A stretch of DNA of 64,000 bases, from NCBI RefSeq assembly GCF_027052235.1, contig NZ_JALUFF010000057.1, forward strand, positions 1 to 64,000. The letters are read 5' to 3'. A program made the translations under genes and the position numbers. The DNA comes from Thermococcus sp. (lineage in GTDB: Archaea > Methanobacteriota_B > Thermococci > Thermococcales > Thermococcaceae). Below are positions 1 to 64,000 of this stretch, in pieces (positions within the stretch are counted from its first letter, which is position 1; each line of letters starts with the position of its first letter). Below the pieces are notes generated by a model. It ran no database searches and had not been told where the DNA came from. It saw only the letters and a program-made list of their open reading frames with translations.

Positions 1-681
1 GACCAGCTCAAGGAAGGGCAGGTTCTTGTGGGAGATATGGCTCAAAACCGTTCTCTCGGCAAGGGAAAGGCCAATCTCAGATGCCTCGTCGGCGTTGTTG
101 TGGTACGGGTCGTCAAAGCCGGGCGGATAAGTGGCGTCAACTATCGCCAGTCTCAGCGGGGCCCTCTTTTCTAAAAACTCCCTCGTCTCCTCCGGAAGGC
201 CCTTCGTGTCGTAGAGTAAAGCCACGCTCTTTCCATTTTCCTCTATCAGATACCCTAAGGTCTCGACCTGATGGTTGAGCCTTATGGGAGTGATTTTCAG
301 AGTGTCAACCTTTAGAGTTTGGCCGGGCTTTATCACGTTGGGCCTAAGGTTCTTCGGGTCGTTGAGGATTAGGGCGTCGGCGTGCCCCTCGGGCGCGTAG
401 AGCCTCGTCTCCCTCGCCATCCAGCGGAGCTTGTAGAGGCCGTAGATGTGGTCGTGGTGCCAGTGGGTCAGGAAAATTGCCTCTAAGGGGACGTTGAGGA
501 AGTCCCTTATGTCAGTTCCCACATCGAAGAGAACCGCTTTCCTGTTCTCGGTGATTATCGCTAGAGTCGAGGGTCTCCTCTGCGCGAAGCCGAACTTTCT
601 GGCCTCGTTGCAGGTCGAGCATGTGCAGAGGTGAGCCGGAATCCCCTCGCTCCCGCCGGTGCCGATGAGGTAGACTAACAT
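1..681 (-). CDS. MBL-fold metal-dependent hydrolase, PhnP/cyclic phosphodiesterase-like (3' end missing)
   Basis: The 227 visible codons run off the left window edge, so the C-terminus is missing. The N-terminus MLVYLIGTGGSEGIPAH is followed by a Cys pair (CTCSTC), typical of PhnP-like members of the metallo-beta-lactamase superfamily. The metal-binding motif THWHHDH (HxHxDH) is near residue 75. A later part reads DTKGLPEE and VDATYPPG, where further metal ligands are expected. The family hydrolyses phosphodiesters such as cyclic ribose phosphates, but the substrate here is not determinable. The ATG at 681 follows a GGTGGT ribosome site. The gene diverges from the Mut7-C gene. Family is clear; specificity is inference. 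Confidence 0.85.
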   Translation of the reverse strand, partial: MLVYLIGTGGSEGIPAHLCTCSTCNEARKFGFAQRRPSTLAIITENRKAVLFDVGTDIRDFLNVPLEAIFLTHWHHDHIYGLYKLRWMARETRLYAPEGHADALILNDPKNLRPNVIKPGQTLKVDTLKITPIRLNHQVETLGYLIEENGKSVALLYDTKGLPEETREFLEKRAPLRLAIVDATYPPGFDDPYHNNADEASEIGLSLAERTVLSHISHKNLPFLELV

Positions 682-827
682 GGACACCACCTGTTTTATG
701 GCTGTAAAATAGTTTCGCTTAAAAAGCCTTCCCTCACCCGACCTTAACGGGGTTCACCTTTAGAAGCTCAACGCACCGCCTGAACTTAACCACAAACACT
801 TTAACGCAACTCGGCTAATACCTTTCG

Positions 828-1292
828 ATGAAGTTCATAGCGGATATGATGCTGGGAAGATTAGCGAGATGGTTGCGTCTCTACGGCTACGACACCCTCT
901 ACGGCATTGAGGACGACGGCGAGATAATCCGCGTTGCCCTAAGTGAGTACAGGATAATCCTGACTCGGGACTCAGGTTTAGCGGAGAGGGCTGAAAAGCT
1001 CGGCGTTAAAGTTTTCATCCTCTCATCGAACTCCCTTGAGGATCAGGTGAAGGAGCTAAAGAGCTTAGGCGTTGAGTTCGGGGAGCTCTTCCCGGCGAAC
1101 GCCCGATGTCCAAAGTGCAACGGTCCGATAAGGCCTGTCCCGAAGGACACAGTTAAGGGAAAAGTTCCTCCGAAGGTTTACGAGAAGTACGATGAGTTCT
1201 ACGTCTGCGAGAACTGTGGCCAAATCTACTGGCCCGGGAGGCAGTGGGAGGAGATGCTTAAAATGGACAGAAAGCTGAGGGGAGAGAAATGA
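828..1292 (+). CDS. Mut7-C RNase-like (DUF82) protein with zinc ribbon
   Basis: This 154-residue protein matches the Mut7-C family, a PIN-like predicted nuclease fold. The N-terminal part carries acidic residues at conserved places (IAD at 4-6, LTRDSG around 45-50). It is followed by a C-terminal zinc ribbon made of CPKC (94-97) and CENC (127-130). No ribosome site precedes the ATG; a TATA-like ACTTTAACG lies about 25-30 bases upstream, so the mRNA is probably leaderless. The stop overlaps the next start by 4 bases (ATGA), implying translational coupling to mptE. An RNA or DNA nuclease role is inferred from the fold, not proven. Confidence 0.85.
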   Translation: MKFIADMMLGRLARWLRLYGYDTLYGIEDDGEIIRVALSEYRIILTRDSGLAERAEKLGVKVFILSSNSLEDQVKELKSLGVEFGELFPANARCPKCNGPIRPVPKDTVKGKVPPKVYEKYDEFYVCENCGQIYWPGRQWEEMLKMDRKLRGEK

Positions 1293-1996
1293 ACTGGGAG
1301 CAGTGGAAGCCGTTCTACCTGAGAATAGTCCGCGAGATGGGCTATTCTGTCGAGAAGGACAGGGAAGCTTCCCGTATCCTTCGAGCCCTCCTCCTCGAAA
1401 GCGATGACTACATTCTCAAGGAGGAGCTTGAAGCTGTGATAGGAAAGAAAGCCTACGTCTTCGGTGCTGGCCCGAGCCTTGAGGTGGCTTTGGAGGAGTT
1501 TGAGTTCTCGGACGGGACGCTTATCTCTGCCGACGGAGCCACTTCAGCACTTCTAGATGCCGGGATAGTTCCCGACGTAATTGTGACCGACCTTGACGGC
1601 AGGATTCCCGACCTCAAGATAGCGAACGACAGGGGGGCGTTCATGGTTATCCACGCCCACGGCGACAACGTTGACAAACTTACAGCTTACGTCCCGCTCT
1701 TCTCAAGGATTCTGGGGACGTGCCAGACGGAACCTCTCGACATCGTCTACAACTTCGGAGGTTTCACCGACGGGGATAGAGCCGTCTTTCTGGCTGAGGC
1801 TTTGGGGGCGAGGGATATAATCCTTGTAGGCTTCGATTTTGGAGAGACTGTTGGGAGGTGGAGCAAGCCCTTCCTGAGGGAACACTCCCCGGTATGGGAG
1901 AGCAAGAGGAAGAAGTTTGCCTTCGCCCGGGAGCTCCTCCAACGGCTGGAGAAAAACGGGAGGGCGAGGTTGAGGTACCTCAGGCCAGGTCTTTGA
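1289..1996 (+). CDS. mptE: 6-hydroxymethyl-7,8-dihydropterin pyrophosphokinase, MptE type
   Basis: This 235-residue protein resembles the MptE (DUF115) family, which transfers pyrophosphate from ATP to 6-hydroxymethyl-dihydropterin in archaeal pterin biosynthesis. Visible family signatures are FGAGPSLE (58-65), the ADGA turn (81-84) and the acidic TDLDG (100-104) expected to bind metal-ATP. Later come IHAHGDN and GFTDGDRA. This archaeal enzyme is unrelated to bacterial FolK. It is coupled by an ATGA overlap to the Mut7-C gene. Its 3' end overlaps the convergent gene at 1980 by 17 bases. Length is normal for the family. Confidence 0.85.
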   Translation: MNWEQWKPFYLRIVREMGYSVEKDREASRILRALLLESDDYILKEELEAVIGKKAYVFGAGPSLEVALEEFEFSDGTLISADGATSALLDAGIVPDVIVTDLDGRIPDLKIANDRGAFMVIHAHGDNVDKLTAYVPLFSRILGTCQTEPLDIVYNFGGFTDGDRAVFLAEALGARDIILVGFDFGETVGRWSKPFLREHSPVWESKRKKFAFARELLQRLEKNGRARLRYLRPGL

Positions 1997-2807
1997 GCTT
2001 CCTGACCTTCCCGCCCTTTATCTCGACGTAGCCGAGCCTTTTGAGGAGCCTCAAAACCTCCTCAAGCGAGGCTTTTGAGTAGTTGATGACCAGCGTCCCC
2101 TTAGGGGTGGGGACTACTATTGGGGATGCCCTCATGAAGCCCCTGATGAGTTCCTCCTCGGGTATCTTTCTGGCTCCGATGGCTTTGAGTATCTCCTCCG
2201 CCAGAATGGCCCTTCCAACAAGGGCGAAGTAGACCTTCAGGAGCGTCTCCTCAGGGAAATACTTACTCGCGACCTTTCCGAGGGCGTTTATCTTCCCTAT
2301 GTCCATCTCCAGTATCTCGAACTCGTATTCGATGAGGAGGTCTGCGAAGGCGAACTGCTTGACCTTCTCCTCAACCTTCTCCGGGTTGTGGACGAGGTTG
2401 AAGGGGAACTTGAACTCAAACCTCAGCTTTGAGATGTCGACCCCTTCCCTGAGCTTTATGTTTTCCCCGTCGTATTCAACTGCCCCCTGCCGGTAGAGCT
2501 GGTCGAGGATTTCCGCGACCCAGAGGCCTTCCTTGAGCATCTCATCGGCCTTCTCGCCGGCCTTCAGGTGTTCAATAATGTGGTTCAGGCTTTCCCTGAA
2601 CGAGAGAAAGCCCTCCTTCAACGCCTCAACGTCGGCCCCTTCAAGCCCTGAAATCGTGTTCTCTATCTCCTCCAGAGTCCCCTCGACCATGTAACCCACG
2701 AAGCCCTCGAAGCCCGGGCGCTCGTGAAGCTCGAAGCGTATTCCCTCCCTTTTAAGCTCCTCGGTGAGTGCCTTTCTTACAGCCTCGCTCTTCGTGACGA
2801 GTCTCAT
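1980..2807 (-). CDS. Conserved hypothetical protein with C-terminal winged-helix-like segment
   Basis: I do not recognise a characterised family. The 275-residue product is soluble, acidic and mostly helical. The N-terminal 50 residues look like a small alpha/beta module (MRLVTKSEAVRKALTEELKR). The last 45 residues (SLEEVLRLLKRLGYVEIKGGKVRKL) read like a winged helix: helix, turn, hairpin. An upstream in-frame ATG at 2822 exists. The ATG at 2807 is preferred because it follows GGGCGGTGATAGG. It faces mptE with a 17-base convergent overlap. Function unknown. Confidence 0.75.
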   Translation of the reverse strand: MRLVTKSEAVRKALTEELKREGIRFELHERPGFEGFVGYMVEGTLEEIENTISGLEGADVEALKEGFLSFRESLNHIIEHLKAGEKADEMLKEGLWVAEILDQLYRQGAVEYDGENIKLREGVDISKLRFEFKFPFNLVHNPEKVEEKVKQFAFADLLIEYEFEILEMDIGKINALGKVASKYFPEETLLKVYFALVGRAILAEEILKAIGARKIPEEELIRGFMRASPIVVPTPKGTLVINYSKASLEEVLRLLKRLGYVEIKGGKVRKLKDLA

Positions 2808-2856
2808 CCTATCACCGCCCATTCTTAGGGGGCCGGCTTATAGCGTTTGCGGGAAA

Positions 2857-2866
2857 GTATTAAAAG
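2857..2866 (+). promoter_or_regulatory. TATA-like box of the LSm-like gene
   Basis: GTATTAAAAG sits about 30 bases before position 2890. This makes ATG 2881 an unlikely start and favours ATG 2896 for the LSm-like gene. Confidence 0.45.
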
Positions 2867-2895
2867 GGGCCCGCGTAGCTATGCCGGGGATGGCG

Positions 2896-3111
2896 ATGGG
2901 CGAGAAGCAGTACCTCCTTGACAGAACCCTTGAGTCATGGAAAGGCAAGAGGATAGCCGTCGGAATCGGGAGCGACGCGAGCTTTTCGGGAATCCTGGTG
3001 GACTTCGACGAGGAGGTCATACTCCTCAGGGATGTTACCGACTACGCCGGCAACAAGGCCAAGGAACTGATAGTTAAAATCGACGACCTCAACTGGATAA
3101 CCCTCCTCTGA
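2896..3111 (+). CDS. LSm/Sm-like small RNA-binding-fold protein
   Basis: The product is 71 residues from ATG 2896 (76 from ATG 2881). The pattern WKGKRIAVGIGSDASFSGIL, then VDFDEEVILLRDVTD, then ELIVKIDDLNWITLL follows an Sm1-Sm2 layout. A five-stranded barrel core is formed, with the 'G.L..FD..V.L.D' signature of LSm proteins. It lacks a canonical Hfq/Lsm RNA-binding Asn, so RNA binding is uncertain. The start is chosen from the short GGGGATG motif and the TATA position. The gene precedes mobB by 9 bases and is probably cotranscribed with it. Confidence 0.7.
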   Translation: MGEKQYLLDRTLESWKGKRIAVGIGSDASFSGILVDFDEEVILLRDVTDYAGNKAKELIVKIDDLNWITLL

Positions 3112-3120
3112 GGTGAGAGC

Positions 3121-3855
3121 ATGCGCGCGGTGGCCTTTGTTGGCTACAAGAAGAGCGGGAAGACGACGACGGTTGAGGCCGTTGCTAAAGTCCTTAAGGA
3201 GAGGGGCTACCGCGTGGCCATAGCGAAGAGCATGCACGCGAGCTTTGACAGAGAAGGAAGCGACACCTGGCGCTTTTCCCGGGTGGCCGATTCGGTTCTT
3301 GTGAGGGCAAATGACACCGATGCCCTCCTCTTCAAGGCCAAAGACGTCAACGCCCTCTTTTCAATGGTTAACGCCGATTTCCTCCTCCTTGAGGGGTTTA
3401 AATCGGTAAAGCACGTCCCCAAAGTGATATGCGCGAGGAGCGAGGAGGAGGTGAGGGAGCTTAACGACGGCCTCGCCATAGCGGTGAGCGGGGTCATAGC
3501 CAGCAACGGTGTCGGGGAGATGGGGGGCCTGCCCGTGATAGACGCCACCAGAGAACCGGAAAGGCTGGCCGACCTCGTGGAAAAACGCGCCTTCATGTTG
3601 CCCAACATCGACTGCGGTCTCTGTGGCTTCAGCTGTGCAGAGATGGCGAGGCTGATAGTTAAGGGCGAGAAAACCCTGAAGGACTGCGTTGTGCTCAGCT
3701 CAAAGCCCAGGGTTACGGTTAAGATTGACGGCCAGGTTCTCCCGATGAAGGACTGGGTTCAGGAGCTCGTCGAGAAGACTGTGAAAGGCATGCTCTCGGC
3801 GATGAAGGGCTACCGCGAGGGGAAGAGGATTGAGATTGTGATAAGGGAGGAGTGA
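3121..3855 (+). CDS. mobB: MobB-like P-loop protein fused to a 4Fe-4S cluster module
   Basis: The N-terminal 150 residues are a MobB-type P-loop NTPase (GYKKSGKTT at 8-16, LLLEGFK near 88-94), the GTP-binding partner of MobA in molybdopterin guanine dinucleotide synthesis. The C-terminal part adds a CxxCxxxC...C module (C165, C168, C172, C189), the Fe-S cluster arrangement seen in PF04060-type domains. Thermococcales use tungstopterin enzymes, so a tungsten-cofactor role is plausible inference. The start follows GAGGTGAGAGC. The fused cluster is unlike short bacterial MobB and suggests redox sensing or cofactor coupling. Confidence 0.8.
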   Translation: MRAVAFVGYKKSGKTTTVEAVAKVLKERGYRVAIAKSMHASFDREGSDTWRFSRVADSVLVRANDTDALLFKAKDVNALFSMVNADFLLLEGFKSVKHVPKVICARSEEEVRELNDGLAIAVSGVIASNGVGEMGGLPVIDATREPERLADLVEKRAFMLPNIDCGLCGFSCAEMARLIVKGEKTLKDCVVLSSKPRVTVKIDGQVLPMKDWVQELVEKTVKGMLSAMKGYREGKRIEIVIREE

Positions 3856-3864
3856 CGTCCACCC

Positions 3865-5850
3865 TTAGCGTGAAATTCTGAACGTTACGGTGTACAAGAA
3901 CAGGGACATTAGTAGTAGCCCAAGGAACGACTCAAGCGAGACCAGAAGTTGTGGGATATGAGTTGTGAGGTTAGGCTGAATGTTGGCATATCCAAGGCTT
4001 GTGAAAGTGATAACGCTGTGATAGAGGTAGTCTAACCAGTCCGCAGGTATGGACTTGCCGTTCACGACCTTCACTATCCCGTTGGTGAGCCTGAAGAGGA
4101 GCGTAAATATCAAAATCGTGAAGAGTGAGAACATCAGTGGTCTCTCTGGCTTTGTTCCGTATCCTGTTAAAACCTTTAGGACAAGCCAATCGTAGAGGTA
4201 AGCCCTGAGTTTGCTTTTCAATCCTTTTGTTAACCTCAACTTTCGCCTGACCTCATTTCTACGGTAGTGCATCTGGAGGGCTTCCTCAAGCTTGCCGTTC
4301 TGGAGGTAAAAGTAATAAAGCTTGTTATACACCTCGTAAGAAGCATTATAAAGTTCTTGTATTGTTCCAAAATTAGCCTCATATAAGATCTCTTCCTTAT
4401 GTTTCTTGTATTCTTGTTGGAGTTTAATCTCAAGAAGTGTTGCCTTAGACATTGATTTTTTATTATTTTTCCTAAGATTAAAATGCTTTCTTAGTCTTAT
4501 TCTTTTAGATTTCACGAACATGCTGGGCTCTTTCAGAAGTCCTTCTCTTCGATCAAATAATATAACCTTTTTTCCATCTGCCACATAGTATACATACCCT
4601 TCATTCATTAGGTCATTAGCTAGTTTTTTATCAATTCTTTTGAGTTTTTCAAAATCAATTAATTCGTTTCTCTTCAATAGCTCTGATGCTATTTCGTTTA
4701 TGTCGGTGATAGGATCATCATTAAAAATGTGTGCATCTCTAAATGTTGGTGTTTGATCTACATATGACTTATAAAGATTTGAATACAATAACTCCGCCTC
4801 TGTAAGTTTAGTTTGAGAGTTCATTAATACAAAATAGAGATCCGCACCTTTAAGCTTTACATTTTCAAGATTGGCACTTTCTAAATTTGTTCCCCATAAA
4901 TCAGCTTTTTCGAGAGTTGAATACTTAAGATTAGCTTTTTTAAGGTTTGTTTTTGTTAGGTTTGCGTTTTTAAGATTTGCTCTCATGAGGTCTGCACTTT
5001 GGAGGTCTACTTCTTTAAGTTCTGCATTTTTTAATTTTGCATTTCTAAGCATAGCTTGGCTAAGGTTGACTGAATTGAAATAAGTACTTTCAAAAATTGC
5101 AGATTCAAGATTGATTTTTTTAAGAATTACATGTTCTAACCTTGCTTTTTTAAAATTAACTATTGAAAGATTAGAGTTATCCTGGAAGTTTACCTTATCC
5201 AAGTGAGCATTTTCAAAAGTTGCACCTTTGAGACTAGTTCCTATAAAATCAACCTGAATAAGATTAGCATTTCTAAACTTTGCGCCTTCGAGCATTGAGT
5301 TTTCAAAAGTCACTCTTTTAAGTGTTGTATTCTCTAGCTCTGTCCCCCTAAGACTGCAATCCCTTAATGTTACATCTTTAATTTTAGCATTGTTAAGTTT
5401 TGTTAGATCAAAGGATATTTTTTGAAGTTTTAAATTTTCTAAAATTGCATCCTCAAGATTTGTCCAGTCTAGATTAGTATTTTCAAATTTTACATCTTTA
5501 ATGACGGCATTTTTTAGTACTGCACCTTTAAGTCGAGCATTTCTAAGATTAACTCCGCTGAGATCTGAATCCTTGAGATTTGCCCATTGAAGCTTGGTAT
5601 TTTCGAAATTTACCTTTTCAAGTTTTGAATTTTTTAGACTTACCCATCTAAGGTTAAGGTCTTTGAGATTGGCATATTTGAGGTATATTCCAAAAAGTTC
5701 ATGCCTCTTCAACTCCTCAATCTGTTCCTTGGTTGGTCTTTTTCCATCCTCTGGTTTATGCCAGTAACAATACTCCTCCCCCGGTAAAGCTTCAAGGGGG
5801 CATTCCCAGAGCTTACCGTCAACTTCCATTTTAAATTTACACTTTGGCAT
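3865..5850 (-). CDS. Pentapeptide-repeat protein with zinc-binding head and K+-channel-like pore tail
   Basis: This 661-residue chimera has four parts. (1) Residues 1-40 form a putative zinc knuckle (C4, C17, C28, H31, ending CYWH). (2) About residues 50-360 are pentapeptide repeats, A(D/N)LXX-like, expected to form a right-handed quadrilateral beta-helix. (3) A charged helical region (about 380-565) reads like TPR-type helices. (4) The C-terminal ~90 residues have a hydrophobic helix, a pore-helix/filter-like HSVITFTSLGYANIQP and a final membrane helix, the layout of a two-TM ion channel. The central part is conspicuously AT-rich against its neighbours. Start ATG follows GGTGAGATAG. Ion selectivity is unproven: TSLGYA differs from TVGYGD. 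Confidence 0.85.
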   Translation of the reverse strand: MPKCKFKMEVDGKLWECPLEALPGEEYCYWHKPEDGKRPTKEQIEELKRHELFGIYLKYANLKDLNLRWVSLKNSKLEKVNFENTKLQWANLKDSDLSGVNLRNARLKGAVLKNAVIKDVKFENTNLDWTNLEDAILENLKLQKISFDLTKLNNAKIKDVTLRDCSLRGTELENTTLKRVTFENSMLEGAKFRNANLIQVDFIGTSLKGATFENAHLDKVNFQDNSNLSIVNFKKARLEHVILKKINLESAIFESTYFNSVNLSQAMLRNAKLKNAELKEVDLQSADLMRANLKNANLTKTNLKKANLKYSTLEKADLWGTNLESANLENVKLKGADLYFVLMNSQTKLTEAELLYSNLYKSYVDQTPTFRDAHIFNDDPITDINEIASELLKRNELIDFEKLKRIDKKLANDLMNEGYVYYVADGKKVILFDRREGLLKEPSMFVKSKRIRLRKHFNLRKNNKKSMSKATLLEIKLQQEYKKHKEEILYEANFGTIQELYNASYEVYNKLYYFYLQNGKLEEALQMHYRRNEVRRKLRLTKGLKSKLRAYLYDWLVLKVLTGYGTKPERPLMFSLFTILIFTLLFRLTNGIVKVVNGKSIPADWLDYLYHSVITFTSLGYANIQPNLTTHIPQLLVSLESFLGLLLMSLFLYTVTFRISR

Positions 5851-5954
5851 CTATCTCACCAAGGATGGGAGTTAATACTAAACATTTAAAGCCTTGAATT
5901 TAAAATTTTTCCTCTAAGGAGTCATTGGGCAACTTGGTAAGCTCCAATTTTTAT

Positions 5955-6356
5955 TTACCTTAACTTTATGCTGACCTCAACCTCCTCCACCTTTCCCTCC
6001 CTCAGAACGTACGCCCCGTAGTTGCCTCTCTCGTCAACTATCAGCCACACCACCGGCCAGAGTTCCATCCCCTTTAGGTCCCTCCCGCTTGGCCTTGGCG
6101 GGCACTTCAGGTGGGAGTGGAAGATTCCAACAACTTCGAGCCCCTTCTCCTCAGCCTCATCCAGTGCCTCGACCATCTCAACGGGCTCCATCTCAAAGGC
6201 GACCGGCGAGGCCAGGCGGTTCCTCACGAACCTGACTTCTCTGACCTCAACGTCCTCACCGGCAACACCAAAGAGGAAACCGCAGATTTCTTCCTTTGAG
6301 GTTCTGGCCCTTTCGATGACCATTCCAAGGTCTTCCTGCCGTATTATCAGCCTCAT
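5955..6356 (-). CDS. JAB1/MPN (JAMM) metalloprotease
   Basis: This 133-residue single-domain protein carries the full JAMM zinc motif: an N-terminal Glu (E22/E23 in KEEICGFLFG), then H80-S-H82, S90 and D93 (HSHLKCPPRPSGRD). The family cleaves isopeptide bonds of ubiquitin or archaeal SAMP conjugates; a Pyrococcus homologue (JAMM1) is known as a desampylase. No ribosome site precedes ATG 6356. A TATA-like element about 25 bases upstream, shared with the divergent microprotein gene, suggests a leaderless mRNA. Family is certain; the SAMP substrate is inference. Confidence 0.9.
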   Translation of the reverse strand: MRLIIRQEDLGMVIERARTSKEEICGFLFGVAGEDVEVREVRFVRNRLASPVAFEMEPVEMVEALDEAEEKGLEVVGIFHSHLKCPPRPSGRDLKGMELWPVVWLIVDERGNYGAYVLREGKVEEVEVSIKLR

Positions 6357-6375
6357 GGTTCAGGAATGGTCACGT

Positions 6376-6388
6376 TAAGCTTTTAAGG
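6376..6388. promoter_or_regulatory. Shared bidirectional TATA-like element
   Basis: The near-palindromic AAGCTTTTAAGG lies about 25 bases before the JAMM start on the minus strand. It is also about 30-40 bases before the microprotein start at 6422 on the plus strand. Both genes could be driven from this one AT-rich element. Confidence 0.4.
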
Positions 6389-6421
6389 TTTTGTTGAGTA
6401 AGCGGGCTCTGTGGTGGCCCT

Positions 6422-6571
6422 ATGAAGTGGGAGGTTACCCTTCACGGCGGGAAGCACCACGGGGAAAAGCTCATGATAGAGGCTGAAACCGTGGACGAGG
6501 CAAGACGCTTAGCGGTTGCCGAGATGAGGAGAAAGGACGCCAGGGTCTTTGAGATGGAGAAGGTTGAGTGA
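6422..6571 (+). CDS. 49-residue microprotein A (paralogue of the protein at 6716)
   Basis: ATG 6422 follows GTGGTGGCCCT. The 49 codons end at TGA 6571. The predicted fold is two short strands, a helix (ETVDEARRLAVAEMRRK) and a last strand (RVFEMEKV). Aligned without gaps to the 49-residue product of 6716-6865, 13 positions are identical (M1, E15, A27, R29, L30, A31, E34, R37, A40, R41, E44, E46, V48). Hydrophobic strand positions are also conserved. It is therefore probably a tandem paralogue. No known domain is recognised; the function is unknown. Confidence 0.75.
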   Translation: MKWEVTLHGGKHHGEKLMIEAETVDEARRLAVAEMRRKDARVFEMEKVE

Positions 6572-6660
6572 TTGTTTCCGCTCTTTGTTCCAAACCCATT
6601 CATCGATGCACCTTTTCCTTAGCCGATTTCAGTTCATTGATGTCCATTTTGGGACAGCAA

Positions 6661-6671
6661 CGTTTTTAAAG
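6661..6671 (+). promoter_or_regulatory. TATA box of microprotein B
   Basis: CGTTTTTAAAG matches the common Thermococcus TATA form. It predicts transcription start near 6690-6697, inside the downstream operator. Confidence 0.65.
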
Positions 6672-6687
6672 CTCTGCGAAAGGTGCA

Positions 6688-6704
6688 TATCACTACTGGT
6701 GATA
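6688..6704 (+). promoter_or_regulatory. Thermococcales glycolytic motif (Tgr/TrmBL1 operator)
   Basis: TATCACTACTGGTGATA is a perfect TATCAC-N5-GTGATA palindrome, the known site of Tgr (T. kodakarensis) and TrmBL1 (P. furiosus). Its position downstream of the TATA box corresponds to the repressing arrangement of sugar-uptake and glycolytic genes, which are derepressed by maltooligosaccharides. I found no second perfect copy in the window. Confidence 0.8.
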
Positions 6705-6715
6705 TGGTGGTGGCC

Positions 6716-6865
6716 ATGCTTGTCAGGATAGTTTACTACCTTGAGAACACCCTCCCAGAGGAGAGAATAGTCGTGACCAATGATATTGGGAAGGCTGAGA
6801 GGCTCGCCAGAAAGGAAAAGGAAAGGCTGGGCGCGAGGGAGTACGAACTTGAGTGGGTCGCCTGA
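6716..6865 (+). CDS. 49-residue microprotein B, predicted sugar-regulated
   Basis: ATG 6716 follows GGTGGTGGCC. The product begins MLVRIVYYLENTLPEERIVV, continues with a charged helix (IGKAERLARKEKERLG) and ends EYELEWVA. It has the same length as, and 13/49 ungapped identities to, microprotein A. It lies just downstream of a perfect Tgr/TrmBL1 operator, so expression should rise on starch or maltose. The stop directly abuts the convergent gene at 6866. No known family recognised; a regulatory or adaptor role is speculation. Confidence 0.75.
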   Translation: MLVRIVYYLENTLPEERIVVTNDIGKAERLARKEKERLGAREYELEWVA

Positions 6866-7111
6866 TTAGCTTTCCCCTTCTATTTCGATTATCTTGACGT
6901 TCACAGGGAGCTCGCCGAGTTCTTCGGCGACCCTCTCCGCTGCCCTGTTCGAGCGGGCGAGCATGACGAAGGCAACATCGCCCCTGTACCTAGCCTCCGT
7001 GAAGCTTATCACATCGCCTCTGGCTATGCCGTAGCCTATCGCTTTCCTGGCTTCATCCTCGTATTTTCCAACGAACTTCTCCGGCACGCTCACAAGGACG
7101 CCGTAAATCAT
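6866..7111 (-). CDS. Small conserved hypothetical protein (81 aa)
   Basis: The product starts MIYGVLVSVPEKFVGKYEDE and ends PVNVKIIEIEGES. It alternates strands and helices (beta-alpha-beta-beta-alpha-beta), compatible with a small ferredoxin-like fold, with no cysteines or membrane segment. The start follows GGGGGTGATTGA, which overlaps the stop of the upstream membrane-protein gene, so the two are translationally coupled. It was not assigned to any family I know. Confidence 0.7.
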   Translation of the reverse strand: MIYGVLVSVPEKFVGKYEDEARKAIGYGIARGDVISFTEARYRGDVAFVMLARSNRAAERVAEELGELPVNVKIIEIEGES

Positions 7112-7567
7112 TCAATCACCCCCTTTCGTTTTTAGAGCAAAGAGAAAGAGCAGGAGTCCTGCCCATGTAAGGGCGAAATAAAGGTTGAGGCTGAGGATAT
7201 GAAGCGGGACGGCGCTCAGCATCAGAAGACCTCCCGCTATACCGTATCTTCCGAGGTTCTTTGAAACGCGGTAGATGAAGTAAACCGCAGTCATCTGGAG
7301 GGCGGTGAAGGTTAGGTAAACTGACCACCATATCTGGGGAGAAACCTGGAGGGGGGTTATTCCAAGAACCTTTGCCCAGCCGGAAATCCCGAGCAGTATC
7401 TTTGCCCCGTAGAGAGGGAAGGAAAGCCCCACGACGATGGCCGACCACAGCCATTCTTTCCTGAACTCCTCCCACTCTCCCGCGAGAAGGAAGAGGGGGA
7501 CTATCGAGAGAGGGTAGAGGTACATCATCAGGAGAAGGGCGAGAAAAACCAGGGCCGGCCTCTTCAT
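7112..7567 (-). CDS. Small polytopic membrane protein of unknown function
   Basis: From ATG 7567 (after GGGGGTGGTTCG) the product has 151 residues. About four to five hydrophobic helices are visible, for example ALVFLALLLMMYLYPLSIVP, WLWSAIVVGLSFPLYGAKIL, WWSVYLTFTALQMTAVYFIY and the C-terminal LYFALTWAGLLLFLFAL. An in-frame ATG at 7606 would add 13 residues but lacks a ribosome site. It lies downstream of cdc48 on the same strand, separated by three hairpins, and is coupled to the 81-residue gene. Function unknown. Confidence 0.7.
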   Translation of the reverse strand: MKRPALVFLALLLMMYLYPLSIVPLFLLAGEWEEFRKEWLWSAIVVGLSFPLYGAKILLGISGWAKVLGITPLQVSPQIWWSVYLTFTALQMTAVYFIYRVSKNLGRYGIAGGLLMLSAVPLHILSLNLYFALTWAGLLLFLFALKTKGGD

Positions 7568-7599
7568 CGAACCACCCCCAGAGGGCAGAAAAGGGTAAA

Positions 7600-7658
7600 G
7601 GGGCATCAGCCCCTTGCCCCGCGCGAACTTTCGTTCGCTGGGTCACGCTCCGCGTGAC
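7600..7658 (-). terminator. Three consecutive stem-loops after cdc48
   Basis: Perfect stems occur at 7642-7658 (GTCACGC/GCGTGAC, containing the cdc48 stop), 7623-7638 (GCGAAC/GTTCGC, reading GAAA tetraloop on the minus strand) and 7600-7613 (GGGGC/GCCCC). Together they look like a transcript 3'-end stabiliser or processing site rather than a U-tract terminator. Confidence 0.55.
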
Positions 7659-10036
7659 TGCTTGAACTGCTCCTGCACCTTCCTGTAGTACTCCATCGTT
7701 TCTTTGCTCACGCTCGGGCCTATCTTCTTGAGGGCCTCCTCGAAGTCCTTCATGGTGACCTTGACCTTCTGCCTTATCTCGTCAGCCTTCATGCCGGGCC
7801 TTATGATGCCCTCCTGGAGCGCCCTTCTCATCGCGAGCATCGCTGCCTCTCTCACAACTGCCGCAATGTCTGCACCGGTGTAGCCCTCGGTCCTCTTCGC
7901 GAGCTCCTCAAGGTTCACATCTTCAGCCAGCGGAACCTTCCTGGTGTGCACCTTGAATATCTCAAGCCTCGCTTTCTCGTCCGGCGCTGGAACGAGGATG
8001 AGCCTGTCGAAGCGCCCGGGTCTAAGCAAGGCCGGATCAATGATGTCGGGCCTGTTCGTTGCGGCTATGACCACTACACCGCTGTTCTCCTGGATTCCGT
8101 CCATCTCGGTGAGGAGCTGGTTGATGAGCCTGTCGGTGACGCGGTTCACGTCGGTGCCCCTGCGCGGAGCGATGGCGTCAATCTCGTCGATGAAGACCAC
8201 CGTCGGTGCTGCCTGCCTCGCCTTTCTGAATATCTCGCGGATGTTCTTCTCGCTCTCGCCAACCCACTTGCTCAACACCTCTGGGCCTCTGATGGCTATG
8301 AAGTTGGCCTCGCTCTCGGTTGCAACTGCCTTTGCTAGTAAAGTCTTACCCGTTCCCGGCGGGCCATAGAGGAGGATTCCCTTCGGCGGTGTGATGCCTA
8401 GCCCCATGAAGGCCTCCGGATACTTGAGTGGCCATTCGACTGCTTCCCTGAGTTCCTGCTTTACGTTCTCTAGTCCGCCTATGTCTTCCCAGTGGACGTT
8501 TGGAACCTCTATGAGGACTTCCCTGAGGGCTGAAGGCTCGACCATCTTTAACGCCTCGTAGAAGTCCCTTCTCGTGACCTTCAGCTCGTCCAGGACTTCC
8601 CTTGGTATGTGCTCCGCTTCGAAGTCTATCTTGCCCTCGTTTATGAGCCTCCTGAGGGCTGCCATAGCTGCTTCTCTAGCGAGCGCCGCTAAGTCAGCTC
8701 CCACGAAGCCGTGGGTCTTCTCGGCCAGCTCCTCAAGCAGGTCGTCGATAAGCTTGGCCTTGACCTCGTCGTAGAGCTTTTCGTCTACCTCCCTGAGGGC
8801 CCTCTTGATCTCCTCCTCGTCCTTGGCTTCCCTGACCTTCGGGAGGGCCTTCTCGACGGCTTCTCTGTAGGCGTCGTTCTGCTCAAGCTTTTCAAGTATC
8901 TCGATGACCTTGCTCTTCCTGAACTCGGGCTCGATGGGCATTCCTCTGGTGTGTATCTGGAGTATCTCCTTCCTTCCCTGCTTGTCCGGGACGCCGACCT
9001 CAATCTCCCTGTCAAACCTTCCCGGCCTCCTCAATGCCGGGTCAATCGCATCGGGCCTGTTGGTCGCGCCTATGACTATGACCTTTCCACGACTCTTCAA
9101 ACCATCCATCAGCGTGAGTAGCTGTGAAACAACCCTCTTCTCGACCTCACCGCTGACTTCTTCTCTCTTGGGCGCGATGCTGTCGATTTCATCGATGAAG
9201 ATTATCGCCGGCGCGTTCTCCTCGGCCTCCTTGAAGACCTCCCTAAGCCTCTCCTCGCTCTCACCGTAGTACTTGCTCATTATCTCCGGCCCGTTTATCG
9301 CTATGAAGTGGGCGTTGGCCTCGTTGGCAACGGCCTTCGCTAGCAGAGTCTTACCCGTTCCCGGCGGGCCGTAGAGGAGAACTCCCTTCGGCGGCTCAAT
9401 TCCAAGCTTCTCGAATATCTCCGGGTGCTTGAGCGGGAGCTCAATCATCTCCCTGACCTTCTGGATGACGTCCTTGAGACCCCCAATGTCCTCGTAGGTG
9501 ACGCCTAAAGCGGCTGTCTTGCTTACCTCCTTGACAGGCTTCTCGCTAACCTGGAAGTCCGTGAACTCGGTTATCTGAACTATCCCGGATGGCTGGGTGG
9601 CCGTAACCACGAAGGTCAGCTCCTGTCCGAGGATGCCTATCTTGATGTAGTCGCCCCTGACGACGGGCCTTCCTATGAGTCTCTCGTGGAACCACTCGAC
9701 GAAGTCCCTGCCGAAGCGTATCGGCTCTGTTGGTGCCACTATAACCTTCTTGGCTTCCCTGACCTCGGCCTTCCTAACGGTTACCTCGTCTCCAAGGCCA
9801 ACGCCGGCGTTCTTCCTGATCGTTCCGTCCATCCTGATTATTTCCAGCCCTTCGTCCTCTGGATAGGCCGGCCAGACCACCGCTGCGGTGTTCTTGGTGC
9901 CGATTATCTCAACGACGTCTCCCGTCTGGACGCCTATCTCTCTCATTGCCCTCCTGTCAATCCTTACAATCCCTCTCCCGACATCCCTCTGGTGAGCGGG
10001 AGCAACCTTCAACCTTATTTCCTTCCTCTCAGCCAT
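7643..10036 (-). CDS. cdc48: CDC48/VAT family AAA+ ATPase (p97-like unfoldase)
   Basis: This 797-residue protein has an N-domain (double-psi barrel plus CDC48 domain 2, residues 1-165) and two AAA modules. D1 has Walker A GPPGTGKT at 223-230 and Walker B IFIDEID near 279-285. D2 has Walker A near 558-565 and VFIDEID near 615-621. Arginine-finger motifs (RPGRFDR) are present in both. It unfolds proteins for degradation or remodelling. D1's alpha-subdomain carries an extra charged helical stretch (about 370-437). The C-terminus SRGA lacks an HbYX proteasome motif. ATG 10036 is preferred over TTG 10042 because GGAGGTGG lies 6 bases before it. Hsp20 lies upstream, consistent with a shared heat-shock role. 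Confidence 0.95.
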
Positions 10037-10124
10037 TTTCAACCACCTCCAAACTTTTCATGATCGATTAGCGTGATTCGCTGATTTTAGCCAAAATTTC
10101 TGAAAAATCGAAAGGGCTCAGTAT

Positions 10125-10610
10125 TCACTCAATCTTGACCTCGAAGCCCTCCTTCTCCGGCTTGCTGGGCCTCTTCTTGGGTATCTCTATCTCAAGGACG
10201 CCGTTGTTATAGCGGGCCTTCGCTTTCTCCGGGATGACCTCCTCTGGAAGCCTTATGACCCTTCTGTAACCGCTGTAGTAGCGCTCGATCCTTATTGCCC
10301 CTTCCCTCTCAAGCTCCTTCTCGCGCCTTACCTGGGCCTCGATGTAGACGGTGTCCTCGGTAACGCGGAGCTTTATGTCCTCCTTCCTGACTCCCGGAAG
10401 CTCGACGGTGATGACGAAGCGGTCTCCTTTGTCGAAGATGTCGGCGAAGGGCTCCCTCCAGGTCTCGCGGAACTCAAAGCGCTCCTCCGGCTCGCGCCAG
10501 CTCCAGATTCTCGGCCCGCGCATGAAGTCCCTGAATATGGCGTCAATCTCCTCCTGTATCTCCCTCATAAGGTCGAAGGGGTCCCAGTAGCGGTCCCTCC
10601 TCCAGACCAT
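10125..10610 (-). CDS. hsp20: Hsp20/alpha-crystallin small heat shock protein
   Basis: This 161-residue protein has an Arg/Trp-rich N-terminal arm (WRRDRYWDPFDLMREI), an alpha-crystallin domain (about residues 45-140) with PGVRKEDIKLRV and the signature YNNGVLEIEIPKK, and a short charged tail. Small Hsps hold unfolded proteins in oligomers. ATG 10610 follows GGGAGGTGGTGCCG; upstream GTG codons are in frame but less well placed. A Phr-like operator overlaps the predicted transcription start. It is likely cotranscribed or co-regulated with cdc48, 88 bases downstream. Confidence 0.95.
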   Translation of the reverse strand: MVWRRDRYWDPFDLMREIQEEIDAIFRDFMRGPRIWSWREPEERFEFRETWREPFADIFDKGDRFVITVELPGVRKEDIKLRVTEDTVYIEAQVRREKELEREGAIRIERYYSGYRRVIRLPEEVIPEKAKARYNNGVLEIEIPKKRPSKPEKEGFEVKIE

Positions 10611-10631
10611 CGGCACCACCTCCCGGTGCCT

Positions 10632-10656
10632 TTTTGATTACCAGTAGTTACTAAAA
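10632..10656 (-). promoter_or_regulatory. Phr heat-shock repressor operator
   Basis: On the minus strand this 25-base dyad begins TTTTAGTAAC, has a TACTG centre and ends GTAATCAAAA. It matches the Phr consensus TTTAnnTnACnnnnnGTnAnnAAAA at all specified positions but one. It lies between the TATA box and the hsp20 start, where Phr blocks polymerase recruitment. Confidence 0.8.
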
Positions 10657-10664
10657 AGAGAAGC

Positions 10665-10675
10665 CTTTATAAACT
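10665..10675 (-). promoter_or_regulatory. TATA box of hsp20
   Basis: The minus strand reads AGTTTATAAAG here, about 25-30 bases before the Phr-overlapped transcription start. Its TTTATAAA core is palindromic and could also fire rightward. Confidence 0.7.
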
Positions 10676-10732
10676 TTTCGATTTTAGTTAGGGGAGGTAA
10701 GTTTAAGAGAAGAAGTGTGGAGAGAAGGGAAG

Positions 10733-10827
10733 GGAGGCCCTTGGGCATCACCTCCGCAGGGTTCTTGGAAAGGCCCCTGAAGCCATCCAGCCCGGGATCC
10801 CTGCCACGAGCCCGCAACTTACTCGGG
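10733..10827. ncRNA. Candidate structured RNA (chain of stem-loops), strand unresolved
   Basis: In the 350-base gap between hsp20 and the MBL gene a GC-rich block forms three adjacent hairpins: GGAGG/CCTCC (10733-10755), GCAGGG/CCCTGC (10756-10804, with an inner GGC/GCC stem) and CCCG/CGGG (10811-10827). GC-rich islands between genes of hyperthermophiles are often structured RNAs. TATA-like elements exist on both sides (10666-10675 and 10876-10887). No ORF with a ribosome site and good composition was found. It does not match a tRNA, C/D box RNA or H/ACA RNA that I can recognise. Confidence 0.4.
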
Positions 10828-10892
10828 AATATATTGGAATTTCCGAAGATTCCTGCAAATTAATAGGAGTTCTTCGAATATATTAAGGTTTC

Positions 10893-10909
10893 GGTTCAGA
10901 GTTTGAACC
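10893..10909. promoter_or_regulatory. Palindrome GGTTCA-N5-TGAACC
   Basis: GGTTCAGAGTTTGAACC is a perfect 6-base inverted repeat with a 5-base spacer in AT-rich intergenic DNA, adjacent to TATATT elements. It resembles a regulator operator, but the cognate protein is unknown. Confidence 0.35.
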
Positions 10910-10961
10910 CGCGATGAGTGAAGTCTATAAAAGCCATTAACTTTTGATGAACAGGCGAACT

Positions 10962-11819
10962 TCATGGTTCTATTATGTCATTCTGCCCAACGGCTGTGGC
11001 CTCGTATCCGAGTCCCCTCAGTATCCCCGCGAACTCACCGGCGAAGCCGTAAACGGTAAAGACCTTCTCGGGCCGAACCTTTTCCACTATTCTCACTAGC
11101 TCCCAGAAGTCGGCGTGGTTGCTCAGCTTAAGCCTTCCGAAACCTGAAACGGTAAGCTCCCACGGTGAGAGCGAGTCCTCAACCCTCGGCGAGCGGTAGG
11201 AACGCAGAACAACCTCTCCATCCCTCTCGATGTTTTTGAAGGTAACACCGAACTTGGAGTAAACCCTCGCCACCTTCAGCATTGTCCTGCTCGGCCTAAC
11301 CGTGTAGCCGTGAAGCTCAAGTATCTTCATGACTTCCTGGGCCTTCCCGGTCTGGTTCACGTAGAGGACCGGCCTCTTTCTCCTGTCTAGGGCTTCCTCC
11401 ACGAAGGCTATTAGCTTCTTCTCCGCCTCCCTCGGCGAGGGAAAGGTGAAGCTCGGAACCCCAAAGGTCGCCTCGATTATCAGAAAGTCCGCCTTCGGAA
11501 AACGGCTCTTCTCAGCTGTTCTGAGCTTGAACCACTTGGTGTCGCCGGTGTAGAAGAGCGTCCCGGTATCGAGCCAGAGTTTTATTCCGGCTGAGCCGAG
11601 CATGTGGCCGGCCGGGTAGAGCTTTGCCTTGAAGTCTCCAATGTAGAACCTCTCCCCGAAATCAACCTCCTTGTAAAAGCCGCCTTTCCTCAGGTGGCTG
11701 AGGTACTTTGTTGCCTTTGTCGCAAAGATAATTTCACCGCTTACGAAGTGATCGCTGTGGGCGTGGCTCTGGAAGGTGAAGCGAGCGGAGCTGTCGAGGC
11801 CTACTTTCCCGATTATCAT
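10962..11819 (-). CDS. MBL-fold (beta-CASP/Artemis-like) predicted exonuclease
   Basis: This 285-residue protein has the metallo-beta-lactamase motif SHAHSDH (H19, H21, D23, H24). It continues with AGHMLGSAGIKL and YTGDTKW, and a later SNHADFWELV, the order seen in SNM1/Artemis- and CPSF-like nucleases. The beta-CASP insert appears reduced. Members process RNA 3' ends or repair DNA; which applies here cannot be told. ATG 11819 is chosen because the product aligns directly with the metal-binding core. A GTG at 11834 with an adjacent GGGGGGA is an alternative. It diverges from the ABC ATPase gene. Confidence 0.8.
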   Translation of the reverse strand: MIIGKVGLDSSARFTFQSHAHSDHFVSGEIIFATKATKYLSHLRKGGFYKEVDFGERFYIGDFKAKLYPAGHMLGSAGIKLWLDTGTLFYTGDTKWFKLRTAEKSRFPKADFLIIEATFGVPSFTFPSPREAEKKLIAFVEEALDRRKRPVLYVNQTGKAQEVMKILELHGYTVRPSRTMLKVARVYSKFGVTFKNIERDGEVVLRSYRSPRVEDSLSPWELTVSGFGRLKLSNHADFWELVRIVEKVRPEKVFTVYGFAGEFAGILRGLGYEATAVGQNDIIEP

Positions 11820-11905
11820 TGTTATTGATTCCACTCCCCCCAATATTAACCTTCCCGCCCGAAATCCTTAACTACATTCATTTCGATAGAATTCTGGGTG
11901 TTGAG

Positions 11906-12844
11906 ATGGAGACCTACGTTATCGAGACGGGGGAACTCACCAAGTTCTTCGGCAAGAGAAACGTCGTCTACCATCTGAATCTCAAAGTGCCTAAGGGTGC
12001 TGTCTACGGCTTCCTCGGTCCGAACGGAGCGGGAAAGACGACTACAATTAAGATGCTCACAGGCGCTCTAAAACCCACCTACGGCGAAATAAGGATTTTC
12101 GGCATGGAGATGCCTCGCGAAAGGGTTAAAATCATGAGAAAAATCGGCTACATGCCGGAAAAGTCCATAGCCTACGATGATATGACGGTCTTCGAGTTTC
12201 TAACCTACATGGGGCGCCTTCTCGGACTCAAAAAGGAAGAGGCAATAAAGCAGGCCAGGGAGCTCATGGCGTACACGGGGGTTGGAAAGCTGGCCTTTCA
12301 CAGGATGAAGGAGCTTTCCAGCGGGCAGAGGCAAAGAACGATATTCGCGGCTTCCCTCCTTGGGAATCCCGAGCTCCTCATTTTGGACGAGCCGACGAGC
12401 AATCTCGACCCGGTCGGGAGGATGGAGTTCATAGGGAAGGTTCTTGAACTGGCCAAGTCCGGAAAAACAATATTCATAAGCTCTCATATTGTGAGCGAGA
12501 TAGAGCGAACCTGCAACTACGTCGGGCTCATAAAGGACGGCCAGCTCATCGAGCAGGGCCGCGTGAGGGAGCTCGTGAGCGTGGAGAGCAACGACTACGA
12601 CATCATGGTCTCGGACAACTCAAGGCTCATTGACTTCCTCAGGGACAAGATCTACGTCAGAGAAGTTTGGGAGGAGGAAGGCGTGGTCAGGGTCAGGCTC
12701 GACGAGAGGTTCTTGGAGAGATTTTTCCTCGAAGTTCCCCAGTTCATAGCTGGCGAAAAGCTTGCCCTCAAACTCTTCAAACCCCACACCAGTCCCCTCG
12801 AAAGGATTCTCATGAAGCGCTTCAACGGGGGGTGGAAGGAATGA
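11906..12844 (+). CDS. ABC transporter ATP-binding protein
   Basis: This 312-residue ATPase has Walker A GPNGAGKTT (38-46), signature LSSGQRQR (137-144), Walker B LLILDEPTSNLD and the switch His in FISSHIVSEIE. The ~90-residue C-terminal extension is common in ABC-2-type exporter ATPases. ATG 11906 follows GGGTGTTGAG; the longer frame from 11819 overlaps the divergent gene and lacks a ribosome site. Its stop overlaps the permease start by 4 bases. The arrangement suggests a two-gene exporter; substrate unknown. Confidence 0.9.
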   Translation: METYVIETGELTKFFGKRNVVYHLNLKVPKGAVYGFLGPNGAGKTTTIKMLTGALKPTYGEIRIFGMEMPRERVKIMRKIGYMPEKSIAYDDMTVFEFLTYMGRLLGLKKEEAIKQARELMAYTGVGKLAFHRMKELSSGQRQRTIFAASLLGNPELLILDEPTSNLDPVGRMEFIGKVLELAKSGKTIFISSHIVSEIERTCNYVGLIKDGQLIEQGRVRELVSVESNDYDIMVSDNSRLIDFLRDKIYVREVWEEEGVVRVRLDERFLERFFLEVPQFIAGEKLALKLFKPHTSPLERILMKRFNGGWKE

Positions 12845-13668
12845 ATCCGAGAACCGGGTTTAAATTCGATAGGCTGTTCTTGTCCCCGCTGTGGGTCATC
12901 TTTTCCACTGAAAGCATAAAACTGCTCCGTTCGAGGAAGTTCAAGGTTCTTCTAGCTATAACACTGTTCCCGTCGGTGATTTATCTCCTCAGCCCTAATC
13001 CAATCGGAAGCGGAGTGGAAGGCATGAGAAAGGCCTTCCAAGCACTGATGCTCGACCTGCTCCCCAACTACTGGCTCGGGATAATTGGCCAGCTTATAGT
13101 CATAATCCTTATGAGCGACCTCCTTGCCGGAGAGATAGACAGGGGGACGATAAGGCTCCTAATCGCGAAGCCCCTCCGCCTTTCGGAGCTCGTGGCGGCC
13201 AAGTTCCTAGCTGGATTAAGTACTTTGGTGCTCCTGTTTGGCATTCCCTACGTGGTGATATGGCTCTACAACCCCGTCGTTTACGGAACGGGAGTTAACG
13301 GGCTCGGAGAGGGCTTTGGCGATTTTCTCTACGTCCTAGGTGTGACCGTTCTTCTGGTGGCCAGCATAGGGGCCCTTTCGATGCTCCTGTCAGTGGTCAT
13401 AAGCCGCCCCCTCTACGCTTCCCTCGCTACCTTCGGTCTGCTCTTCCTGCTCCAGTTCCTCATACCCCAGATTCCGTACATCAGCAACCCTGAAAGCTAC
13501 ACCCTTGGTTACAGGGCGGTTCTCCTCCTCAAGAGTAGCTTCCACGAAGTTGACCTGTCTGGATTTCAGGGAAGCTCTGAATACACGGCTTTCTTTTTCA
13601 TATTCTTGACAGTCCTCTTGTTGGTGCTAACGTGGGTCGCCCTAGAAAGGAGGGAGTTCCCTGACTGA
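12841..13668 (+). CDS. ABC-2 type transporter permease
   Basis: This 275-residue protein, starting MNPRTGFKFDRLF at the ATGA overlap with the ATPase gene, has six predicted membrane helices. Examples are VLLAITLFPSVIYLL, LIVIILMSDLLAGEI, FLAGLSTLVLLFGIPYVVIW and a terminal FFFIFLTVLLLVLTWVAL. The motif DLLAGEIDRGTIRLLIAKP is the classic ABC-2 cytosolic loop (EI.RGTI..L...P). It forms the membrane channel for the preceding ATPase. Substrate cannot be inferred. Confidence 0.85.
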   Translation: MNPRTGFKFDRLFLSPLWVIFSTESIKLLRSRKFKVLLAITLFPSVIYLLSPNPIGSGVEGMRKAFQALMLDLLPNYWLGIIGQLIVIILMSDLLAGEIDRGTIRLLIAKPLRLSELVAAKFLAGLSTLVLLFGIPYVVIWLYNPVVYGTGVNGLGEGFGDFLYVLGVTVLLVASIGALSMLLSVVISRPLYASLATFGLLFLLQFLIPQIPYISNPESYTLGYRAVLLLKSSFHEVDLSGFQGSSEYTAFFFIFLTVLLLVLTWVALERREFPD

Positions 13669-13714
13669 TGGATGTTTTATCCAATGCCAAGGGAGAGCTT
13701 GAGCTATGTAAAAG

Positions 13715-13724
13715 GTTTTTATAC
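13715..13724 (+). promoter_or_regulatory. TATA box of methylmalonyl-CoA mutase gene
   Basis: GTTTTTATAC lies about 40 bases before the ATG, giving a short leader that contains GGCAGGTGATCAGG as ribosome site. Confidence 0.6.
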
Positions 13725-13756
13725 TTCGGTGCCCAATTAGGGGCAGGTGATCAGGA

Positions 13757-15445
13757 ATGACCTTCGATAAGGATAAGCTCGCCAAGATTCGCGAGGAGGA
13801 GAAGCGCTGGGAGGAGACCACGGTTAAGAAGTTCATCGAGAAGAGGCCCGAGAGAAAGGAGAAGTTCATGACCGATGACGGATTCGAGATTAAGAGGCTC
13901 TACACTCCCGCTGACCTCGGCGAGGACTGGGACTACCTCGAAAAGCTCGGCTTTCCCGGAGAATACCCCTTCACGCGCGGTGTTTACGCCACCATGTATC
14001 GCGGTCGCTTCTGGACGATGAGGCAGTATGCCGGCTACGCAACAGCTGAAGAGAGCAACAAGCGCTACAAGTACCTTCTCAGTCAGGGGCAGACGGGTTT
14101 GAGCGTTGCCTTCGATTTGCCGACCCAGCTCGGCTACGACAGCGACCACCCGATGGCTGAGGGTGAGGTTGGTAAGGTCGGAGTTGCCATTGATTCCCTC
14201 TGGGACATGGAAATACTCTTCGATGGAATCCCGCTCGACAAGGTCTCCACAAGCATGACGATAAACTCCACCGCTGCAAACCTTCTCGCCATGTACATTC
14301 TCGTTGCCGAAAAGCAGGGCGTAACCCAGGACAAGCTCCGCGGAACCGTTCAGAACGACATCCTCAAGGAGTACATCGCGAGGGGAACCTACATATTCCC
14401 GCCCCAGCCGAGCATGCGCCTTACAACCGACATCATAATGTACTGCGCCGAGAACATTCCAAAGTGGAACTCCATAAGCATAAGCGGTTACCACATTAGA
14501 GAAGCTGGAGCAAACGCCGTCCAGGAGGTCGCTTTCACCCTCGCCGACGGAATAGAGTACGTTAAGGCCGTCATCGAGAGGGGAATGGACGTTGACAAGT
14601 TCGCGGGAAGGCTGAGCTTCTTCTTCAACGCCCACAACAACTTCCTTGAGGAGATAGCCAAGTTTAGAGCAGCAAGGAGGCTCTGGGCGTATATAATGAA
14701 GGAGTGGTTCCACGCCAAGAACCCGCGTTCCATGATGCTCCGCTTCCACACCCAAACAGCGGGTTCAACTCTGACAGCCCAGCAGCCCGAGAACAACATC
14801 GTTCGCGTTGCCATACAGGCTTTGGCTGCCGTCCTCGGCGGAACCCAGAGCCTGCATACCAACAGCTATGACGAAGCTTTGAGCCTTCCAACGGAGAAGA
14901 GCGTCAGGATAGCCCTCAGAACCCAGCAGATTATAGCCTACGAGAGCGGTGTCGTTGATACCGTCGACCCGCTCGGGGGAAGCTACTACATCGAGTGGCT
15001 CACCGACCACATCTACGAGGAGGCTCTGAAGTACATCGAGAAGATTCAGAAGATGGGCGGAATGATGCGCGCCATAGAGCGCGGCTACATCCAGAAGGAG
15101 ATTGCAGATGCAGCCTACAAGTACCAGAAAGAAATCGAGGAGGGGAAGAGGATCATCGTCGGCGTCAACAAGTTCCAGACGGACGAGCCGATAGAGGTCG
15201 AGATACTCAAGGTTGACCCGAGCATAAGGGAGAAGCAGATAGCGAGGCTCAAGAAGCTGAGGAGCGAGCGCGACAGCAAGAAGGTCGAGGAAGCCCTCGA
15301 CAGGCTGAGGAAGGCAGCGGAAACCGAGGACGAGAACCTGATGCCCTACATCATTGAGGCCCACCGCCATCTGGCTACCCTCGGGGAGGTTACCGACGTC
15401 TTAAGGGAGATATGGGGCGAGTACCGCGCTCCCCTGATATTCTGA
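13757..15445 (+). CDS. mcmA1: Methylmalonyl-CoA mutase, catalytic (N-terminal type) subunit
   Basis: This 562-residue protein is the TIM-barrel substrate-binding half of a B12-dependent mutase that interconverts methylmalonyl-CoA and succinyl-CoA. Family motifs include [58 protein letters not shown] and [19 protein letters not shown]. It ends after a helical tail and lacks the cobalamin-binding domain, which is encoded separately at 32201. Split mutases are usual in archaea. It is monocistronic here with its own TATA box. The start follows GCAGGTGATCAGGA. Confidence 0.95.
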
Positions 15446-15506
15446 GCCTTCTTTCCTTCTGGTTTATGTTTTTCATTATCCGAATTGGTTCCCCGTGGTC
15501 GGTTTT

Positions 15507-15521
15507 TAACATTCGATGTTA
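15507..15521. promoter_or_regulatory. Palindrome TAACAT-N3-ATGTTA
   Basis: TAACATTCGATGTTA is a perfect dyad in the 200-base gap between the mutase and the exported-protein genes. It lies about 25 bases upstream of the TATA box at 15544, where an archaeal activator or upstream regulator could bind. It could also be incidental. Confidence 0.35.
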
Positions 15522-15543
15522 AGTGCCTTTATTTCCCGGCAAC

Positions 15544-15553
15544 GTTTTTAAGT
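15544..15553 (+). promoter_or_regulatory. TATA box of exported-protein operon
   Basis: GTTTTTAAGT lies about 95 bases before the preferred ATG, predicting an unusually long leader of some 65 bases. Confidence 0.5.
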
Positions 15554-15645
15554 CCCATCTCGTACTGGAACTATAAGATGCTTCATGCCCATGTGGAGGT
15601 CACGTTGTGTTAAATCAACGCTCCAACGAGGCTGGAGATGATATG

Positions 15646-17094
15646 ATGAGGAACGTCGTTCCCCTAGTTTTCGTCGCCGTCATGTTGCTTGCCCTTCCAG
15701 TTTCCGCAACCTACTACGTGAAGGAACCAAGTCCGCTCTATGAAGTAAAGTACACGGTGCTCTCCAATGGAACGGAGGCGTTGGTTCATCTGGGAATCCT
15801 CCAGTGGGGAATTGACTGTGGTATGACTGACTGCCGGTCAGCTGTTTTTGGTGCCGAGGAGTTCCTGCTTTACTTCAACGGCTCTCGCCTCTACCTCCTC
15901 AACTTCACGCCCGTCCTAGCTCTTTCCCCCGCGGAGATAATTTACAAGGGGGCAACTTTCTTCAACGGGAGCTGGTACGTGGAAGTCGAGTACTACCCGC
16001 AAACCTGCTCAACTCTCGTTGACAGGTTCTACAGACTCGACACTGAGCACTTCTGTGTTGAACCAATCAACGTTAACTGGTTCTGGCTTCCAAAGGGAAA
16101 AGTTAGCGACTCCATAAACGGCTGGCGGATTGAACTGCAGTCCCTCGGTCCCGGTGAGTGGGGTTATGCCAACGTGAGCGACCTCTGGATTGCATTGAGC
16201 GAAAGCGCGAGCAAGTGGTTCTCTGGCCCGATAACCGTTCCGAAATCGAGCGTTTTCCCGGTTTACTTCACCCTCGAAAGGGGCGATCTAAAGAGAAACG
16301 TTACCCTCGTGTATTTAAACACCACAAACAACTCCAAGGGCCTTGTACAGGGCTTTTGGTTTCCAAGTAAGATTAAAATCGTCAACGTGACGGTCTGCAG
16401 AGACGTTGGCGTCCGGTTTCCCCTCACGGTGGTCAAGGTGGACGGGGTTTGGAAGGGAAACGAGGGCGCTCTCATCGTGATTGACTACGAGTACCTCAGC
16501 CCCGGAATGTGTCCCGAGGAAAACCCGCTCAACTGCACCCTCATTCCGGACATGGTTGCCTACTACCTGTTCTACGTCTCTTCCAGCGGGCCGTATTTCC
16601 TCGGGGCCTACCCCGAAGAGCCCGCGGTGAGGTTTGAGAACAACGTCTGGAGGCTCAAGCTCCACCTCTGGAACGGTAGCGTCGAAAATGCGACCTTCAA
16701 TCCCTCCTGCCTCAACGCCTCGAACGTGAGCCCCGTTAAACTGCCGAACGTCTCTCTCAGCTGGAAAACGGTGGATGCGGGGAGACTCGCGATACGGTAT
16801 CCGGTAGAGTTCCTGGGTTTCTCAGGCAATCATACCGTTGTTATCACGAACTCCATGGTGAAAAAAGTCCTTCCGTACGTTCCCTTTACCGTTGGCATAA
16901 ACGGAAAGTTCTACCCTCTGTTCAGGCCCTCAAACGGTACGCTCCAGCCGGTTCCTCAAGAGGTTAATCCTGACCTTAGCTGTTTTCCAACCGAATCAAA
17001 GCCCGGGAAAAATAAGGGAATCTGCGGACCCGGAGTGTTTCTGCTTCTGACCGTCATCAGTTCCTTGTTTTTATTTGGGAAGTTTGAGGGGTGA
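15646..17094 (+). CDS. Exported, heavily sequon-rich protein with CGP-CTERM anchor
   Basis: This 482-residue protein has an N-terminal signal peptide (MRNVVPLVFVAVMLLALPVSA). A long Asn/Ser/Tyr-rich extracellular part holds well over a dozen N-X-S/T sequons and paired cysteines (CGMTDC). The C-terminal KGICGPGVFLLLTVISSLFLF matches the Thermococcales CGP-CTERM sorting/anchor signal: Cys-Gly-Pro, a hydrophobic helix, then a basic end. It is therefore surface-exposed, probably N-glycosylated by AglB. ATG 15646 is chosen over 15643 and an upstream GTG for spacing from GGAGAT. Function unknown; it pairs with the next gene. Confidence 0.8.
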   Translation: MRNVVPLVFVAVMLLALPVSATYYVKEPSPLYEVKYTVLSNGTEALVHLGILQWGIDCGMTDCRSAVFGAEEFLLYFNGSRLYLLNFTPVLALSPAEIIYKGATFFNGSWYVEVEYYPQTCSTLVDRFYRLDTEHFCVEPINVNWFWLPKGKVSDSINGWRIELQSLGPGEWGYANVSDLWIALSESASKWFSGPITVPKSSVFPVYFTLERGDLKRNVTLVYLNTTNNSKGLVQGFWFPSKIKIVNVTVCRDVGVRFPLTVVKVDGVWKGNEGALIVIDYEYLSPGMCPEENPLNCTLIPDMVAYYLFYVSSSGPYFLGAYPEEPAVRFENNVWRLKLHLWNGSVENATFNPSCLNASNVSPVKLPNVSLSWKTVDAGRLAIRYPVEFLGFSGNHTVVITNSMVKKVLPYVPFTVGINGKFYPLFRPSNGTLQPVPQEVNPDLSCFPTESKPGKNKGICGPGVFLLLTVISSLFLFGKFEG

Positions 17095-17100
17095 TGTCAT

Positions 17101-18963
17101 GTGAGGAGGGGTCTCGGATTAATCCTTCCGGCACTTCTGTTGCTCTCCATCCTCCCTCCTTCAGGCGCATCCTCTATCAGTTCACCGGCCTACGTGGTCC
17201 CGGCGTTTCCCGTGATGTTCCACCTCCGGCTCACGAGCAATGGGAGCATGGCGTTTGCTTTCATCGAAGCAGATGCATATGGGAAGTACGTTGAGTACAT
17301 GTGCCCCATAGACTACCCCGACAGCGATTTTGAATGCCACGAGGTCAGCAAATCCGACTACCTGCTCGTTGAGCTCGGAAACAGTGCTGAACTAATTGAC
17401 GTTAGCGGGCTCGTGCTAAGACCCCAGAAGGGTTCTGGGGGACCAATAGCTCTCTACCCATCCTTCGCACCCTTTGGTGGAAGATGGTTCCTCGTCCACA
17501 ACCGCACCGTCCGGGAGTACTACCCCATTCAAAACCGCTTCGGTTCTCCTGTAAACGTTTCAACGATTACGGCTTGGACTCTTACGAACCTCTGGCGGGT
17601 CATGTCGGTTCCTCCAGAAATCTCAAACGGCTCGCTGGTCTTTACTTTCCCCTACAACGGCACCTACAGGGTTTCCCTCAACCTTTTCAGATCCTACCTC
17701 GAACCCCTCGCCTTCAATGCCTCCAGGAGTATGAGCGAACGGGAGTTCATCACCCATCTCAGGGCGATTCCCTTCGGAGGTGGTTTGCTAATCTACCTGC
17801 CTACCTATGGTGTATCGCTCTGCGGGAACGGCAGTCTCGTGGTTAAGAACCAGCTGAACCCCTACGTTCCCTACAGATGGGTTTACTACCGGGCCGGAGA
17901 GTTCCCGAAACATGCTTTTCCCCTCGTCTTCTACTACAAAGATGGCCACCTGAGACCCGTCCTGAGGGTTGTTCCCTACGGAAACAGCCTTGCCATCGAT
18001 GTTTCAAAGACTGCATCCTTTAGAGTTGGCGGTAGCTCCTCCGCGCCGAGGGTGGATGTCCCGAGGAGGGCACTTTACGTTGGTGAAGTGGATATTGACA
18101 CCGCTTATCCACCTACCAACGTTACCTTCGTGAGGGTATTAATACTCTCCCCTGGCTTGGCCAGACGGAAACTCTTAGGAGAGGTTGTCAACGGCAGGTC
18201 TCTTCTCTACCTCAACCTGCCCTTCGAAGGTCAGTTCTACTACTCCAAGGGCCACTGGTTCTATTATTGTACGTCATGTACCCCCAAGCGGTACTACCTC
18301 TACGACTGGAGGGATCATGCCTTAATCGAAGGGAACTTCTCCCCCGACGCAAAATACGTAGGCAAGGTTCCTCCCGGCCTATGGAACGCCACGGGCGTTG
18401 ATTTTATGTTCAATGACAACCGCATAGACCTTTTCCTCGTTCCTCTCTCCAACTTTTCAAGGTGTCTACCAGACAGCAGACCCGTGGCTATGAAGCTTAA
18501 GGAGATGGGAATCGGAAACGGTTTTCTCCTATACTTCCCGCGCTACACCACAGGAATTTCTTTGGCTGGAATGGAGTGGGCTATTGTGTCCGACACTGGA
18601 GATGACGTTGGCGTCATGGTCTCTGGAAAGCTTCCCTGTCCGCTCTTTTACTACGCCAACGGCAGTATAAAGTTCTTTATGAGATTGACCCTTGCCAACG
18701 TCACCATCCCGGTCGGGAGCTGGATGCTGACGCTCTCTTATCCCTACATCAACGCCACGCCAATGGTCAACGTCTCGGTGGTCTCGCTCGGACAGATTGA
18801 GAGGAACGGAACCAGTTCAACAACAAGATCGGAACAAATCAACTCGACTGTAGTCAATGTTACGGAGATGGGACAGAGGGAAGGTTCAAGTATCTGTGGG
18901 TCGGGATTTCTTCTGCTCCTAATCGTCTCGTTTCTATTCTCTCGAATATTCATTCGGAGATGA
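17101..18963 (+). CDS. Exported sequon-rich protein with CGS-variant C-terminal anchor
   Basis: This 620-residue protein begins at GTG 17101 after GGGGTGATGTCAT, six bases past the previous stop, so the two form an operon. It has a signal peptide (GLILPALLLLSILPPSGA), a large beta-rich exterior with many N-X-S/T sites and a CTSC pair. It ends with SSICGSGFLLLLIVSFLF and a basic tail. The tail looks like CGP-CTERM with Pro replaced by Ser. Similar length, composition and anchor suggest it shares a surface complex or ancestry with the upstream protein. No enzymatic motif seen. Confidence 0.8.
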   Translation: MRRGLGLILPALLLLSILPPSGASSISSPAYVVPAFPVMFHLRLTSNGSMAFAFIEADAYGKYVEYMCPIDYPDSDFECHEVSKSDYLLVELGNSAELIDVSGLVLRPQKGSGGPIALYPSFAPFGGRWFLVHNRTVREYYPIQNRFGSPVNVSTITAWTLTNLWRVMSVPPEISNGSLVFTFPYNGTYRVSLNLFRSYLEPLAFNASRSMSEREFITHLRAIPFGGGLLIYLPTYGVSLCGNGSLVVKNQLNPYVPYRWVYYRAGEFPKHAFPLVFYYKDGHLRPVLRVVPYGNSLAIDVSKTASFRVGGSSSAPRVDVPRRALYVGEVDIDTAYPPTNVTFVRVLILSPGLARRKLLGEVVNGRSLLYLNLPFEGQFYYSKGHWFYYCTSCTPKRYYLYDWRDHALIEGNFSPDAKYVGKVPPGLWNATGVDFMFNDNRIDLFLVPLSNFSRCLPDSRPVAMKLKEMGIGNGFLLYFPRYTTGISLAGMEWAIVSDTGDDVGVMVSGKLPCPLFYYANGSIKFFMRLTLANVTIPVGSWMLTLSYPYINATPMVNVSVVSLGQIERNGTSSTTRSEQINSTVVNVTEMGQREGSSICGSGFLLLLIVSFLFSRIFIRR

Positions 18964-19043
18964 CCTTTTCAAATTCGCGATTTTTCCAATTTTTCTTGAA
19001 AAACCTTCGAAAGAGCCCATCTTCATCCGACCACCATGGAAGG

Positions 19044-19053
19044 GTTTTTAAAC
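19044..19053 (+). promoter_or_regulatory. TATA box of gene at 19078
   Basis: GGTTTTTAAA lies about 30 bases before ATG 19078, implying a very short or absent leader. Confidence 0.55.
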
Positions 19054-19077
19054 CGTTAGCCTGAGCGTCCCGTGGTG

Positions 19078-19695
19078 ATGGGGGTGAAGTTCAGGGGCAA
19101 AGCCTTCGGCAACACCGTGAGGATTGAGTTTGATATACTCACCCTCGGCGAGCTTAAGATAAAGGACCTGCGAGACTTTGATGTTGATTCCCTCAGGATA
19201 GAGCTCAAGCCGACTTCATCCGGTATAAGGATCATCGGTATATGGGAGGGGCCTGTGGAGAGAGCCGGCGAGGGCATAAAGAAGGCCCTTGAGGAGAGCT
19301 ACAAGCTCCGCGAGAGAGTTCTGAACAGGATAAGGAGCAAAACGGAGGCAATACGCTCTACCATGCTCCAGCTCGGCTTCAAGGAGAGCGTTGAAGGCTA
19401 CGGGAGTGCCCTGCGCTTCACCAAGAAGGTCGGCCCCTACGAGATAGTCGTGGTCGCTTCAACGACCGACGACGTTGTCCGCGTTGAGGTCTACGGCAAC
19501 GAGGGAAAGGTCCTCAGCCCTGAACTTGAGAGCATATTCGAGGACGTTGAGGTCGAGGAGCTTGAGATTTACGACTTCGACGATGGGAAAGAGGAGAGGC
19601 TCGTGATAAACCTTGAGATACCGAGGAATGACGAGGGGCCGGAGAGGAAGATAGCAGAGGCCATAAAGATGATAGAGAACATGCTGATGGCTTGA
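19078..19695 (+). CDS. Conserved hypothetical protein (205 aa)
   Basis: I do not recognise the family. The product (MGVKFRGKAFGNTVRIEF...) has an N-terminal beta-rich section, a central charged helix (about 60-100) and a second alpha/beta section. The second section contains KKVGPYEIVVVASTTDDVVRVEVYGNEG and a final helix. There is no membrane segment, signal or cysteine motif. GTG 19072 and GTG 19084 are alternative starts. It sits alone between the surface-protein operon and pgk. Confidence 0.65.
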   Translation: MGVKFRGKAFGNTVRIEFDILTLGELKIKDLRDFDVDSLRIELKPTSSGIRIIGIWEGPVERAGEGIKKALEESYKLRERVLNRIRSKTEAIRSTMLQLGFKESVEGYGSALRFTKKVGPYEIVVVASTTDDVVRVEVYGNEGKVLSPELESIFEDVEVEELEIYDFDDGKEERLVINLEIPRNDEGPERKIAEAIKMIENMLMA

Positions 19696-19722
19696 GTTCA
19701 ACGGTTCCAGTTAAAGCAAAGC

Positions 19723-19732
19723 CTTTTTAATT
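19723..19732 (+). promoter_or_regulatory. TATA box of pgk
   Basis: CTTTTTAATT lies about 30-40 bases before ATG 19762. No TATCAC-N5-GTGATA motif is visible nearby, although pgk belongs to glycolysis and gluconeogenesis. Confidence 0.5.
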
Positions 19733-19761
19733 CAATGTTTTCACAGGCAAATGGTGATGCA

Positions 19762-20997
19762 ATGTTCAGGCTCACCGACTTCGACTTCTCCAATCGAACC
19801 GTCTTCCTGAGGGTTGACCTCAACTCACCGGTCGAGAACGGCAGGATAACCAGCGACGCCCGCTTCCGGGCGGTTCTTCCGACGATCAAATACCTCCTCG
19901 ACAGCGGCGCGAAGCTCGTCATAGCCACCCACCAGAGCAGGCCCTACAAGGGGGACTACATAACCACCGAGGAGCACGCGGAGATACTGAGCGGTCTCCT
20001 TAATCAGGAAGTCGAGTACGTCGAGGACATCTTTGGAAGGCTCGCGAGGGAGAAAATAAGCTCGCTCAAAACTGGAGAGGCGATAATGCTGGAAAACCTC
20101 CGCTTCTCGGCTGAGGAAGTCTTCTACAAGCCACTTGGGGACTGCGAGAGGACTTTCTTCGTGAGAAAACTCGCGCCCCTCATAGACTACGTCGTCAACG
20201 ACGCCTTCGCGGCATCTCACCGCTCACAGCCCTCTCTCGTCGGCTTTGCACGCTTGAAGCCGATGGCGATGGGTTTTCTGATGGAGAAGGAGGTCAGCGC
20301 TTTAACGAGGGCCTACGAGCGCGGGGAAAGCCCGAGGGTTTACGTTCTCGGCGGGGCGAAGGTCGAGGACTCGCTGAGGGTAGTTGAGAACGTCCTGAGG
20401 AAGGAAAAGGCCGACTTAATCCTCACCGGCGGCCTCGTCGGTCAGGTCTTCACCCTTGCGAAGGGCTTCAACCTCGGCGATGCGAACATCGAGTTCATGG
20501 CTAAAAAGGGCCTCCTTGGGCTCGTTGACTGGGCCGAGAGGATACTCGACGAGTTCTATCCTATGATAAGAACCCCCGTTGACTTCGCGGTTGACTACAG
20601 GGGTGAAAGGCTTGAAATTGACCTCCTCAGCGACGAGAAGAAGCTCTTTGACGAGTACCCTATCCTCGACATAGGTTCGAGAACTGTCGAGAAGTACCGC
20701 GGGATACTCCTAAACGCCGGAACAATTGTAGCCAACGGCCCAATGGGGGTCTTTGAGAGGGAGGAGTTCGCCCTCGGGACGGTGGGGGTCTTTAAAGCTA
20801 TTGGCGAGAGCAAAGCTTTCAGCGTCGTCGGAGGGGGCCACAGCATAGCGAGCATCTACAGGTACAACATAACCGGGATAAGCCACATCTCCACCGGCGG
20901 AGGGGCAATGCTCAGCTTCTTCGCGGGTGAAAAGCTTCCAGTCCTTGAGGCCTTCAGGATAAGTTACGAGAGATTTAAAGGAGAACTCAGTCGATAG
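19762..20997 (+). CDS. pgk: Phosphoglycerate kinase
   Basis: This 411-residue enzyme catalyses 1,3-bisphosphoglycerate + ADP = 3-phosphoglycerate + ATP. In Thermococcales it serves mainly gluconeogenesis, since GAPOR and GAPN bypass it in glycolysis. Motifs seen are VFLRVDLNSPV (substrate loop), ATHQSRP, the Arg/His cluster NDAFAASHRSQPS, the hinge GGAKVEDS, the nucleotide-binding NGPMGVFE, and the C-terminal GGGHS and STGGGA. ATG 19762 follows GGTGATGCA; an in-frame ATG at 19735 lies at the TATA box and is rejected. The 3' end overlaps the convergent permease gene by 11 bases. Confidence 0.97.
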   Translation: MFRLTDFDFSNRTVFLRVDLNSPVENGRITSDARFRAVLPTIKYLLDSGAKLVIATHQSRPYKGDYITTEEHAEILSGLLNQEVEYVEDIFGRLAREKISSLKTGEAIMLENLRFSAEEVFYKPLGDCERTFFVRKLAPLIDYVVNDAFAASHRSQPSLVGFARLKPMAMGFLMEKEVSALTRAYERGESPRVYVLGGAKVEDSLRVVENVLRKEKADLILTGGLVGQVFTLAKGFNLGDANIEFMAKKGLLGLVDWAERILDEFYPMIRTPVDFAVDYRGERLEIDLLSDEKKLFDEYPILDIGSRTVEKYRGILLNAGTIVANGPMGVFEREEFALGTVGVFKAIGESKAFSVVGGGHSIASIYRYNITGISHISTGGGAMLSFFAGEKLPVLEAFRISYERFKGELSR

Positions 20998-21748
20998 TTG
21001 CCTTCCTGAACTCAAGGGAGGCGAGGCCGGCCAGCAAACCCGCCAGGAGGGTCAGGATTAGCCAGTCGGTGGTAACGCTGAAGGTTGGCGCGAGCCCCGT
21101 TAGGTAGTAGCGTGAGCCATCAACCGCGTATGTCAGGGAGTTTATCATGGCCAGCAACTTCATCCACCCGGGCATCGTCTCAATTGGGTAGAAGGCTCCG
21201 CTGAGGAACGTCATCGGGAGCATTATCATCATGATGACCATCTGGAAGCCCTCCATACTGGTCATTCTCAGCGCTATTGCCACCCCCATGCCCGCTATAG
21301 CTATTCCGACGAGGAAGCTCAACCCGATGGCCGGGAGAATTCCAGAGACCCTCAGGTTGGCCAGAGCAAAGCTCAGGAAGAGTATTATGAGGCCCTGAAT
21401 CAGTGCCATTATCGCTCCCCCGGTTATTCTCCCGAGTATGGCCTCGGTTCTGCTGGCCGGCGCGACGAGAATCTCCTTCAGAAAGCCGAACTGCTTGTCC
21501 CAGATTATCGTTATCCCCTGCATGAAGCTCATGTTGAATACGGTCATGGCCACTATCCCTGGCACTAGGTAGGTCACGTAGTCCGTGCCAAAAAGTAGCA
21601 GGGCAACGCTCCCCTTGAAAAGACCGCTCCATCCGAGTCCGAAGAAGATGAGCCAGATGAGTGGGTTGATGATACTGCCAAAGACCCTCGCGCGCGAATG
21701 GGAAAAGCGCTTCAGCTCGCGGTAGACCATGGTTGTGAAGACCCTCAT
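20987..21748 (-). CDS. ABC-2 type exporter permease (DrrB-like)
   Basis: This 253-residue protein has six predicted helices. Examples are IINPLIWLIFFGLGWSGLF, YLVPGIVAMTVFNMSFMQGI, IMALIQGLIILFLSFAL and LSFLVGIAIAGMGVAIAL. It carries the family segment MTFLSGAFYPIETMPGWMKLLAMINSLTYAVDGSR. DrrB-like permeases export drugs, lipids or polyketides. It is the last gene of the PadR/Fe-S/ATPase/permease operon, 4 bases after the ATPase stop, with GGAGGTGACTGA as ribosome site. Confidence 0.9.
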   Translation of the reverse strand: MRVFTTMVYRELKRFSHSRARVFGSIINPLIWLIFFGLGWSGLFKGSVALLLFGTDYVTYLVPGIVAMTVFNMSFMQGITIIWDKQFGFLKEILVAPASRTEAILGRITGGAIMALIQGLIILFLSFALANLRVSGILPAIGLSFLVGIAIAGMGVAIALRMTSMEGFQMVIMMIMLPMTFLSGAFYPIETMPGWMKLLAMINSLTYAVDGSRYYLTGLAPTFSVTTDWLILTLLAGLLAGLASLEFRKATID

Positions 21749-21752
21749 TCAG

Positions 21753-22745
21753 TCACCTCCTCCCGAACAGGCGCATCCTCTTCCTCATCCTCTCCCTAAC
21801 GGCCTCCCTTTCGTCCGCTTCGTCCCGTATCTCCCTGCCCGTCAGGTAGAGGAAAACGTCGTTAAGCGTCGGTCTGTGGTAGGTGACCTCAAGTATTCGG
21901 ATGCCTCTCGTGGAGGTCAGTTCGAAGAGCTTTGGCAGGGCCTCCGAGGCGTTCTCAACCTCAAGGGCGAGCCGTCCATCCTTTAGGGTTCTGCAGTTCC
22001 TTATGAAGTCCCCTTCGATGCAGCTGGCCTTCCCCTCGGCCCTGAGGTAAATGACGTCCTTCCCCACGAGCCTTTTAAGTTCCTCTGGAGTCCCCTCGGC
22101 GATTATCCTTCCGTGGTCGATTATGGCTATCCTGTCCGCGAGCATTTCGGCCTCGTCCATGTAGTGGGTAGTCAGAAAAATCGTCATATCGTGCTCCTCC
22201 TTCATGGCCTCTATGTAGTCCCAGATGCGGGCCCTGGTCTGGGGGTCGAGGCCTATTGTGGGCTCATCAAGGAAGAGCACCTCCGGCTCGTGTAGGAGGG
22301 AGCGCGCTATCTCAAGCCTCCTCTGCATGCCACCGCTGAACGTCTTCACCTGTCTACCCCTGAACTCCCAGAGCTCAACGAACTTCAGGAGCTCCTCAAT
22401 CTTCTCCCTCAGCTCGCTCCCGCCAAGACCGTATATCCTTCCATGGATGTACATGTTCTCGTAAGCTGTGAGTTCGCTGTCGAGGCTGGGGTCCTGAAAA
22501 ACAATCCCGATTCTCTTCCTTACCTCGTTTGCCTCTTTCACTACGTCGTGGCCCGCTACACTGGCCCTGCCCGCGGTGGGTCTCAGAAGGGTCGTCAGAA
22601 CGTGGACGGTGGTTGTCTTTCCAGCCCCGTTAGGCCCGAGAAAGGCGAAGATTTCGCCCCTCTTCACCCTAAAGGAGATCCCTCCAACGGCCTCGAAGTC
22701 GCCGTAGCGCTTCACGAGGTTCTCAACTTCAATCGCCCACTCCAC
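21753..22745 (-). CDS. ABC exporter ATPase (DrrA-like)
   Basis: This 330-residue ATPase has Walker A LGPNGAGKTTTV, Q-loop VFQDPSLD, signature FSGGMQRRLEIARSL, Walker B VLFLDEPTIGLDP and switch TTHYMDEAE. These are followed by the C-terminal extension typical of the DrrA group, ending in a very basic tail. GTG 22745 is chosen because GGTGGTGAC lies just before it. The longer frame would enter the upstream Fe-S gene. It overlaps that gene's 3' end by 17 bases, indicating tight coupling. It energises the permease at 20987. Confidence 0.92.
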   Translation of the reverse strand: MEWAIEVENLVKRYGDFEAVGGISFRVKRGEIFAFLGPNGAGKTTTVHVLTTLLRPTAGRASVAGHDVVKEANEVRKRIGIVFQDPSLDSELTAYENMYIHGRIYGLGGSELREKIEELLKFVELWEFRGRQVKTFSGGMQRRLEIARSLLHEPEVLFLDEPTIGLDPQTRARIWDYIEAMKEEHDMTIFLTTHYMDEAEMLADRIAIIDHGRIIAEGTPEELKRLVGKDVIYLRAEGKASCIEGDFIRNCRTLKDGRLALEVENASEALPKLFELTSTRGIRILEVTYHRPTLNDVFLYLTGREIRDEADEREAVRERMRKRMRLFGRR

Positions 22746-23154
22746 CGTCACCACCAAGGAAGTTGTTCCTTTTAAACCTCTCAACGTGCTCCTTCCGGAA
22801 AACAAAGCTAAGGCCATACCTCTTCTTGAAGGGCAACGCCAAGGCGCTCTTGATGAAGGTCAGGGCGGGATGCCTTACCGGGCTTTCGGCGGGTCTCAGC
22901 GCCCCTGTCGGGCAGGCCTGAACGCAGATGTAGCACCTCCTGCAGGCTTCCGGGTTCTTCATGAAGGGCCTGAGGCGAACCCTGTATCCAACCCCGAAGA
23001 GGCTCACCCTCATCGGGACGACTTCCCATATCTCCTCGCTGAAAGGACATGCTGAAATGCACTCGTCGCCCCCGCCACATATCGGGTAGTGTATGACCAG
23101 CGGGGAGGTGTCCTTCATTCTTTCGTAGTAGTCCTTCCAGTCCGGGACTTCCAT
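22729..23154 (-). CDS. Ferredoxin-like protein with one classical and one variant 4Fe-4S motif
   Basis: This 141-residue protein carries CGGGDECISACP (one Cys fewer than a classical CxxCxxCxxxCP) and CRRCYICVQACPTGAL (complete). One standard 4Fe-4S cluster is expected, plus a variant or 3Fe/aberrant site. The region after the second motif (HPALTFIKSALALPFKKRYG) is amphipathic and could touch the membrane. It starts 1 base after the padR stop region and overlaps the ATPase start, so it is an integral member of the exporter operon. A redox role in sensing or modification of the exported compound is inference. Confidence 0.8.
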   Translation of the reverse strand: MEVPDWKDYYERMKDTSPLVIHYPICGGGDECISACPFSEEIWEVVPMRVSLFGVGYRVRLRPFMKNPEACRRCYICVQACPTGALRPAESPVRHPALTFIKSALALPFKKRYGLSFVFRKEHVERFKRNNFLGGDGGVGD

Positions 23155-23155
23155 C

Positions 23156-23602
23156 TCACTCACCGAGGAGGACGAGTTTAATCCGTCTGGCGCAGTCCTT
23201 GAAAAGCTCCTCAAGCTCCCTCCGCTGGCCATCGTCAAGCTCCTCAATCCTTGAGAAGAGCTCCCTGAAGGCCTCCTTGAGTTCCTCACCGCCGAGCTCA
23301 AGGAAGAGCTTGTAGGCCCTCATCTTTCCCTTGGCCTCTTCAAGCTCAGCCCTGTGCCTCTCAAGGTATTCTAGGCCCTTCTCCGTTATCACGTAGGTCT
23401 TCCTCTCACGCTTTCCCTTCTCGGCAACTTCGATTAGTCCGCTCCTCCTGAGCGATGCAAGGATTGGGTAAACCGTCCCGGCGCTCAGCTTTATGCCGTA
23501 GAGCCTCTCCATCTCGGCCATCACGCCGTAGCCGTGGTTTGCCTCTCTAAGCAGGTCGAGGATGACGAGCTTGAGCGTGCCCCTGACGTTGGGCTTCTCC
23601 AT
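23156..23602 (-). CDS. PadR-family transcriptional regulator
   Basis: This 148-residue protein has the PadR winged helix: LKLVILDLLREANHGYGVMAEMERLYGIKLSAGTVYPILASLRRSGLIEV, then the hairpin KRERKTYVITEKG, then a long C-terminal helix for dimerisation. PadR proteins repress exporter operons and release DNA on binding drugs or phenolics. ATG 23602 follows GGGTGGTTCG; upstream in-frame codons run past the promoter. It is the first gene of the exporter operon and has a dyad-like site upstream. Confidence 0.93.
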   Translation of the reverse strand: MEKPNVRGTLKLVILDLLREANHGYGVMAEMERLYGIKLSAGTVYPILASLRRSGLIEVAEKGKRERKTYVITEKGLEYLERHRAELEEAKGKMRAYKLFLELGGEELKEAFRELFSRIEELDDGQRRELEELFKDCARRIKLVLLGE

Positions 23603-23612
23603 CGAACCACCC

Positions 23613-23634
23613 AATATATCGGGCGACATATCGG
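23613..23634 (-). promoter_or_regulatory. Putative PadR operator
   Basis: The minus strand reads CCGATATGTCGCCCGATATATT, containing ATGT-N8-ATAT, close to the bacterial PadR consensus ATGT-N8-ACAT, and a CGATAT direct repeat. It lies between a TTTTAACC TATA-like box (23635-23642) and the padR start, fitting autorepression. Confidence 0.5.
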
Positions 23635-23695
23635 TTAAAAGTCTTTGGGTCGCCATCCTTATTAAGGCCCCGCCCAACTCCTTCAGGTGATATGT

Positions 23696-24124
23696 ATGAG
23701 GCTGGTTCTCAAGCCACTCTTTGAGGCCGAACTGACCCCCGACTTCGCGGAAGTAATAAAGGGTAAGCTCCTCGGAAAGGAGGTTAAAACCGGTGAGGAA
23801 GTCGTCGTTGAGCTGATTGGAGAGCCCCTCCACTTCAAGGTTCTCTTAGCCGAGCCCTCCCCTCTCAAGGTAACGAGCTCGACGAAAATCGAGTTCTCGA
23901 CCGGGAACCTTGATGTAGCCAACGTTGAGTTCGAGAAGGAAGTTGAGGACGTCATACCCTTTGGGAAGGGCTTTGTCGTCGTCCTCGGAAACAAGGTCGT
24001 CGTGCTCTCCAAGGAGGGGCAAAAACTTTATAGCGAGGAGTTCAAGCCCCTTAAAGGAATTAGGGTAACTGAAGATTCGGTGGTGGTAATCCATGGTTCG
24101 GGCGTCAAAATCATTAGACCCTAG
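23696..24124 (+). CDS. Stand-alone protein resembling CDC48 domain 2
   Basis: The product (142 residues from ATG 23696 after AGGTGATATGT) begins MRLVLKPLFEAELTPDFAEV. Residues 15-68 align with the second N-subdomain of the CDC48 protein in this window. DFAEVIKGKLLGKEV parallels [15 protein letters not shown], and ELIGEPLHFKVLLAEPS parallels [17 protein letters not shown]. The remaining ~70 residues form repeating short strands (VIPFGKGFVVVLGNKVVVLSKEG). It overlaps nth by 32 bases. An adaptor or substrate-recognition role is inference; no ATPase is attached. Confidence 0.7.
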   Translation: MRLVLKPLFEAELTPDFAEVIKGKLLGKEVKTGEEVVVELIGEPLHFKVLLAEPSPLKVTSSTKIEFSTGNLDVANVEFEKEVEDVIPFGKGFVVVLGNKVVVLSKEGQKLYSEEFKPLKGIRVTEDSVVVIHGSGVKIIRP

Positions 24125-24806
24125 CCTTTTCACCTTCGAGGAGAGCTGGGAAGAGAAGAAGAGAAGGGCCGAGAAAATAGTCGAAATCCTCATGAAGACA
24201 CACCCCAGGGAGAAGCTCCTCATAGGCGACCCGTACAGGACTCTGATTCACTGCATAATCTCCCAGAGAATGAGGGACGAGGTTACCTACCGCGTCTGGG
24301 AGGAGCTCTTCAGGAAATACAGGGACATCGAGACGATAGCAAAAACGCCCGTCGAGGAGATGCAGGAGTTCCTGAGAAAGCGGGGGGTCGGCCTCTGGAA
24401 GACGAAAGGCGAGTGGATAGTCAAGGCTTCGAGGATAATCCTTGAAAAGTACAGCGGGAAGGTTCCCGACGATGTTCACGAGCTCATGAAGTTGCCGGGA
24501 ATAGGTAGGAAGTGCGCCAACATAGTTTTAGCCTACGGCTTCGGAAGACAGGCTATTCCAGTTGATACGCACGTTAACAGGATAAGCAAGCGCCTCGGTC
24601 TGGCTCCACCGAGGGTTCAGCCGGAGAAAGTCGAGGAGTACCTCAGAGAGCTCATCCCGCGGGAGAAGTGGATATACGTGAACCACGCCATGGTTGACCA
24701 CGGGAGGAGCATCTGCAAGCCGATAAGGCCGAGGTGCAACGAGTGTCCCCTCAGGGAGCTCTGCCCCTACGCTAAGGGGCTCGTAAAGGATGAGGACATA
24801 AGGTAG
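24093..24806 (+). CDS. nth: Endonuclease III (DNA glycosylase/AP lyase)
   Basis: This 237-residue base-excision repair enzyme has the helix-hairpin-helix LPGIGRKCANIVLAYGFG with the catalytic Lys. The catalytic Asp is in IPVDTHVNRISKRL. The C-terminal 4Fe-4S ligands are CKPIRPRCNECPLRELC (C-x6-C-x2-C-x5-C). It removes oxidised pyrimidines and nicks abasic sites. The start ATG lies inside the preceding gene, a 32-base overlap, so translation is probably coupled. Length is slightly above the bacterial enzyme because of an N-terminal extension. Confidence 0.96.
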   Translation: MVRASKSLDPSLFTFEESWEEKKRRAEKIVEILMKTHPREKLLIGDPYRTLIHCIISQRMRDEVTYRVWEELFRKYRDIETIAKTPVEEMQEFLRKRGVGLWKTKGEWIVKASRIILEKYSGKVPDDVHELMKLPGIGRKCANIVLAYGFGRQAIPVDTHVNRISKRLGLAPPRVQPEKVEEYLRELIPREKWIYVNHAMVDHGRSICKPIRPRCNECPLRELCPYAKGLVKDEDIR

Positions 24807-24851
24807 AAAAGCCGACCCATGAAGACGCTAGAAGAAGAGGATAACCAAGAA

Positions 24852-25430
24852 TCATTCTTCCTCCTCTACTTCTTCCCCGGCTAGCTTTCTCAGCTTGTCG
24901 AGGTCGGAGCCAACCGCTATGAGGACGTCCCCCTCTTCGATTGTGTCCTTCTTCCCCGGGTCGTAGATGTAGCGGTCACCGCGCTTTATGGCTATTATCC
25001 TCGTCCCTATCTTACTCGGGAGCTTGAGCTGTTCAAGGCTCTTGCCGATGAGAACCGAGTTGGGCCTGACAGTTACCCTTCCGAGTTCCTCTTCGGTGTC
25101 CTCCATTATTTCCATGATGATAGGGTGTGGCTCTATGTCCCTCAGGACTATGTCCGCTATACCGTAAGCTGCGTCGCTTATGCGCTCGTTTATGTCGGCG
25201 AGGTCTATTATACTGAGCAGGCTCTCTGGATCGTCCTCTTTCTTAGCTGCCCGGAGGGCTAGCTTTTTGACTTTGAGGGTTAGGTCGTCTATTCTCTCCT
25301 CAAGGATATAGACCTCCTCGGCTATGTCCTCGCTGTTGTACATGACGGAGGAGAAGGCCAAGTCTATCATGAGGGCCGAGAGGTCCTTCATCTCTATGAG
25401 GCAGTTCCTAATCTCCTCGAATTCATCCAT
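24852..25430 (-). CDS. PhoU-RCK_C (TrkA-C) regulatory protein, copy 1
   Basis: This 192-residue protein has an N-terminal PhoU-like helical half (EMKDLSALMIDLAFSSVMYNSEDIAEEVYILEERID). Its C-terminal RCK_C/TrkA_C domain (about 115-185) contains RPNSVLIGKSLEQLKLPSKIGTRIIAIKRGDRYIYDP and EEGDVLIAVGS. RCK_C domains bind ions or nucleotides and gate cation transporters. It is paralogous to the next gene upstream, with an 8-base overlap, and both diverge from an MgtE-type transporter. Regulation of that transporter is likely but inferred from context. Confidence 0.85.
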   Translation of the reverse strand: MDEFEEIRNCLIEMKDLSALMIDLAFSSVMYNSEDIAEEVYILEERIDDLTLKVKKLALRAAKKEDDPESLLSIIDLADINERISDAAYGIADIVLRDIEPHPIIMEIMEDTEEELGRVTVRPNSVLIGKSLEQLKLPSKIGTRIIAIKRGDRYIYDPGKKDTIEEGDVLIAVGSDLDKLRKLAGEEVEEEE

Positions 25431-26028
25431 GGGACACCACCTTCAGAACACCGCGGGCTATCTCCTTAAGCCTCTCAAGGGCCGTTCGGGTGCCCCTTGC
25501 TATGAGGGTGTCGTTCGGGAATATCTTTGTGTCCTCGTCGGGGTCAAAAATCCACCTCTTTCCCCTTCTTATTGCAATCACCCATGCCCCGGTGTTAGTC
25601 GGCAGATCAAGCTCCTCAAGGCTCTTCCCGACGAGTTCGGAATCGGGGGAAACGACGGCTTTCCCTATCGTCTCCTCACTCTCAAGGATAACCTCAGTGA
25701 CGAGGGGATGGAGCTTCTCTTCGAGAACCATCTTCGCGAGATCCGCTGCCGCGTTGGATATATCGTCTATCGAGCGACCCATCTGGAGGATTGACGTTAT
25801 TCTCTCCGCGTCCTTGAGGTTTCTTGCAGAGAGAACTGCCCTAACCATCAGGTTGTAATTGAGGATGTCGAGGTATTCCTCAAGCTCAAGAACCTCTTCG
25901 GCCATCTCCTTTTCCCTGAAGAGAACAGCCGAGTAAGCAAGATCAACCATGAGCTCAGCCGTGTTCTTCATCTCGACGAAGATGTCCTTTACATTGTCGG
26001 GAACCTCAACCTCGTCCCATTCTTCCAT
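25423..26028 (-). CDS. PhoU-RCK_C (TrkA-C) regulatory protein, copy 2
   Basis: This 201-residue protein has the same two-domain order as copy 1. The PhoU-like N-half includes EMKNTAELMVDLAYSAVLFREKEMAEEVLELEEYLD. The RCK_C half includes SPDSELVGKSLEELDLPTNTGAWVIAIRRG and FPNDTLIARGT. The clear line-by-line similarity shows an ancestral duplication. ATG 26028 follows GGGGGAGGGACTTCG. The two products probably form a heteromeric sensor for the divergently encoded transporter. Confidence 0.85.
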   Translation of the reverse strand: MEEWDEVEVPDNVKDIFVEMKNTAELMVDLAYSAVLFREKEMAEEVLELEEYLDILNYNLMVRAVLSARNLKDAERITSILQMGRSIDDISNAAADLAKMVLEEKLHPLVTEVILESEETIGKAVVSPDSELVGKSLEELDLPTNTGAWVIAIRRGKRWIFDPDEDTKIFPNDTLIARGTRTALERLKEIARGVLKVVSHG

Positions 26029-26103
26029 CGAAGTCCCTCCCCCGTTTTGAATCTCTGCCCCGGCTTATTTACTTTTCGCCGCTCAGTTGAGTGTAAATGA
26101 CAA

Positions 26104-26113
26104 CTTTTATAAA
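26104..26113 (+). promoter_or_regulatory. TATA box of the MgtE-type transporter gene
   Basis: CTTTTATAAA lies about 15-20 bases before the in-frame ATG 26127 and 50 bases before ATG 26163, favouring the later start. Confidence 0.55.
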
Positions 26114-26162
26114 ACTGCTCCGCTAAATGGCCCGGAGGTGGGAGGAATGGGGGTGGAAGACG

Positions 26163-27353
26163 ATGCTCCCGGTGGAAGTAACCGTTGGAACCCACGGATG
26201 GCGGGAGAGGTTGAAACAGACGTTTTTGGTAACGTTCCCAGCGTTATTGCTCTGTTTAGCCCTTGATTTCGTTGGTGGGGGTGTTTTGGGCAAGAATTTC
26301 AAGATAATAGCCACTTCGTATCCGCTTCTCCTAGTCATCCTTCCCGGTCTTAGCGATTTGAGGGGCAATGTTTTCGGTGCGATGGCTTCGAGAATGACAA
26401 CCGCCCTTCACCTCGGTAAAATCAAAGGGATACTCGATAAGGAGGTCACTACAAACGTATCGATGGCCATTGGGAGTTCTAAGATACCTCTCATCGTTCT
26501 CTGGGTGGCCGGTGCAATAAAGCTCGGCTTTTCGCACTCGGCCTTCATTGTCCTCCTCATTGTCATAGCTTCAGCCATAGTCATTGGTCTGCTCCTTGGC
26601 TATTCAACCGCTTTCATCACGATATTCCCCTACCGCTGGGGTACCGATCCGGACATGATAGCAGCACCCCTGATAACTTCCGTGGCTGACGTCATAACCA
26701 TCCCGACGCTCGTTTATCTCATATTCTTCTATGAAGACCACAAAACGGCCTTCTACGCATTCACGGCCTTCATGATAGTCCTCTTCCTCCTGCTAATATT
26801 CCTCTCCGACTACAAGAAGGAGCACGTGAAGGCATTCAAGGAGGTCTCGGGTGTCCTGACGATCCTGGCCCTCATCGAGATATTCTCAGGTTCCACACTC
26901 GAGTCTTACAGCGACGTTATCTCCAAGGCCATAATCCTCAGCGTCATGTATCCCTCAATACTCGACAGCGTTGGTAACTTCGCATCCATAGCCGCGGCAA
27001 CTACTTCAACGAGGCTGAACCTCTCCGGAAAGAGCGCGCTAATGAACAGGGGGTTTTACCTTGACGTTTTGGCCCTCCTCTTGCTGACGCCGATAATCGG
27101 CTTCCTGACCAACTACATAGCCATCCACGTCACGAACCTGATAGGCTACCACGCCGCACTGATATGGCCCTTTATTCTTGGTTACCCCTTGCTCGTCGTT
27201 GCAAATATTGGAATTGGAGTCTTCATCGCCTACCTTTCCCACCGCTTCAACATAGACCCCGACAACGTTGCCATCCCGACTGTTACAACAATATCTGACG
27301 TTATGGGAACCCTCTTTGTTGTCCTGTTGGCAAAGATGATGGTGGGAGCATGA
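26163..27353 (+). CDS. MgtE-type divalent cation transporter (duplicated channel domain)
   Basis: This 396-residue membrane protein is built from two MgtE-like channel halves. Half 1 has SYPLLLVILPGLSDLRGNVFGAMASRMTTALHLG and PDMIAAPLITSVADVITIPTLVYLIFF. Half 2 has SVMYPSILDSVGNFASIAAATTSTRLNLSG and PDNVAIPTVTTISDVMGTLFVVLLA. Bacterial MgtE is a homodimer of one such domain plus cytosolic CBS domains. Here the CBS part is absent and its role may be taken by the divergent PhoU-RCK_C proteins. The start follows GGGGGTGGAAGACG. The stop overlaps the next ATG. The ion is probably Mg2+ but not proven. Confidence 0.85.
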   Translation: MLPVEVTVGTHGWRERLKQTFLVTFPALLLCLALDFVGGGVLGKNFKIIATSYPLLLVILPGLSDLRGNVFGAMASRMTTALHLGKIKGILDKEVTTNVSMAIGSSKIPLIVLWVAGAIKLGFSHSAFIVLLIVIASAIVIGLLLGYSTAFITIFPYRWGTDPDMIAAPLITSVADVITIPTLVYLIFFYEDHKTAFYAFTAFMIVLFLLLIFLSDYKKEHVKAFKEVSGVLTILALIEIFSGSTLESYSDVISKAIILSVMYPSILDSVGNFASIAAATTSTRLNLSGKSALMNRGFYLDVLALLLLTPIIGFLTNYIAIHVTNLIGYHAALIWPFILGYPLLVVANIGIGVFIAYLSHRFNIDPDNVAIPTVTTISDVMGTLFVVLLAKMMVGA

Positions 27354-28123
27354 TAGGCCTCTCGACCACGGCTTACCCGGGAAGGAACGTTAGGGCCTTC
27401 GAGGAGTGGCTCAGAGCGGTTAAGGAACTTGGCTTTGACGCCGTTGAGCTCGTGAGCGAGTGGCCCAACTTCCTCACCCGAACCAACTGGAAGAGCTATT
27501 CCGAACTGATTGAGAGCTACTCCTTAGCTGTAACGGTTCACGCGCCCTTCAGCGACGTGAACATAGGCTCCTTAAATTCTCGAATCAGAGAGGCTTCTCT
27601 GGAGGTTCTTGAGGAGGCCCTTGAGGTCTCTTCCCTCCTTAACGCCCTGAGCGTTACGGTTCATCCCGGCCACTGCTCCCCAGCGAGCAGAAAATACAGG
27701 GACGACTACAACTGGGTTCACAGGCAGTCGCTTTCAAGGCTTGGGGAGCTTTCGCGGGAATACGGGGTCACCGTTGGGGTTGAGAACATGCCCAGCTTTC
27801 CCATACTGGACGCTCAGACCCCGGAAAGGCTCGCCGAGCTCCTTGAGGGAATTGAACTGGGCGTTACCTTTGATCTCGGCCACCTGAACACCACCACGAG
27901 GGACTTTGAGGGCTTCCTGAGGATTTTTAAAGGGCGAATAGTCCACATCCACCTCCACGACAACTCAGGCAAAGCCGACGAGCACCTGGCCGTTGGAGAT
28001 GGGATAATCCCCTGGAGGGAAGTCCTGCCGAAGCTCCCGGGGGTCCCGCGGGTTCTTGAAGTTTCCAGCCTTGAGGACGCGGAGAGGAGTCTGGGCTATC
28101 TCAGGGACATTGGTGGGCTTTAA
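27350..28123 (+). CDS. Sugar phosphate isomerase/epimerase-like TIM-barrel protein
   Basis: This 257-residue protein belongs to the AP endonuclease family 2/xylose isomerase-like TIM barrels. The motifs are LGFDAVELVSEWP, TVHAPFSDVN, SVTVHPGHCS, VTVGVENMP (metal Glu), GVTFDLGHLN (Asp/His) and HIHLHDNSG (His/Asp), the normal metal-ligand order. Substrates vary from sugars to DNA, so only the fold is assigned. It starts at an ATGA overlap with the transporter gene. Confidence 0.85.
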   Translation: MIGLSTTAYPGRNVRAFEEWLRAVKELGFDAVELVSEWPNFLTRTNWKSYSELIESYSLAVTVHAPFSDVNIGSLNSRIREASLEVLEEALEVSSLLNALSVTVHPGHCSPASRKYRDDYNWVHRQSLSRLGELSREYGVTVGVENMPSFPILDAQTPERLAELLEGIELGVTFDLGHLNTTTRDFEGFLRIFKGRIVHIHLHDNSGKADEHLAVGDGIIPWREVLPKLPGVPRVLEVSSLEDAERSLGYLRDIGGL

Positions 28124-28156
28124 AGTTCATTGGAGCTCATCTTTACAAAACGCAAC

Positions 28157-28166
28157 CCTTTTATAC
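28157..28166 (+). promoter_or_regulatory. TATA box of acyl-CoA synthetase operon
   Basis: CCTTTTATAC lies about 50 bases before ATG 28211, giving a leader of about 25 bases with GGAGGGAGGAGC. Confidence 0.6.
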
Positions 28167-28210
28167 ATTCCCACCGAACTGGAAACGGTGAATCTTCTGG
28201 AGGGAGGAGC

Positions 28211-29626
28211 ATGACCGAGAAAATCGTTGAAGAACTGAAGCCCTTCTTCGAGCCAAAGGCCGTCGCTATCATCGGCGCGACCAACAAAAAGGGCAAAGTC
28301 GGGAACGTTATCTTTGAGAACTTCAAGAGGAACAAGGAGAACGGTGTTTTCAAGGGCAACATCTACCCCGTGAACCCCAAGCTGGATGAGATCGAGGGCT
28401 ACAAGGTTTACCACAGCGTTAAGGAGCTTCCCGACGATACCGACCTCGCGGTGATAGCGATTCCAGCTCCATTCGTGCCCCAGACCATGAGGGACATAGC
28501 GGAGAAGGGGATAAAGGCCGTCATAATCATCACCGGTGGCTTCGGTGAGCTCGGAGAGGAAGGTAAGAGGCTTGAGCGCGAAATCTACGAGATAGCTAAG
28601 GCCAACGGGATACGTGTTATCGGCCCGAACTGTGTTGGCGTTTACGTACCTGACACAGGCGTTGACACCGTCTTCCTGCCCGAGGAGAAGATGGACAGGC
28701 CGAAGAGCGGGCCAATAGCCTTCGTCAGCCAGAGCGGGGCTTTTGCAGCTGCGATGCTCGACTGGGCTGCTATGGCGGAGATAGGAATAGGCAAGATGGT
28801 CAGCTACGGCAACAAGATAGATGTTGATGACGCCGATTTGATGGACTACTTCATCCACGACGACGAGATAAACGTCGTTACCTTCTACATCGAGGGCGTC
28901 AAGGACGGAAGGAAGTTCATGGAAAGCGCGAAGAGGATAACGAAGGTCAAGCCGGTCATCGCTCTGAAGAGCGGAAGAACCGAGTATGGAGCGAAGGCCG
29001 CATCAAGCCACACGGGTTCTCTGGCCGGAGCGGATGTCATTTACGATGCGGTCTTCAAGCAGACGGGGATAATAAGGGCTGAAGACTTTGAGCACATGTT
29101 CGACTTGGCGAAGGCCTTTGCATCACTCAAACACAAGCTCCCGAAGGGCGATAGGATAGGCATCATCACCGACGGCGGTGGAGCTGGAGTCATGGCCAGC
29201 GATGCAGTTGCCAAATTCGGCCTCAGGATGGCGGAGCTGAGCGAGGAGACGATAAAGTTCCTCAAGGAGAGGTTCCCGCCACATGCCGTTGTCGGCAACC
29301 CGACCGACGTAGTTGGCGACACCGACGCCGAGAGGTACAGGCTTGCCCTTGAGGCATTTACAAAGGACCCGAACGTGGACGCGATACTCGTTATAGTCCT
29401 CTTCCAGGTGCCACTCCTTGAGGACGAGAAGGCCATAGAGATACTGGCTGACTACCAGAGGAAGAGCGACAAGCCCATAGTTGCCGTCGCTATGGGTGGA
29501 AGGAAGACGGACCGCTACGCGAGAATGCTTGAAGAGCGGGGAGTTCCGGTCTATCCAACCCCTGAAAGGGGCGTCAGAGCTCTGGCCGGTCTCGTAAGGT
29601 ACGCCCAATACCTGAAGAAGGAGTGA
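28211..29626 (+). CDS. ADP-forming acyl-CoA synthetase, alpha subunit
   Basis: This 471-residue subunit has a CoA-binding Rossmann domain (AVAIIGATNKKGKVGN), then ligase domains with IGPNCVGVY and SGRTEYGAKAASSHTGSLAGAD. The His in the latter is where the phosphohistidine intermediate of NDP-forming synthetases is expected. With the beta subunit it makes ATP from acyl-CoA + ADP + Pi, the main substrate-level phosphorylation of peptide and sugar fermentation in Thermococcales. The start follows GGAGGGAGGAGC; the upstream frame lacks a ribosome site. Which acid is used (acetate, aryl or branched, or succinate) cannot be read from sequence alone. Confidence 0.92.
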   Translation: MTEKIVEELKPFFEPKAVAIIGATNKKGKVGNVIFENFKRNKENGVFKGNIYPVNPKLDEIEGYKVYHSVKELPDDTDLAVIAIPAPFVPQTMRDIAEKGIKAVIIITGGFGELGEEGKRLEREIYEIAKANGIRVIGPNCVGVYVPDTGVDTVFLPEEKMDRPKSGPIAFVSQSGAFAAAMLDWAAMAEIGIGKMVSYGNKIDVDDADLMDYFIHDDEINVVTFYIEGVKDGRKFMESAKRITKVKPVIALKSGRTEYGAKAASSHTGSLAGADVIYDAVFKQTGIIRAEDFEHMFDLAKAFASLKHKLPKGDRIGIITDGGGAGVMASDAVAKFGLRMAELSEETIKFLKERFPPHAVVGNPTDVVGDTDAERYRLALEAFTKDPNVDAILVIVLFQVPLLEDEKAIEILADYQRKSDKPIVAVAMGGRKTDRYARMLEERGVPVYPTPERGVRALAGLVRYAQYLKKE

Positions 29627-29637
29627 AGGTGATGGTT

Positions 29638-30399
29638 ATGAAGGAGGAAGCCCTTAGGGTTATCGAGTCCGTCCTTAATGAAGGCCGGACGGCGATGGTT
29701 GAGTACGAGGCAAAGCAGGTTTTGAAGGCTTACGGCCTTCCCGTCCCGAACGAAAAGCTCGCAAAGACCCTCGATGAGGCTTTGAAATACGCCGAGGAGA
29801 TAGGTTATCCCGTTGCCATGAAGCTCATGTCACCGCAGATTCTCCACAAGAGCGACGCTAGAGTGGTCATGCTCAACATAAAAACCCCCGAGGAGCTCAG
29901 GCAGAAGTGGGAGGAGATACACGAGAACGCGCGCAAATACAGGCCCGATGCGGAAATCCTCGGCGTCTTGATTGCCCCAATGCTGAGACCCGGCAGGGAG
30001 GTCATCATAGGCGTAACCGAGGACCCGCAGTTCGGCCACGCAATAATGTTCGGTCTCGGCGGAATCTTCGTCGAGGTTCTGAAGGACGTGACGTTCAGGA
30101 TAATCCCGATAACCGAGCGCGACGCGAGGAAGATGATAACCGAGATCAAGGGCTACCCGATTCTTGCTGGAGCGCGCGGTGAAGAGCCGGCCGACATAGA
30201 GGCAATAGTCGAGATGCTCCTCAAAGTTAGCGAGCTCGTCGACGACCTCAGGGACTACATAAAGGAGATGGACCTCAACCCGGTCTTCGTCTATGAGAAA
30301 GGTAAAGGAGCCGTCGTTGTGGACGCGAGGATTATCCTCAAGGTTCCGGAGAAGAAAGAGCCCGAGATAAGCGCAGAATACAGGGAGAGGTGCGCTTAG
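29638..30399 (+). CDS. ADP-forming acyl-CoA synthetase, beta subunit (ATP-grasp)
   Basis: This 253-residue ATP-grasp subunit reads MVEYEAKQVLKAYGLPVPNEKLAK, then YPVAMKLMSPQILHKSDARVV (nucleotide-binding Lys), GREVIIGVTEDPQFGHAIMFGLGGIFVEVLKDV and EMDLNPVFV. It partners the alpha subunit, whose stop lies 11 bases upstream. ATG 29638 after GGTGATGGTT or ATG 29632 are both possible. The gene overlaps the convergent small membrane protein by 4 bases. Confidence 0.92.
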   Translation: MKEEALRVIESVLNEGRTAMVEYEAKQVLKAYGLPVPNEKLAKTLDEALKYAEEIGYPVAMKLMSPQILHKSDARVVMLNIKTPEELRQKWEEIHENARKYRPDAEILGVLIAPMLRPGREVIIGVTEDPQFGHAIMFGLGGIFVEVLKDVTFRIIPITERDARKMITEIKGYPILAGARGEEPADIEAIVEMLLKVSELVDDLRDYIKEMDLNPVFVYEKGKGAVVVDARIILKVPEKKEPEISAEYRERCA

Positions 30400-30713
30400 T
30401 TCTCTTTTTCCTCTTTGTAAACCATCTCGATGTAACTCAGGATGTCGTGGACTATGAAGAAGCTTATCACGGCATCGAGGGCCATTCCCAGCTTCCCGTA
30501 CATGAGCGAGAGTATCGAGACGAAGAGTGTTATGCCTGCGTAGATCAGGGCAACCTTAACGGCCGTCCTGTTCTTCCGCCCGACAAAGTAAGCTAGGAGG
30601 AGGGTAAAGAGGGCAAAGGCCAGGTAAACCGTTGAAGAGGAATAATAGGCCTCGCCCAGGAGGAGGAAGCCGTAGAGGACGAGGAGGTAAGTTGAGAGCT
30701 GGAGGGGCCTCAT
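30396..30713 (-). CDS. Small membrane protein (105 aa), unknown function
   Basis: Four hydrophobic segments are visible: LSTYLLVLYGFLLLGEAYY, TVYLAFALFTLLLAYFVG, VKVALIYAGITLFVSILSLMY and MALDAVISFFIVHDILSYI. A charged VYKEEKEN tail follows. No family recognised. It is convergent with the acyl-CoA synthetase operon and shares 4 bases with it. A GTATTTAAATC TATA-like box lies upstream around 30748. Confidence 0.65.
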   Translation of the reverse strand: MRPLQLSTYLLVLYGFLLLGEAYYSSSTVYLAFALFTLLLAYFVGRKNRTAVKVALIYAGITLFVSILSLMYGKLGMALDAVISFFIVHDILSYIEMVYKEEKEN

Positions 30714-30789
30714 TCACATCACGTACCGCTCCAGAGTTCCGGTGTATTTAAATCCATCGCTGTTTTTCAAAGGTTGAGGGATTTTTAGC

Positions 30790-31368
30790 TCATATGCCGA
30801 GCAGTTTCAACAGTCTCTCGAACTCCCGGGGTGAGCCCCTTATTACCGGATGCCTCGGGACGAAGGGACAGGGCTTCTCGGGACGGGAGCTGGCATCAAA
30901 CGTCCCTATGACTCTTGCAATCGAGACGACCTCCTCCTTGTCCAGCCCTATAAGGGGCCTGAGAACCGGCAAATCGCTGGCGGTGCTGATGAGTGCCAGG
31001 TTATCTAGGGTCTGGCTTGCCACCTGACCGAGGGAATCCCCGGTTATGATCGCCCGTGCACCCCGGGATTTGGCCTCCCTGCAGGCCCTCCTGAGCATCA
31101 GCCACTTGCAGACCAAGCACGTCCACCGCTCTTTTTTAAGCTCCCTCAACCTCTCGAAGGCGGGCACGTGCTCCTCGGAGAAGTCCACAACGACCGGTTT
31201 CTCAATTTCGCCATATTTCCTCAGGATTTCCCAGAGCTCGAAGACCTTCTTCTCCTTAACTTCGTCCTGCCTGAAGTGCACTGGAATAACGTGGAGGCCC
31301 TTCTGGAGCATGAGGTAGATGGCAACGGGCGAGTCTATGCCTGAGCTCATCAGTGCGACGGCCTTCAT
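30790..31368 (-). CDS. ThiI-like PP-loop protein lacking THUMP domain
   Basis: This 192-residue protein contains the PP-loop SSGIDSPVAIYLM and other hallmarks of the ThiI C-terminal domain: TCLVCKWLMLRRA, AIITGDSLGQVASQTLDNL, LPVLRPLIGLDKEE and PCPFVPRHP. Full ThiI makes 4-thiouridine in tRNA and sulfur for thiamine. The N-terminal ferredoxin-like and THUMP tRNA-binding parts are absent, so it must use a partner or another substrate. No ribosome site precedes ATG 31368; a CCTTAAAGG box about 25 bases before suggests a leaderless mRNA. Confidence 0.85.
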   Translation of the reverse strand: MKAVALMSSGIDSPVAIYLMLQKGLHVIPVHFRQDEVKEKKVFELWEILRKYGEIEKPVVVDFSEEHVPAFERLRELKKERWTCLVCKWLMLRRACREAKSRGARAIITGDSLGQVASQTLDNLALISTASDLPVLRPLIGLDKEEVVSIARVIGTFDASSRPEKPCPFVPRHPVIRGSPREFERLLKLLGI

Positions 31369-31425
31369 CGCTCGATGGTTGGGCTCTCCCTTTAAGGCCC
31401 TTTCCTAAACCATAGGTTGAAGTGC

Positions 31426-32079
31426 CTAGAGGAACTCCCCGAACAGGAGGTCTTCCCTTCTTCCCCCGGCCTTCTTGAAGACCCTCTCGCTCCACGAGAC
31501 GCTCCCAACGGCCTCTGGAAAGTGGGCGTCGCTCGCGAAGGTCAGCTTAATTCCACGCTTTATGCACTCCCTCACGAAGTCTAATTCGGGAACGCGGTAG
31601 CGGGAGCTTATCTCGAAGGCAACTCCTTTGGCCTCTGCAAGCTCCAGTATCTCCCCGAGCTCTTCCTCCGCGGGATAGCCTATGTAGTTGAAGCTGGCCC
31701 CGAAGTGTCCTATGACGTCCACTTCGTCTTCGAGGGCTCTTTTCACGAGGGTCAGGTATTCCTCAGGGGTTTCCACCCACTCGTGGACGCTCGCTATGAG
31801 GTAGTCAAGCCCCTCAACAGCCCAGTGGGGAACGTCTATTCCGTCCCGGGTTATGTTCGCCTCGACACCCGCAAGCACCGTGAGCTCGGCCTCACTGCCC
31901 CATCGTTTTATTTCTCTCACGTAGCGGTTGAGTCCCCTGCCGAGGAGGTAGTGACTGTGGTCGGTTATGCCGAGAACCCTCAGGCCCTTCCGCTCTGCTA
32001 CTGCTATGTTGTCGTAGACGGAGCCGAGGCCGTCGGAGTAAGCCGTGTGGGTATGGGCATCGTGCGGAAACTCCAGCAT
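31426..32079 (-). CDS. PHP-domain metal-dependent phosphoesterase
   Basis: This 217-residue protein has the PHP motif order: DAHTHTAYSDG (His pair), GITDHSHY, VLAGVEANI (Glu), YLIASVHE, DVIGHFG and FASDAHFPEAVG. It probably binds two or three metal ions and hydrolyses a phosphoester such as histidinol phosphate or a nucleotide. The PolX-like subgroup (PHP_HisPPase) has this layout, but no polymerase is attached. It stands alone between the ThiI-like and mutase genes. Confidence 0.88.
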   Translation of the reverse strand: MLEFPHDAHTHTAYSDGLGSVYDNIAVAERKGLRVLGITDHSHYLLGRGLNRYVREIKRWGSEAELTVLAGVEANITRDGIDVPHWAVEGLDYLIASVHEWVETPEEYLTLVKRALEDEVDVIGHFGASFNYIGYPAEEELGEILELAEAKGVAFEISSRYRVPELDFVRECIKRGIKLTFASDAHFPEAVGSVSWSERVFKKAGGRREDLLFGEFL

Positions 32080-32160
32080 GTTTCCCTCTTAGCTGTGTGC
32101 GTTTAAAACGCTTCTGGACAAAATATCCAACGTAAAGCCAAACCTTGAATTTTGACAAAG

Positions 32161-32170
32161 GTTTAAATAT
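32161..32170 (+). promoter_or_regulatory. TATA-like box of the B12-binding subunit gene
   Basis: GTTTAAATAT lies about 35 bases before ATG 32201, giving a short leader containing GGTGGTGCTC. Confidence 0.5.
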
Positions 32171-32200
32171 TATCCCGCCCAATCCCCTGCGGTGGTGCTC

Positions 32201-32629
32201 ATGGTAGACCGCTCAAAAGTCCGCGTTGTTATAGCGAAGCCAGGATTGGATGGCCATGACAGGGGAGCGAAGGTCGTTGCGAGGGCCCTTAAGGAGGCAG
32301 GTTACGAGGTCATATACACCGGGATAAGGCAGACCCCGGAGCAGATAGTCGAGACTGTCATCCAAGAAGATGCTGCAGTTCTTGGAATAAGCATCCTCTC
32401 CGGAGCGCACATGGTTCTCATTCCGAAGATACTCAGGCTTTTAGAGGAGAAAGGGCTAAAGCCCGGGGAGGACGTAGCCGTCTTCGCCGGCGGGATAATC
32501 CCGCCCGATGACGCCGAGGAGCTCAAAAAGATGGGAGTCTTCGAGGTCTTCGGCCCCGGAACACCGCTGAAAACCATAATAGAGGCCGTTGATAAGGCCG
32601 TCGAGAACCTCAAGAGGTTCAGGGCTTAA
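32201..32629 (+). CDS. mcmA2: Methylmalonyl-CoA mutase, cobalamin-binding subunit
   Basis: This 142-residue subunit is the Rossmann-type B12 domain. It shows KPGLDGHDRGAKVVA (DxHxxG; His is the lower axial cobalt ligand), GISILSGAHMVLIP (S-x-L) and VFAGGIIPPDDAEELKKMGV (GG). It pairs with the catalytic subunit encoded 17 kb away. The ATG follows GGTGGTGCTC. MeaB and epimerase genes follow on the same strand. Confidence 0.95.
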   Translation: MVDRSKVRVVIAKPGLDGHDRGAKVVARALKEAGYEVIYTGIRQTPEQIVETVIQEDAAVLGISILSGAHMVLIPKILRLLEEKGLKPGEDVAVFAGGIIPPDDAEELKKMGVFEVFGPGTPLKTIIEAVDKAVENLKRFRA

Positions 32630-32638
32630 CTTTATATC
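32630..32638 (+). promoter_or_regulatory. TATA box of meaB
   Basis: CTTTATATC starts right at the mcmA2 stop, about 25-30 bases before ATG 32662. MeaB may therefore also be made from its own leaderless transcript. Confidence 0.5.
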
Positions 32639-32661
32639 CCCTCTGGATAATTTCTCCAGTG

Positions 32662-33639
32662 ATGCCTATGGCCGAAGAACTGGAGGGCTTAATTGACCTT
32701 GCACTCAAAGGCGACAAGAAGGCCATAGCGAGGCTCATAACGCTCGTTGAAAACGACGAGGAAAAGGCCAAGGAAGTAGTGAAGAGGATATACCCCCTCA
32801 CGGGAAAGGCATACGTCGTTGGCATAACCGGTCCTCCCGGCTCTGGAAAGTCAACCCTCCTCGACAAGCTCATAAAATTGGCTAGGGATGATGGACATAA
32901 GGTCGGCGTCATAGCAGTTGACCCCACCTCACCCTTCACAGGCGGAGCCTTACTCGGAGATAGGCTGAGGATGCAGAGGCACTCAACGGATCCGGGGGTT
33001 TTCATAAGGAGCATGGCAACCCGCGGTGCCCTCGGGGGCTTAGCGAAGGCCACCAACGACGCGATAAAGGTTCTTGATGCATCCGGCTACGATCTGATTT
33101 TTGTCGAGACCGTTGGAGTCGGCCAGATAGAGGTGGATATTGTCAAGACTGCCGACACAGTTGTCCTCGTAACCGTCCCCGGTCTTGGCGACGAGGTTCA
33201 GGCGATAAAGGCCGGCCTCATGGAAGTGGCCGACATCTTCGCCATCAACAAGGCCGACAGGGAAGGCGTTGAGATGGTCTATCTTGAGCTCAAGATGGCC
33301 CTTGAGTTCGAGAAGGACAAGTGGAAGGAGCTCGGCTGGGAGCCGCCGATAGTCGAAACCACCGCCTTCACACTCAAGGGGGTTAAGCCCCTATGGGAAG
33401 CCATAAAGGGGCACAGGGAATACATGGAGTCAAGTGGAAGGTTGAGAGAGCGCAGGGCCTTCCGTGCCCGGGAGGAGGTAAAAACAATAATAGCCTCGTC
33501 GATAGCGAGGAAGGTCGAAGAGAGGCTCGCGGAAGGAGAAGCTAAAGAGCTTATTGAGGAGGTCGTGGAGAGGAAGCTCGACCCGTATTCGGCCTCTCAA
33601 ATCGTAATGGAGAAACTTAAGGAGGATCTCTGGAGGTGA
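32662..33639 (+). CDS. meaB: MeaB/ArgK-type G3E GTPase, mutase chaperone
   Basis: This 325-residue protein contains Walker [13 protein letters not shown], switch-like [34 protein letters not shown] and NKAD. MeaB protects methylmalonyl-CoA mutase and gates cofactor loading, using GTP. It was formerly called ArgK. The C-terminal arm ([29 protein letters not shown]) forms the dimer. Three closely spaced starts (GTG 32659, ATG 32662, ATG 32668) are possible. It lies 4 bases before the epimerase gene. Confidence 0.95.
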
Positions 33640-33643
33640 TTGT

Positions 33644-34042
33644 ATGTTCAAGAAGATAGACCACGTTGGTATAGCCGTTAAGAACCTTGAGGAGGCCATA
33701 AAGGTATGGGAAGGCCTCGGCCTCAAGGTCGATGAGATTGAAGAGGTTCCAGACCAGAAGGTTAGAACCGCAATAATCCACATCGGGGAGAGCAGGATAG
33801 AGCTTTTGGAGCCAACGGCGGAGGACTCACCGATAGCGAAGTTCATAGCCAAGCGCGGTGAGGGGATACACCACATAGCCCTCGGCGTTGACAACATAGA
33901 GGAGCACCTCAAAGAGCTGAAGGAGAAGGGCTACCGCCTCATAGACGAGAAGCCGAGGATCGGCGCTGGGGGAGCGAAGATAGCCTTTGTGCACCCGAAG
34001 GCTGTAACCGGTGTTCTCCTAGAGCTTTGCCAGAGGGAATGA
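33644..34042 (+). CDS. mce: Methylmalonyl-CoA epimerase
   Basis: This 132-residue vicinal-oxygen-chelate protein reads [25 protein letters not shown] (first metal His), RIELLEP (Glu), [17 protein letters not shown] (His) and VLLELCQ (Glu). It interconverts (S)- and (R)-methylmalonyl-CoA, providing the isomer used by the mutase. Its ribosome site GGAGGTGATTGT overlaps the meaB end, so the two are cotranscribed. Confidence 0.96.
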
Positions 34043-34108
34043 ACATTTTCTACCATTTTGGCTTTTGTTATTGAATTATTTTCCCAAATGTTCTGTTGAA
34101 GGGGAAAT

Positions 34109-34118
34109 ACTTATAAAC
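34109..34118 (+). promoter_or_regulatory. TATA box of DUF835 gene
   Basis: ACTTATAAAC in an AT-rich gap, about 50-60 bases before the start. Confidence 0.55.
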
Positions 34119-34168
34119 CGTGAGAATCCAATTCCTACGTCCTAACACGAGGATGGGGAGTGATGTTG

Positions 34169-34594
34169 ATGTTGCTGAGGGGGAGGAGAACCCCCGAGAA
34201 ATACTCCCGATTTATTTCACCGGAGCGCGTTTCAAAGCTCCTTAAGAACAATGGGAGAAGGAAAATTGTGTTCATTACCCGAAATCCCGATGAAAAGCCC
34301 GGAAAAAACGTATCTCTTCTCTGGATAAGCAGCATTGAGCACCCGAAGGCCATTAACCCTCGGAAGCTTCATGTTATCGAGCAGAAGGTGTGGGACGAAC
34401 TCAATAGGGAGAACGCGGTGGTTGTTCTGGACGGTCTTGAATACCTTCTCCTTGAAAACGGGCCAGAGACCACCCTTCGATTCGTTGGGAAGCTAAGGGA
34501 CATGGCAATACTGACGAACTCCAACATCTACATTGTAGTCAGCGAGGCCATAGACGAGAAGATAAGGAACCTCCTGAGGAGGATAGTTGAGTGA
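34169..34594 (+). CDS. DUF835 family protein
   Basis: The product (141 residues from ATG 34169) matches the DUF835 pattern: VFITRNPDEKPGKNVSLLWISSIEHP, then NPRKLHVIEQKVWDELNRENAVVVLDGLEYLLLENG, then FVGKLRDMAILTNSNIYIVVSEAIDEKI. The 'vvvlDgleyL' strand resembles RecA/KaiC-like ATPase Walker B regions but no P-loop is present. DUF835 is widespread in Thermococcales, often near signalling genes. ATG 34163 is an alternative start. It lies 44 bases before smc, which has its own TATA box. Confidence 0.8.
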   Translation: MLLRGRRTPEKYSRFISPERVSKLLKNNGRRKIVFITRNPDEKPGKNVSLLWISSIEHPKAINPRKLHVIEQKVWDELNRENAVVVLDGLEYLLLENGPETTLRFVGKLRDMAILTNSNIYIVVSEAIDEKIRNLLRRIVE

Positions 34595-34604
34595 GGTTTA
34601 TATA
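34595..34604 (+). promoter_or_regulatory. TATA box of smc
   Basis: GGTTTATATA overlaps the end of the DUF835 gene and lies 35 bases before ATG 34639, so smc is transcribed from its own promoter. Confidence 0.65.
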
Positions 34605-34638
34605 TTGAGTGTCCCTTTTCTCCCTTTAGGTGTGAGTC

Positions 34639-37600
34639 ATGCCTTACATTGAAAAGATTGAGATGAAGGGTTTCAAATCATACGGCAACAGGAAAGTTGT
34701 CGTGCCACTCGCCAGGGGTTTTACCGCCATCATCGGTGCCAACGGTTCTGGTAAGAGCAACATCGGTGATGCTGTTCTCTTCGTCCTTGGAGGGCTCTCA
34801 GCGAAGGCCATGCGAGCCAGCAGGATAAGCGACCTTATCTTCGCGGGCTCAAAGAGCGAGCCTCCAGCAAAGTACGCCGAGGTTGCGATGTACTTCAACA
34901 ACGAGGACAGGGGCTTTCCGATAGACGAGGATGAGGTAGTGATAAAGCGCAGGGTTTATCCCGACGGGAGGAGCACCTACTGGCTCAACGGGAAGAGGAC
35001 GAGCAGAAGCGAGATAATCGACATCCTGAGCGCCGCGATGATTTCCCCGGACGGCTACAACATAGTTCTTCAGGGGGACATAACCAAGTTCATCAAGATG
35101 TCCCCAACGGAGAGGAGGCTCATCATAGACGAGATATCCGGTATAGCCGAGTACGACGCCAAGAAGGAGAAGGCGTTGAAGGAGCTCAAGCAGGCGGAGG
35201 AGAACCTCGCCAGGGTTGACCTCCTCATAAGGGAGGTAAAGGCCCAGCTGGACAAGCTCGAAAGGGAGCGCAACGATGCCTTGAGGTACCTCGACCTGAA
35301 GGAGCGCGTGGAGAAGGCCAGGGTTACCCTCCTCCTCGGGGAGATAAAGAGGCTGGAGCGCTTTATTGAGGAGGGAAAAGCGAGGAGCGAGGGGCTTGAG
35401 GCCGAAATCGGTGCCCTTGAGGCGAAGCTGAGGGAGATAGCAAGGGCAATCGTTGAGAGGGAGAAGAGGCTTGCCGAGGTCGAGAGGGAGCTTGAGGAGA
35501 AGAGCGAGGATGGAATCCTTGAGGTCACGAGGAAGATAAGCGAGGTCAAGTCCAAGATAGAGCTCGCGAGAAGGAACATCGAGAACGCCGAGAGGGAGAT
35601 AAAGGATAGCCAGAAGAGGCTCTCGAAGGCCAAGGAGGAACTGAAGAAGGTTTCGGATGAAATCGAGAAGAGCAGGAGCGCCATAAAGCGCTGGAGCAAG
35701 AGGCGCGAGAAGCTCCTGGCGGAGATAAAGACCCTCGAAGCTAGCAGGAACGAGCTCGTCATCAAGCTGGGTGAAATCGACAGGAAGTACTCCATAGCAA
35801 GGGAAGAGTTCGACAGGGTCGTTGAAGAGCTTGAGAATGCAAAGAAGGAGCTCTACATGAAGGAAGGGGAAATCGCGAAATACGGCGAGGAAATCGAGAG
35901 GGCGAAGGCCAGAATAGTGCAGGCCAACCTCAGGAGGAACTCTCTGAAGGCAGGCATAGAGGAGACGAAGAGGGGACTTGAAGCCAAAAGGTCCGAACTC
36001 TCCGAGGTGGAGGCTAAAATATCGAAGGCCGAGGCGAGGCTCAGGAAGGCCGAGAAGGAGCTTGAGGAGAAAGTTAGAAGGCTCAAGAAGATAGAGCCAG
36101 AGCTCGCTAAGGCCAAGGAGGAGCTGATAAAGGCCGAGGCCCAGAAGGAGGTAAGGGGCAACAGGGCCGTCGAGTTCCTCAAGAGGGAAAACATCCCCGG
36201 TCTCTACGGGACTCTGGGGGAGCTCATAAGGGTATCTGACGAAAAATACGCCCTCGCCGTCGAGGTGGCCCTTGGGGGCAACTACGACAACGTTGTTGTC
36301 GAGGACGACCGCGTTGCGGAGAGGGCCATAAAACTCCTCAAGGAGAAGAAGCTCGGCAGGCTTACATTCCTCCCCCTCAACAAGATAAAGCCGAGGTCAA
36401 TGAAGGTGAAGCCCTCCCTCGGCGTTCCGGCCCTTGATGTTGTGAGCTACGACCCCCGCTTTAAGAACGCCGTTGCCTACGCCCTCGGGGACACGCTGAT
36501 AGTGAACGACATGGATGAAGCGAGGAGCGTCGGGATAGGAAAGGTCAGGATGGTGACCCTTGGCGGTGAGCTCCTTGAGAGGAGCGGTGCGATAACAGGG
36601 GGTCATTACAGGCCACGCGGGAGACTCGGCCTCAACGTCGAGGAGATAAAGAAGCGCGTCGAAAACCTGGAGAGAGGGAAAGAGGCCGTTGAGGCCGAGG
36701 TAAACTCCCTCAGGGCAGAGCTCAAGGGTATTGAGAACACCCTCTTCGAGCTGAGGATGAAGAAGAGCGAGCTCAATAAGGACGTTCAGGTTCTCCAGAA
36801 GGAGCTTGATAGGCTACTTGCCGAGGACAGAGCCCTGGCAGAGGAAATCGAGGAGAAGGAAGAACTAATAGCTAAACTCCAGGAGATGACCGAGAAGGCC
36901 AGGGGAGAGATGGCGAAGCTGAAGGGAAGGATTGAGAGGCTTGAAAGAAAGAGGGAGAAGCTCAGGAAGGCCCTCGACAACCCCGAGGCCAGGGAGCTGA
37001 ACGAGAGGATAAGGGAAGTCGAGAGGGAGATATCCAAGCTCAAGGAAGAGCTCAGCAGGGTGGAGAGCAAGCTCGAAAGCCTTGAGAGCAGGATAAACGA
37101 GGAGCTCCTCCCGAGGAAGGCCGACCTTGAGGAAGAAATCGAGGGGCTCATCAACAGGATAAACGCCCTGAAGGCCAACATAGAGGAGAACGAGAGGGCC
37201 ATCGAGGGCTTCAATGCCGAGCTTGAGGAGCTGAAGAAGGCCGAGGAGAGCGTTAAGGGTGAACTCAAGGAGCTCCGTGACGAGCGCGAGAGGCTGAGGA
37301 AGGAGATAGCCGGGCTAAGGAAGGAGAAGGATGAGCTCTCCAACAGGCTCAACGAGCTCAGAATCGAGGCCAACACACTGAGGATAAAGCTCGGACAGGC
37401 GGAAGCCACTCTGGCCGAGAAGAGGGCGGAGCTTAAGCACTTTGACGCCAAGCTGATAAGGTCAATTAAGGAGGTTCCCTTAGAGCTGGACGCGCTCAGG
37501 GAGCAGATTGAGCAGATGGAGGCCGAGATGCGCTCCCTTGAGCCCGTCAACATGAAGGCCATCGAAGATTTTGAGGTCGTCGAGAGGCGCTACCTTGAGC

Positions 37601-38208
37601 TCAAGAGCAAGCGCGAGCAGGTGGTTGCAGAGAAGGAGAGCATCGAGGAGTTCATAGAGGAGATAGAGGGCCAGAAGAAGCAGGTTTTCCTCCAGACGCT
37701 GAACGAGATAGCCAGGAACTTCTCACAGCTCTTCGCCAAGCTCTCGCCCGGTGGGGAGGCGAAGCTCGTCCTCGAAAACCCCGAGGATCCGTTCTCGGGT
37801 GGCCTTGAGATAGAGGCCAAGCCTGCAGGAAAGGACGTCAAGAGGATCGAAGCCATGAGCGGTGGTGAGAAGGCGATAATAGCGCTCGCCTTCGTCTTCG
37901 CGATACAGCGCTACAAGCCTGCCCCCTTCTACCTCCTCGACGAGATAGATGCCCACCTCGATGATGCAAACGTCAAGCGCGTCGCCGACCTGATCAGGGA
38001 GTCCGCCAGGGAGAGCCAGTTCATCATAATGACGCACCGCGACGTCATGATGGCCAACGCAGACAGGATAATCGGCGTCAGCATGAGGGACGGCGTCTCC
38101 AGAGTCGTATCGCTGAGCCTTGAGAAGGCGAGAAAGATACTCGAAGAGATAAGGAGGAAGGACGAGAAGGAGCACAGGGAGATGTTCGGGAGGTTGAGCG
38201 AGGGATGA
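34639..38208 (+). CDS. smc: Chromosome segregation ATPase SMC
   Basis: This 1189-residue protein has the full SMC plan. The N-terminal head has Walker A IIGANGSGKSN (about 31-41) and the Q-loop region NIVLQGDITKFIKMSPTERR. Then come a coiled coil, a hinge at about 517-660 (NIPGLYGTLGEL ... GGHYRPRGRLG), a returning coiled coil and the C-terminal head. The C-terminal head has signature AMSGGEKAIIALAF (about 1072-1085) and Walker B FYLLDEIDAHLD (about 1095-1106). It works with ScpA to organise and segregate chromosomes. The ATG follows TTAGGTGTGAGTC. Length is typical. Confidence 0.98.
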   Translation: MPYIEKIEMKGFKSYGNRKVVVPLARGFTAIIGANGSGKSNIGDAVLFVLGGLSAKAMRASRISDLIFAGSKSEPPAKYAEVAMYFNNEDRGFPIDEDEVVIKRRVYPDGRSTYWLNGKRTSRSEIIDILSAAMISPDGYNIVLQGDITKFIKMSPTERRLIIDEISGIAEYDAKKEKALKELKQAEENLARVDLLIREVKAQLDKLERERNDALRYLDLKERVEKARVTLLLGEIKRLERFIEEGKARSEGLEAEIGALEAKLREIARAIVEREKRLAEVERELEEKSEDGILEVTRKISEVKSKIELARRNIENAEREIKDSQKRLSKAKEELKKVSDEIEKSRSAIKRWSKRREKLLAEIKTLEASRNELVIKLGEIDRKYSIAREEFDRVVEELENAKKELYMKEGEIAKYGEEIERAKARIVQANLRRNSLKAGIEETKRGLEAKRSELSEVEAKISKAEARLRKAEKELEEKVRRLKKIEPELAKAKEELIKAEAQKEVRGNRAVEFLKRENIPGLYGTLGELIRVSDEKYALAVEVALGGNYDNVVVEDDRVAERAIKLLKEKKLGRLTFLPLNKIKPRSMKVKPSLGVPALDVVSYDPRFKNAVAYALGDTLIVNDMDEARSVGIGKVRMVTLGGELLERSGAITGGHYRPRGRLGLNVEEIKKRVENLERGKEAVEAEVNSLRAELKGIENTLFELRMKKSELNKDVQVLQKELDRLLAEDRALAEEIEEKEELIAKLQEMTEKARGEMAKLKGRIERLERKREKLRKALDNPEARELNERIREVEREISKLKEELSRVESKLESLESRINEELLPRKADLEEEIEGLINRINALKANIEENERAIEGFNAELEELKKAEESVKGELKELRDERERLRKEIAGLRKEKDELSNRLNELRIEANTLRIKLGQAEATLAEKRAELKHFDAKLIRSIKEVPLELDALREQIEQMEAEMRSLEPVNMKAIEDFEVVERRYLELKSKREQVVAEKESIEEFIEEIEGQKKQVFLQTLNEIARNFSQLFAKLSPGGEAKLVLENPEDPFSGGLEIEAKPAGKDVKRIEAMSGGEKAIIALAFVFAIQRYKPAPFYLLDEIDAHLDDANVKRVADLIRESARESQFIIMTHRDVMMANADRIIGVSMRDGVSRVVSLSLEKARKILEEIRRKDEKEHREMFGRLSEG

Positions 38209-38211
38209 GCA

Positions 38212-38328
38212 ATGTTCGACAAAGAGGAGTTTGAGAGATGGCCATCACCGGCGGAGTACACGTTAAACATGGCGTATGGACACTCAATAAAGAAACTAAG
38301 CTGGCAAAAAGAGGTTCCAAAGATTTGA
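38212..38328 (+). pseudogene. 38-codon fragment resembling a HEPN-domain N-terminus
   Basis: Between smc and scpA a short frame with a good ribosome site (GGGATGAGCA) encodes MFDKEEFERWPSPAEYTLNM and 18 further residues before TGA. The EEFERW...AEYTL pattern resembles the first helix of archaeal HEPN proteins, but the rest of the ~120-residue domain is gone. It could be a decayed HEPN gene or a genuine micro-ORF. Similarity is by eye only. Confidence 0.35.
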
Positions 38329-38361
38329 GAGAGGATGGGTTCGAGTCAAAGGGTGAGAACC

Positions 38362-39027
38362 ATGGAATCCCGGCGAGAAGAGGAGATTACCCCCATTGAC
38401 ATCCTCCTCCAGCTGGTTCAGCTCGGGAAAGTTGATCCCTGGAACATAGACATAGTTGACCTAACCGAGAAGTACCTTGAAAGGCTGAGGGAGATGAAGG
38501 AGCTCGACCTCCGCGTTTCCGCGAGGGCCATCTTAGCGGCTTCAATACTCGTGAGGATGAAGAGCGAGGCCCTGCTTTACGCCGATACCGAGGAGGGAGA
38601 AGAGAAGAAGGAGGAGCGCATCCGCGTTGACGTTGAGCCACTCGCACCGCCCCTGAGAAGGGTCGAGCGATACTACACCTTCGACGACCTCGTGGAGGCC
38701 CTTATGGACGCCCTTGAGGAGGCTGAGAAGAGAAAGCCCCGGAAGAGGAAGAGGGAGGAGATAGACGAGGAGGTCTTTGTGGTCGATGACTTCCGCGTTG
38801 ACATCGAGAAGCACGTCAACAAGCTCTACGAGATAGTGAGAAAGCTCTACGAGGAGACGGGGAAACCTATAAACTTCTGGGACCTTGTCTTTGACCCCAC
38901 CCCAAAGTACGTTGCCAGAACCTTCCTCTACCTGCTATTCCTGGCGAACATGGGCAAGGTCGACCTCATTCAGGAGGAGCCCTTTGGGGAAATCCTGGTT
39001 GTTCCCCTCGAAGGCCAGCCGGCGTGA
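38362..39027 (+). CDS. scpA: Segregation and condensation protein ScpA
   Basis: This 221-residue kleisin links the SMC heads. The N-terminal motif ITPIDILLQLVQLGKVDPWNIDIVDLTEKYLERLREM and RVSARAILAASILVRMKSEALL are the classic ScpA signature. A charged linker (about 95-140) follows, then the winged-helix C-terminus (NFWDLVFDPTPKYVARTFLYLLFLANMGKVDLIQEEPFGEILV). ATG 38362 follows GGGTGAGAACC; ATG 38335 is less well spaced. No ScpB gene is seen in this window. Confidence 0.93.
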   Translation: MESRREEEITPIDILLQLVQLGKVDPWNIDIVDLTEKYLERLREMKELDLRVSARAILAASILVRMKSEALLYADTEEGEEKKEERIRVDVEPLAPPLRRVERYYTFDDLVEALMDALEEAEKRKPRKRKREEIDEEVFVVDDFRVDIEKHVNKLYEIVRKLYEETGKPINFWDLVFDPTPKYVARTFLYLLFLANMGKVDLIQEEPFGEILVVPLEGQPA

Positions 39028-39030
39028 GGC

Positions 39031-39474
39031 TTACCCCCTCCGCTCGCGGAAAGCCGACCGTTCACTCCTCTTGGCTGGCCTCAGGGTTATTGCCAAGAGC
39101 GGGGCCCTCGTTCCGATGTAAAGGCTCTTCTTTTCCCGGTTGATGTAGAAGCAGTAATTTCCCTCTGGAATAAGTTCGAGGAACTTTTTGGGCGTCGTGA
39201 GTTTCACCATCCTTTCATCGAAAAAGACGCACTCGTAGGAGTCCCTTATCCCCTCGACTCTCTTGAGAATCTTCTCCCTCGAAAGCCTCTCACAGGGCAG
39301 TTCGGCGCAGACGAGGCTCTTTCTCCCATCGGTGAAGATAGCAACGCCTTCCCTGGGGGCAAGCCTCACGGAGCGGTCGATGAAGTCCCAGAGCTCCGAG
39401 TATATTCTCTCCAGTTTCCTCCTCTTGGCGAGCCTTTTGGCGAGCCTCTCCCTTGCGTGCCTCGTCAGGAGCAT
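39031..39474 (-). CDS. Conserved hypothetical basic protein (147 aa)
   Basis: The N-terminus is strongly basic ([20 protein letters not shown]). The rest alternates strands and helices with three cysteines not in a metal pattern, ending [29 protein letters not shown] helical basic start plus beta-rich core suggests nucleic-acid binding or an RNase-toxin-like fold, but no family was recognised. It ends 3 bases from the scpA stop (convergent) and diverges from hef. Confidence 0.65.
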
Positions 39475-39493
39475 GTCCGGGGTTAGTCCGAGA

Positions 39494-39503
39494 GTTTATA
39501 AAG
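39494..39503 (+). promoter_or_regulatory. TATA box of hef
   Basis: GTTTATAAAG is centred about 25 bases before ATG 39524, so the hef mRNA is probably leaderless, consistent with the absence of a ribosome site. Confidence 0.6.
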
Positions 39504-39523
39504 TTCGCCGGGAACCTATGCAT

Positions 39524-41878
39524 ATGTATTTCCGCAGGGATTTAATCGAACCCAGGGTTTATCAGGAGGTCATCTACGCGAAGTGTAAGGAGCGGAACTG
39601 CCTCGTCGTTCTTCCTACGGGTTTGGGGAAGACGCTCATAGCGATGCTCATAGCCGATTACAGGCTCTCAAAATACGGCGGGAAGGTTCTCATGCTCGCT
39701 CCTACCAAACCCCTAGCTCTTCAGCATGCGGAGAGCTTTAGAAAGCTCTTTAACCTCCCTCCTGAGAAGATAAACGTTCTGACCGGCGAGCTTTCTCCCG
39801 AGAAAAGGAGGAAAATCTGGGAGGAGAGCGTTGTAATAACGGCAACTCCCCAGACTGTTGAGAACGACGTCTTAACCGGCAGGATTTCCCTTGAGGACGT
39901 TGTCCTGCTCGTCTTTGATGAAGCACACAGAGCGGTGGGCAACTACTCCTACGTCTTTATAGCGAGGGAGTATCTGAAAAGGGCAAAGCACCCGCTCGTT
40001 CTGGGCTTAACCGCCTCACCGGGAAGCGACGAGGAGAAGATACGGGAGATAGTGAAGAACCTCGGGATAGAGCACATCGAGGTTAGAACCGAGAGCTCGC
40101 CCGATGTGAAGCCTTACGTCCAGAAAATAGCCTTTGAGTGGGTCAGGGTTGACCTCCCCGGAATCTACAAGGAAGTCCGCTTAATCCTCAGAGAGATGCT
40201 GAAGGAGAGCCTTAAACCTCTCGCGAATGCTGGCCTCGTCAGTTCCGCTTCACCGGACATACCCAAGAGAGAGGTTTTACAGGCGGGCTCAAAGATAAAC
40301 CAGGCCGTCGCCAGGGGCGACTACTCGCTCGGTTCCCTTATGAAGCACCAGGCGAAGGCGATGAAGCTCCACCATGCTATAGAACTCCTAGAAACGCAGG
40401 GGTTAACCGCTTTGAGGGCCTATCTAAAAAAGCTCCGCGAGGACCGCTCCAAGTCGAGCAGGGAACTCATGGAAGATCCCCGCATGAGGAAGGTGATTTA
40501 CCTCCTCGTTCAGGCGAAGGAACTCGGACTTGACCATCCGAAAATGGAGAGGCTGAAGGAGCTCATAAGGGGCCAGCTTGAGAAAAAGCCCGATTCAAAG
40601 ATAATCGTTTTCACGAACTACCGCGACACCGGGAGGAAGATAGTCGAGGAACTTAATGGAATGGGGATCTCAGCGGAGCGCTTCATAGGCCAATCCAGCA
40701 GGGTCAACGACCGGGGGATGAGCCAGAGGGAACAAAAGGAGATACTCGACAGGTTCTCCAAGGGGAAATTCAAGGTTCTCGTGGCCACAAGCGTCGGCGA
40801 AGAGGGGCTCGACGTTCCCGAGGTTGACCTTGTGGTTTTCTACGAGCCCGTGCCTTCAGCGATAAGGAGCATCCAGAGGCGCGGTAGGACCGGAAGGCAC
40901 AGGCCCGGAAAGGTTGTGATCCTGATGGCGAAGGGAACGCGCGATGAGGCCTACTACTGGAGCTCAAGGAGAAAGGAGAAGGGAATGTTCGAGGCTATAA
41001 GGAAAATCGCCAGAGAGCTTGAGAAGTCGAAGCCGAAAAGGGCTGAAATAATGGAAAAGCCTGTGGAGAGGACGGAGATGGGTAGGGGGAAAATAACTTC
41101 TTTGGACGCTTTTCTCAGGCCTAAAAAGAAGGAAGGCAAGACCCTTAAGCCTCAGGAAAAGTCTGAGAAAACCCGTGAAAAGCTGGAGGAACTTCCGATT
41201 AAGCCCATATTCGTCAGAAAGCCGAAGGGCATCGTCGTTTACGTTGACTCGCGCGAGCTAAGGAGCGGCGTTCCAAAGCTTTTGAGGGAACTCGGCGCGG
41301 AAATCGAGGTTAAAACGCTCGACGTTGCCGATTACGTAGTCAGCGAGGAGGTTGGAATAGAGAGAAAGAGCGCCAACGACTTCATACAGTCTATCATAGA
41401 CGGTAGACTCTTCGACCAGGTTGAGAGGCTAAAGAAAGCCTACGAGAAGCCGGTGATAATCATCGAGGGCGAGCTCTACGGCATAAGGAATGTCCACCCG
41501 AACGCGATAAGGGGGGCCATAACGGCCGTAACGCTGGACTGGGGCGTTCCAATCCTGTTTTCCTCCGGGAAAGAAGAGACCGCCCAATTCATCTACCTGA
41601 TGGCGAAGCGCGAGCAGGAGGAGAGGAAGAAGGAGGTTCGCTTAAGGAGCGAGAAGAAGGCACTAACTTTAGCGGAGAGGCAACGTTTGATAGTCGAAGG
41701 CCTGCCCAACGTCTCGGCAACTCTGGCGAAAAGACTCCTAAAGCACTTCGGCAACGTGGAGAGGGTCTTCACCGCCACCGAGGAGGAGCTCAAGGAGGTT
41801 GAGGGAATAGGCGAGAAAAAGGCGAGGGAGATAAGGAAGGTGATTACTGCCCCATACGTCGAGGAGGACAAAGCTTAA
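39524..41878 (+). CDS. hef: Hef helicase/XPF-type nuclease (FANCM-like)
   Basis: This 784-residue fusion has an SF2 helicase (LPTGLGKT 30-37, VFDEAH 130-135, LTASPGS, and SIQRRGRTGRHRPG motif VI), a linker and an XPF nuclease. The nuclease has VDSRE and catalytic GIERKSANDF (ERK at 613-615). Tandem helix-hairpin-helix motifs end the protein (LPNVSATLAKRLLKHFG, VEGIGEKKAREI). It processes stalled replication forks and branched DNA. ATG 39524 (MYFRRDLIEPRVYQ) is preferred over ATG 39518 by similarity to the Pyrococcus N-terminus. The linker contains ITSLDAFLRP, a PIP-like PCNA-binding motif. Confidence 0.96.
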   Translation: MYFRRDLIEPRVYQEVIYAKCKERNCLVVLPTGLGKTLIAMLIADYRLSKYGGKVLMLAPTKPLALQHAESFRKLFNLPPEKINVLTGELSPEKRRKIWEESVVITATPQTVENDVLTGRISLEDVVLLVFDEAHRAVGNYSYVFIAREYLKRAKHPLVLGLTASPGSDEEKIREIVKNLGIEHIEVRTESSPDVKPYVQKIAFEWVRVDLPGIYKEVRLILREMLKESLKPLANAGLVSSASPDIPKREVLQAGSKINQAVARGDYSLGSLMKHQAKAMKLHHAIELLETQGLTALRAYLKKLREDRSKSSRELMEDPRMRKVIYLLVQAKELGLDHPKMERLKELIRGQLEKKPDSKIIVFTNYRDTGRKIVEELNGMGISAERFIGQSSRVNDRGMSQREQKEILDRFSKGKFKVLVATSVGEEGLDVPEVDLVVFYEPVPSAIRSIQRRGRTGRHRPGKVVILMAKGTRDEAYYWSSRRKEKGMFEAIRKIARELEKSKPKRAEIMEKPVERTEMGRGKITSLDAFLRPKKKEGKTLKPQEKSEKTREKLEELPIKPIFVRKPKGIVVYVDSRELRSGVPKLLRELGAEIEVKTLDVADYVVSEEVGIERKSANDFIQSIIDGRLFDQVERLKKAYEKPVIIIEGELYGIRNVHPNAIRGAITAVTLDWGVPILFSSGKEETAQFIYLMAKREQEERKKEVRLRSEKKALTLAERQRLIVEGLPNVSATLAKRLLKHFGNVERVFTATEEELKEVEGIGEKKAREIRKVITAPYVEEDKA

Positions 41879-41903
41879 GGGGGGTAGAGATGGGATAGAG
41901 AAC

Positions 41904-41974
41904 GCCCCCGGGAAACCGCGGCGGGTGAGCGGACGGCGAGCAGTGATCCCGCTTCGCTCCCTGGGGGTACACTC
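41904..41974 (+). ncRNA. H/ACA box guide RNA (pseudouridylation) candidate
   Basis: Between hef and the convergent peptidase gene the plus strand folds as a single archaeal H/ACA hairpin. The lower stem is CCCCC+GGGA (41905-41913) with UCCC-U-GGGGG (41958-41967). A pocket has 5' side 41914-41920 and 3' side UUCGC (41953-41957). The upper stem is GCGGG/CCCGC (41921-41925 with 41948-41952). A kink-turn is built from UGA...AGUGAU, and an ACA box sits at 41969-41971. The distance from upper stem to ACA is 16 bases, as the family requires. A TATA-like AAGCTTAAGG at 41871-41880 predicts a start near 41904. Confidence 0.75.
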
Positions 41975-42812
41975 ACCTCCTCAGGATTGAACTGACGCCT
42001 GCGGAGGCCAGTATGAGAAGCTCTATCATGCGGTAGGCCTCTTCAACGTTTTTCGCTCTGAAGACAACGCTCCTTCCGTCGATTCTCTCAACTAGGGGAC
42101 ATAGCTCCGCGGAATCTGCGAAGGCACTGCTGAGGAACCGGAGTTTGACCTCAACGGGCGTCTTTGTCCTCAGGGGTTTTATCAGGCCTTCTTTCCACTT
42201 CCCGACGGCCTCTGCAACCCCTTTTCTCAGGAGGGTCTCGACGGTCTCCATGGCTGGACTGACCGATGAGTAGCGGGAGAAGCTATCCTTCAGGACAACC
42301 CCAACGGTTCCGGATAACTCGCTCAAGTCGTCCTCTATGAGCCTCCTGTCTCCGGCGACCATTATAACCGGTATCCCCCATTCGCCGAGGAGGTACGCGT
42401 TGAGGAGGGCCTCACTTACAGCTTTCCCGTTCACCTCTATGCTTGCCACGCTCGAACTGCTGTAAGTGTGGTCGAAGGTCGCCTTTCCCGTGCCAGCTTT
42501 GGCGTGATAGCCGAGGAAAACCGCGATGTCTGCACCCTTTGCTCCCGCCACCATGCTCAGGGGCCTTGGAAAGCCCCTGACGAGCCTTGCATAGCCCGGC
42601 ATTTCATCGGGCAACACGTTCACCATTGGCCCGTGGCTGTCGGCTATTACGACTTCCTCAAAGCCCTCTTTGTGAAGGGCTTCTGCAACGGCCTTGGCGA
42701 CCCTTGTGGCTATCTTTCTCGCCTCCCCGTAGAGGGCACCTTTTGGGAGAAGGTGCTCAACGCTCACAACGTGGGGCAGGCCCTCAAGGTCTATGGAAAC
42801 GAACGCCTTCAC
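41973..42812 (-). CDS. M55 family D-aminopeptidase (DppA-like)
   Basis: This 279-residue protein has the M55 zinc-peptidase motifs: FVSIDLEGLPHVV (Asp/Glu), VIADSHGPM (His), FLGYHAKAGTGKATFDHTYSSSS (two His) and VIMVAGDRRL. DppA-type enzymes are decameric and remove N-terminal D-amino acids or act on short peptides. GTG 42812 after GGTGATTCCC is preferred over GTG 42821. It converges on the H/ACA RNA. A peptide-use role fits the proteolytic lifestyle of Thermococcales. Confidence 0.9.
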   Translation of the reverse strand: MKAFVSIDLEGLPHVVSVEHLLPKGALYGEARKIATRVAKAVAEALHKEGFEEVVIADSHGPMVNVLPDEMPGYARLVRGFPRPLSMVAGAKGADIAVFLGYHAKAGTGKATFDHTYSSSSVASIEVNGKAVSEALLNAYLLGEWGIPVIMVAGDRRLIEDDLSELSGTVGVVLKDSFSRYSSVSPAMETVETLLRKGVAEAVGKWKEGLIKPLRTKTPVEVKLRFLSSAFADSAELCPLVERIDGRSVVFRAKNVEEAYRMIELLILASAGVSSILRR

Positions 42813-42912
42813 GGGAATCACCAGATGAACGTCGAAACGCTAAGGTAAAAGTCTTTTCATAACCCCCGGTAATATCGGGCTCGGAGGGCAATAATTCCCG
42901 CTTATGAAAAAG

Positions 42913-42922
42913 GTTTTATAGG
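42913..42922 (+). promoter_or_regulatory. TATA box of gene at 42954
   Basis: GTTTTATAGG lies about 35 bases upstream of the ATG; a GGTGATAGGT ribosome site follows. Confidence 0.5.
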
Positions 42923-42953
42923 ACTTCTTTCAAAGAATAAAACGGTGATAGGT

Positions 42954-43193
42954 ATGAAAATTGTTGAACTTGACATTAGAGTCCCCTATGAGAGTAGGGG
43001 GCGAATTCTGAGGCATATCCTTTCCAGGTTAAGGGGCAGGATAAGGGACATACACTTCTTCCCGCCCGACAGCAGGGGTATTAGTGAGGTCAGGATGGAG
43101 GTAATAGAAGAGAACCCGAGCCCTCTCCTCGCTGAGCTTAAGAAGCTCCTCAAGGGCGGTGGCATCGCGTTCAGGGTCTTCACAGAGGCCTGA
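42954..43193 (+). CDS. Small conserved hypothetical protein (79 aa)
   Basis: The product MKIVELDIRVPYESRGRILRHILSRLRGRIRDIHFFP...FRVFTEA alternates strand-helix-strand-strand-helix-strand, the ACT-like or ferredoxin-like order. It is rich in Arg and Leu. No catalytic or metal motif is evident. It overlaps the convergent GGGP synthase gene by 14 bases. Family not recognised. Confidence 0.65.
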   Translation: MKIVELDIRVPYESRGRILRHILSRLRGRIRDIHFFPPDSRGISEVRMEVIEENPSPLLAELKKLLKGGGIAFRVFTEA

Positions 43194-43950
43194 CGCTCTT
43201 TATCCCTCTGTTCAGCTCTTCCAGCTTTTCCCTGGCTTTCTGGAGGGAACCGGCCTTCTCTATTGCCGTCCCTGTAACCACTATATCGGCACCGGCTTTA
43301 ACGGCCTTTCTCGCCTGCTCCTCGGTCCTTATTCCCCCTCCGACTATGAGGGGAACGTCTATGACCTTTTTCACGAGCGCTATCATCTCGGGCGGAACCG
43401 GCTTGCTTGCCCCGCTTCCAGCTTCGAGGTAAACGAGCCTCATGCCGAGGTACTGGCCGGCCAGTGCGTAGGCAGCTGCAATCTTCGGCTTGTGCCTCGG
43501 GATTGGCTTTGCATCGCCGACCCATCCGACCGTTTCCCCCGGCTCGACTATGAGATAAGCCATGGGGATTGGCTCTATGCCGTAGCGCTTAACCTGGAAG
43601 GCACCGAGTGCCTGGGCCCCGGTGATGAAGAAGGGGTTCCTTGAGTTGAGGAGGCTCATGAAGAATATCGCGTCGGCATACTTGCTTATCCCTCCGTGTG
43701 AGCCCGGGAAGAGTATTATGGGCAGTGATGAGGACTCCTTGATGGCCTTAACGACGCTATCCAGGACTTCCCCCTCCGCCCCGGTCGAACCGCCGACCAT
43801 TATCGCATCGACGCCGATTTCCTCACCCATCTCCGCTATCCTTCCGGCAGTTTCGGGCTCGACATCGTCAGGATCGAGGAGAACGAAGTGGAGCTTCTCC
43901 CTTTTGAGCTTATCGTGGATGTAGCGTTCAACCTTGCCGATTTCGAGCAT
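43180..43950 (-). CDS. Geranylgeranylglyceryl phosphate synthase
   Basis: This 256-residue TIM-barrel prenyltransferase joins geranylgeranyl diphosphate to sn-glycerol-1-phosphate, the first committed step of archaeal ether lipids. Motifs are HFVLLDPDDVEP (Mg-binding Asp), MVGGSTGAEGEVLD, LFPGSHGGIS, MAYLIVEPGETVGWVGDA, RLVYLEAGSGA (Glu), PLIVGGGIRTEEQA and IVVTGTAIEKA, the phosphate-binding loops. ATG 43950 after GGGGGGTAAACCC is preferred over ATG 43974. It follows the VapC-like gene on the same strand. Confidence 0.95.
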   Translation of the reverse strand: MLEIGKVERYIHDKLKREKLHFVLLDPDDVEPETAGRIAEMGEEIGVDAIMVGGSTGAEGEVLDSVVKAIKESSSLPIILFPGSHGGISKYADAIFFMSLLNSRNPFFITGAQALGAFQVKRYGIEPIPMAYLIVEPGETVGWVGDAKPIPRHKPKIAAAYALAGQYLGMRLVYLEAGSGASKPVPPEMIALVKKVIDVPLIVGGGIRTEEQARKAVKAGADIVVTGTAIEKAGSLQKAREKLEELNRGIKSVRPL

Positions 43951-43954
43951 GGGT

Positions 43955-44437
43955 TTACCCCCCCATGAAAGCATTTATCTCACTCTCACCAATCGATTCG
44001 TCTATTAGGAGGCATTCAACGTTTACTCTACGGGCATGAGTGCAGAGTGCCCTGTCGCGGGTTACTAAACGGTACTCCCGGCTTTTTGAAAGTGCCAGAA
44101 AATAGGTGTCGAATCCTGAAGGAGAAGTATCCGATGCAATGTCTTTGGCAACCTTATAGAACATTTCTTCTGGAACGACTTCAAAGGAGTTCTCAATGGC
44201 ATTTCCAAGCCTTATTGCAAGTTCCCTATCGCCACTTATCCTTTTCACAACGCTGATAGACTCCACGACTGCAACCCGGGGTACAGCTACATTCTTCCCG
44301 CGAACCAACTTAAGGACAAGCCTGCATTTCGAGAGAATGCTCTTTGACCCTCTAAGCTGAGGGTAATCCGAGCCATAGAAGAACGCTCCCACAATGACAT
44401 TAGTGTCAATAACGAACCCTCTTTCTTCCCCTGACAT
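43955..44437 (-). CDS. vapC: PIN-domain toxin-like protein (VapC type)
   Basis: This 160-residue PIN domain shows FVIDTNVIVGAFF (first Asp), VAVVESISVV (Glu) and GFDTYFLALSKSREYRLVTRDRAL (Asp pair), the four-acid RNase centre. VapC toxins cut tRNA or rRNA. Its 5' end overlaps the small upstream gene by 32 bases, the arrangement of antitoxin-toxin pairs. ATG 44449 is an alternative start with an adjacent GGGG. Confidence 0.85.
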   Translation of the reverse strand: MSGEERGFVIDTNVIVGAFFYGSDYPQLRGSKSILSKCRLVLKLVRGKNVAVPRVAVVESISVVKRISGDRELAIRLGNAIENSFEVVPEEMFYKVAKDIASDTSPSGFDTYFLALSKSREYRLVTRDRALCTHARRVNVECLLIDESIGESEINAFMGG

Positions 44438-44609
44438 CTTCGAACACATCCCCTATGTTAACCTTGACTTCTATGCCCTCAATTTCGTTCATCATATCCC
44501 ATATGGTCTCCCCTATGAGGACTTTCACCTTGGTACCCTTTGGAAGTTTGACCTTTCTGAGGGGCCTGAAGGATTCCCCGTCATAAATTGCCTCGATCAC
44601 GGTTCCCAT
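44406..44609 (-). CDS. DUF104/AF2212-like antitoxin
   Basis: This 67-residue protein begins MGTVIEAIYDGESFRPLRKVKLPKGTKVKV, the signature of the AF2212-like antitoxin family (two strands with 'YegGvlrPl..vdLpEG'). The C-terminal half (WDMMNEIEGIEVKVNIGDVFEDVRG) probably wraps the toxin. It is the upstream partner of the PIN gene with a 32-base overlap. The family call is by motif. Confidence 0.82.
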   Translation of the reverse strand: MGTVIEAIYDGESFRPLRKVKLPKGTKVKVLIGETIWDMMNEIEGIEVKVNIGDVFEDVRGRKRVRY

Positions 44610-44613
44610 TCTC

Positions 44614-45048
44614 TCACCTTGGGTTTTCTATATCCTCCACACTTTTAACCCTTTTCCACTCCAGGCCGAGTCTCCTAAGGATTTCAACCAAAATCCAGTC
44701 CGGTTCCTTCTCAAAGCGATAGAGGTTTGTGCTGGCCTTGATATCGCTGGCTCCGAAGCCCTCAACCGGCTCTCCAAAGCGGGAAACTTCAAGTGAAAGC
44801 TTCTCCTCAAGCCTCTCCCCGCTCGGAATCAGGTAGGCCCTCAAAAGCTCCGCCTCCTTCAGGAGGTAGTCTATGTGCCAGTGGAGCTTTTTCTCCTTCG
44901 AGAAGTGCCTTCTAACTCTCTTTTCAAGGGAGTTCATGGCGGAGCCGACGTAGACGTAGTAGCCGGCCTTGAGCGGAAACTCCCTGGCCTTCGTCCTTAT
45001 CGTCCGGCCATCTTTGAGACGTATGACGAGGAAGTAAGAGCCCTTCAT
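44614..45048 (-). CDS. GIY-YIG-like (DUF123) nuclease-fold protein
   Basis: This 144-residue protein has GYYVYVGSAMNSLEKRVRRHFS, a GIY-YIG-type core (YVYVGS with downstream Arg). It continues with KKLHWHIDYLLKEAEL, the hallmark of DUF123, and a Glu in RLEEKLSLEVSRFG. A final GASDIKASTNLYRF segment follows. DUF123 proteins are stand-alone GIY-YIG folds of unproven substrate. The start follows GGAGGAAGGTTC. It sits upstream of the VapBC pair on the same strand, separated from the antitoxin by only 4 bases. Confidence 0.85.
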   Translation of the reverse strand: MKGSYFLVIRLKDGRTIRTKAREFPLKAGYYVYVGSAMNSLEKRVRRHFSKEKKLHWHIDYLLKEAELLRAYLIPSGERLEEKLSLEVSRFGEPVEGFGASDIKASTNLYRFEKEPDWILVEILRRLGLEWKRVKSVEDIENPR

Positions 45049-45068
45049 GAACCTTCCTCCGGCTTACC

Positions 45069-45078
45069 ATTTATAAAC
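45069..45078 (+). promoter_or_regulatory. TATA box of gene at 45108
   Basis: ATTTATAAAC lies about 30-35 bases before ATG 45108. Confidence 0.55.
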
Positions 45079-45107
45079 CCTTGACCCTACTATGCCCGGT
45101 GTGCCGG

Positions 45108-45491
45108 ATGGTGGAGAAGAAGAAACGGCCCGTGGATGAGTTCGCTTGGCAGGAGTACGATAGGGAGGAGTTCGAGAAGACTTTCCCTGCCCTTTCAAGG
45201 GAGCTTGAGGAGGGAGGGCTACCAATAGAGGCCTACCGTGCCAGCGAGGAAGAGGGGGAAGCCGAGGCCGAGCCGATGGACTTCTCCGGCTATGAGCCGA
45301 CCGTGATAGACTTCCTCAGGCGCTGTGAGACCGACGAGGAGGCCCTTGAGATAATCAACTGGATGGAGGAGAGGGGAGAGATAACCCACGAGATGGCAAA
45401 GGAGCTCAGGATTACGCTGGTTAAGAAGGGCGTTAGGGCCTTCGGGCCAAAGAAAGAGTGGGGCTGGTACGAGAGGCACGGGAGGCACTGA
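45108..45491 (+). CDS. DUF2095-like acidic protein (127 aa)
   Basis: The product ([35 protein letters not shown]...) is highly acidic with a low-complexity [12 protein letters not shown] linker. A helical C-terminal domain ([43 protein letters not shown]) follows. This matches DUF2095 archaeal proteins as I know them; no function is established. ATG 45108 follows GGTGTGCCGG. trmY starts 1 base after its stop, so the two are cotranscribed. Confidence 0.72.
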
Positions 45492-45492
45492 G

Positions 45493-46101
45493 TTGAGAAC
45501 CTTCATAATAAAGGCCTCGAAAGCCCATACTTCGCCGGACTTCAGTTTGGACGACCTTCCCGGGACGAGCGGGAGGATAGACGTGCTCTGCAGGTTTTTG
45601 AACAGCGCATTCCTTCTCTCTCACGGGTTCAGAAGGGACGTGAGGGTTTGGTTGCTTCTCTACGGTCCCCCGAATCCGCCGAAGGCGATACGGTTTGAGG
45701 GGGGAAGACTTAGAGCCAGGCTCAACCCGGACGAGAGGAGCACGGCGAAACTGATAATGAGGGCCCTTGAAACCGCTAAGGCCCTCAGGAGGCCGAGTAA
45801 AGAGCTCGAAGTCCTCCCGGGGCTGTACGTCAGCAACATGACGTTCGAGGACGTCGTGAGAAGAACCGTGAAGGAGTCTGGACTCTTCTACCTCCACGAG
45901 AAGGGGAAGCCGATTGAAGAGGTGAGCTTCCCTCAGAACGTGGCCTTCGTCCTCGGCGACCACGAAGGGCTTCCTGAGGAGGACGAGAGGTTTCTTGAGG
46001 GGATAGCGGAAAAAATAAGCGTGGGAAGGAAGAGCTACCTTGCCTCGCACGTCGTTGCCTTCGTCAACATATTCCTGGACTCGCTCACTCCTCGGCCTTG
46101 A
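45493..46101 (+). CDS. trmY: tRNA pseudouridine(54) N1-methyltransferase TrmY
   Basis: This 202-residue SPOUT methyltransferase starts [23 protein letters not shown] and reads [44 protein letters not shown]. It carries the knot region [19 protein letters not shown] and [22 protein letters not shown]. TrmY converts Psi54 of archaeal tRNA to m1Psi54. The start is TTG 45493 after GGGAGGCACTGAG. Its 3' end overlaps the convergent gene by 17 bases. Confidence 0.94.
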
Positions 46102-46531
46102 GCTTCAGTGAGGTGTGCTCCTGCTTGAGCTCCTCAATCCTCTCGATGAGCTCGTCGACCAGCTTCTTGATGTTGAGTGAGAGCTCCTCAATGGCCCTGA
46201 CCTTTTCCTCAAGCTCCCTCTCCCTTTCCTCGACCTCCTCCATGGCCTTTGCGAGCCTCTCCTCTTCGGACTTCTTGTAGACCTCAACCTTTAGGGAGTC
46301 GTAGTCCCAGACTATCTGGCCGTCGGAGATATCAAAGTCAACGGTTATCCTGACGACGTCCTCCTTGGCAACGCCCATCTCCTGGAACTTCTCAAAGATT
46401 TTCTGGTTGAGCTCACCCGCGGCCCTGACAACTTCCTTCGGGTCGACCTTCCCCTTCGTCAGGGCAAACAAAACGCGCCTAACCTTGTAGGCGTAGCCAC
46501 TTGCCCGGACGTAGCCGGTGCTCAGCCTCAT
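46085..46531 (-). CDS. DUF2258-like protein with C-terminal coiled coil
   Basis: This 148-residue protein starts [46 protein letters not shown]. It has a beta section ([32 protein letters not shown]) and a long heptad-like C-terminal coiled coil (about 95-145). This resembles the archaeal DUF2258 family; function unknown. ATG 46531 follows GGTGGTGGCC. It diverges from adk. Confidence 0.75.
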
Positions 46532-46588
46532 GGCCACCACCAAAATTTTATTCGCAAAAGGTGCATAAATGCTTAATGGTGGTTGCTG

Positions 46589-47269
46589 GTGAACATACTT
46601 ATATTCGGACCCCCAGGGAGCGGTAAGTCAACGCATTCCCGCAGGATAGTCGAGCGCTACGGCCTGACCTACATCTCCTCCGGCGATATAATCAGGGAGG
46701 AGATAAGGCGGGGGAGTGAACTTGGGAGGGAGATGGAGAGGTATCTGGCCAACGGACAGCTGATACCCGACACGATAGTGAACGCACTCGTCATATCGAG
46801 GCTCAGACGGCAGAGGGACAACTTTATCCTCGACGGTTACCCAAGAACTCCGGGACAGGTGATAGCCTTCGAGAACTACCTCTACGACCACGGCATAAAG
46901 CTCGACCTAGCACTTGAGATTTTCATAAGCGAGGAGGAGAGCGTCGAGAGGATAAGCGGGAGGCTCATATGCCCCAACTGCGGTGCAGTTTACCACGTCC
47001 GCTACAATCCCCCCAAGGTTCCGGGGATTTGTGATGTCTGTGGCTCAAGACTCGTAAGGCGTGAGGATGACATGCCCGAGGTCGCAAGGCGGAGGTACCG
47101 AACGTACATCAAGAACATGGGGCCGATTATAAAGTTCTACAGGTCAAGGGGAATATACGTGAGGGTTGATGGCGAGGGAAGTATTGAGGAGGTCTGGAAG
47201 AGAATACGTCCCCTCCTCGACTACATCAGCGGGAGGGGCCGTTTCTCAGGCGGTTCATCAGTTCCCTGA
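46589..47269 (+). CDS. adk: Adenylate kinase with zinc lid
   Basis: This 226-residue kinase has P-loop GPPGSGKST (7-15), YISSGDIIREEIRRG, the AMP-binding DGYPRTPGQ, and a long lid with a zinc site (CPNCGAVYH ... CDVCGSRL). Then comes RREDDMPEVARRRYRTY with catalytic arginines. It equilibrates ATP + AMP with 2 ADP. GTG 46589 after GGTGGTTGCTG is preferred over TTG 46583. The C-terminal GRFSGGSSVP is a short extension. Confidence 0.95.
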   Translation: MNILIFGPPGSGKSTHSRRIVERYGLTYISSGDIIREEIRRGSELGREMERYLANGQLIPDTIVNALVISRLRRQRDNFILDGYPRTPGQVIAFENYLYDHGIKLDLALEIFISEEESVERISGRLICPNCGAVYHVRYNPPKVPGICDVCGSRLVRREDDMPEVARRRYRTYIKNMGPIIKFYRSRGIYVRVDGEGSIEEVWKRIRPLLDYISGRGRFSGGSSVP

Positions 47270-47918
47270 CGTCTTCCCTCTGGGAGAGGTCATCCTCTTT
47301 TTCCTTCCCAACTATCTCCACCGCGACAGGGTATCTAACGCCGAGAAGGCTCCTGAGGTAAGCCTCAGCCCTCTCACTGAGCCTGTCTGAGAGGCTTATT
47401 CTCGTGGCCCTGTCGAGCTTCTGCTCCATGGTGATGGTAAGCCTGACGGCATCTCCCTCCATCTTCAGATCCAGAGCCCTCACACGGTAACCCCACTCCC
47501 TCAGCTTTATGCCAATTCCCTTCCCGACGCGAGCTAGGGCGGGCTTTACTTCCTGTGGACCGTTGACCGTCAGGGAGATGCTGCCCCTCCTGCCGCTTCC
47601 CTTCGGGACTTCCTTCACTTCCATGCCCGCTATATGGAAAGAAACACCGTAGAAACTCCCAAAGGAAGAGGTTGCCTCACCGCAGAGCTTTTCGAGAATC
47701 CCCTGGATTATCCCTTCTATGTCGTAGGCCTGAAAGCTCCCGTGGGAGGCCTCAACGTAGAAGAACAGGTTGAGTTCCCGCCCTTTCGGGACGACGCGAA
47801 CCTTCATGTCCTCAACGACTGCCCCAAACGTGTCGAGGGCCCTCTGGAGCTTGTCGGCGAAAAGCTTGTCGATGATGGGATAGTAATCAGGGGGGTCAAC
47901 TTCGAGCAACCCTTCCAC
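47226..47918 (-). CDS. Conserved hypothetical protein (230 aa)
   Basis: The sequence begins EGLLEVDPPDYYPIIDKLFADKLQRALDTFGAVVEDMKVRVVPKGRELNLFFYVEAS. It continues in alternating strands (GSISLTVNGPQEVKPALARVGKGIGIKLREWGYRVRALDLKMEGDAVRLTITMEQ) and a C-terminal helical stretch. Two copies of a similar alpha/beta layout may be present. No family recognised. The start is GTG 47918 or TTG 47909. Its 3' end overlaps adk by 44 bases. Confidence 0.6.
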   Translation of the reverse strand: MEGLLEVDPPDYYPIIDKLFADKLQRALDTFGAVVEDMKVRVVPKGRELNLFFYVEASHGSFQAYDIEGIIQGILEKLCGEATSSFGSFYGVSFHIAGMEVKEVPKGSGRRGSISLTVNGPQEVKPALARVGKGIGIKLREWGYRVRALDLKMEGDAVRLTITMEQKLDRATRISLSDRLSERAEAYLRSLLGVRYPVAVEIVGKEKEDDLSQREDVRELMNRLRNGPSR

Positions 47919-48005
47919 TCCCTAGTATACTTTGGTGCAAATCTCTTTAAGGGTTTCCCTTGAAATTCAATCTATCCTCATATTTCTCCACCGCGGGTGA
48001 GAGAC

Positions 48006-48410
48006 TTGAGCGCTCCGAGGCTCATAACTCGTGAGGAAGCCCTGAGGAGGGCCGAGAAAATAGCCCGGGAGTACCGGGCACTCTACGGTATTGAGTTCAA
48101 GCTTGAGAGGAAGTTCGTCCCCCTCGGTTCCCTCGTCCCAACTCAGGCCCAGCTCAACGAGGCCAAGCTCCTCGTGGTTCTCCAGGAGATAAAGCACGGC
48201 TACGACGCTCCCATAACAGTCATCCCCTACGGGGGAAGGTACTACATCATAGACGGCCACCACAGGGCCTTTGCCCTCTGGAAGCTCGGCTTTAAGGAAG
48301 TCGAGGCAGTCATACTGAGGCCAAAGAAGCCTTTTGTTCCGGGGGTAGTTAAAACTGCCGAGAAGAGCGGGCTTAAAAGCTTGGCGGACGTAAAAATAGT
48401 CAGGGATTAG
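48006..48410 (+). CDS. ParB/SerK-fold domain protein
   Basis: The product (134 residues) has a ParB-like core: KFVPLGSLVPTQAQLNEAKLLVVLQEIKHGYDAPITVIPYGGRYYIIDGHHRAFALWKLGFKEVEAVIL. The DGHHR motif is the nucleotide-binding turn shared by ParB, Srx and the archaeal serine kinase SerK. Without a DNA-binding domain it is not a segregation protein. A CTPase, kinase or nuclease role is open. TTG 48006 after GGGTGAGAGAC is preferred; GTG 47997 is possible. Confidence 0.8.
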   Translation: MSAPRLITREEALRRAEKIAREYRALYGIEFKLERKFVPLGSLVPTQAQLNEAKLLVVLQEIKHGYDAPITVIPYGGRYYIIDGHHRAFALWKLGFKEVEAVILRPKKPFVPGVVKTAEKSGLKSLADVKIVRD

Positions 48411-48416
48411 GAGGGC

Positions 48417-51350
48417 TCAGCCCTCCCAGATTACGTAGGCCTTTTCCGTCAGGAACACAGGCTCGACCCTCTTGCTCACTATCACTACCTTGTCCTTGCC
48501 GTACTTCTTGTAGAGCTTCTCTATGTACTTGTCGAAGAAGTCCGCCGGGAGGGTGGCCTTCCCTTCAACCACGTTGTCGCCCTTCTTAACCGAGAGCGTT
48601 TTCACGGGGACGTAGCCGACGATTTCCATGTGCGGTTCGAGGTAGAAGCTCTTCTTGTAGATGTCCGTGCCGTTTGGTGCAACGTAGTAGTAGAGCACCC
48701 CCCTAAGGGCGAACTGGACGTTCTCGTAGGCCCTGTCAAAGGCCTCGGTCAGCTTTATCGTTCCGCTCTCCCCGGGCTTCAGAACCTCGTTGGGCCTCAC
48801 CATCTTTCCGTTCACATAGACCGGGCCGTTGGTGACCCCGACCGGGCCCTGCTGGATGAGGACGAGGCGGTACTTGGTGGCGTTGGGGACGTTGAGCTTA
48901 AAGGTCACCGGCGTCTCGTTGAGGTGGTTCAGGTTGAGGTTTTCGACAACGACCTTTCTCTCGACCAGCTTGGTGCCGTTGTAGGCCTCGAAGACAAGCT
49001 TTCCGTCCTTTACGTCCCTGCCGAACGCTGAAATCCAGAGGCGGAACTCGTGCTCTCCAACGGGCAGTTTCCCGCCGGAGAGGGTGCTGTATATCGAGAC
49101 CCACGTCTTATTCTCCAGCACGTCTATCCGGTAAACTCCGAAGGGCCTGAACTCGTAAACCCTGACGCTCGGCACTTTGGCCCCGTAGTTTCTCTCAAGG
49201 TAGCCGTTGTAGGCTGTATAAACCAGCTTGAAGTTGGCGAAGAGCTTCTGGGCATCCCACTGGTTGAGCGAGAAGGGGAGGGCCAGTGCGAGCCTGACGT
49301 AGTCGCTGAAGGCGATTTTGTTGTAGGCCAGTATGCCACCGTAGGGGGTTATGTAGAGGACGTAGGGGATGACCCCGCGCTTTCCGTGGTATATCTTGCC
49401 CTTTGTCAGGTCTATGGTCAGGTATGGCTCGTAGACGGCGTTTCCAAACTTGACCAGAACGGTGTCGTTCTTAACCGCCATCTGGTCGCTCTGGACGTAG
49501 CCGAACATGGCGTTGCTCCTGTACTCGCCGTAGTTTATCGCACCGCCGAGGTAGGCTATGGCCCCGAACTTCCCGAAGTCGCTCTGCCTGTCGAAGGGGT
49601 CGAGGAAGGTGATTACATATCTGTCTTCCCACGCCTCAAGGTCAACTTCCGCCTTCTCGTTGGTTCCGGAGAAGAAGCGGGCTATTATGTACCTCCTGTC
49701 GTAGGCGTGGCCACCGTCGCTTACCGCCCTTCTGTGGCTCAGCAAACTGGACTCCTCCCAGTAGCCGTAGTCCCACCAGCTCATCACGGTATCGTAGGGC
49801 CCGCTGTGGTTCGCTATCCAGAAGAGTGCGTCCGTCCAGCTCTCGGGGACGCTACCGGGCATCTTGGGGTTTATGAAGCGGTAGTAGGCCATTGAGTTTT
49901 TCTGCTGCGTCATCGCGTAGCTTGCCCCGACGTAGGGCATTGGGATGAAGAGGAGTATGAGGAAGATTGCATAGAGGGCCTTTGTTCCGGCGCTCTCCTT
50001 CATGCCCTCGACGAGGACGAAGGCCTCTCCGATGAGTATTCCGGCCAGTATCGCCACAGGTCCCGAGGCCTGGAAGGAGAAACGGATGGCGTTGAGGAGC
50101 AGGTAAACGGTCGCGAGGTAGTAGACGATTATGAAGGTCTCCTTGTACCAGTCGTAGGCACCGCTCTTGAGCTTCTTCGTCACCTTGAGAAGAACGAGGA
50201 AGAAACCGGCAAGGGCCATGAAGAAGACAAGCCCGTCGCTGGCCTTGACGCTGAAGTAAGGCGCAATCTGACTCCACTTGGTTTTTGCAAGCTCAGCGAC
50301 CGTCTGGTAGAGTGGAGTGGACTGGGTTGCCTGACCGAGGAACCTGAAGAGGTCCCTGCCGAAGTAGCCGTAGAACGCCAGAAAGCCGATGACGAGGACA
50401 GCGGTTACGGCTCCGAGCCTGTGGAGCTTGTCCGAGTAGTTCAGGCCGAGCTTCCTGCCGTAGAGCATTATTGCAACGAGGACAAGGAGCGCCAGATAAG
50501 CTTCAAAGGCGAAGACGAGGAATTTTCCGATTCCCACGAACCCGGTTCTGCTCACGGCCAGTCCTAGGAGTATCGAAACTCCTAGAATGGAGAGATACTC
50601 CTTCGTGAACCTCTCAAGCTGGCCTATCCTGCCCGCTATGAAGACTCCTATCGCGTAGAGGCCTCCAAGGGTTAGGAGCACCATGACGCCGAGCTGGCTA
50701 CCGTTCCAGACGCCCATGTAGATTGGACTGAGGAGGAGGAACAGTATAGCACCGGCTATCTTCTTCCAGTTCCACCTCTTCTCGTCGAGGTAAACGAGGA
50801 GGAAGAACACCGCGAAGAGGAAGAACATCATGAAGGGCCCTTCACCACGGTTGTTCCCCGAGTAGGTCTTCGTTATGTTGGAGGTCGAGAACATTATCAT
50901 TGCCGCCCCCCAGAAGCCGGCCCAGTTGGAGTGGAGCTTCCAGCCTATCAGATAGACTGCTATGACTATCATCGCACCGACGAAGGGAGGCCAGAGCTTG
51001 AAGGCCCCTAGGACATCGGTGCCGAAGAGCGCGTGGGTGACTTTGTAGAAGAGGGCCTGCATAGTGTAAAGACCAAGGTAGCCCTCGGCCTTTATGCCAC
51101 TCGGAGGGTAGGCGTAGGCGTAATACTTCGGAACCCACTGGCTTATCGCCTGCCTGTACATCTCGAAGTGGAAGAAAGTATCCGGATCGAGGAACGTCCT
51201 GTAGGCGGAGGTTACGTTCCTTATTTTGAAGCCTATGTAGGCGAATATGAGTGCCACAAGGGGCAGGCCGTAGTCGCGGGCGTAGACGTAGGCCTTCGAA
51301 AGGCCCGGCCCCTTCTTTTTCTTCCTTTTCTTCTTGACATCCGTTTTCAT
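48417..51350 (-). CDS. aglB: AglB oligosaccharyltransferase (STT3 family)
   Basis: This 977-residue enzyme transfers lipid-linked glycans to Asn of N-X-S/T sequons outside the cell membrane. About a dozen membrane helices fill the N-terminal half, with a first acidic motif DPDTFFHFEMYR (Asp near 55-57). The catalytic WWDYG is at 525-529 (SWWDYGYWEESSLLSHRRAVSDGGHAYDRRY), followed by a large beta-rich exterior. ATG 51350 after GGTGGTGCCC is preferred. It lies 10 bases after glmS, linking amino-sugar supply to glycosylation. Confidence 0.96.
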   Translation of the reverse strand: MKTDVKKKRKKKKGPGLSKAYVYARDYGLPLVALIFAYIGFKIRNVTSAYRTFLDPDTFFHFEMYRQAISQWVPKYYAYAYPPSGIKAEGYLGLYTMQALFYKVTHALFGTDVLGAFKLWPPFVGAMIVIAVYLIGWKLHSNWAGFWGAAMIMFSTSNITKTYSGNNRGEGPFMMFFLFAVFFLLVYLDEKRWNWKKIAGAILFLLLSPIYMGVWNGSQLGVMVLLTLGGLYAIGVFIAGRIGQLERFTKEYLSILGVSILLGLAVSRTGFVGIGKFLVFAFEAYLALLVLVAIMLYGRKLGLNYSDKLHRLGAVTAVLVIGFLAFYGYFGRDLFRFLGQATQSTPLYQTVAELAKTKWSQIAPYFSVKASDGLVFFMALAGFFLVLLKVTKKLKSGAYDWYKETFIIVYYLATVYLLLNAIRFSFQASGPVAILAGILIGEAFVLVEGMKESAGTKALYAIFLILLFIPMPYVGASYAMTQQKNSMAYYRFINPKMPGSVPESWTDALFWIANHSGPYDTVMSWWDYGYWEESSLLSHRRAVSDGGHAYDRRYIIARFFSGTNEKAEVDLEAWEDRYVITFLDPFDRQSDFGKFGAIAYLGGAINYGEYRSNAMFGYVQSDQMAVKNDTVLVKFGNAVYEPYLTIDLTKGKIYHGKRGVIPYVLYITPYGGILAYNKIAFSDYVRLALALPFSLNQWDAQKLFANFKLVYTAYNGYLERNYGAKVPSVRVYEFRPFGVYRIDVLENKTWVSIYSTLSGGKLPVGEHEFRLWISAFGRDVKDGKLVFEAYNGTKLVERKVVVENLNLNHLNETPVTFKLNVPNATKYRLVLIQQGPVGVTNGPVYVNGKMVRPNEVLKPGESGTIKLTEAFDRAYENVQFALRGVLYYYVAPNGTDIYKKSFYLEPHMEIVGYVPVKTLSVKKGDNVVEGKATLPADFFDKYIEKLYKKYGKDKVVIVSKRVEPVFLTEKAYVIWEG

Positions 51351-51360
51351 GGGCACCACC

Positions 51361-53169
51361 TCATTCAACGGTAACGGACTTGGCAAGGTTTCTCGGCTTG
51401 TCGGGGTCGTTGCCCCTCAAAACCGCGAGATGATATGCGAGGAGCTGGAGGGGAACTATGTACGGGATTGGACTCAGCAGCTCGTCCAGCTTCGGCATCT
51501 CGATGAAGACATCGGAGACCTTCCTGAGCTTCTCAGAGTCGCCGAGGGAAACCACGAAGGCCCCCCTAGCCCTCGCCTCCTCGATGTTGCTCATGGTCTT
51601 GTCGAGGGTCTTCCCGCTCGGGGCTATCGCGACGACGGGGACGTTCTCCTCGATGAGTGCAAGAGGCCCGTGCTTCAGCTCACCCGCGCTGAGGCCCTCG
51701 GCGTGGATGTAGCTTATCTCCTTGAGCTTCAGAGCCCCCTCAAGGGCCGTTGGAAGGCCTATGCTCCTCCCTATGTAGAAGAAGTCCCTTCTGTCCTTCA
51801 GGTTCTCGGCGAGCTCCCTGAGGGAATCGCTGAGGCCCAGTACCTCCTCAACTCTATCGGGTACCCCCCTGAGCTCACTTTCAAGTTTCTTGAGGTAATC
51901 CTCGTCAGCCGTCCCGAGGATGCGGGCGAGTTCTATGGCGAGCATCGTCAGAACGGCCAGCTGGGTCGTGTAGGTTTTGGTAGCTGCCACTCCAATTTCA
52001 GGCCCGGCGTGGGTGTAGAGGGTCAGGTCAGCTATCCTCGTGGCCATACTGCCAACCACGTTGACTATTGCCAGAACCTTCGCCCCCTTTCTCTTCGCGA
52101 GCTTCATCGCCGCGAGCGTATCCGCGGTTTCACCGCTCTGGGTTATCGCTATGAGGAGAGTTCTTTCGTCAACGAGCTCCTCGAACTCGTAGCGGAACTC
52201 GCTGGCCTCCTCCACGACGGGAACCTTCTTGGCGAGGCGCTGGAAGAGGTACTTCCCGGCCAGAGCCGCGTGGTAGGAAGTCCCCATGGCAACGAAGTAG
52301 ACCTTGTCGTAGTTCGCTATCTCTCTGGCAACAAGCTTTACGGCCTCGACGTTCCCGTGTATGGCATCCCTCAGTGCCCTCGGTTGCTCGAATATCTCTT
52401 TGAGCATGAAGTGCGGGAAGCCAGCTTTCTCGGCCATCTCAAGGGTCCAGCTTATCTCCCTGACTTCTTTTTTCACAGGTTCTCCGGTGATGAGATTCTT
52501 AACGATCCAAGAATCCTTTGTGACGACCGCGTACTCCATATCGTCGAGGAAAACGACCCTGTTGGTGTATTCGAGGAATGCCGGAACGTCGCTCGCGGCG
52601 AACATCTCCCCGTTACCTATGCCGAGGACTAGAGGACTCTCGTTCCTCACGAAGTAAAGCCTGTCGGGTTCTTCAGTGTATATTATCCCGAGCGCGAAGG
52701 AGCCCTTCAGCTTTAAAAGCGCCTTCCGCAGGGCTTTCTCAAAGCTTTCCCCGGATTTCAGTTCCTCCTCTATGAGGTGGGCTATCACCTCGGTATCGGT
52801 GTCGCTCTCGAAGGAGTGTCCCTTCTTTATCAGTTCCTCCTTGAGCTCGGAGAAGTTCTCGATGATGCCGTTGTGAACGAGGGCCAGCTTTCCGGTGCAG
52901 TCCCTCTGGGGGTGGGCGTTTATATCGTTCGGAACACCGTGGGTGGCCCAGCGGGTGTGGCCGACGCCGCGCTTTCCGGGCATCCTGTGAAGCGCAAGCC
53001 TCTCAACGACCTCGTCTATCTTTCCGGCTCCCTTGAGTATGTGGAGGATGCCGTTTTCCTCCGTTACAATTCCAACCGAGTCATATCCTCTGTACTCAAG
53101 CCTCTTCAGGCCCTTAATTATAACTTCCGCCGCGGGCCTGTCACCTATGTAACCGATGATACCGCACAT
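51361..53169 (-). CDS. glmS: Glucosamine-6-phosphate synthase (GFAT)
   Basis: This 602-residue enzyme makes glucosamine-6-phosphate from fructose-6-phosphate and glutamine. It starts [33 protein letters not shown] with the N-terminal nucleophile Cys2 of class II amidotransferases. HTRWATHG and [12 protein letters not shown] follow. Two SIS domains ([61 protein letters not shown]) and a C-terminal [11 protein letters not shown] end complete it. ATG 53169 follows AAGGTGAGTGGC. Amino sugars feed glycan synthesis for AglB just downstream. Confidence 0.97.
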
Positions 53170-53237
53170 GCCACTCACCTTCCTTACTCTTTTCCCGGAT
53201 AAACGCACGGAGTTAAAAGCTTTCCTGAGGGGCAAAG

Positions 53238-53247
53238 TCTTTATACG
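53238..53247 (+). promoter_or_regulatory. TATA box of the TIP gene
   Basis: TCTTTATACG lies 30-40 bases before ATG 53277. Confidence 0.55.
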
Positions 53248-53276
53248 CTTCGTTCCATCATGAGTGGGTGTTGGCT

Positions 53277-53459
53277 ATGAGGCTCGACGACTTCATTGGG
53301 GCGGGAAAGCCAAGGAAGAACGAGAGGAAGGTCAAGAAAAAGAAGCGCCTCAGGGAGACGAGCTTGGACGCGTTCCTTCCGGAGGAGCACGTTGAGTACT
53401 TCAGGCAGCTCCGCATTGGCTCGAAGAGAATAAGGAACTCCAGAGTTGAGGAATTATAG
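53277..53459 (+). CDS. TIP-like Thermococcales inhibitor of PCNA
   Basis: The product is 60 residues: [18 protein letters not shown], a Lys/Arg-rich stretch, [24 protein letters not shown] and a charged end. TIP of T. kodakarensis, a small protein without a canonical PIP box, occupies the PIP site of PCNA and extends by a helix that breaks the trimer. The TSLDAFL segment followed by a helix fits that mode. Gene order (next to glmS and aglB) also fits my recollection of the TIP locus. ATG 53277 follows GGGTGTTGGCT. Family by size, motif and context. Confidence 0.72.
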
Positions 53460-54605
53460 GGCCTCCGCTATTACCGCTTTCTCTCCAGCCCTGAAGACGA
53501 AGGCCCTCCTCTCGCCCCTGAGACCGGCCTCAATCCTCTTCCTCAGCCTCCAGTACTCGTTCTGGGGGACGCTCACCTTGAGGGTTGCCCTCCCAAAGCC
53601 CTCCTTTCTCAGGAAGTCGTTTATCCTGAGGGGATGGAAGGGGAGAACGCCAACAACGCGGTAGGTTCTCTTTAGGTAAGGGCTTTTTATCTCCCCGTCT
53701 CCGGTCGCTAAAACCCTCCTCTTCTCGCGCAGGAGCATTTTGGCATCCACTGGAAGGATGTGGAAGAGCTCGTTTATCAAATCGGCGTAGTCTATGCTTT
53801 GAGGTATCTCGTAGAGGTATTCGCCGGGTTTCTCGGCCCACTCGACGATGTTTTCCAGATTGGGATTGCTCTCAAGCCTGACCCTCGCTGGAAGGATTAC
53901 CGCACTCCTCTCGGCCTTTGCGAGTGGTTCTGTGTAGAAGGTGAGCCTGTTCAAGGCCCCGAAGAGGTCTATGTACTCGAACTCGCCCTTCCATGGAACC
54001 CTCTCCCGCCTGATCTGGGGAGGCAGGTCGAATATGAAGGCATCGGTTTTCTTTGAGTACGCCTCGTAAACCTTCAACGGGCTCGGGAGCAGGTCTTCAA
54101 GTCTTCTCTCCGGCATCTCGGGGGGACGGGCTGGGTCAGAGAAGATTACCTCGGCATCGACCCTTTCGACGGTCTCAGGCGCGAGGGAGTCGGCGTTTAT
54201 GAACTCGATGTTTTTCACGCCGTATTCCTCGGCGTTCCGCTTTGCGAACTCAATTTTTAAAGGGTCTATGTCGATTCCATAGGCCCTCTCGACCTTCATC
54301 GCATAGAAGATGAGCTGTATTCCTATTCCACAGGAGACGTCGGCAATGCTCCTGATTCCAATCTCCCTCAGCCTTTCTGCTCTGTATCTGGCCACAACCT
54401 CGTGGGTCGCATAGCGGAGCCCTTCTAAGTCCATCCAGAGGTCGTTCCTGGAGAACTTGTCCTTCGCCCTTATCCTCGCCCTCGCTATCTCCGCTATGAG
54501 CTCCCACTTTTTTCCAAACCTCGCGCGGAGCTTCCTCTCGTCAAGGCCCCGCTTTATCATTTCGATGGCCTCTTTTACCCTCTCTTCCGTGACCCCTTCG
54601 AGCAT
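53454..54605 (-). CDS. Class I SAM methyltransferase with THUMP-like C-terminal domain
   Basis: This 383-residue protein has a helical N-terminus, a SAM-binding Rossmann core ([40 protein letters not shown]) and the [13 protein letters not shown] active-site-like motif in place of NPPY. The C-terminal domain ([41 protein letters not shown]) matches THUMP-like modules of COG1092-type relatives. The target is probably tRNA or rRNA, but this is inference. ATG 54605 is close to the divergent glycosyltransferase gene. The 3' end overlaps TIP by 6 bases. Confidence 0.85.
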
Positions 54606-54624
54606 GTTCTTAGCTAAGGGAGAG

Positions 54625-54634
54625 GCTTAAAAAC
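54625..54634 (+). promoter_or_regulatory. TATA-like box of glycosyltransferase gene
   Basis: GCTTAAAAAC lies about 35 bases before ATG 54665. Confidence 0.45.
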
Positions 54635-54664
54635 GTTTGTTGGAAACTCCAAGCGGTGCGGGGA

Positions 54665-56065
54665 ATGAAATGGAAGTTCGTCGTCTTCTGGGTAATCGTG
54701 ATGGCAACGATGGCGGGAACGTTCCTCTACGAGTACAACTTCGCTTCTCAGCCCGCGCTTAACGGCTACATAGGAGACGAGGTCTGGTACGTCCCGGCCA
54801 GCAGGAACGTCCTTCACCTGCTCGGGGTGAACGTCACCTACGAGTTCAACGGGAGCTACGGGGTCAACGTGATATTCAGCAACGCAACGGCCAAGATGCT
54901 CTACCTGAGCACAGCCGACGGGATAGCGGCGATAAACGGGGTGACCTTCAGAAGGGAGTACAACAACCTTCCGGGTGTTTACTACGAGGTTCCAAAGGAG
55001 CATTACCGGAGGTTCCTCGGGGAGCTTGCGGTGGATTTGCCCAATGGAAGTTACTACGTCGTCCCCGGTTATGAATACCCCGACAAGGACGGCATTCAGA
55101 AATATCTGAACACGGAGCATCCCTTCCTCGGGAAGGACATCATAATGCTCTCGATGGCCACCCTCGGCGACGAGCCGATAAAATGGCGCCTCCCGGGAAT
55201 AATCGAGTTCGCGCTGATAGAGCTTGTCGTTGTCCTTGCAACCTATAAAATCAGCCGGAGTTACATCGCCTCGCTGATTGCCCTCGCCTTCGTTACAGCC
55301 GACCCGACCTTGCAGGCAACGTCAGTTGCCGCCATGCTCGACATCCACGTGGCCTTCTTCGTCGGCCTCTTCGTCCTGGCCCTAGCCTATGAGATGGAGT
55401 TTACCTCGGCTACTTTTCTCGGCCTTGCCTCAGCAGTCAAGCTCAGCGGAGGCTTTGGGTGGCCGGTTCTCCTCTGGAAGGCGCTCAAGAGGGAAAACTC
55501 CTTTGTAAGGTTTATGTCTGCGGTCGCGGTAATCCCGGCTCTGGCCTTTCTAATCCCCGAGCTCACGATAATAAAGGCGATTGGATTTGAGCCATGGCTG
55601 AGACAGTTCCTCGGGAGCTTTAAGTGGCACCTGAGTTACAAGGGTCCGAATCCGCATACATCTCCATTCTGGGAGTGGTTCGTCAACTACAGGCCCTTCT
55701 ACTTCCACTACGGGCCGGACGTGAGAGCCTCGACGGACCCGGTTCTAATGCTTTCGATGGTCGTCTTCATCCTGGCGATGCCCTGGCTCTACAGGAGAAA
55801 GCCCAAGGTACTCGAACCCTTCTTGGTCTTCTGGAGCACTATAGGTTTCTTTGCCCTCCAGTATGCCCTCGGGGGAAAGACGCAGTTCAGCTTCTACGCG
55901 ACGGCATTAGTTCCTCCGGCAACGGTCGTCATGGGCGTTTCGCTGAACGAGCTCCTTCGCTGGGAGGCATTCAGGGAGTCACTGGGCTTTTACAGGGAAG
56001 TGTTTGGAAGAGTCCTTGCCCTCCTGAAAAGGTTCAGGCCCGCTAGAGAAAGGCCTCAAGGGTGA
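54665..56065 (+). CDS. GT-C fold (PMT/ArnT-like) membrane glycosyltransferase
   Basis: This 466-residue protein has one N-terminal helix and a first extracellular loop with GDEVWYVPASRNVL, the acidic pair typical of GT-C enzymes of the PMT/ArnT/4-amino-arabinose group. About nine further helices follow, with a loop holding KGPNPHTSPFWEWFVNYRPFYFHYGP. It uses polyprenyl-linked sugars; the acceptor may be a protein or lipid. GTG 54656 is an alternative start. It is near the aglB/glmS glycosylation genes but on the opposite strand. Confidence 0.82.
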   Translation: MKWKFVVFWVIVMATMAGTFLYEYNFASQPALNGYIGDEVWYVPASRNVLHLLGVNVTYEFNGSYGVNVIFSNATAKMLYLSTADGIAAINGVTFRREYNNLPGVYYEVPKEHYRRFLGELAVDLPNGSYYVVPGYEYPDKDGIQKYLNTEHPFLGKDIIMLSMATLGDEPIKWRLPGIIEFALIELVVVLATYKISRSYIASLIALAFVTADPTLQATSVAAMLDIHVAFFVGLFVLALAYEMEFTSATFLGLASAVKLSGGFGWPVLLWKALKRENSFVRFMSAVAVIPALAFLIPELTIIKAIGFEPWLRQFLGSFKWHLSYKGPNPHTSPFWEWFVNYRPFYFHYGPDVRASTDPVLMLSMVVFILAMPWLYRRKPKVLEPFLVFWSTIGFFALQYALGGKTQFSFYATALVPPATVVMGVSLNELLRWEAFRESLGFYREVFGRVLALLKRFRPARERPQG

Positions 56066-56711
56066 GCTGTCCCCTTCGCTCTTTTTTCAGTTTCTCCTCT
56101 ATCTTCCTCAGCGTCTTCCAGCTTCTCCTGACTATCGGGGGAAACTCGCCATGTTGCTTGTAATAGCTTTCGAGAAAAGCCCTCGTCCTCGGGTCGCTCG
56201 GATAACCTGAGCCGATTTCACCGTACCCCTTTTTCAGCTCCTCTATGGCCCTGTCGCGGGTCACCTTGGCGAGGATTGAGGCGGCCGAAACTGGCAGAAA
56301 CTTGTCGTCCGCTTTATGCTCCGCCACAACCTTCACGTCGAAGCCGAGCCTATCCTTTATCCTCTCACCGAAGCGGGCCTCCTCGACGTCCGCCGAGTCT
56401 ATGTAAACGACATCGGGCTTGACCTTAAGCGCATTCAGGGCCTCGCTGAACTTCTCAACTTCCAGCTCGTTCAGGGTCTCCCCGCGGGAGTCTATCTCCT
56501 CCGGGGAAAGGATCAGGATGACGTAGTCATCTGCGAGTTTCACTATCTCCTCGAAGAGCTTCTCCCTCCTCTTCGGGCTCAGCCTTTTGGAGTCCCTCAC
56601 CCCAAGGGCCTTCAGCTCGGGGAGCTTTGACTCGTCGAAAACGGCCGTCGCTATGACCATCGGCCCTATCACAGGCCCCCTTCCGGCCTCGTCTATTCCT
56701 GCCACCTTCAT
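56043..56711 (-). CDS. rnhB: Ribonuclease HII
   Basis: This 222-residue enzyme removes ribonucleotides from DNA. Catalytic acids are in GIDEAGRGPVIGP (D7, E8), VVYIDSADVEEARF and ADDKFLPVSAASILAKVTRDR. The C-terminus RRGQLTLEAFL is a PIP box (Q-x-x-L-x-x-F-L), expected to bind PCNA. ATG 56711 after GGTGGAGGTC is preferred. It overlaps the upstream permease gene by 4 bases and the convergent glycosyltransferase gene by 23 bases. Confidence 0.97.
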   Translation of the reverse strand: MKVAGIDEAGRGPVIGPMVIATAVFDESKLPELKALGVRDSKRLSPKRREKLFEEIVKLADDYVILILSPEEIDSRGETLNELEVEKFSEALNALKVKPDVVYIDSADVEEARFGERIKDRLGFDVKVVAEHKADDKFLPVSAASILAKVTRDRAIEELKKGYGEIGSGYPSDPRTRAFLESYYKQHGEFPPIVRRSWKTLRKIEEKLKKERRGQLTLEAFL

Positions 56712-57535
56712 GACCTCCACCTCGCCAGAAGGAGACCGTAGATTGCGCCGAGGATTACGGTGGCTATACCGCTCGGCGGGATTGCGGTGTAGTAGGCCAG
56801 AACAACCGAGGACAGCTGGACGGTGAGGGTCGTGAAGAGGCTCACCGCGAGAACCTTCCTCAGGTCGTTGCTTACCATCAGTGCTATCGCCCCGGGAAGA
56901 ACCGCCACAACCTGAAGGGTTATCAGCCCAACGGTCTGGACTATAAGCGCGCCTATGGCACCAACGAGAACGTAGAGAACCATGAGGTAGGCCCTCGCGT
57001 TGCCCCCGTAGCTCTCAACTCCTTCGGGATCGAAGCTCAGGTAGAGGAAGTCCCTGTAAAGGAAGAGGAGGGTGAAGAATATCGCAGTCCCTCCGGCCAC
57101 CAAAAGAACTAGGTCATCGAGGGAGATGAGGAATATGTCTCCGGTGAGGTAAGAGACTATGTTCTCTGTCAGGGGGAAGTAGGGTCTCGTTGCCATCACC
57201 TTGTAGAGTACTCCGAAGCCGAGAACAGTCAACCCCGCAACGAAGCTTGCCGTTATTCCCACGGCAGAATCCGGGGTAAAGCCTATCTTCTCCAGCTCCG
57301 CTATGGTGAGGACGACAGCTATCGTCACGGCCAATGCGACCAGAAGAACGAGGGAATAGCTGTTCAGCAGGAGCGCGAGTATCATTCCGAGTACTGCCCC
57401 GAAAAGGAGCGCGTGAAAGAGGGCGTGCGTTAAGAAGGCCAGCCCCTTGGTGTTTATGAGGGGACTCAGAAAGCCGAGCAGGACGCTCACCATAACGCTC
57501 GCGAGGAGGGCCCTCAGGATGAACTCGGGAATCAT
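56708..57535 (-). CDS. Metal ABC transporter permease (ZnuB/MntB-like)
   Basis: This 275-residue protein has seven to nine membrane helices. The pattern GFLSPLINTKGLAFLTHALFHALLFGAVLG, then LGFGVLYK, then GDIFLISLDDLVLL and GAIGALIVQTVGLITLQVVAVLPGAIALMVSNDLRKV are the family 3/9 metal-uptake permease hallmarks. It forms the channel with the ATPase encoded just upstream (4-base overlap). Zn, Mn or Fe are the likely substrates. No solute-binding protein is in the window. Confidence 0.9.
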   Translation of the reverse strand: MIPEFILRALLASVMVSVLLGFLSPLINTKGLAFLTHALFHALLFGAVLGMILALLLNSYSLVLLVALAVTIAVVLTIAELEKIGFTPDSAVGITASFVAGLTVLGFGVLYKVMATRPYFPLTENIVSYLTGDIFLISLDDLVLLVAGGTAIFFTLLFLYRDFLYLSFDPEGVESYGGNARAYLMVLYVLVGAIGALIVQTVGLITLQVVAVLPGAIALMVSNDLRKVLAVSLFTTLTVQLSSVVLAYYTAIPPSGIATVILGAIYGLLLARWRS

Positions 57536-58320
57536 AGGTGCCCACCCCTGTGGACGTGGAAGTCCCCGGTTATGCAGTAAATCTTCCCGCCCATGGGTAT
57601 TACCCTGGCCATGGGGCCGTAGACGGACTTCACGACCTCATCGGTGAGAACCGCCTCGGGCCTTCCGAAGGCTATCAGCCTCCTGTTTATGAGCATAACA
57701 AGGTCTCCAATCTCAAGGAGCGGGTTTATGTCGTGGGTGGTTATTATCATCGTCACGCTTTTCATCCTCTTTATCTTGTCCAGAACGTTCGCGACCTCTG
57801 CCCTGGCACTGGGGTCGAGAGCCGAGAGGGGCTCATCTAAAAGGAGGAGCTTCGGGTCGCTCATCAGGGCCCTCGCGAGGAGAACCCTCTGCTTCTGGCC
57901 CCCACTCAGCTCCCTGAACAGCTTGTTCTCTACACTGCCAAGCCCGACGAAGTTCAGGGCCTTTCTGGCCCTATCTATAACCTCGGGGGGTATTTTGAAA
58001 TGGACGAAACCTCTCCTGTAAATCCCGCCCATGGCGACAACTTCGAGGGCCGTGAGGGGGACGCGCTCGTTGAGGGCATGGCTCTGGGGCACGTAGCCTA
58101 TCAGCTCCCTCGCATTGCAGGGTTCCCGCCCGAAGACCTCAAGCTTTCCCGTGTATTCCCTGTGAAAGCACGCTATCGTCTTGAGCAATGTCGTCTTTCC
58201 GGCACCGTTCGGCCCGAGCAGGAGTAGCGTTTTCCCCTCCTCCAGCGTGAACGTAACGTCGCTGAGCGCTGGCTTTCCGCTGTAGGATATCGTCAGGTTC
58301 TCGGCCTTTACCGCCTCCAT
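57532..58320 (-). CDS. Metal ABC transporter ATPase with His-rich C-terminus
   Basis: This 262-residue ATPase has Walker A LGPNGAGKTTLLK, Q-loop VPQSHALN, signature ELSGGQKQRVLLARAL, Walker B LLLLDEPLSALDP and TTHDINPLLE. The tail IYCITGDFHVHRGGHL is rich in Cys/His and may sense metal. ATG 58320 after TTGGTGAG is preferred. The long upstream frame extends into noncoding DNA. Likely powers uptake of Zn, Mn or Fe. Confidence 0.9.
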   Translation of the reverse strand: MEAVKAENLTISYSGKPALSDVTFTLEEGKTLLLLGPNGAGKTTLLKTIACFHREYTGKLEVFGREPCNARELIGYVPQSHALNERVPLTALEVVAMGGIYRRGFVHFKIPPEVIDRARKALNFVGLGSVENKLFRELSGGQKQRVLLARALMSDPKLLLLDEPLSALDPSARAEVANVLDKIKRMKSVTMIITTHDINPLLEIGDLVMLINRRLIAFGRPEAVLTDEVVKSVYGPMARVIPMGGKIYCITGDFHVHRGGHL

Positions 58321-58437
58321 CTCACCAACCAAGCTCCTTTCACGGGGCGACCTTTTAAGCTTTGATGTCCGGTCCTTTTTGCAAAAAATTTTTAAAATCT
58401 TGCCAGAACTCAAAGTGAAGAATTTTTGCGGGGGTAA

Positions 58438-58447
58438 GCTTATAAGG
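58438..58447 (+). promoter_or_regulatory. TATA box of aIF1A operon
   Basis: GCTTATAAGG lies about 35 bases before ATG 58478 and probably drives the translation/topology operon. Confidence 0.65.
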
Positions 58448-58477
58448 GGTAAATGAGAGCGGAGGGAGGTGATGCTC

Positions 58478-58840
58478 ATGGCGTACCGCAAGAACGGAAA
58501 GAAAAAGGACAGGCACGTTGAAGGGGATGAGGTAATCCGCGTTCCCCTCCCGGACAGGAGTAAGGGACAGCTCTTCGGGGTTATAGAGCAGGCCCTTGGA
58601 GCGGGATGGATGGACGTCCGCTGTGAGGACGGCAAGGTGAGGAGATGCAGAATTCCCGGCAAGCTGAGGAGAAGGATGTGGATGCGCGTTGGAGACGTCG
58701 TCATAGTCCAGCCCTGGCCCGTTCAGACGGACGAGAGGGGCGACATAGTCTATCGCTATACCAGAACCCAGGTGGACTGGCTCCTCAGGAAGGGCAAGAT
58801 AACCCAGGACTTCCTCACAGGCGGGGAGCTTTTGCTCTGA
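58478..58840 (+). CDS. Translation initiation factor aIF1A
   Basis: This 120-residue OB-fold protein has a basic start ([12 protein letters not shown]), then [63 protein letters not shown], then a C-terminal helix. This is the eIF1A/IF1 core that occupies the ribosomal A site during initiation. ATG 58478 follows GGAGGTGATGCTC; GTG 58469 and ATG 58472 are possible. It is the first gene of an archaeal superoperon with RIO1, KH and topoisomerase VI. Confidence 0.95.
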
Positions 58841-58855
58841 ACCGAGTGATGGTTC

Positions 58856-59629
58856 ATGAGAGAAGAGCTCATTGAGAGGGAAATCGAGGAAGTCCTTGGC
58901 CTCAGGGAGAGGCGGGAGAAGGACAGCGAGCTCTACAAGATAGCCAACGAGGTCTTTGACAGAACTACGAAGGAGACCCTTGCTTATCTCCACAGGCGCG
59001 GGAAAATCGAGGAACTCTACGGCGTCATAAGCACTGGCAAAGAGGCCAACGTCTTCGCCGGAATCGATGGCGAGGGCAGAAGGGTCGCCGTGAAGATATA
59101 CAGGACTTACACGACGGAGTTCAGGAGGATATGGGAGTACCTGGCTGCTGACCCGCGCATCGGCTACCTCCCGAAGGACATGAGGAAGCTCGTCTTCCAG
59201 TGGACAAGGAGGGAGTTCAAGAACCTCCAGCGGGCCATCAAGTACGCGGTTCGCGCTCCAGAACCCATAGCCTTCCGGAACAACGTGCTGGTGATGGAGT
59301 TCATAGGGGACGAGAGCCCCGCTCCGAGGCTTAAGGACATCGAGAAGTCCCTCTCAAAGGAGGACTTCGAGGAGCTCTACTCCTACCTCATCGGAACCAT
59401 AGAGAGGCTCTGGAAGCGCGGTGACATGGTGCACGGTGACCTGAGCGAGTACAACGTCCTCCTCTGGGATTCACCGGTGATAATCGACTGGTCTCAGGCA
59501 ACGGTTAAGAGGAACAGGATGAGCGTGGAGCTCCTTAAGAGAGACTTGAGGAACGTTATAAGCTACTTCGCGAGAAAAGGAGTTGACGTTGACGATTACG
59601 ATGAAAAGCTCCGCGAGCTGTTGGGGTGA
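58856..59629 (+). CDS. rio1: RIO1-type serine kinase/ATPase
   Basis: This 257-residue atypical kinase has STGKEANVF (ATP loop), VAVKIYRT (Lys), VHGDLSEYNVLL (catalytic loop) and VIIDWSQATV (metal Asp). RIO kinases drive late maturation of the small ribosomal subunit. The gene lies 15 bases after aIF1A and 4 bases before the KH-protein gene, whose yeast counterpart Dim2/Pno1 acts in the same process. Confidence 0.96.
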   Translation: MREELIEREIEEVLGLRERREKDSELYKIANEVFDRTTKETLAYLHRRGKIEELYGVISTGKEANVFAGIDGEGRRVAVKIYRTYTTEFRRIWEYLAADPRIGYLPKDMRKLVFQWTRREFKNLQRAIKYAVRAPEPIAFRNNVLVMEFIGDESPAPRLKDIEKSLSKEDFEELYSYLIGTIERLWKRGDMVHGDLSEYNVLLWDSPVIIDWSQATVKRNRMSVELLKRDLRNVISYFARKGVDVDDYDEKLRELLG

Positions 59630-59633
59630 GAGA

Positions 59634-60323
59634 ATGGACGAGTTTGAGAGACTCCTCAAGAAGTATGAAAGGATTGACAAGGATGGAAGGGTGGTTGAAG
59701 AAGAGAAAGGGGAAGAAATAAGCTACTTCGCCGAGGGAGAGCAGGAGGAGTTCGTTAGGATTCCTAAGGAAAGGATAGCCGTCCTCATCGGGAAGAAGGG
59801 GCAGACGAAGAAGGAAATCGAGAGGAGAACCGGGACGAGGATAGAGGTTGACAGCGAGACGGGGGAGGTCTTCATAACCTCGACAAAGGAAACCAAAGAC
59901 CCCCTGGCGGTGTGGAAGGCGAGGGATGTGGTTCTAGCCATTGGAAGGGGCTTCTCCCCGGAGAGGGCCTTCAGGCTCTTCAACGAGGGGGAGACCCTTG
60001 AGGTCATAAACCTCCCCGACATCATAATCGGGAACGACAAGAACGCCCTGCCCAGGGTCAGGGGCAGGATAATCGGCAGGAAGGGCAGGACAAGGGAGAT
60101 AATCGAGGAGATGAGCGGGGCCGATGTAAGCGTTTACGGTAAGACCGTTGCGATAATAGGAAACCCGATTCAGGTGGAAGTTGCAAAGACGGCAATAGAA
60201 AAGCTCGCTAAGGGTTCTCCCCACGGTGTCGTTTACAAGTACCTTGAGAGGAGGAAGAAGGACCTCGAACTGGAAAGCTCGGCCTATTACGAGGCACTTG
60301 AAAGGGATTTTGAGGAGGAATGA
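59634..60323 (+). CDS. KH-domain ribosome biogenesis factor, Dim2/Pno1 (Krr1-like) homologue
   Basis: This 229-residue protein has a first KH module (RIPKERIAVLIGKKGQTKKEIERRTGTRIEVDSETGEVFITS) with GKKG loop. A second has GRIIGRKGRTREIIEEMSGADVSVYGKTVAIIG with GRKG loop. Archaeal homologues bind the 3' end of 16S rRNA and aIF2alpha. ATG 59634 follows GGGGTGAGAGA. It ends at the start of top6B. Cotranscription with RIO1 supports a shared ribosome-assembly role. Confidence 0.93.
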   Translation: MDEFERLLKKYERIDKDGRVVEEEKGEEISYFAEGEQEEFVRIPKERIAVLIGKKGQTKKEIERRTGTRIEVDSETGEVFITSTKETKDPLAVWKARDVVLAIGRGFSPERAFRLFNEGETLEVINLPDIIIGNDKNALPRVRGRIIGRKGRTREIIEEMSGADVSVYGKTVAIIGNPIQVEVAKTAIEKLAKGSPHGVVYKYLERRKKDLELESSAYYEALERDFEEE

Positions 60324-60325
60324 AG

Positions 60326-62014
60326 ATGGCAGAGGCGAGTCAACTCTTTAAGGAGTTCAAAATCCAGAGCGTCAGCGAGTTCTTCAGGCGAAACGCGGCA
60401 ATGCTTGGCTACACCGGCAAGGTCCGCTCTCTCACAACGCTCGTCCATGAGGCGGTGACCAACTCCCTCGATGCATGCGAGGAGGCTGGGATTCCGCCCT
60501 ACATAAGGGTCGAGATTGAGGAACTTGGAAGGGAGCACTACAAGGTCGTGGTGGAGGACAACGGACCGGGAATTCCCGAGAAGTACATAACCCACGTCTT
60601 CGGGAAGATGCTCGCGGGAACCAAGGCCCACAGGAACATACAGAGTCGCGGTCAGCAGGGTATTGGTATAAGTGGCGCAGTCATGTTCGCCCAGATAACG
60701 AGCGGAAAGGCAACGCGCGTCATAACCTCGACGGGGGATGATGTAATCGAGGCGTGGGTTAAAATCGACGTTGACAAGAACGAGGGTAAAATCGTAAAGA
60801 AGGAAAAGCATCCAAACCCCGAGAAGTGGCACGGGACGAGGATAGAGCTTGAGGTCAAGAACGTTAAGTACATGCGCTCGAAGCAGGGCGTCTACTGGTA
60901 CCTCAAGCTCACAGCCATAGCCAACCCCCACGCCCACATCGAGCTGATTGAACCCGATGGCAGACTCGTGGTGTTCCCCCGGTCGAGCGACGAGGTTCCC
61001 AAGCCACCGGTTGAGATGAAGCCCCACCCGCGCGGTGTTCTCACGGACGACGTCTACCGGATGGCGAAGAAGACCAAGCGTCAAACGGTGAGGCGCTTCC
61101 TGATAGGCGAGTTCTCGCGCATAAGCGACAAGAAGGTAGATGAGCTAATCGAGTACATAGCTGCCCTGAGGCTGATAAAGACCGAGAAGGACAAGAAGGT
61201 TCAGGAACAGCTCTACGAGAGGCTCGCTAAGGGTGAGGTAAAGGCCGTCCTCCGCTCCTTCAGGGGCTATACAAAGGTCGTCAAGCAGGTTGCGAAGCTC
61301 ATGGAGAAGCCACCCGAGAAGCTCACCTGGCACGAGGCTGAAGAAATAGTTGAGGCCTTCAAGTACATGAAGTTTTTGGCCCCTCCAACCCACGGCTTGA
61401 GGCCGATAGGCGAGGAGAACATCGAGAAAGGCCTTAGGGGAATCCTCAAGCCGGAGTTCGTTACGGCAATCACGAGGCCACCGAAGGTCTACTCCGGCGG
61501 AATACCCTTCCAGGTCGAGGTTGGCCTCGCCTACGGCGGTGAGATTCCGGCGGGCTTTGAACTCCTCAGGTACGCCAACAGGGTTCCGCTCCTCTTCGAT
61601 GCCGGCTCGTGTGTGACGACTCAAGCGGCACGCTCGATAGACTGGAAGAGGTACAAGATAGACGACCTCGATAGGGCGCCCCTTGTCCTCATGATAAACG
61701 TTGTATCAGTTCACGTTCCCTACACGGGAACCGGAAAGCAGAGCATAGCGAGCGTTGAGGAGATATACAACGAGATACGCCTTGCCATAATGGACGCGGC
61801 GAGAAGGTTGCAGACCTATCTCAGTGGCAAGCACAGGAAGCTCTACCAAGTTAAGAGGAGGAAGACCTTCGAGAAGTACGTGCCCGAGATAGCGAGGGCG
61901 CTGAGCATACTAACCGGCGAACCCGAGGAGGCCATTAGGGAGTACTTCCTAAGGTTTATCGAGGGCCATTTTGCATCCAAGGAGGCTCCGGTGGAGGTGA
62001 GCGAGAATGCCTAA
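60326..62014 (+). CDS. top6B: DNA topoisomerase VI subunit B
   Basis: This 562-residue GHKL ATPase subunit has [16 protein letters not shown] (Asn), [46 protein letters not shown] and a transducer domain with Lys in GTGKQSIA. Topo VI relaxes supercoils by passing one DNA duplex through another using ATP. ATG 60326 follows GAGGAGGAATGAAG; ATG 60320, overlapping the KH stop, is alternative. It overlaps top6A by 8 bases. Confidence 0.97.
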
Positions 62015-63164
62015 GCGCAGAATCCACCGCGAGAGGCCAAAGGAGCGCTTCTCCTACGACCCGAAGAAAGTCCTCAGCAAGCTTGAAGAATACGGGAGGA
62101 AAGTCCTTGAGGAGATTAAGGCCGGGAAGAACCCCTACTTCGATATCCCGATGCGCGGTCTAAACAACGTCTACTTCGACGAGAAGTCAAGACTCATCAG
62201 GATGGGCGACAAGCTCTCAAGGAGATACTTCCTCAACGTGGCCCACGCCAGAAAGTTCATGCAGACCCTCCTGATAATGGCCTACGTCAAGCGTTTGGTC
62301 GCTGAAAACAAGCACGCGAGCCTCCGTGAAGCCTACTACGCCAACAAGCACACCATCCCCGGAACAAAGGAGAACACCTTCGAAGACCAGCGCGAGAGCG
62401 ACCCCATCATAGAGGACTTGGAGAGAATGCTCGGGGTTCTGCGCGAGGAGATGCACATCACCGCCGACAGGCGTGGCTACATCTACGGGGACATAGTCAT
62501 AAAGGATGGCGAAGACGAGTTCAACGCCTCAAGGCTGGGAATGGGAGGATGGGCCGTTCCGGGAACGGTTGAGCACATCCAGTTTCCGGAGATAAACGTT
62601 GACTACGCTCTAGTCGTGGAGACAGCAGCTATGGCAGACCGTCTCATCGAGGAAAAGTTCCCGAGGAGGGAGAACGCCCTCATCATAGCGACGCAGGGCC
62701 AGGCATCGCGTGGCGTCAGGAGGTTAATCCACAGGCTCCACTACGAGGAAGGCTTACCAATCATAGTCTTCACAGACGGCGACCCCTACGGTTGGTACAT
62801 CTACTCCACGATAAAGCAGGGTTCAATCAACCTCGCCTACCTCAGCGACAAGCTGGCAACGCCCGAGGCAAAGTTCGTCGGCATGACAATGGACGACATA
62901 AAGCGCTACGGCCTTGAGAACGTCACGGAGAAGCTGAAGGGCATACCCCCCAACAAGAAGGGTGGCCCAACCGGTGACTACAAGAGAATCCTTGAGGAGA
63001 TGGAGTATCCCTGGTTCCAGAACAGGGAGTGGCAGAGACAGCTCAAGATGGCCCTCAAGTGGGGTGTCAGGATTGAACAGCAGGCTCTGGCAAACAAGTC
63101 CCTTGAGTTCGTGGCCAAGGAGTACCTGCCCGAAAAGATAAACAGCGGTGATCTGCTGCCATGA
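62007..63164 (+). CDS. top6A: DNA topoisomerase VI subunit A (Spo11-like)
   Basis: This 385-residue subunit cleaves DNA by a Tyr in [12 protein letters not shown] (Y110/Y111). The Toprim domain supplies metal ligands: [14 protein letters not shown] (Glu), [15 protein letters not shown] and [12 protein letters not shown] (Asp pair). It is the archaeal relative of Spo11. It starts inside top6B (8-base overlap) and its stop overlaps the next ATG by 4 bases. Confidence 0.97.
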
Positions 63165-64000
63165 CGACGACCGAGGAGCTTGTGGCGCAGGTCAACAAGA
63201 TACTCGATGACATCGGGATAGACCTCGGCAGGCACTTTGAGAGGTTTGACCCGGTAGAGCTGGCCCTTAACCTAAAGTCCAACCTCTCCCTCCTCAGCGA
63301 GCTTGAGGAGGAGCTTGAGAGGCGCGTCGGCGACACGGCTCCTTCGGTCAGGTTCGTGGACAAAAAGAGCCGTGACCCTCACCTCCAGTGGATATACAGG
63401 AAGAAGCACAACAGGACGCTCGCCCTTGAGAGGCTTCGCTCGGCAATTACCGCCCACAAGATAGCGCTCGCCCACCTCTCCGCCAGCTACTCCTTTTTTC
63501 TAGGGAAGAAGGAGATAAGTCTGGACGAAATCAGAAAGGAAAACGTCCGGAAGGTCAGGGCGGAGGAAAGACCCTTCCGCCTCGGCAGGCTTGAAATACT
63601 CCCCCATCTGGCCTACTCCGGGGACGTCCTCCGACTGCTCGCGAGGGAAGGCGTCAACGTCAGGGAGGCCTTCAAGTTCATAAAGGGCAAGCTCAGGGAG
63701 AGGGGCACCATCAGGACGAGGAGTTTGAGGATAGAGGTCGAGTACTTTGAAAACAACAGGCTGAAGAAGGCGAGGCTGGACATACCGGCCGATGCGGACA
63801 TAGAGATGGAGCTGAGGAAGCGCTTCGGCAGGCGGTTCCGCTGGCGCGTCCTGAGCTTCGTCAAAACCCGGGGTGTCCTCATAAACAACCACTACACCGT
63901 TGACAACCTTGCTCTGGCGTATGCCGTCCTCGATCCAGAGAAAGGAGCCGAAAAGCTCGGCCTCGACATCTTCCGCTACTACTTCCTCACCTCACCTGCG
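63161..64000 (+). CDS. Hypothetical protein after top6A (3' end missing)
   Basis: The 280 visible codons start at ATG 63161 (ATGA overlap with top6A), after GGTGATCTGCTGCC, and run off the window. The product begins [30 protein letters not shown]. It has a helical Leu/Glu-rich N-terminus, then a basic alpha/beta region ([52 protein letters not shown]). No family recognised. Tight coupling to topoisomerase VI suggests a related role, but this is inference. Confidence 0.75.

Follow-up and report, generated by a model that had tools for sequence, protein, structure and literature searches.

A predicted Tgr operator precedes a conserved 49-residue microprotein gene in Thermococcus

Tgr (TrmBL1) is among the best-studied regulators in the archaea, and its regulon has been described as consisting of enzymes, transporters and a few regulators. 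What, then, does a Tgr-type operator signify when it lies in front of a gene for a 49-residue protein that belongs to no known family? This question is raised by positions 6688-6704 (forward strand) of a Thermococcus DNA stretch of 64,000 nt, the whole of which is termed the window here. The sequence at this site, TATCACTACTGGTGATA, is a perfect palindrome and, as a preliminary description had claimed, it matches the Thermococcales glycolytic motif (TGM), TATCAC-N5-GTGATA, with no mismatches. It is the sole perfect TGM in the window, where the single other site with two or fewer mismatches has two. The match, together with conservation of the motif before orthologous genes, marks the site as a predicted Tgr/TrmBL1 operator.

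A TATA box, TTTTTAAA, is found at about 6663-6670 (+), and a T/A-rich block some 20 nt before the TGM is conserved among orthologues. From the position of this TATA box, transcription is expected to start at about 6692-6695, that is, within the palindrome. The proposal that the operator occupies the repressing position, downstream of the TATA box, is thus supported, the spacing being conserved and the start site predicted. The TGM ends 11 nt before the ATG of the microprotein gene (6716-6865, +), and in this interval there is a Shine-Dalgarno-like sequence, GGTGGTGG (6706-6713, +), which falls in a conserved G-rich block; most orthologues have GGGGTGAT or GGAGGTG between TGM and ATG. A longer, 53-residue product starting at the in-frame ATG at 6704 was considered and rejected, because the frame upstream of the ATG at 6716 is not conserved. 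The next gene, an 81-residue open reading frame at 6866-7111 (-), is convergent and ends the transcription unit. The promoter therefore serves the 49-residue open reading frame alone, in agreement with the earlier view that the operator controls only one tiny protein. The frame itself is under purifying selection, with a median dN/dS of 0.12 over 242 pairs.

Profile searches detected the microprotein in 62 Thermococcaceae genomes, representing four of six genera, and gave no match in any other genome of the phylum sample. For 61 orthologues the upstream region was read in the orientation of the gene, and the best TGM match in it had no mismatches in 19, one in 25, two in 12, three in 2 and five in 3. 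Conservation of the operator-gene pair in other Thermococcales, which had been put forward as a check, is accordingly strong: 44 of the 61 promoters carry a TGM with at most one mismatch and 56 one with at most two, nearly all of them at -28 to -36 from the ATG. One genome of the set, which we take to be T. kodakarensis KOD1, has the operator TTTCACTCGGAGTGATT, two mismatches away from the consensus. Shuffled upstream regions gave matches with zero or one mismatch in 0.01% of cases and with two in 0.3%, and only background matches were seen in the promoter of the neighbouring gene of the same fold and in DNA downstream of the microprotein. The motif is not recognisable in the promoters of three of the 61 orthologues (L021, L058 and L066), which constitute natural test cases for a loss of sugar control.

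Could the palindrome be a by-product of translation signals, arising by chance from a Shine-Dalgarno-like GGTGAT in an A/T-rich leader and read by no regulator? In this lineage GGTGAT naturally serves as the ribosome-binding sequence, and a TGM half-site overlaps it; at tpi, too, a half-site is located where a ribosome-binding site would be. The separate Shine-Dalgarno-like stretch between operator and ATG, however, implies that the GTGAT half is not simply a ribosome-binding site. Moreover, when column conservation was computed for 38 non-redundant promoters, each position of the upstream half-site TCAC proved to be kept in 33-37 sequences, almost as well as the other half. The motif also keeps a fixed distance from the gene, standing at -32 or -33 in 48 of the 61 orthologues, and the shuffle control was negative. 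A chance origin was rejected on these grounds and we regard it as very improbable indeed. In the same 38 promoters, information content is highest on TCAC and GTGATA and drops in the middle of the N5 spacer, and a conserved Y and R pair flanks the spacer centre. This flanking pair is also present in the motif derived by ChIP-seq for TrmBL1 of P. furiosus (PMC4706686).

The site is one of only two perfect TGMs in the whole 1.89-Mb genome, which contains a further 14 with one mismatch, as against two sites with at most one mismatch for a reversed control pattern. Across 94 Thermococcaceae genomes there are between none and five perfect TGMs per genome, and the control pattern is present in just four, once in each. 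At least 9 of the 14 other TGM sites examined in the host genome mark sugar-metabolism genes. Among the genes preceded by a TGM are those for ADP-glucokinase, the maltodextrin-binding protein MalE, FBP aldolase/phosphatase, GAPOR, maltodextrin phosphorylase, TPI, enolase, a GH57 branching enzyme and alpha-amylase. At the FBP aldolase/phosphatase gene the TGM (L008:512-528) precedes the TATA box, which is the activating arrangement and would be expected of a gluconeogenic gene.

The host genome also encodes the presumed reader of these sites, a TrmB-type regulator of 340 residues that has Y49-D50 and whose gene is followed by that of glycogen synthase. The same arrangement exists in T. kodakarensis, where Tgr is TK1769 and its neighbour TK1768 (PMC4158304, PMC12628685). 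Tgr is present in 70 of 74 good-quality genomes. The tpi promoter, a proven kind of target, served as a reference; promoters were located with a partly reconstructed TIM probe that matched the host's own gene at 98%. In nearly all sampled genomes tpi carries a one-mismatch TGM, and in the same Thermococcus genomes it has the TATA-TGM-ATG layout seen at the microprotein gene. In both sampled Pyrococcus genomes that have no Tgr, tpi is without a TGM. The tpi site differs in being nearer to the ATG, in having the left half TAACAC and, mostly, in departing from the consensus at one position, so that the microprotein operator is the closer match.

A further reading accepts the operator as real and assigns it to another TrmB-family member or to an unrelated regulator, which would make the signal a different one. 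The host genome does contain a second TrmB-like regulator, adjoining an ABC-transporter ATPase, and a TGM-like site before the RuBisCO gene of T. kodakarensis is believed to serve some other repressor than Tgr (PMC12628685). Against this, the match to the TGM is complete, including the Y/R flanks, and exceeds that of tpi. The microprotein is, in addition, found in none of the four good genomes that lack Tgr and in 55 of the 70 that have it (p = 0.003, uncorrected for kinship, three of the four Tgr-less genomes being of Pyrococcus type, so that the cases are not independent). We therefore judge another reader to be improbable.

On the sequence comparisons, it is very likely that the site at 6688-6704 is a genuine Tgr operator and that it brings the microprotein, as a single gene, into the glycolytic regulon. 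With the regulon of TK1769 and PF0124 it shares the palindrome, the position overlapping the transcription start, the presence of Tgr and the Y/R flanks. It differs in what is controlled, as the targets of that regulon are enzymes, transporters and transcription factors of known role, whereas here the product is a 49-residue protein with no family. By analogy with the proven behaviour of TGMs in the same position, Tgr binding and induction by maltodextrin would be expected. When maltodextrin is absent, Tgr would occupy the TGM, which overlaps the expected transcription start, and obstruct RNA polymerase. On the appearance of inducers of the maltotriose type it would leave the TGM, and the microprotein would then be produced alongside the glycolytic and amylolytic enzymes. 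Of the earlier suggestion that a microprotein belongs to the sugar regulon, membership is strongly supported by the conserved operator-gene pair. That the protein might tune a transporter or glycolytic enzyme, as was also suggested, is conjecture. A tie to maltodextrin uptake was considered and discarded, since several genomes without a close MalE-type binding protein keep the gene.

What might such a protein do? Pfam and NCBIfam contain no match to it at E values up to 1. AlphaFold2 predicts, with confidence (pLDDT 94), a strand-strand-helix-strand mini-domain. A comparison of 39 different full-length sequences showed M1, R4, Y7, P14, E16, A27, A31, A40, E44, E46 and A49, among others, to be invariant; judged from the alternation of residues in the strands, the charged R4, E16, E44 and E46 are probably exposed. 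A fold search with the model gave no significant match (best E 0.32). A sequence search of solved structures returned FtsH at E 0.0007, a helix-level match of 19 residues that was judged spurious. The phage T4 antitoxin Dmd and the T7 protein Gp2 resemble the model in their small fold (TM scores of 0.77 and 0.64 over the query), an analogy only, as there is no sequence relation and the E value of 2.4 is not significant. Both are small inhibitors, and each works by attaching to a target protein.

Ribosomal and nucleic-acid-binding proteins often contain small mixed alpha/beta domains, and the weak fold matches of the microprotein include an archaeal 50S ribosome chain. The microprotein might thus be a nucleic-acid-binding or ribosome-associated protein whose production rises when cells grow fast on sugar, and not a modulator of enzymes. 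The family is, however, neutral to acidic in most of its members, with a median net charge of 0 and a median pI of 6.2, and has no conserved basic face. The near-neutral charge argues against general DNA or RNA binding, and we consider such a role unlikely.

The genomic neighbourhood points in another direction. Immediately upstream, at 6422-6571 (+), is a gene for a second 49-residue protein, without a TGM. It aligns with the microprotein at an hhalign probability of 90% over 32 columns, its model has the same order of strands and helix, and it is probably a paralogue. This protein is conserved in 53 Thermococcus genomes and is sometimes unlinked from the microprotein. Before it lies a gene for a JAMM metalloprotease related to archaeal desampylase (5955-6356), and further upstream, at 3865-5850, the window encodes a 661-residue protein that abounds in pentapeptide-type repeats and has a C-terminal membrane part resembling an ion-channel pore.

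Across genera the genes stand in the order MobB, JAMM, (paralogue), microprotein, with CDC48 usually next, and in the deeper genera, where the paralogue is missing, the microprotein gene directly adjoins a divergent JAMM gene; there the TGM might also affect the JAMM gene. It could be argued from this arrangement that the microprotein acts with the desampylase-like protease, the 49-residue protein of the same fold and CDC48 in protein quality control, the operator setting only the timing. Yet in some genomes, the presumed T. kodakarensis among them, the gene lies away from JAMM and a TGM-like site is kept, and it is the paralogue, nearer to JAMM, that is without a TGM. A role in quality control seems unlikely to us.

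A modulator that acts by binding proteins is the role we favour for the microprotein, tentatively and with somewhat less than even confidence, on the evidence of its modelled shape and conserved residues. It would be a soluble protein with a rigid beta-beta-alpha-beta domain, whose charged face of invariant R4, E16, E44 and E46 would dock on an enzyme or a regulator that the switch to sugar requires. A broader and more doubtful proposal is that this is a Thermococcales-specific family, duplicated in tandem into a sugar-controlled and an uncontrolled copy, and that its product is a post-translational effector redirecting central metabolism or protein turnover. SgrT, PirC and CP12 are very small, carbon-linked regulators of a transporter or an enzyme, and they are bacterial or plastid proteins. 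The microprotein resembles them in size and in its predicted carbon signal, with no sequence relation and no demonstrated functional relation. If the proposal is true, an effector released by a sugar repressor would be an archaeal counterpart of small regulators of the SgrT or PirC type. That a conserved microprotein stands behind one of the TGMs best preserved in these genomes points to a level of control, as yet unexplored, over the switch between glycolysis and gluconeogenesis.

The gene is not universal among organisms with the regulator. About ten good-quality Thermococcus genomes with Tgr lack the microprotein, and in several good Tgr-bearing genomes of the genus it has been lost while the paralogue is kept. 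In the Pyrococcus genomes, including those with TrmBL1, no match to the microprotein better than chance level was found. The gene is therefore accessory and dispensable. The TrmBL1 regulon was mapped in Pyrococcus, where the microprotein is absent, and the idea that an orthologue might be present among the hypothetical proteins of the ChIP-seq targets of P. furiosus, the only species with such data, was rejected for the same reason.

T. kodakarensis is amenable to genetics, and its orthologue, with a TGM-like operator, makes the predicted control testable at once. This orthologue lies on the minus strand of KOD1 at about 1,020,769-1,020,915 and, from a count of genes as far as SppA, TK1164 (PMC4343526), and TK1160, a protein of 14.8 kDa (PMC4473059), is probably TK1159. 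No mention of it was found in the open literature, including papers that name genes from TK1159 to TK1164, or in the text of the T. kodakarensis primary transcriptome.

Finally, comparison of the 61 promoters revealed a second conserved element, upstream of the TATA box, represented in the window by GTTCATTGATG at 6632-6642 (+). Its consensus, GTTCATYRATG, is matched exactly in 20 of the 61 promoters and with at most one mismatch in 42, while the corresponding values for shuffled sequences are 0.1% and 3%. The distance from this element to the TATA box is roughly constant across genera, and the sequence may be the site of an activator. Another gene of the same genome, for an aminotransferase (L137), has a perfect palindrome, GTTCATCAATGAAC, directly before its TATA box.
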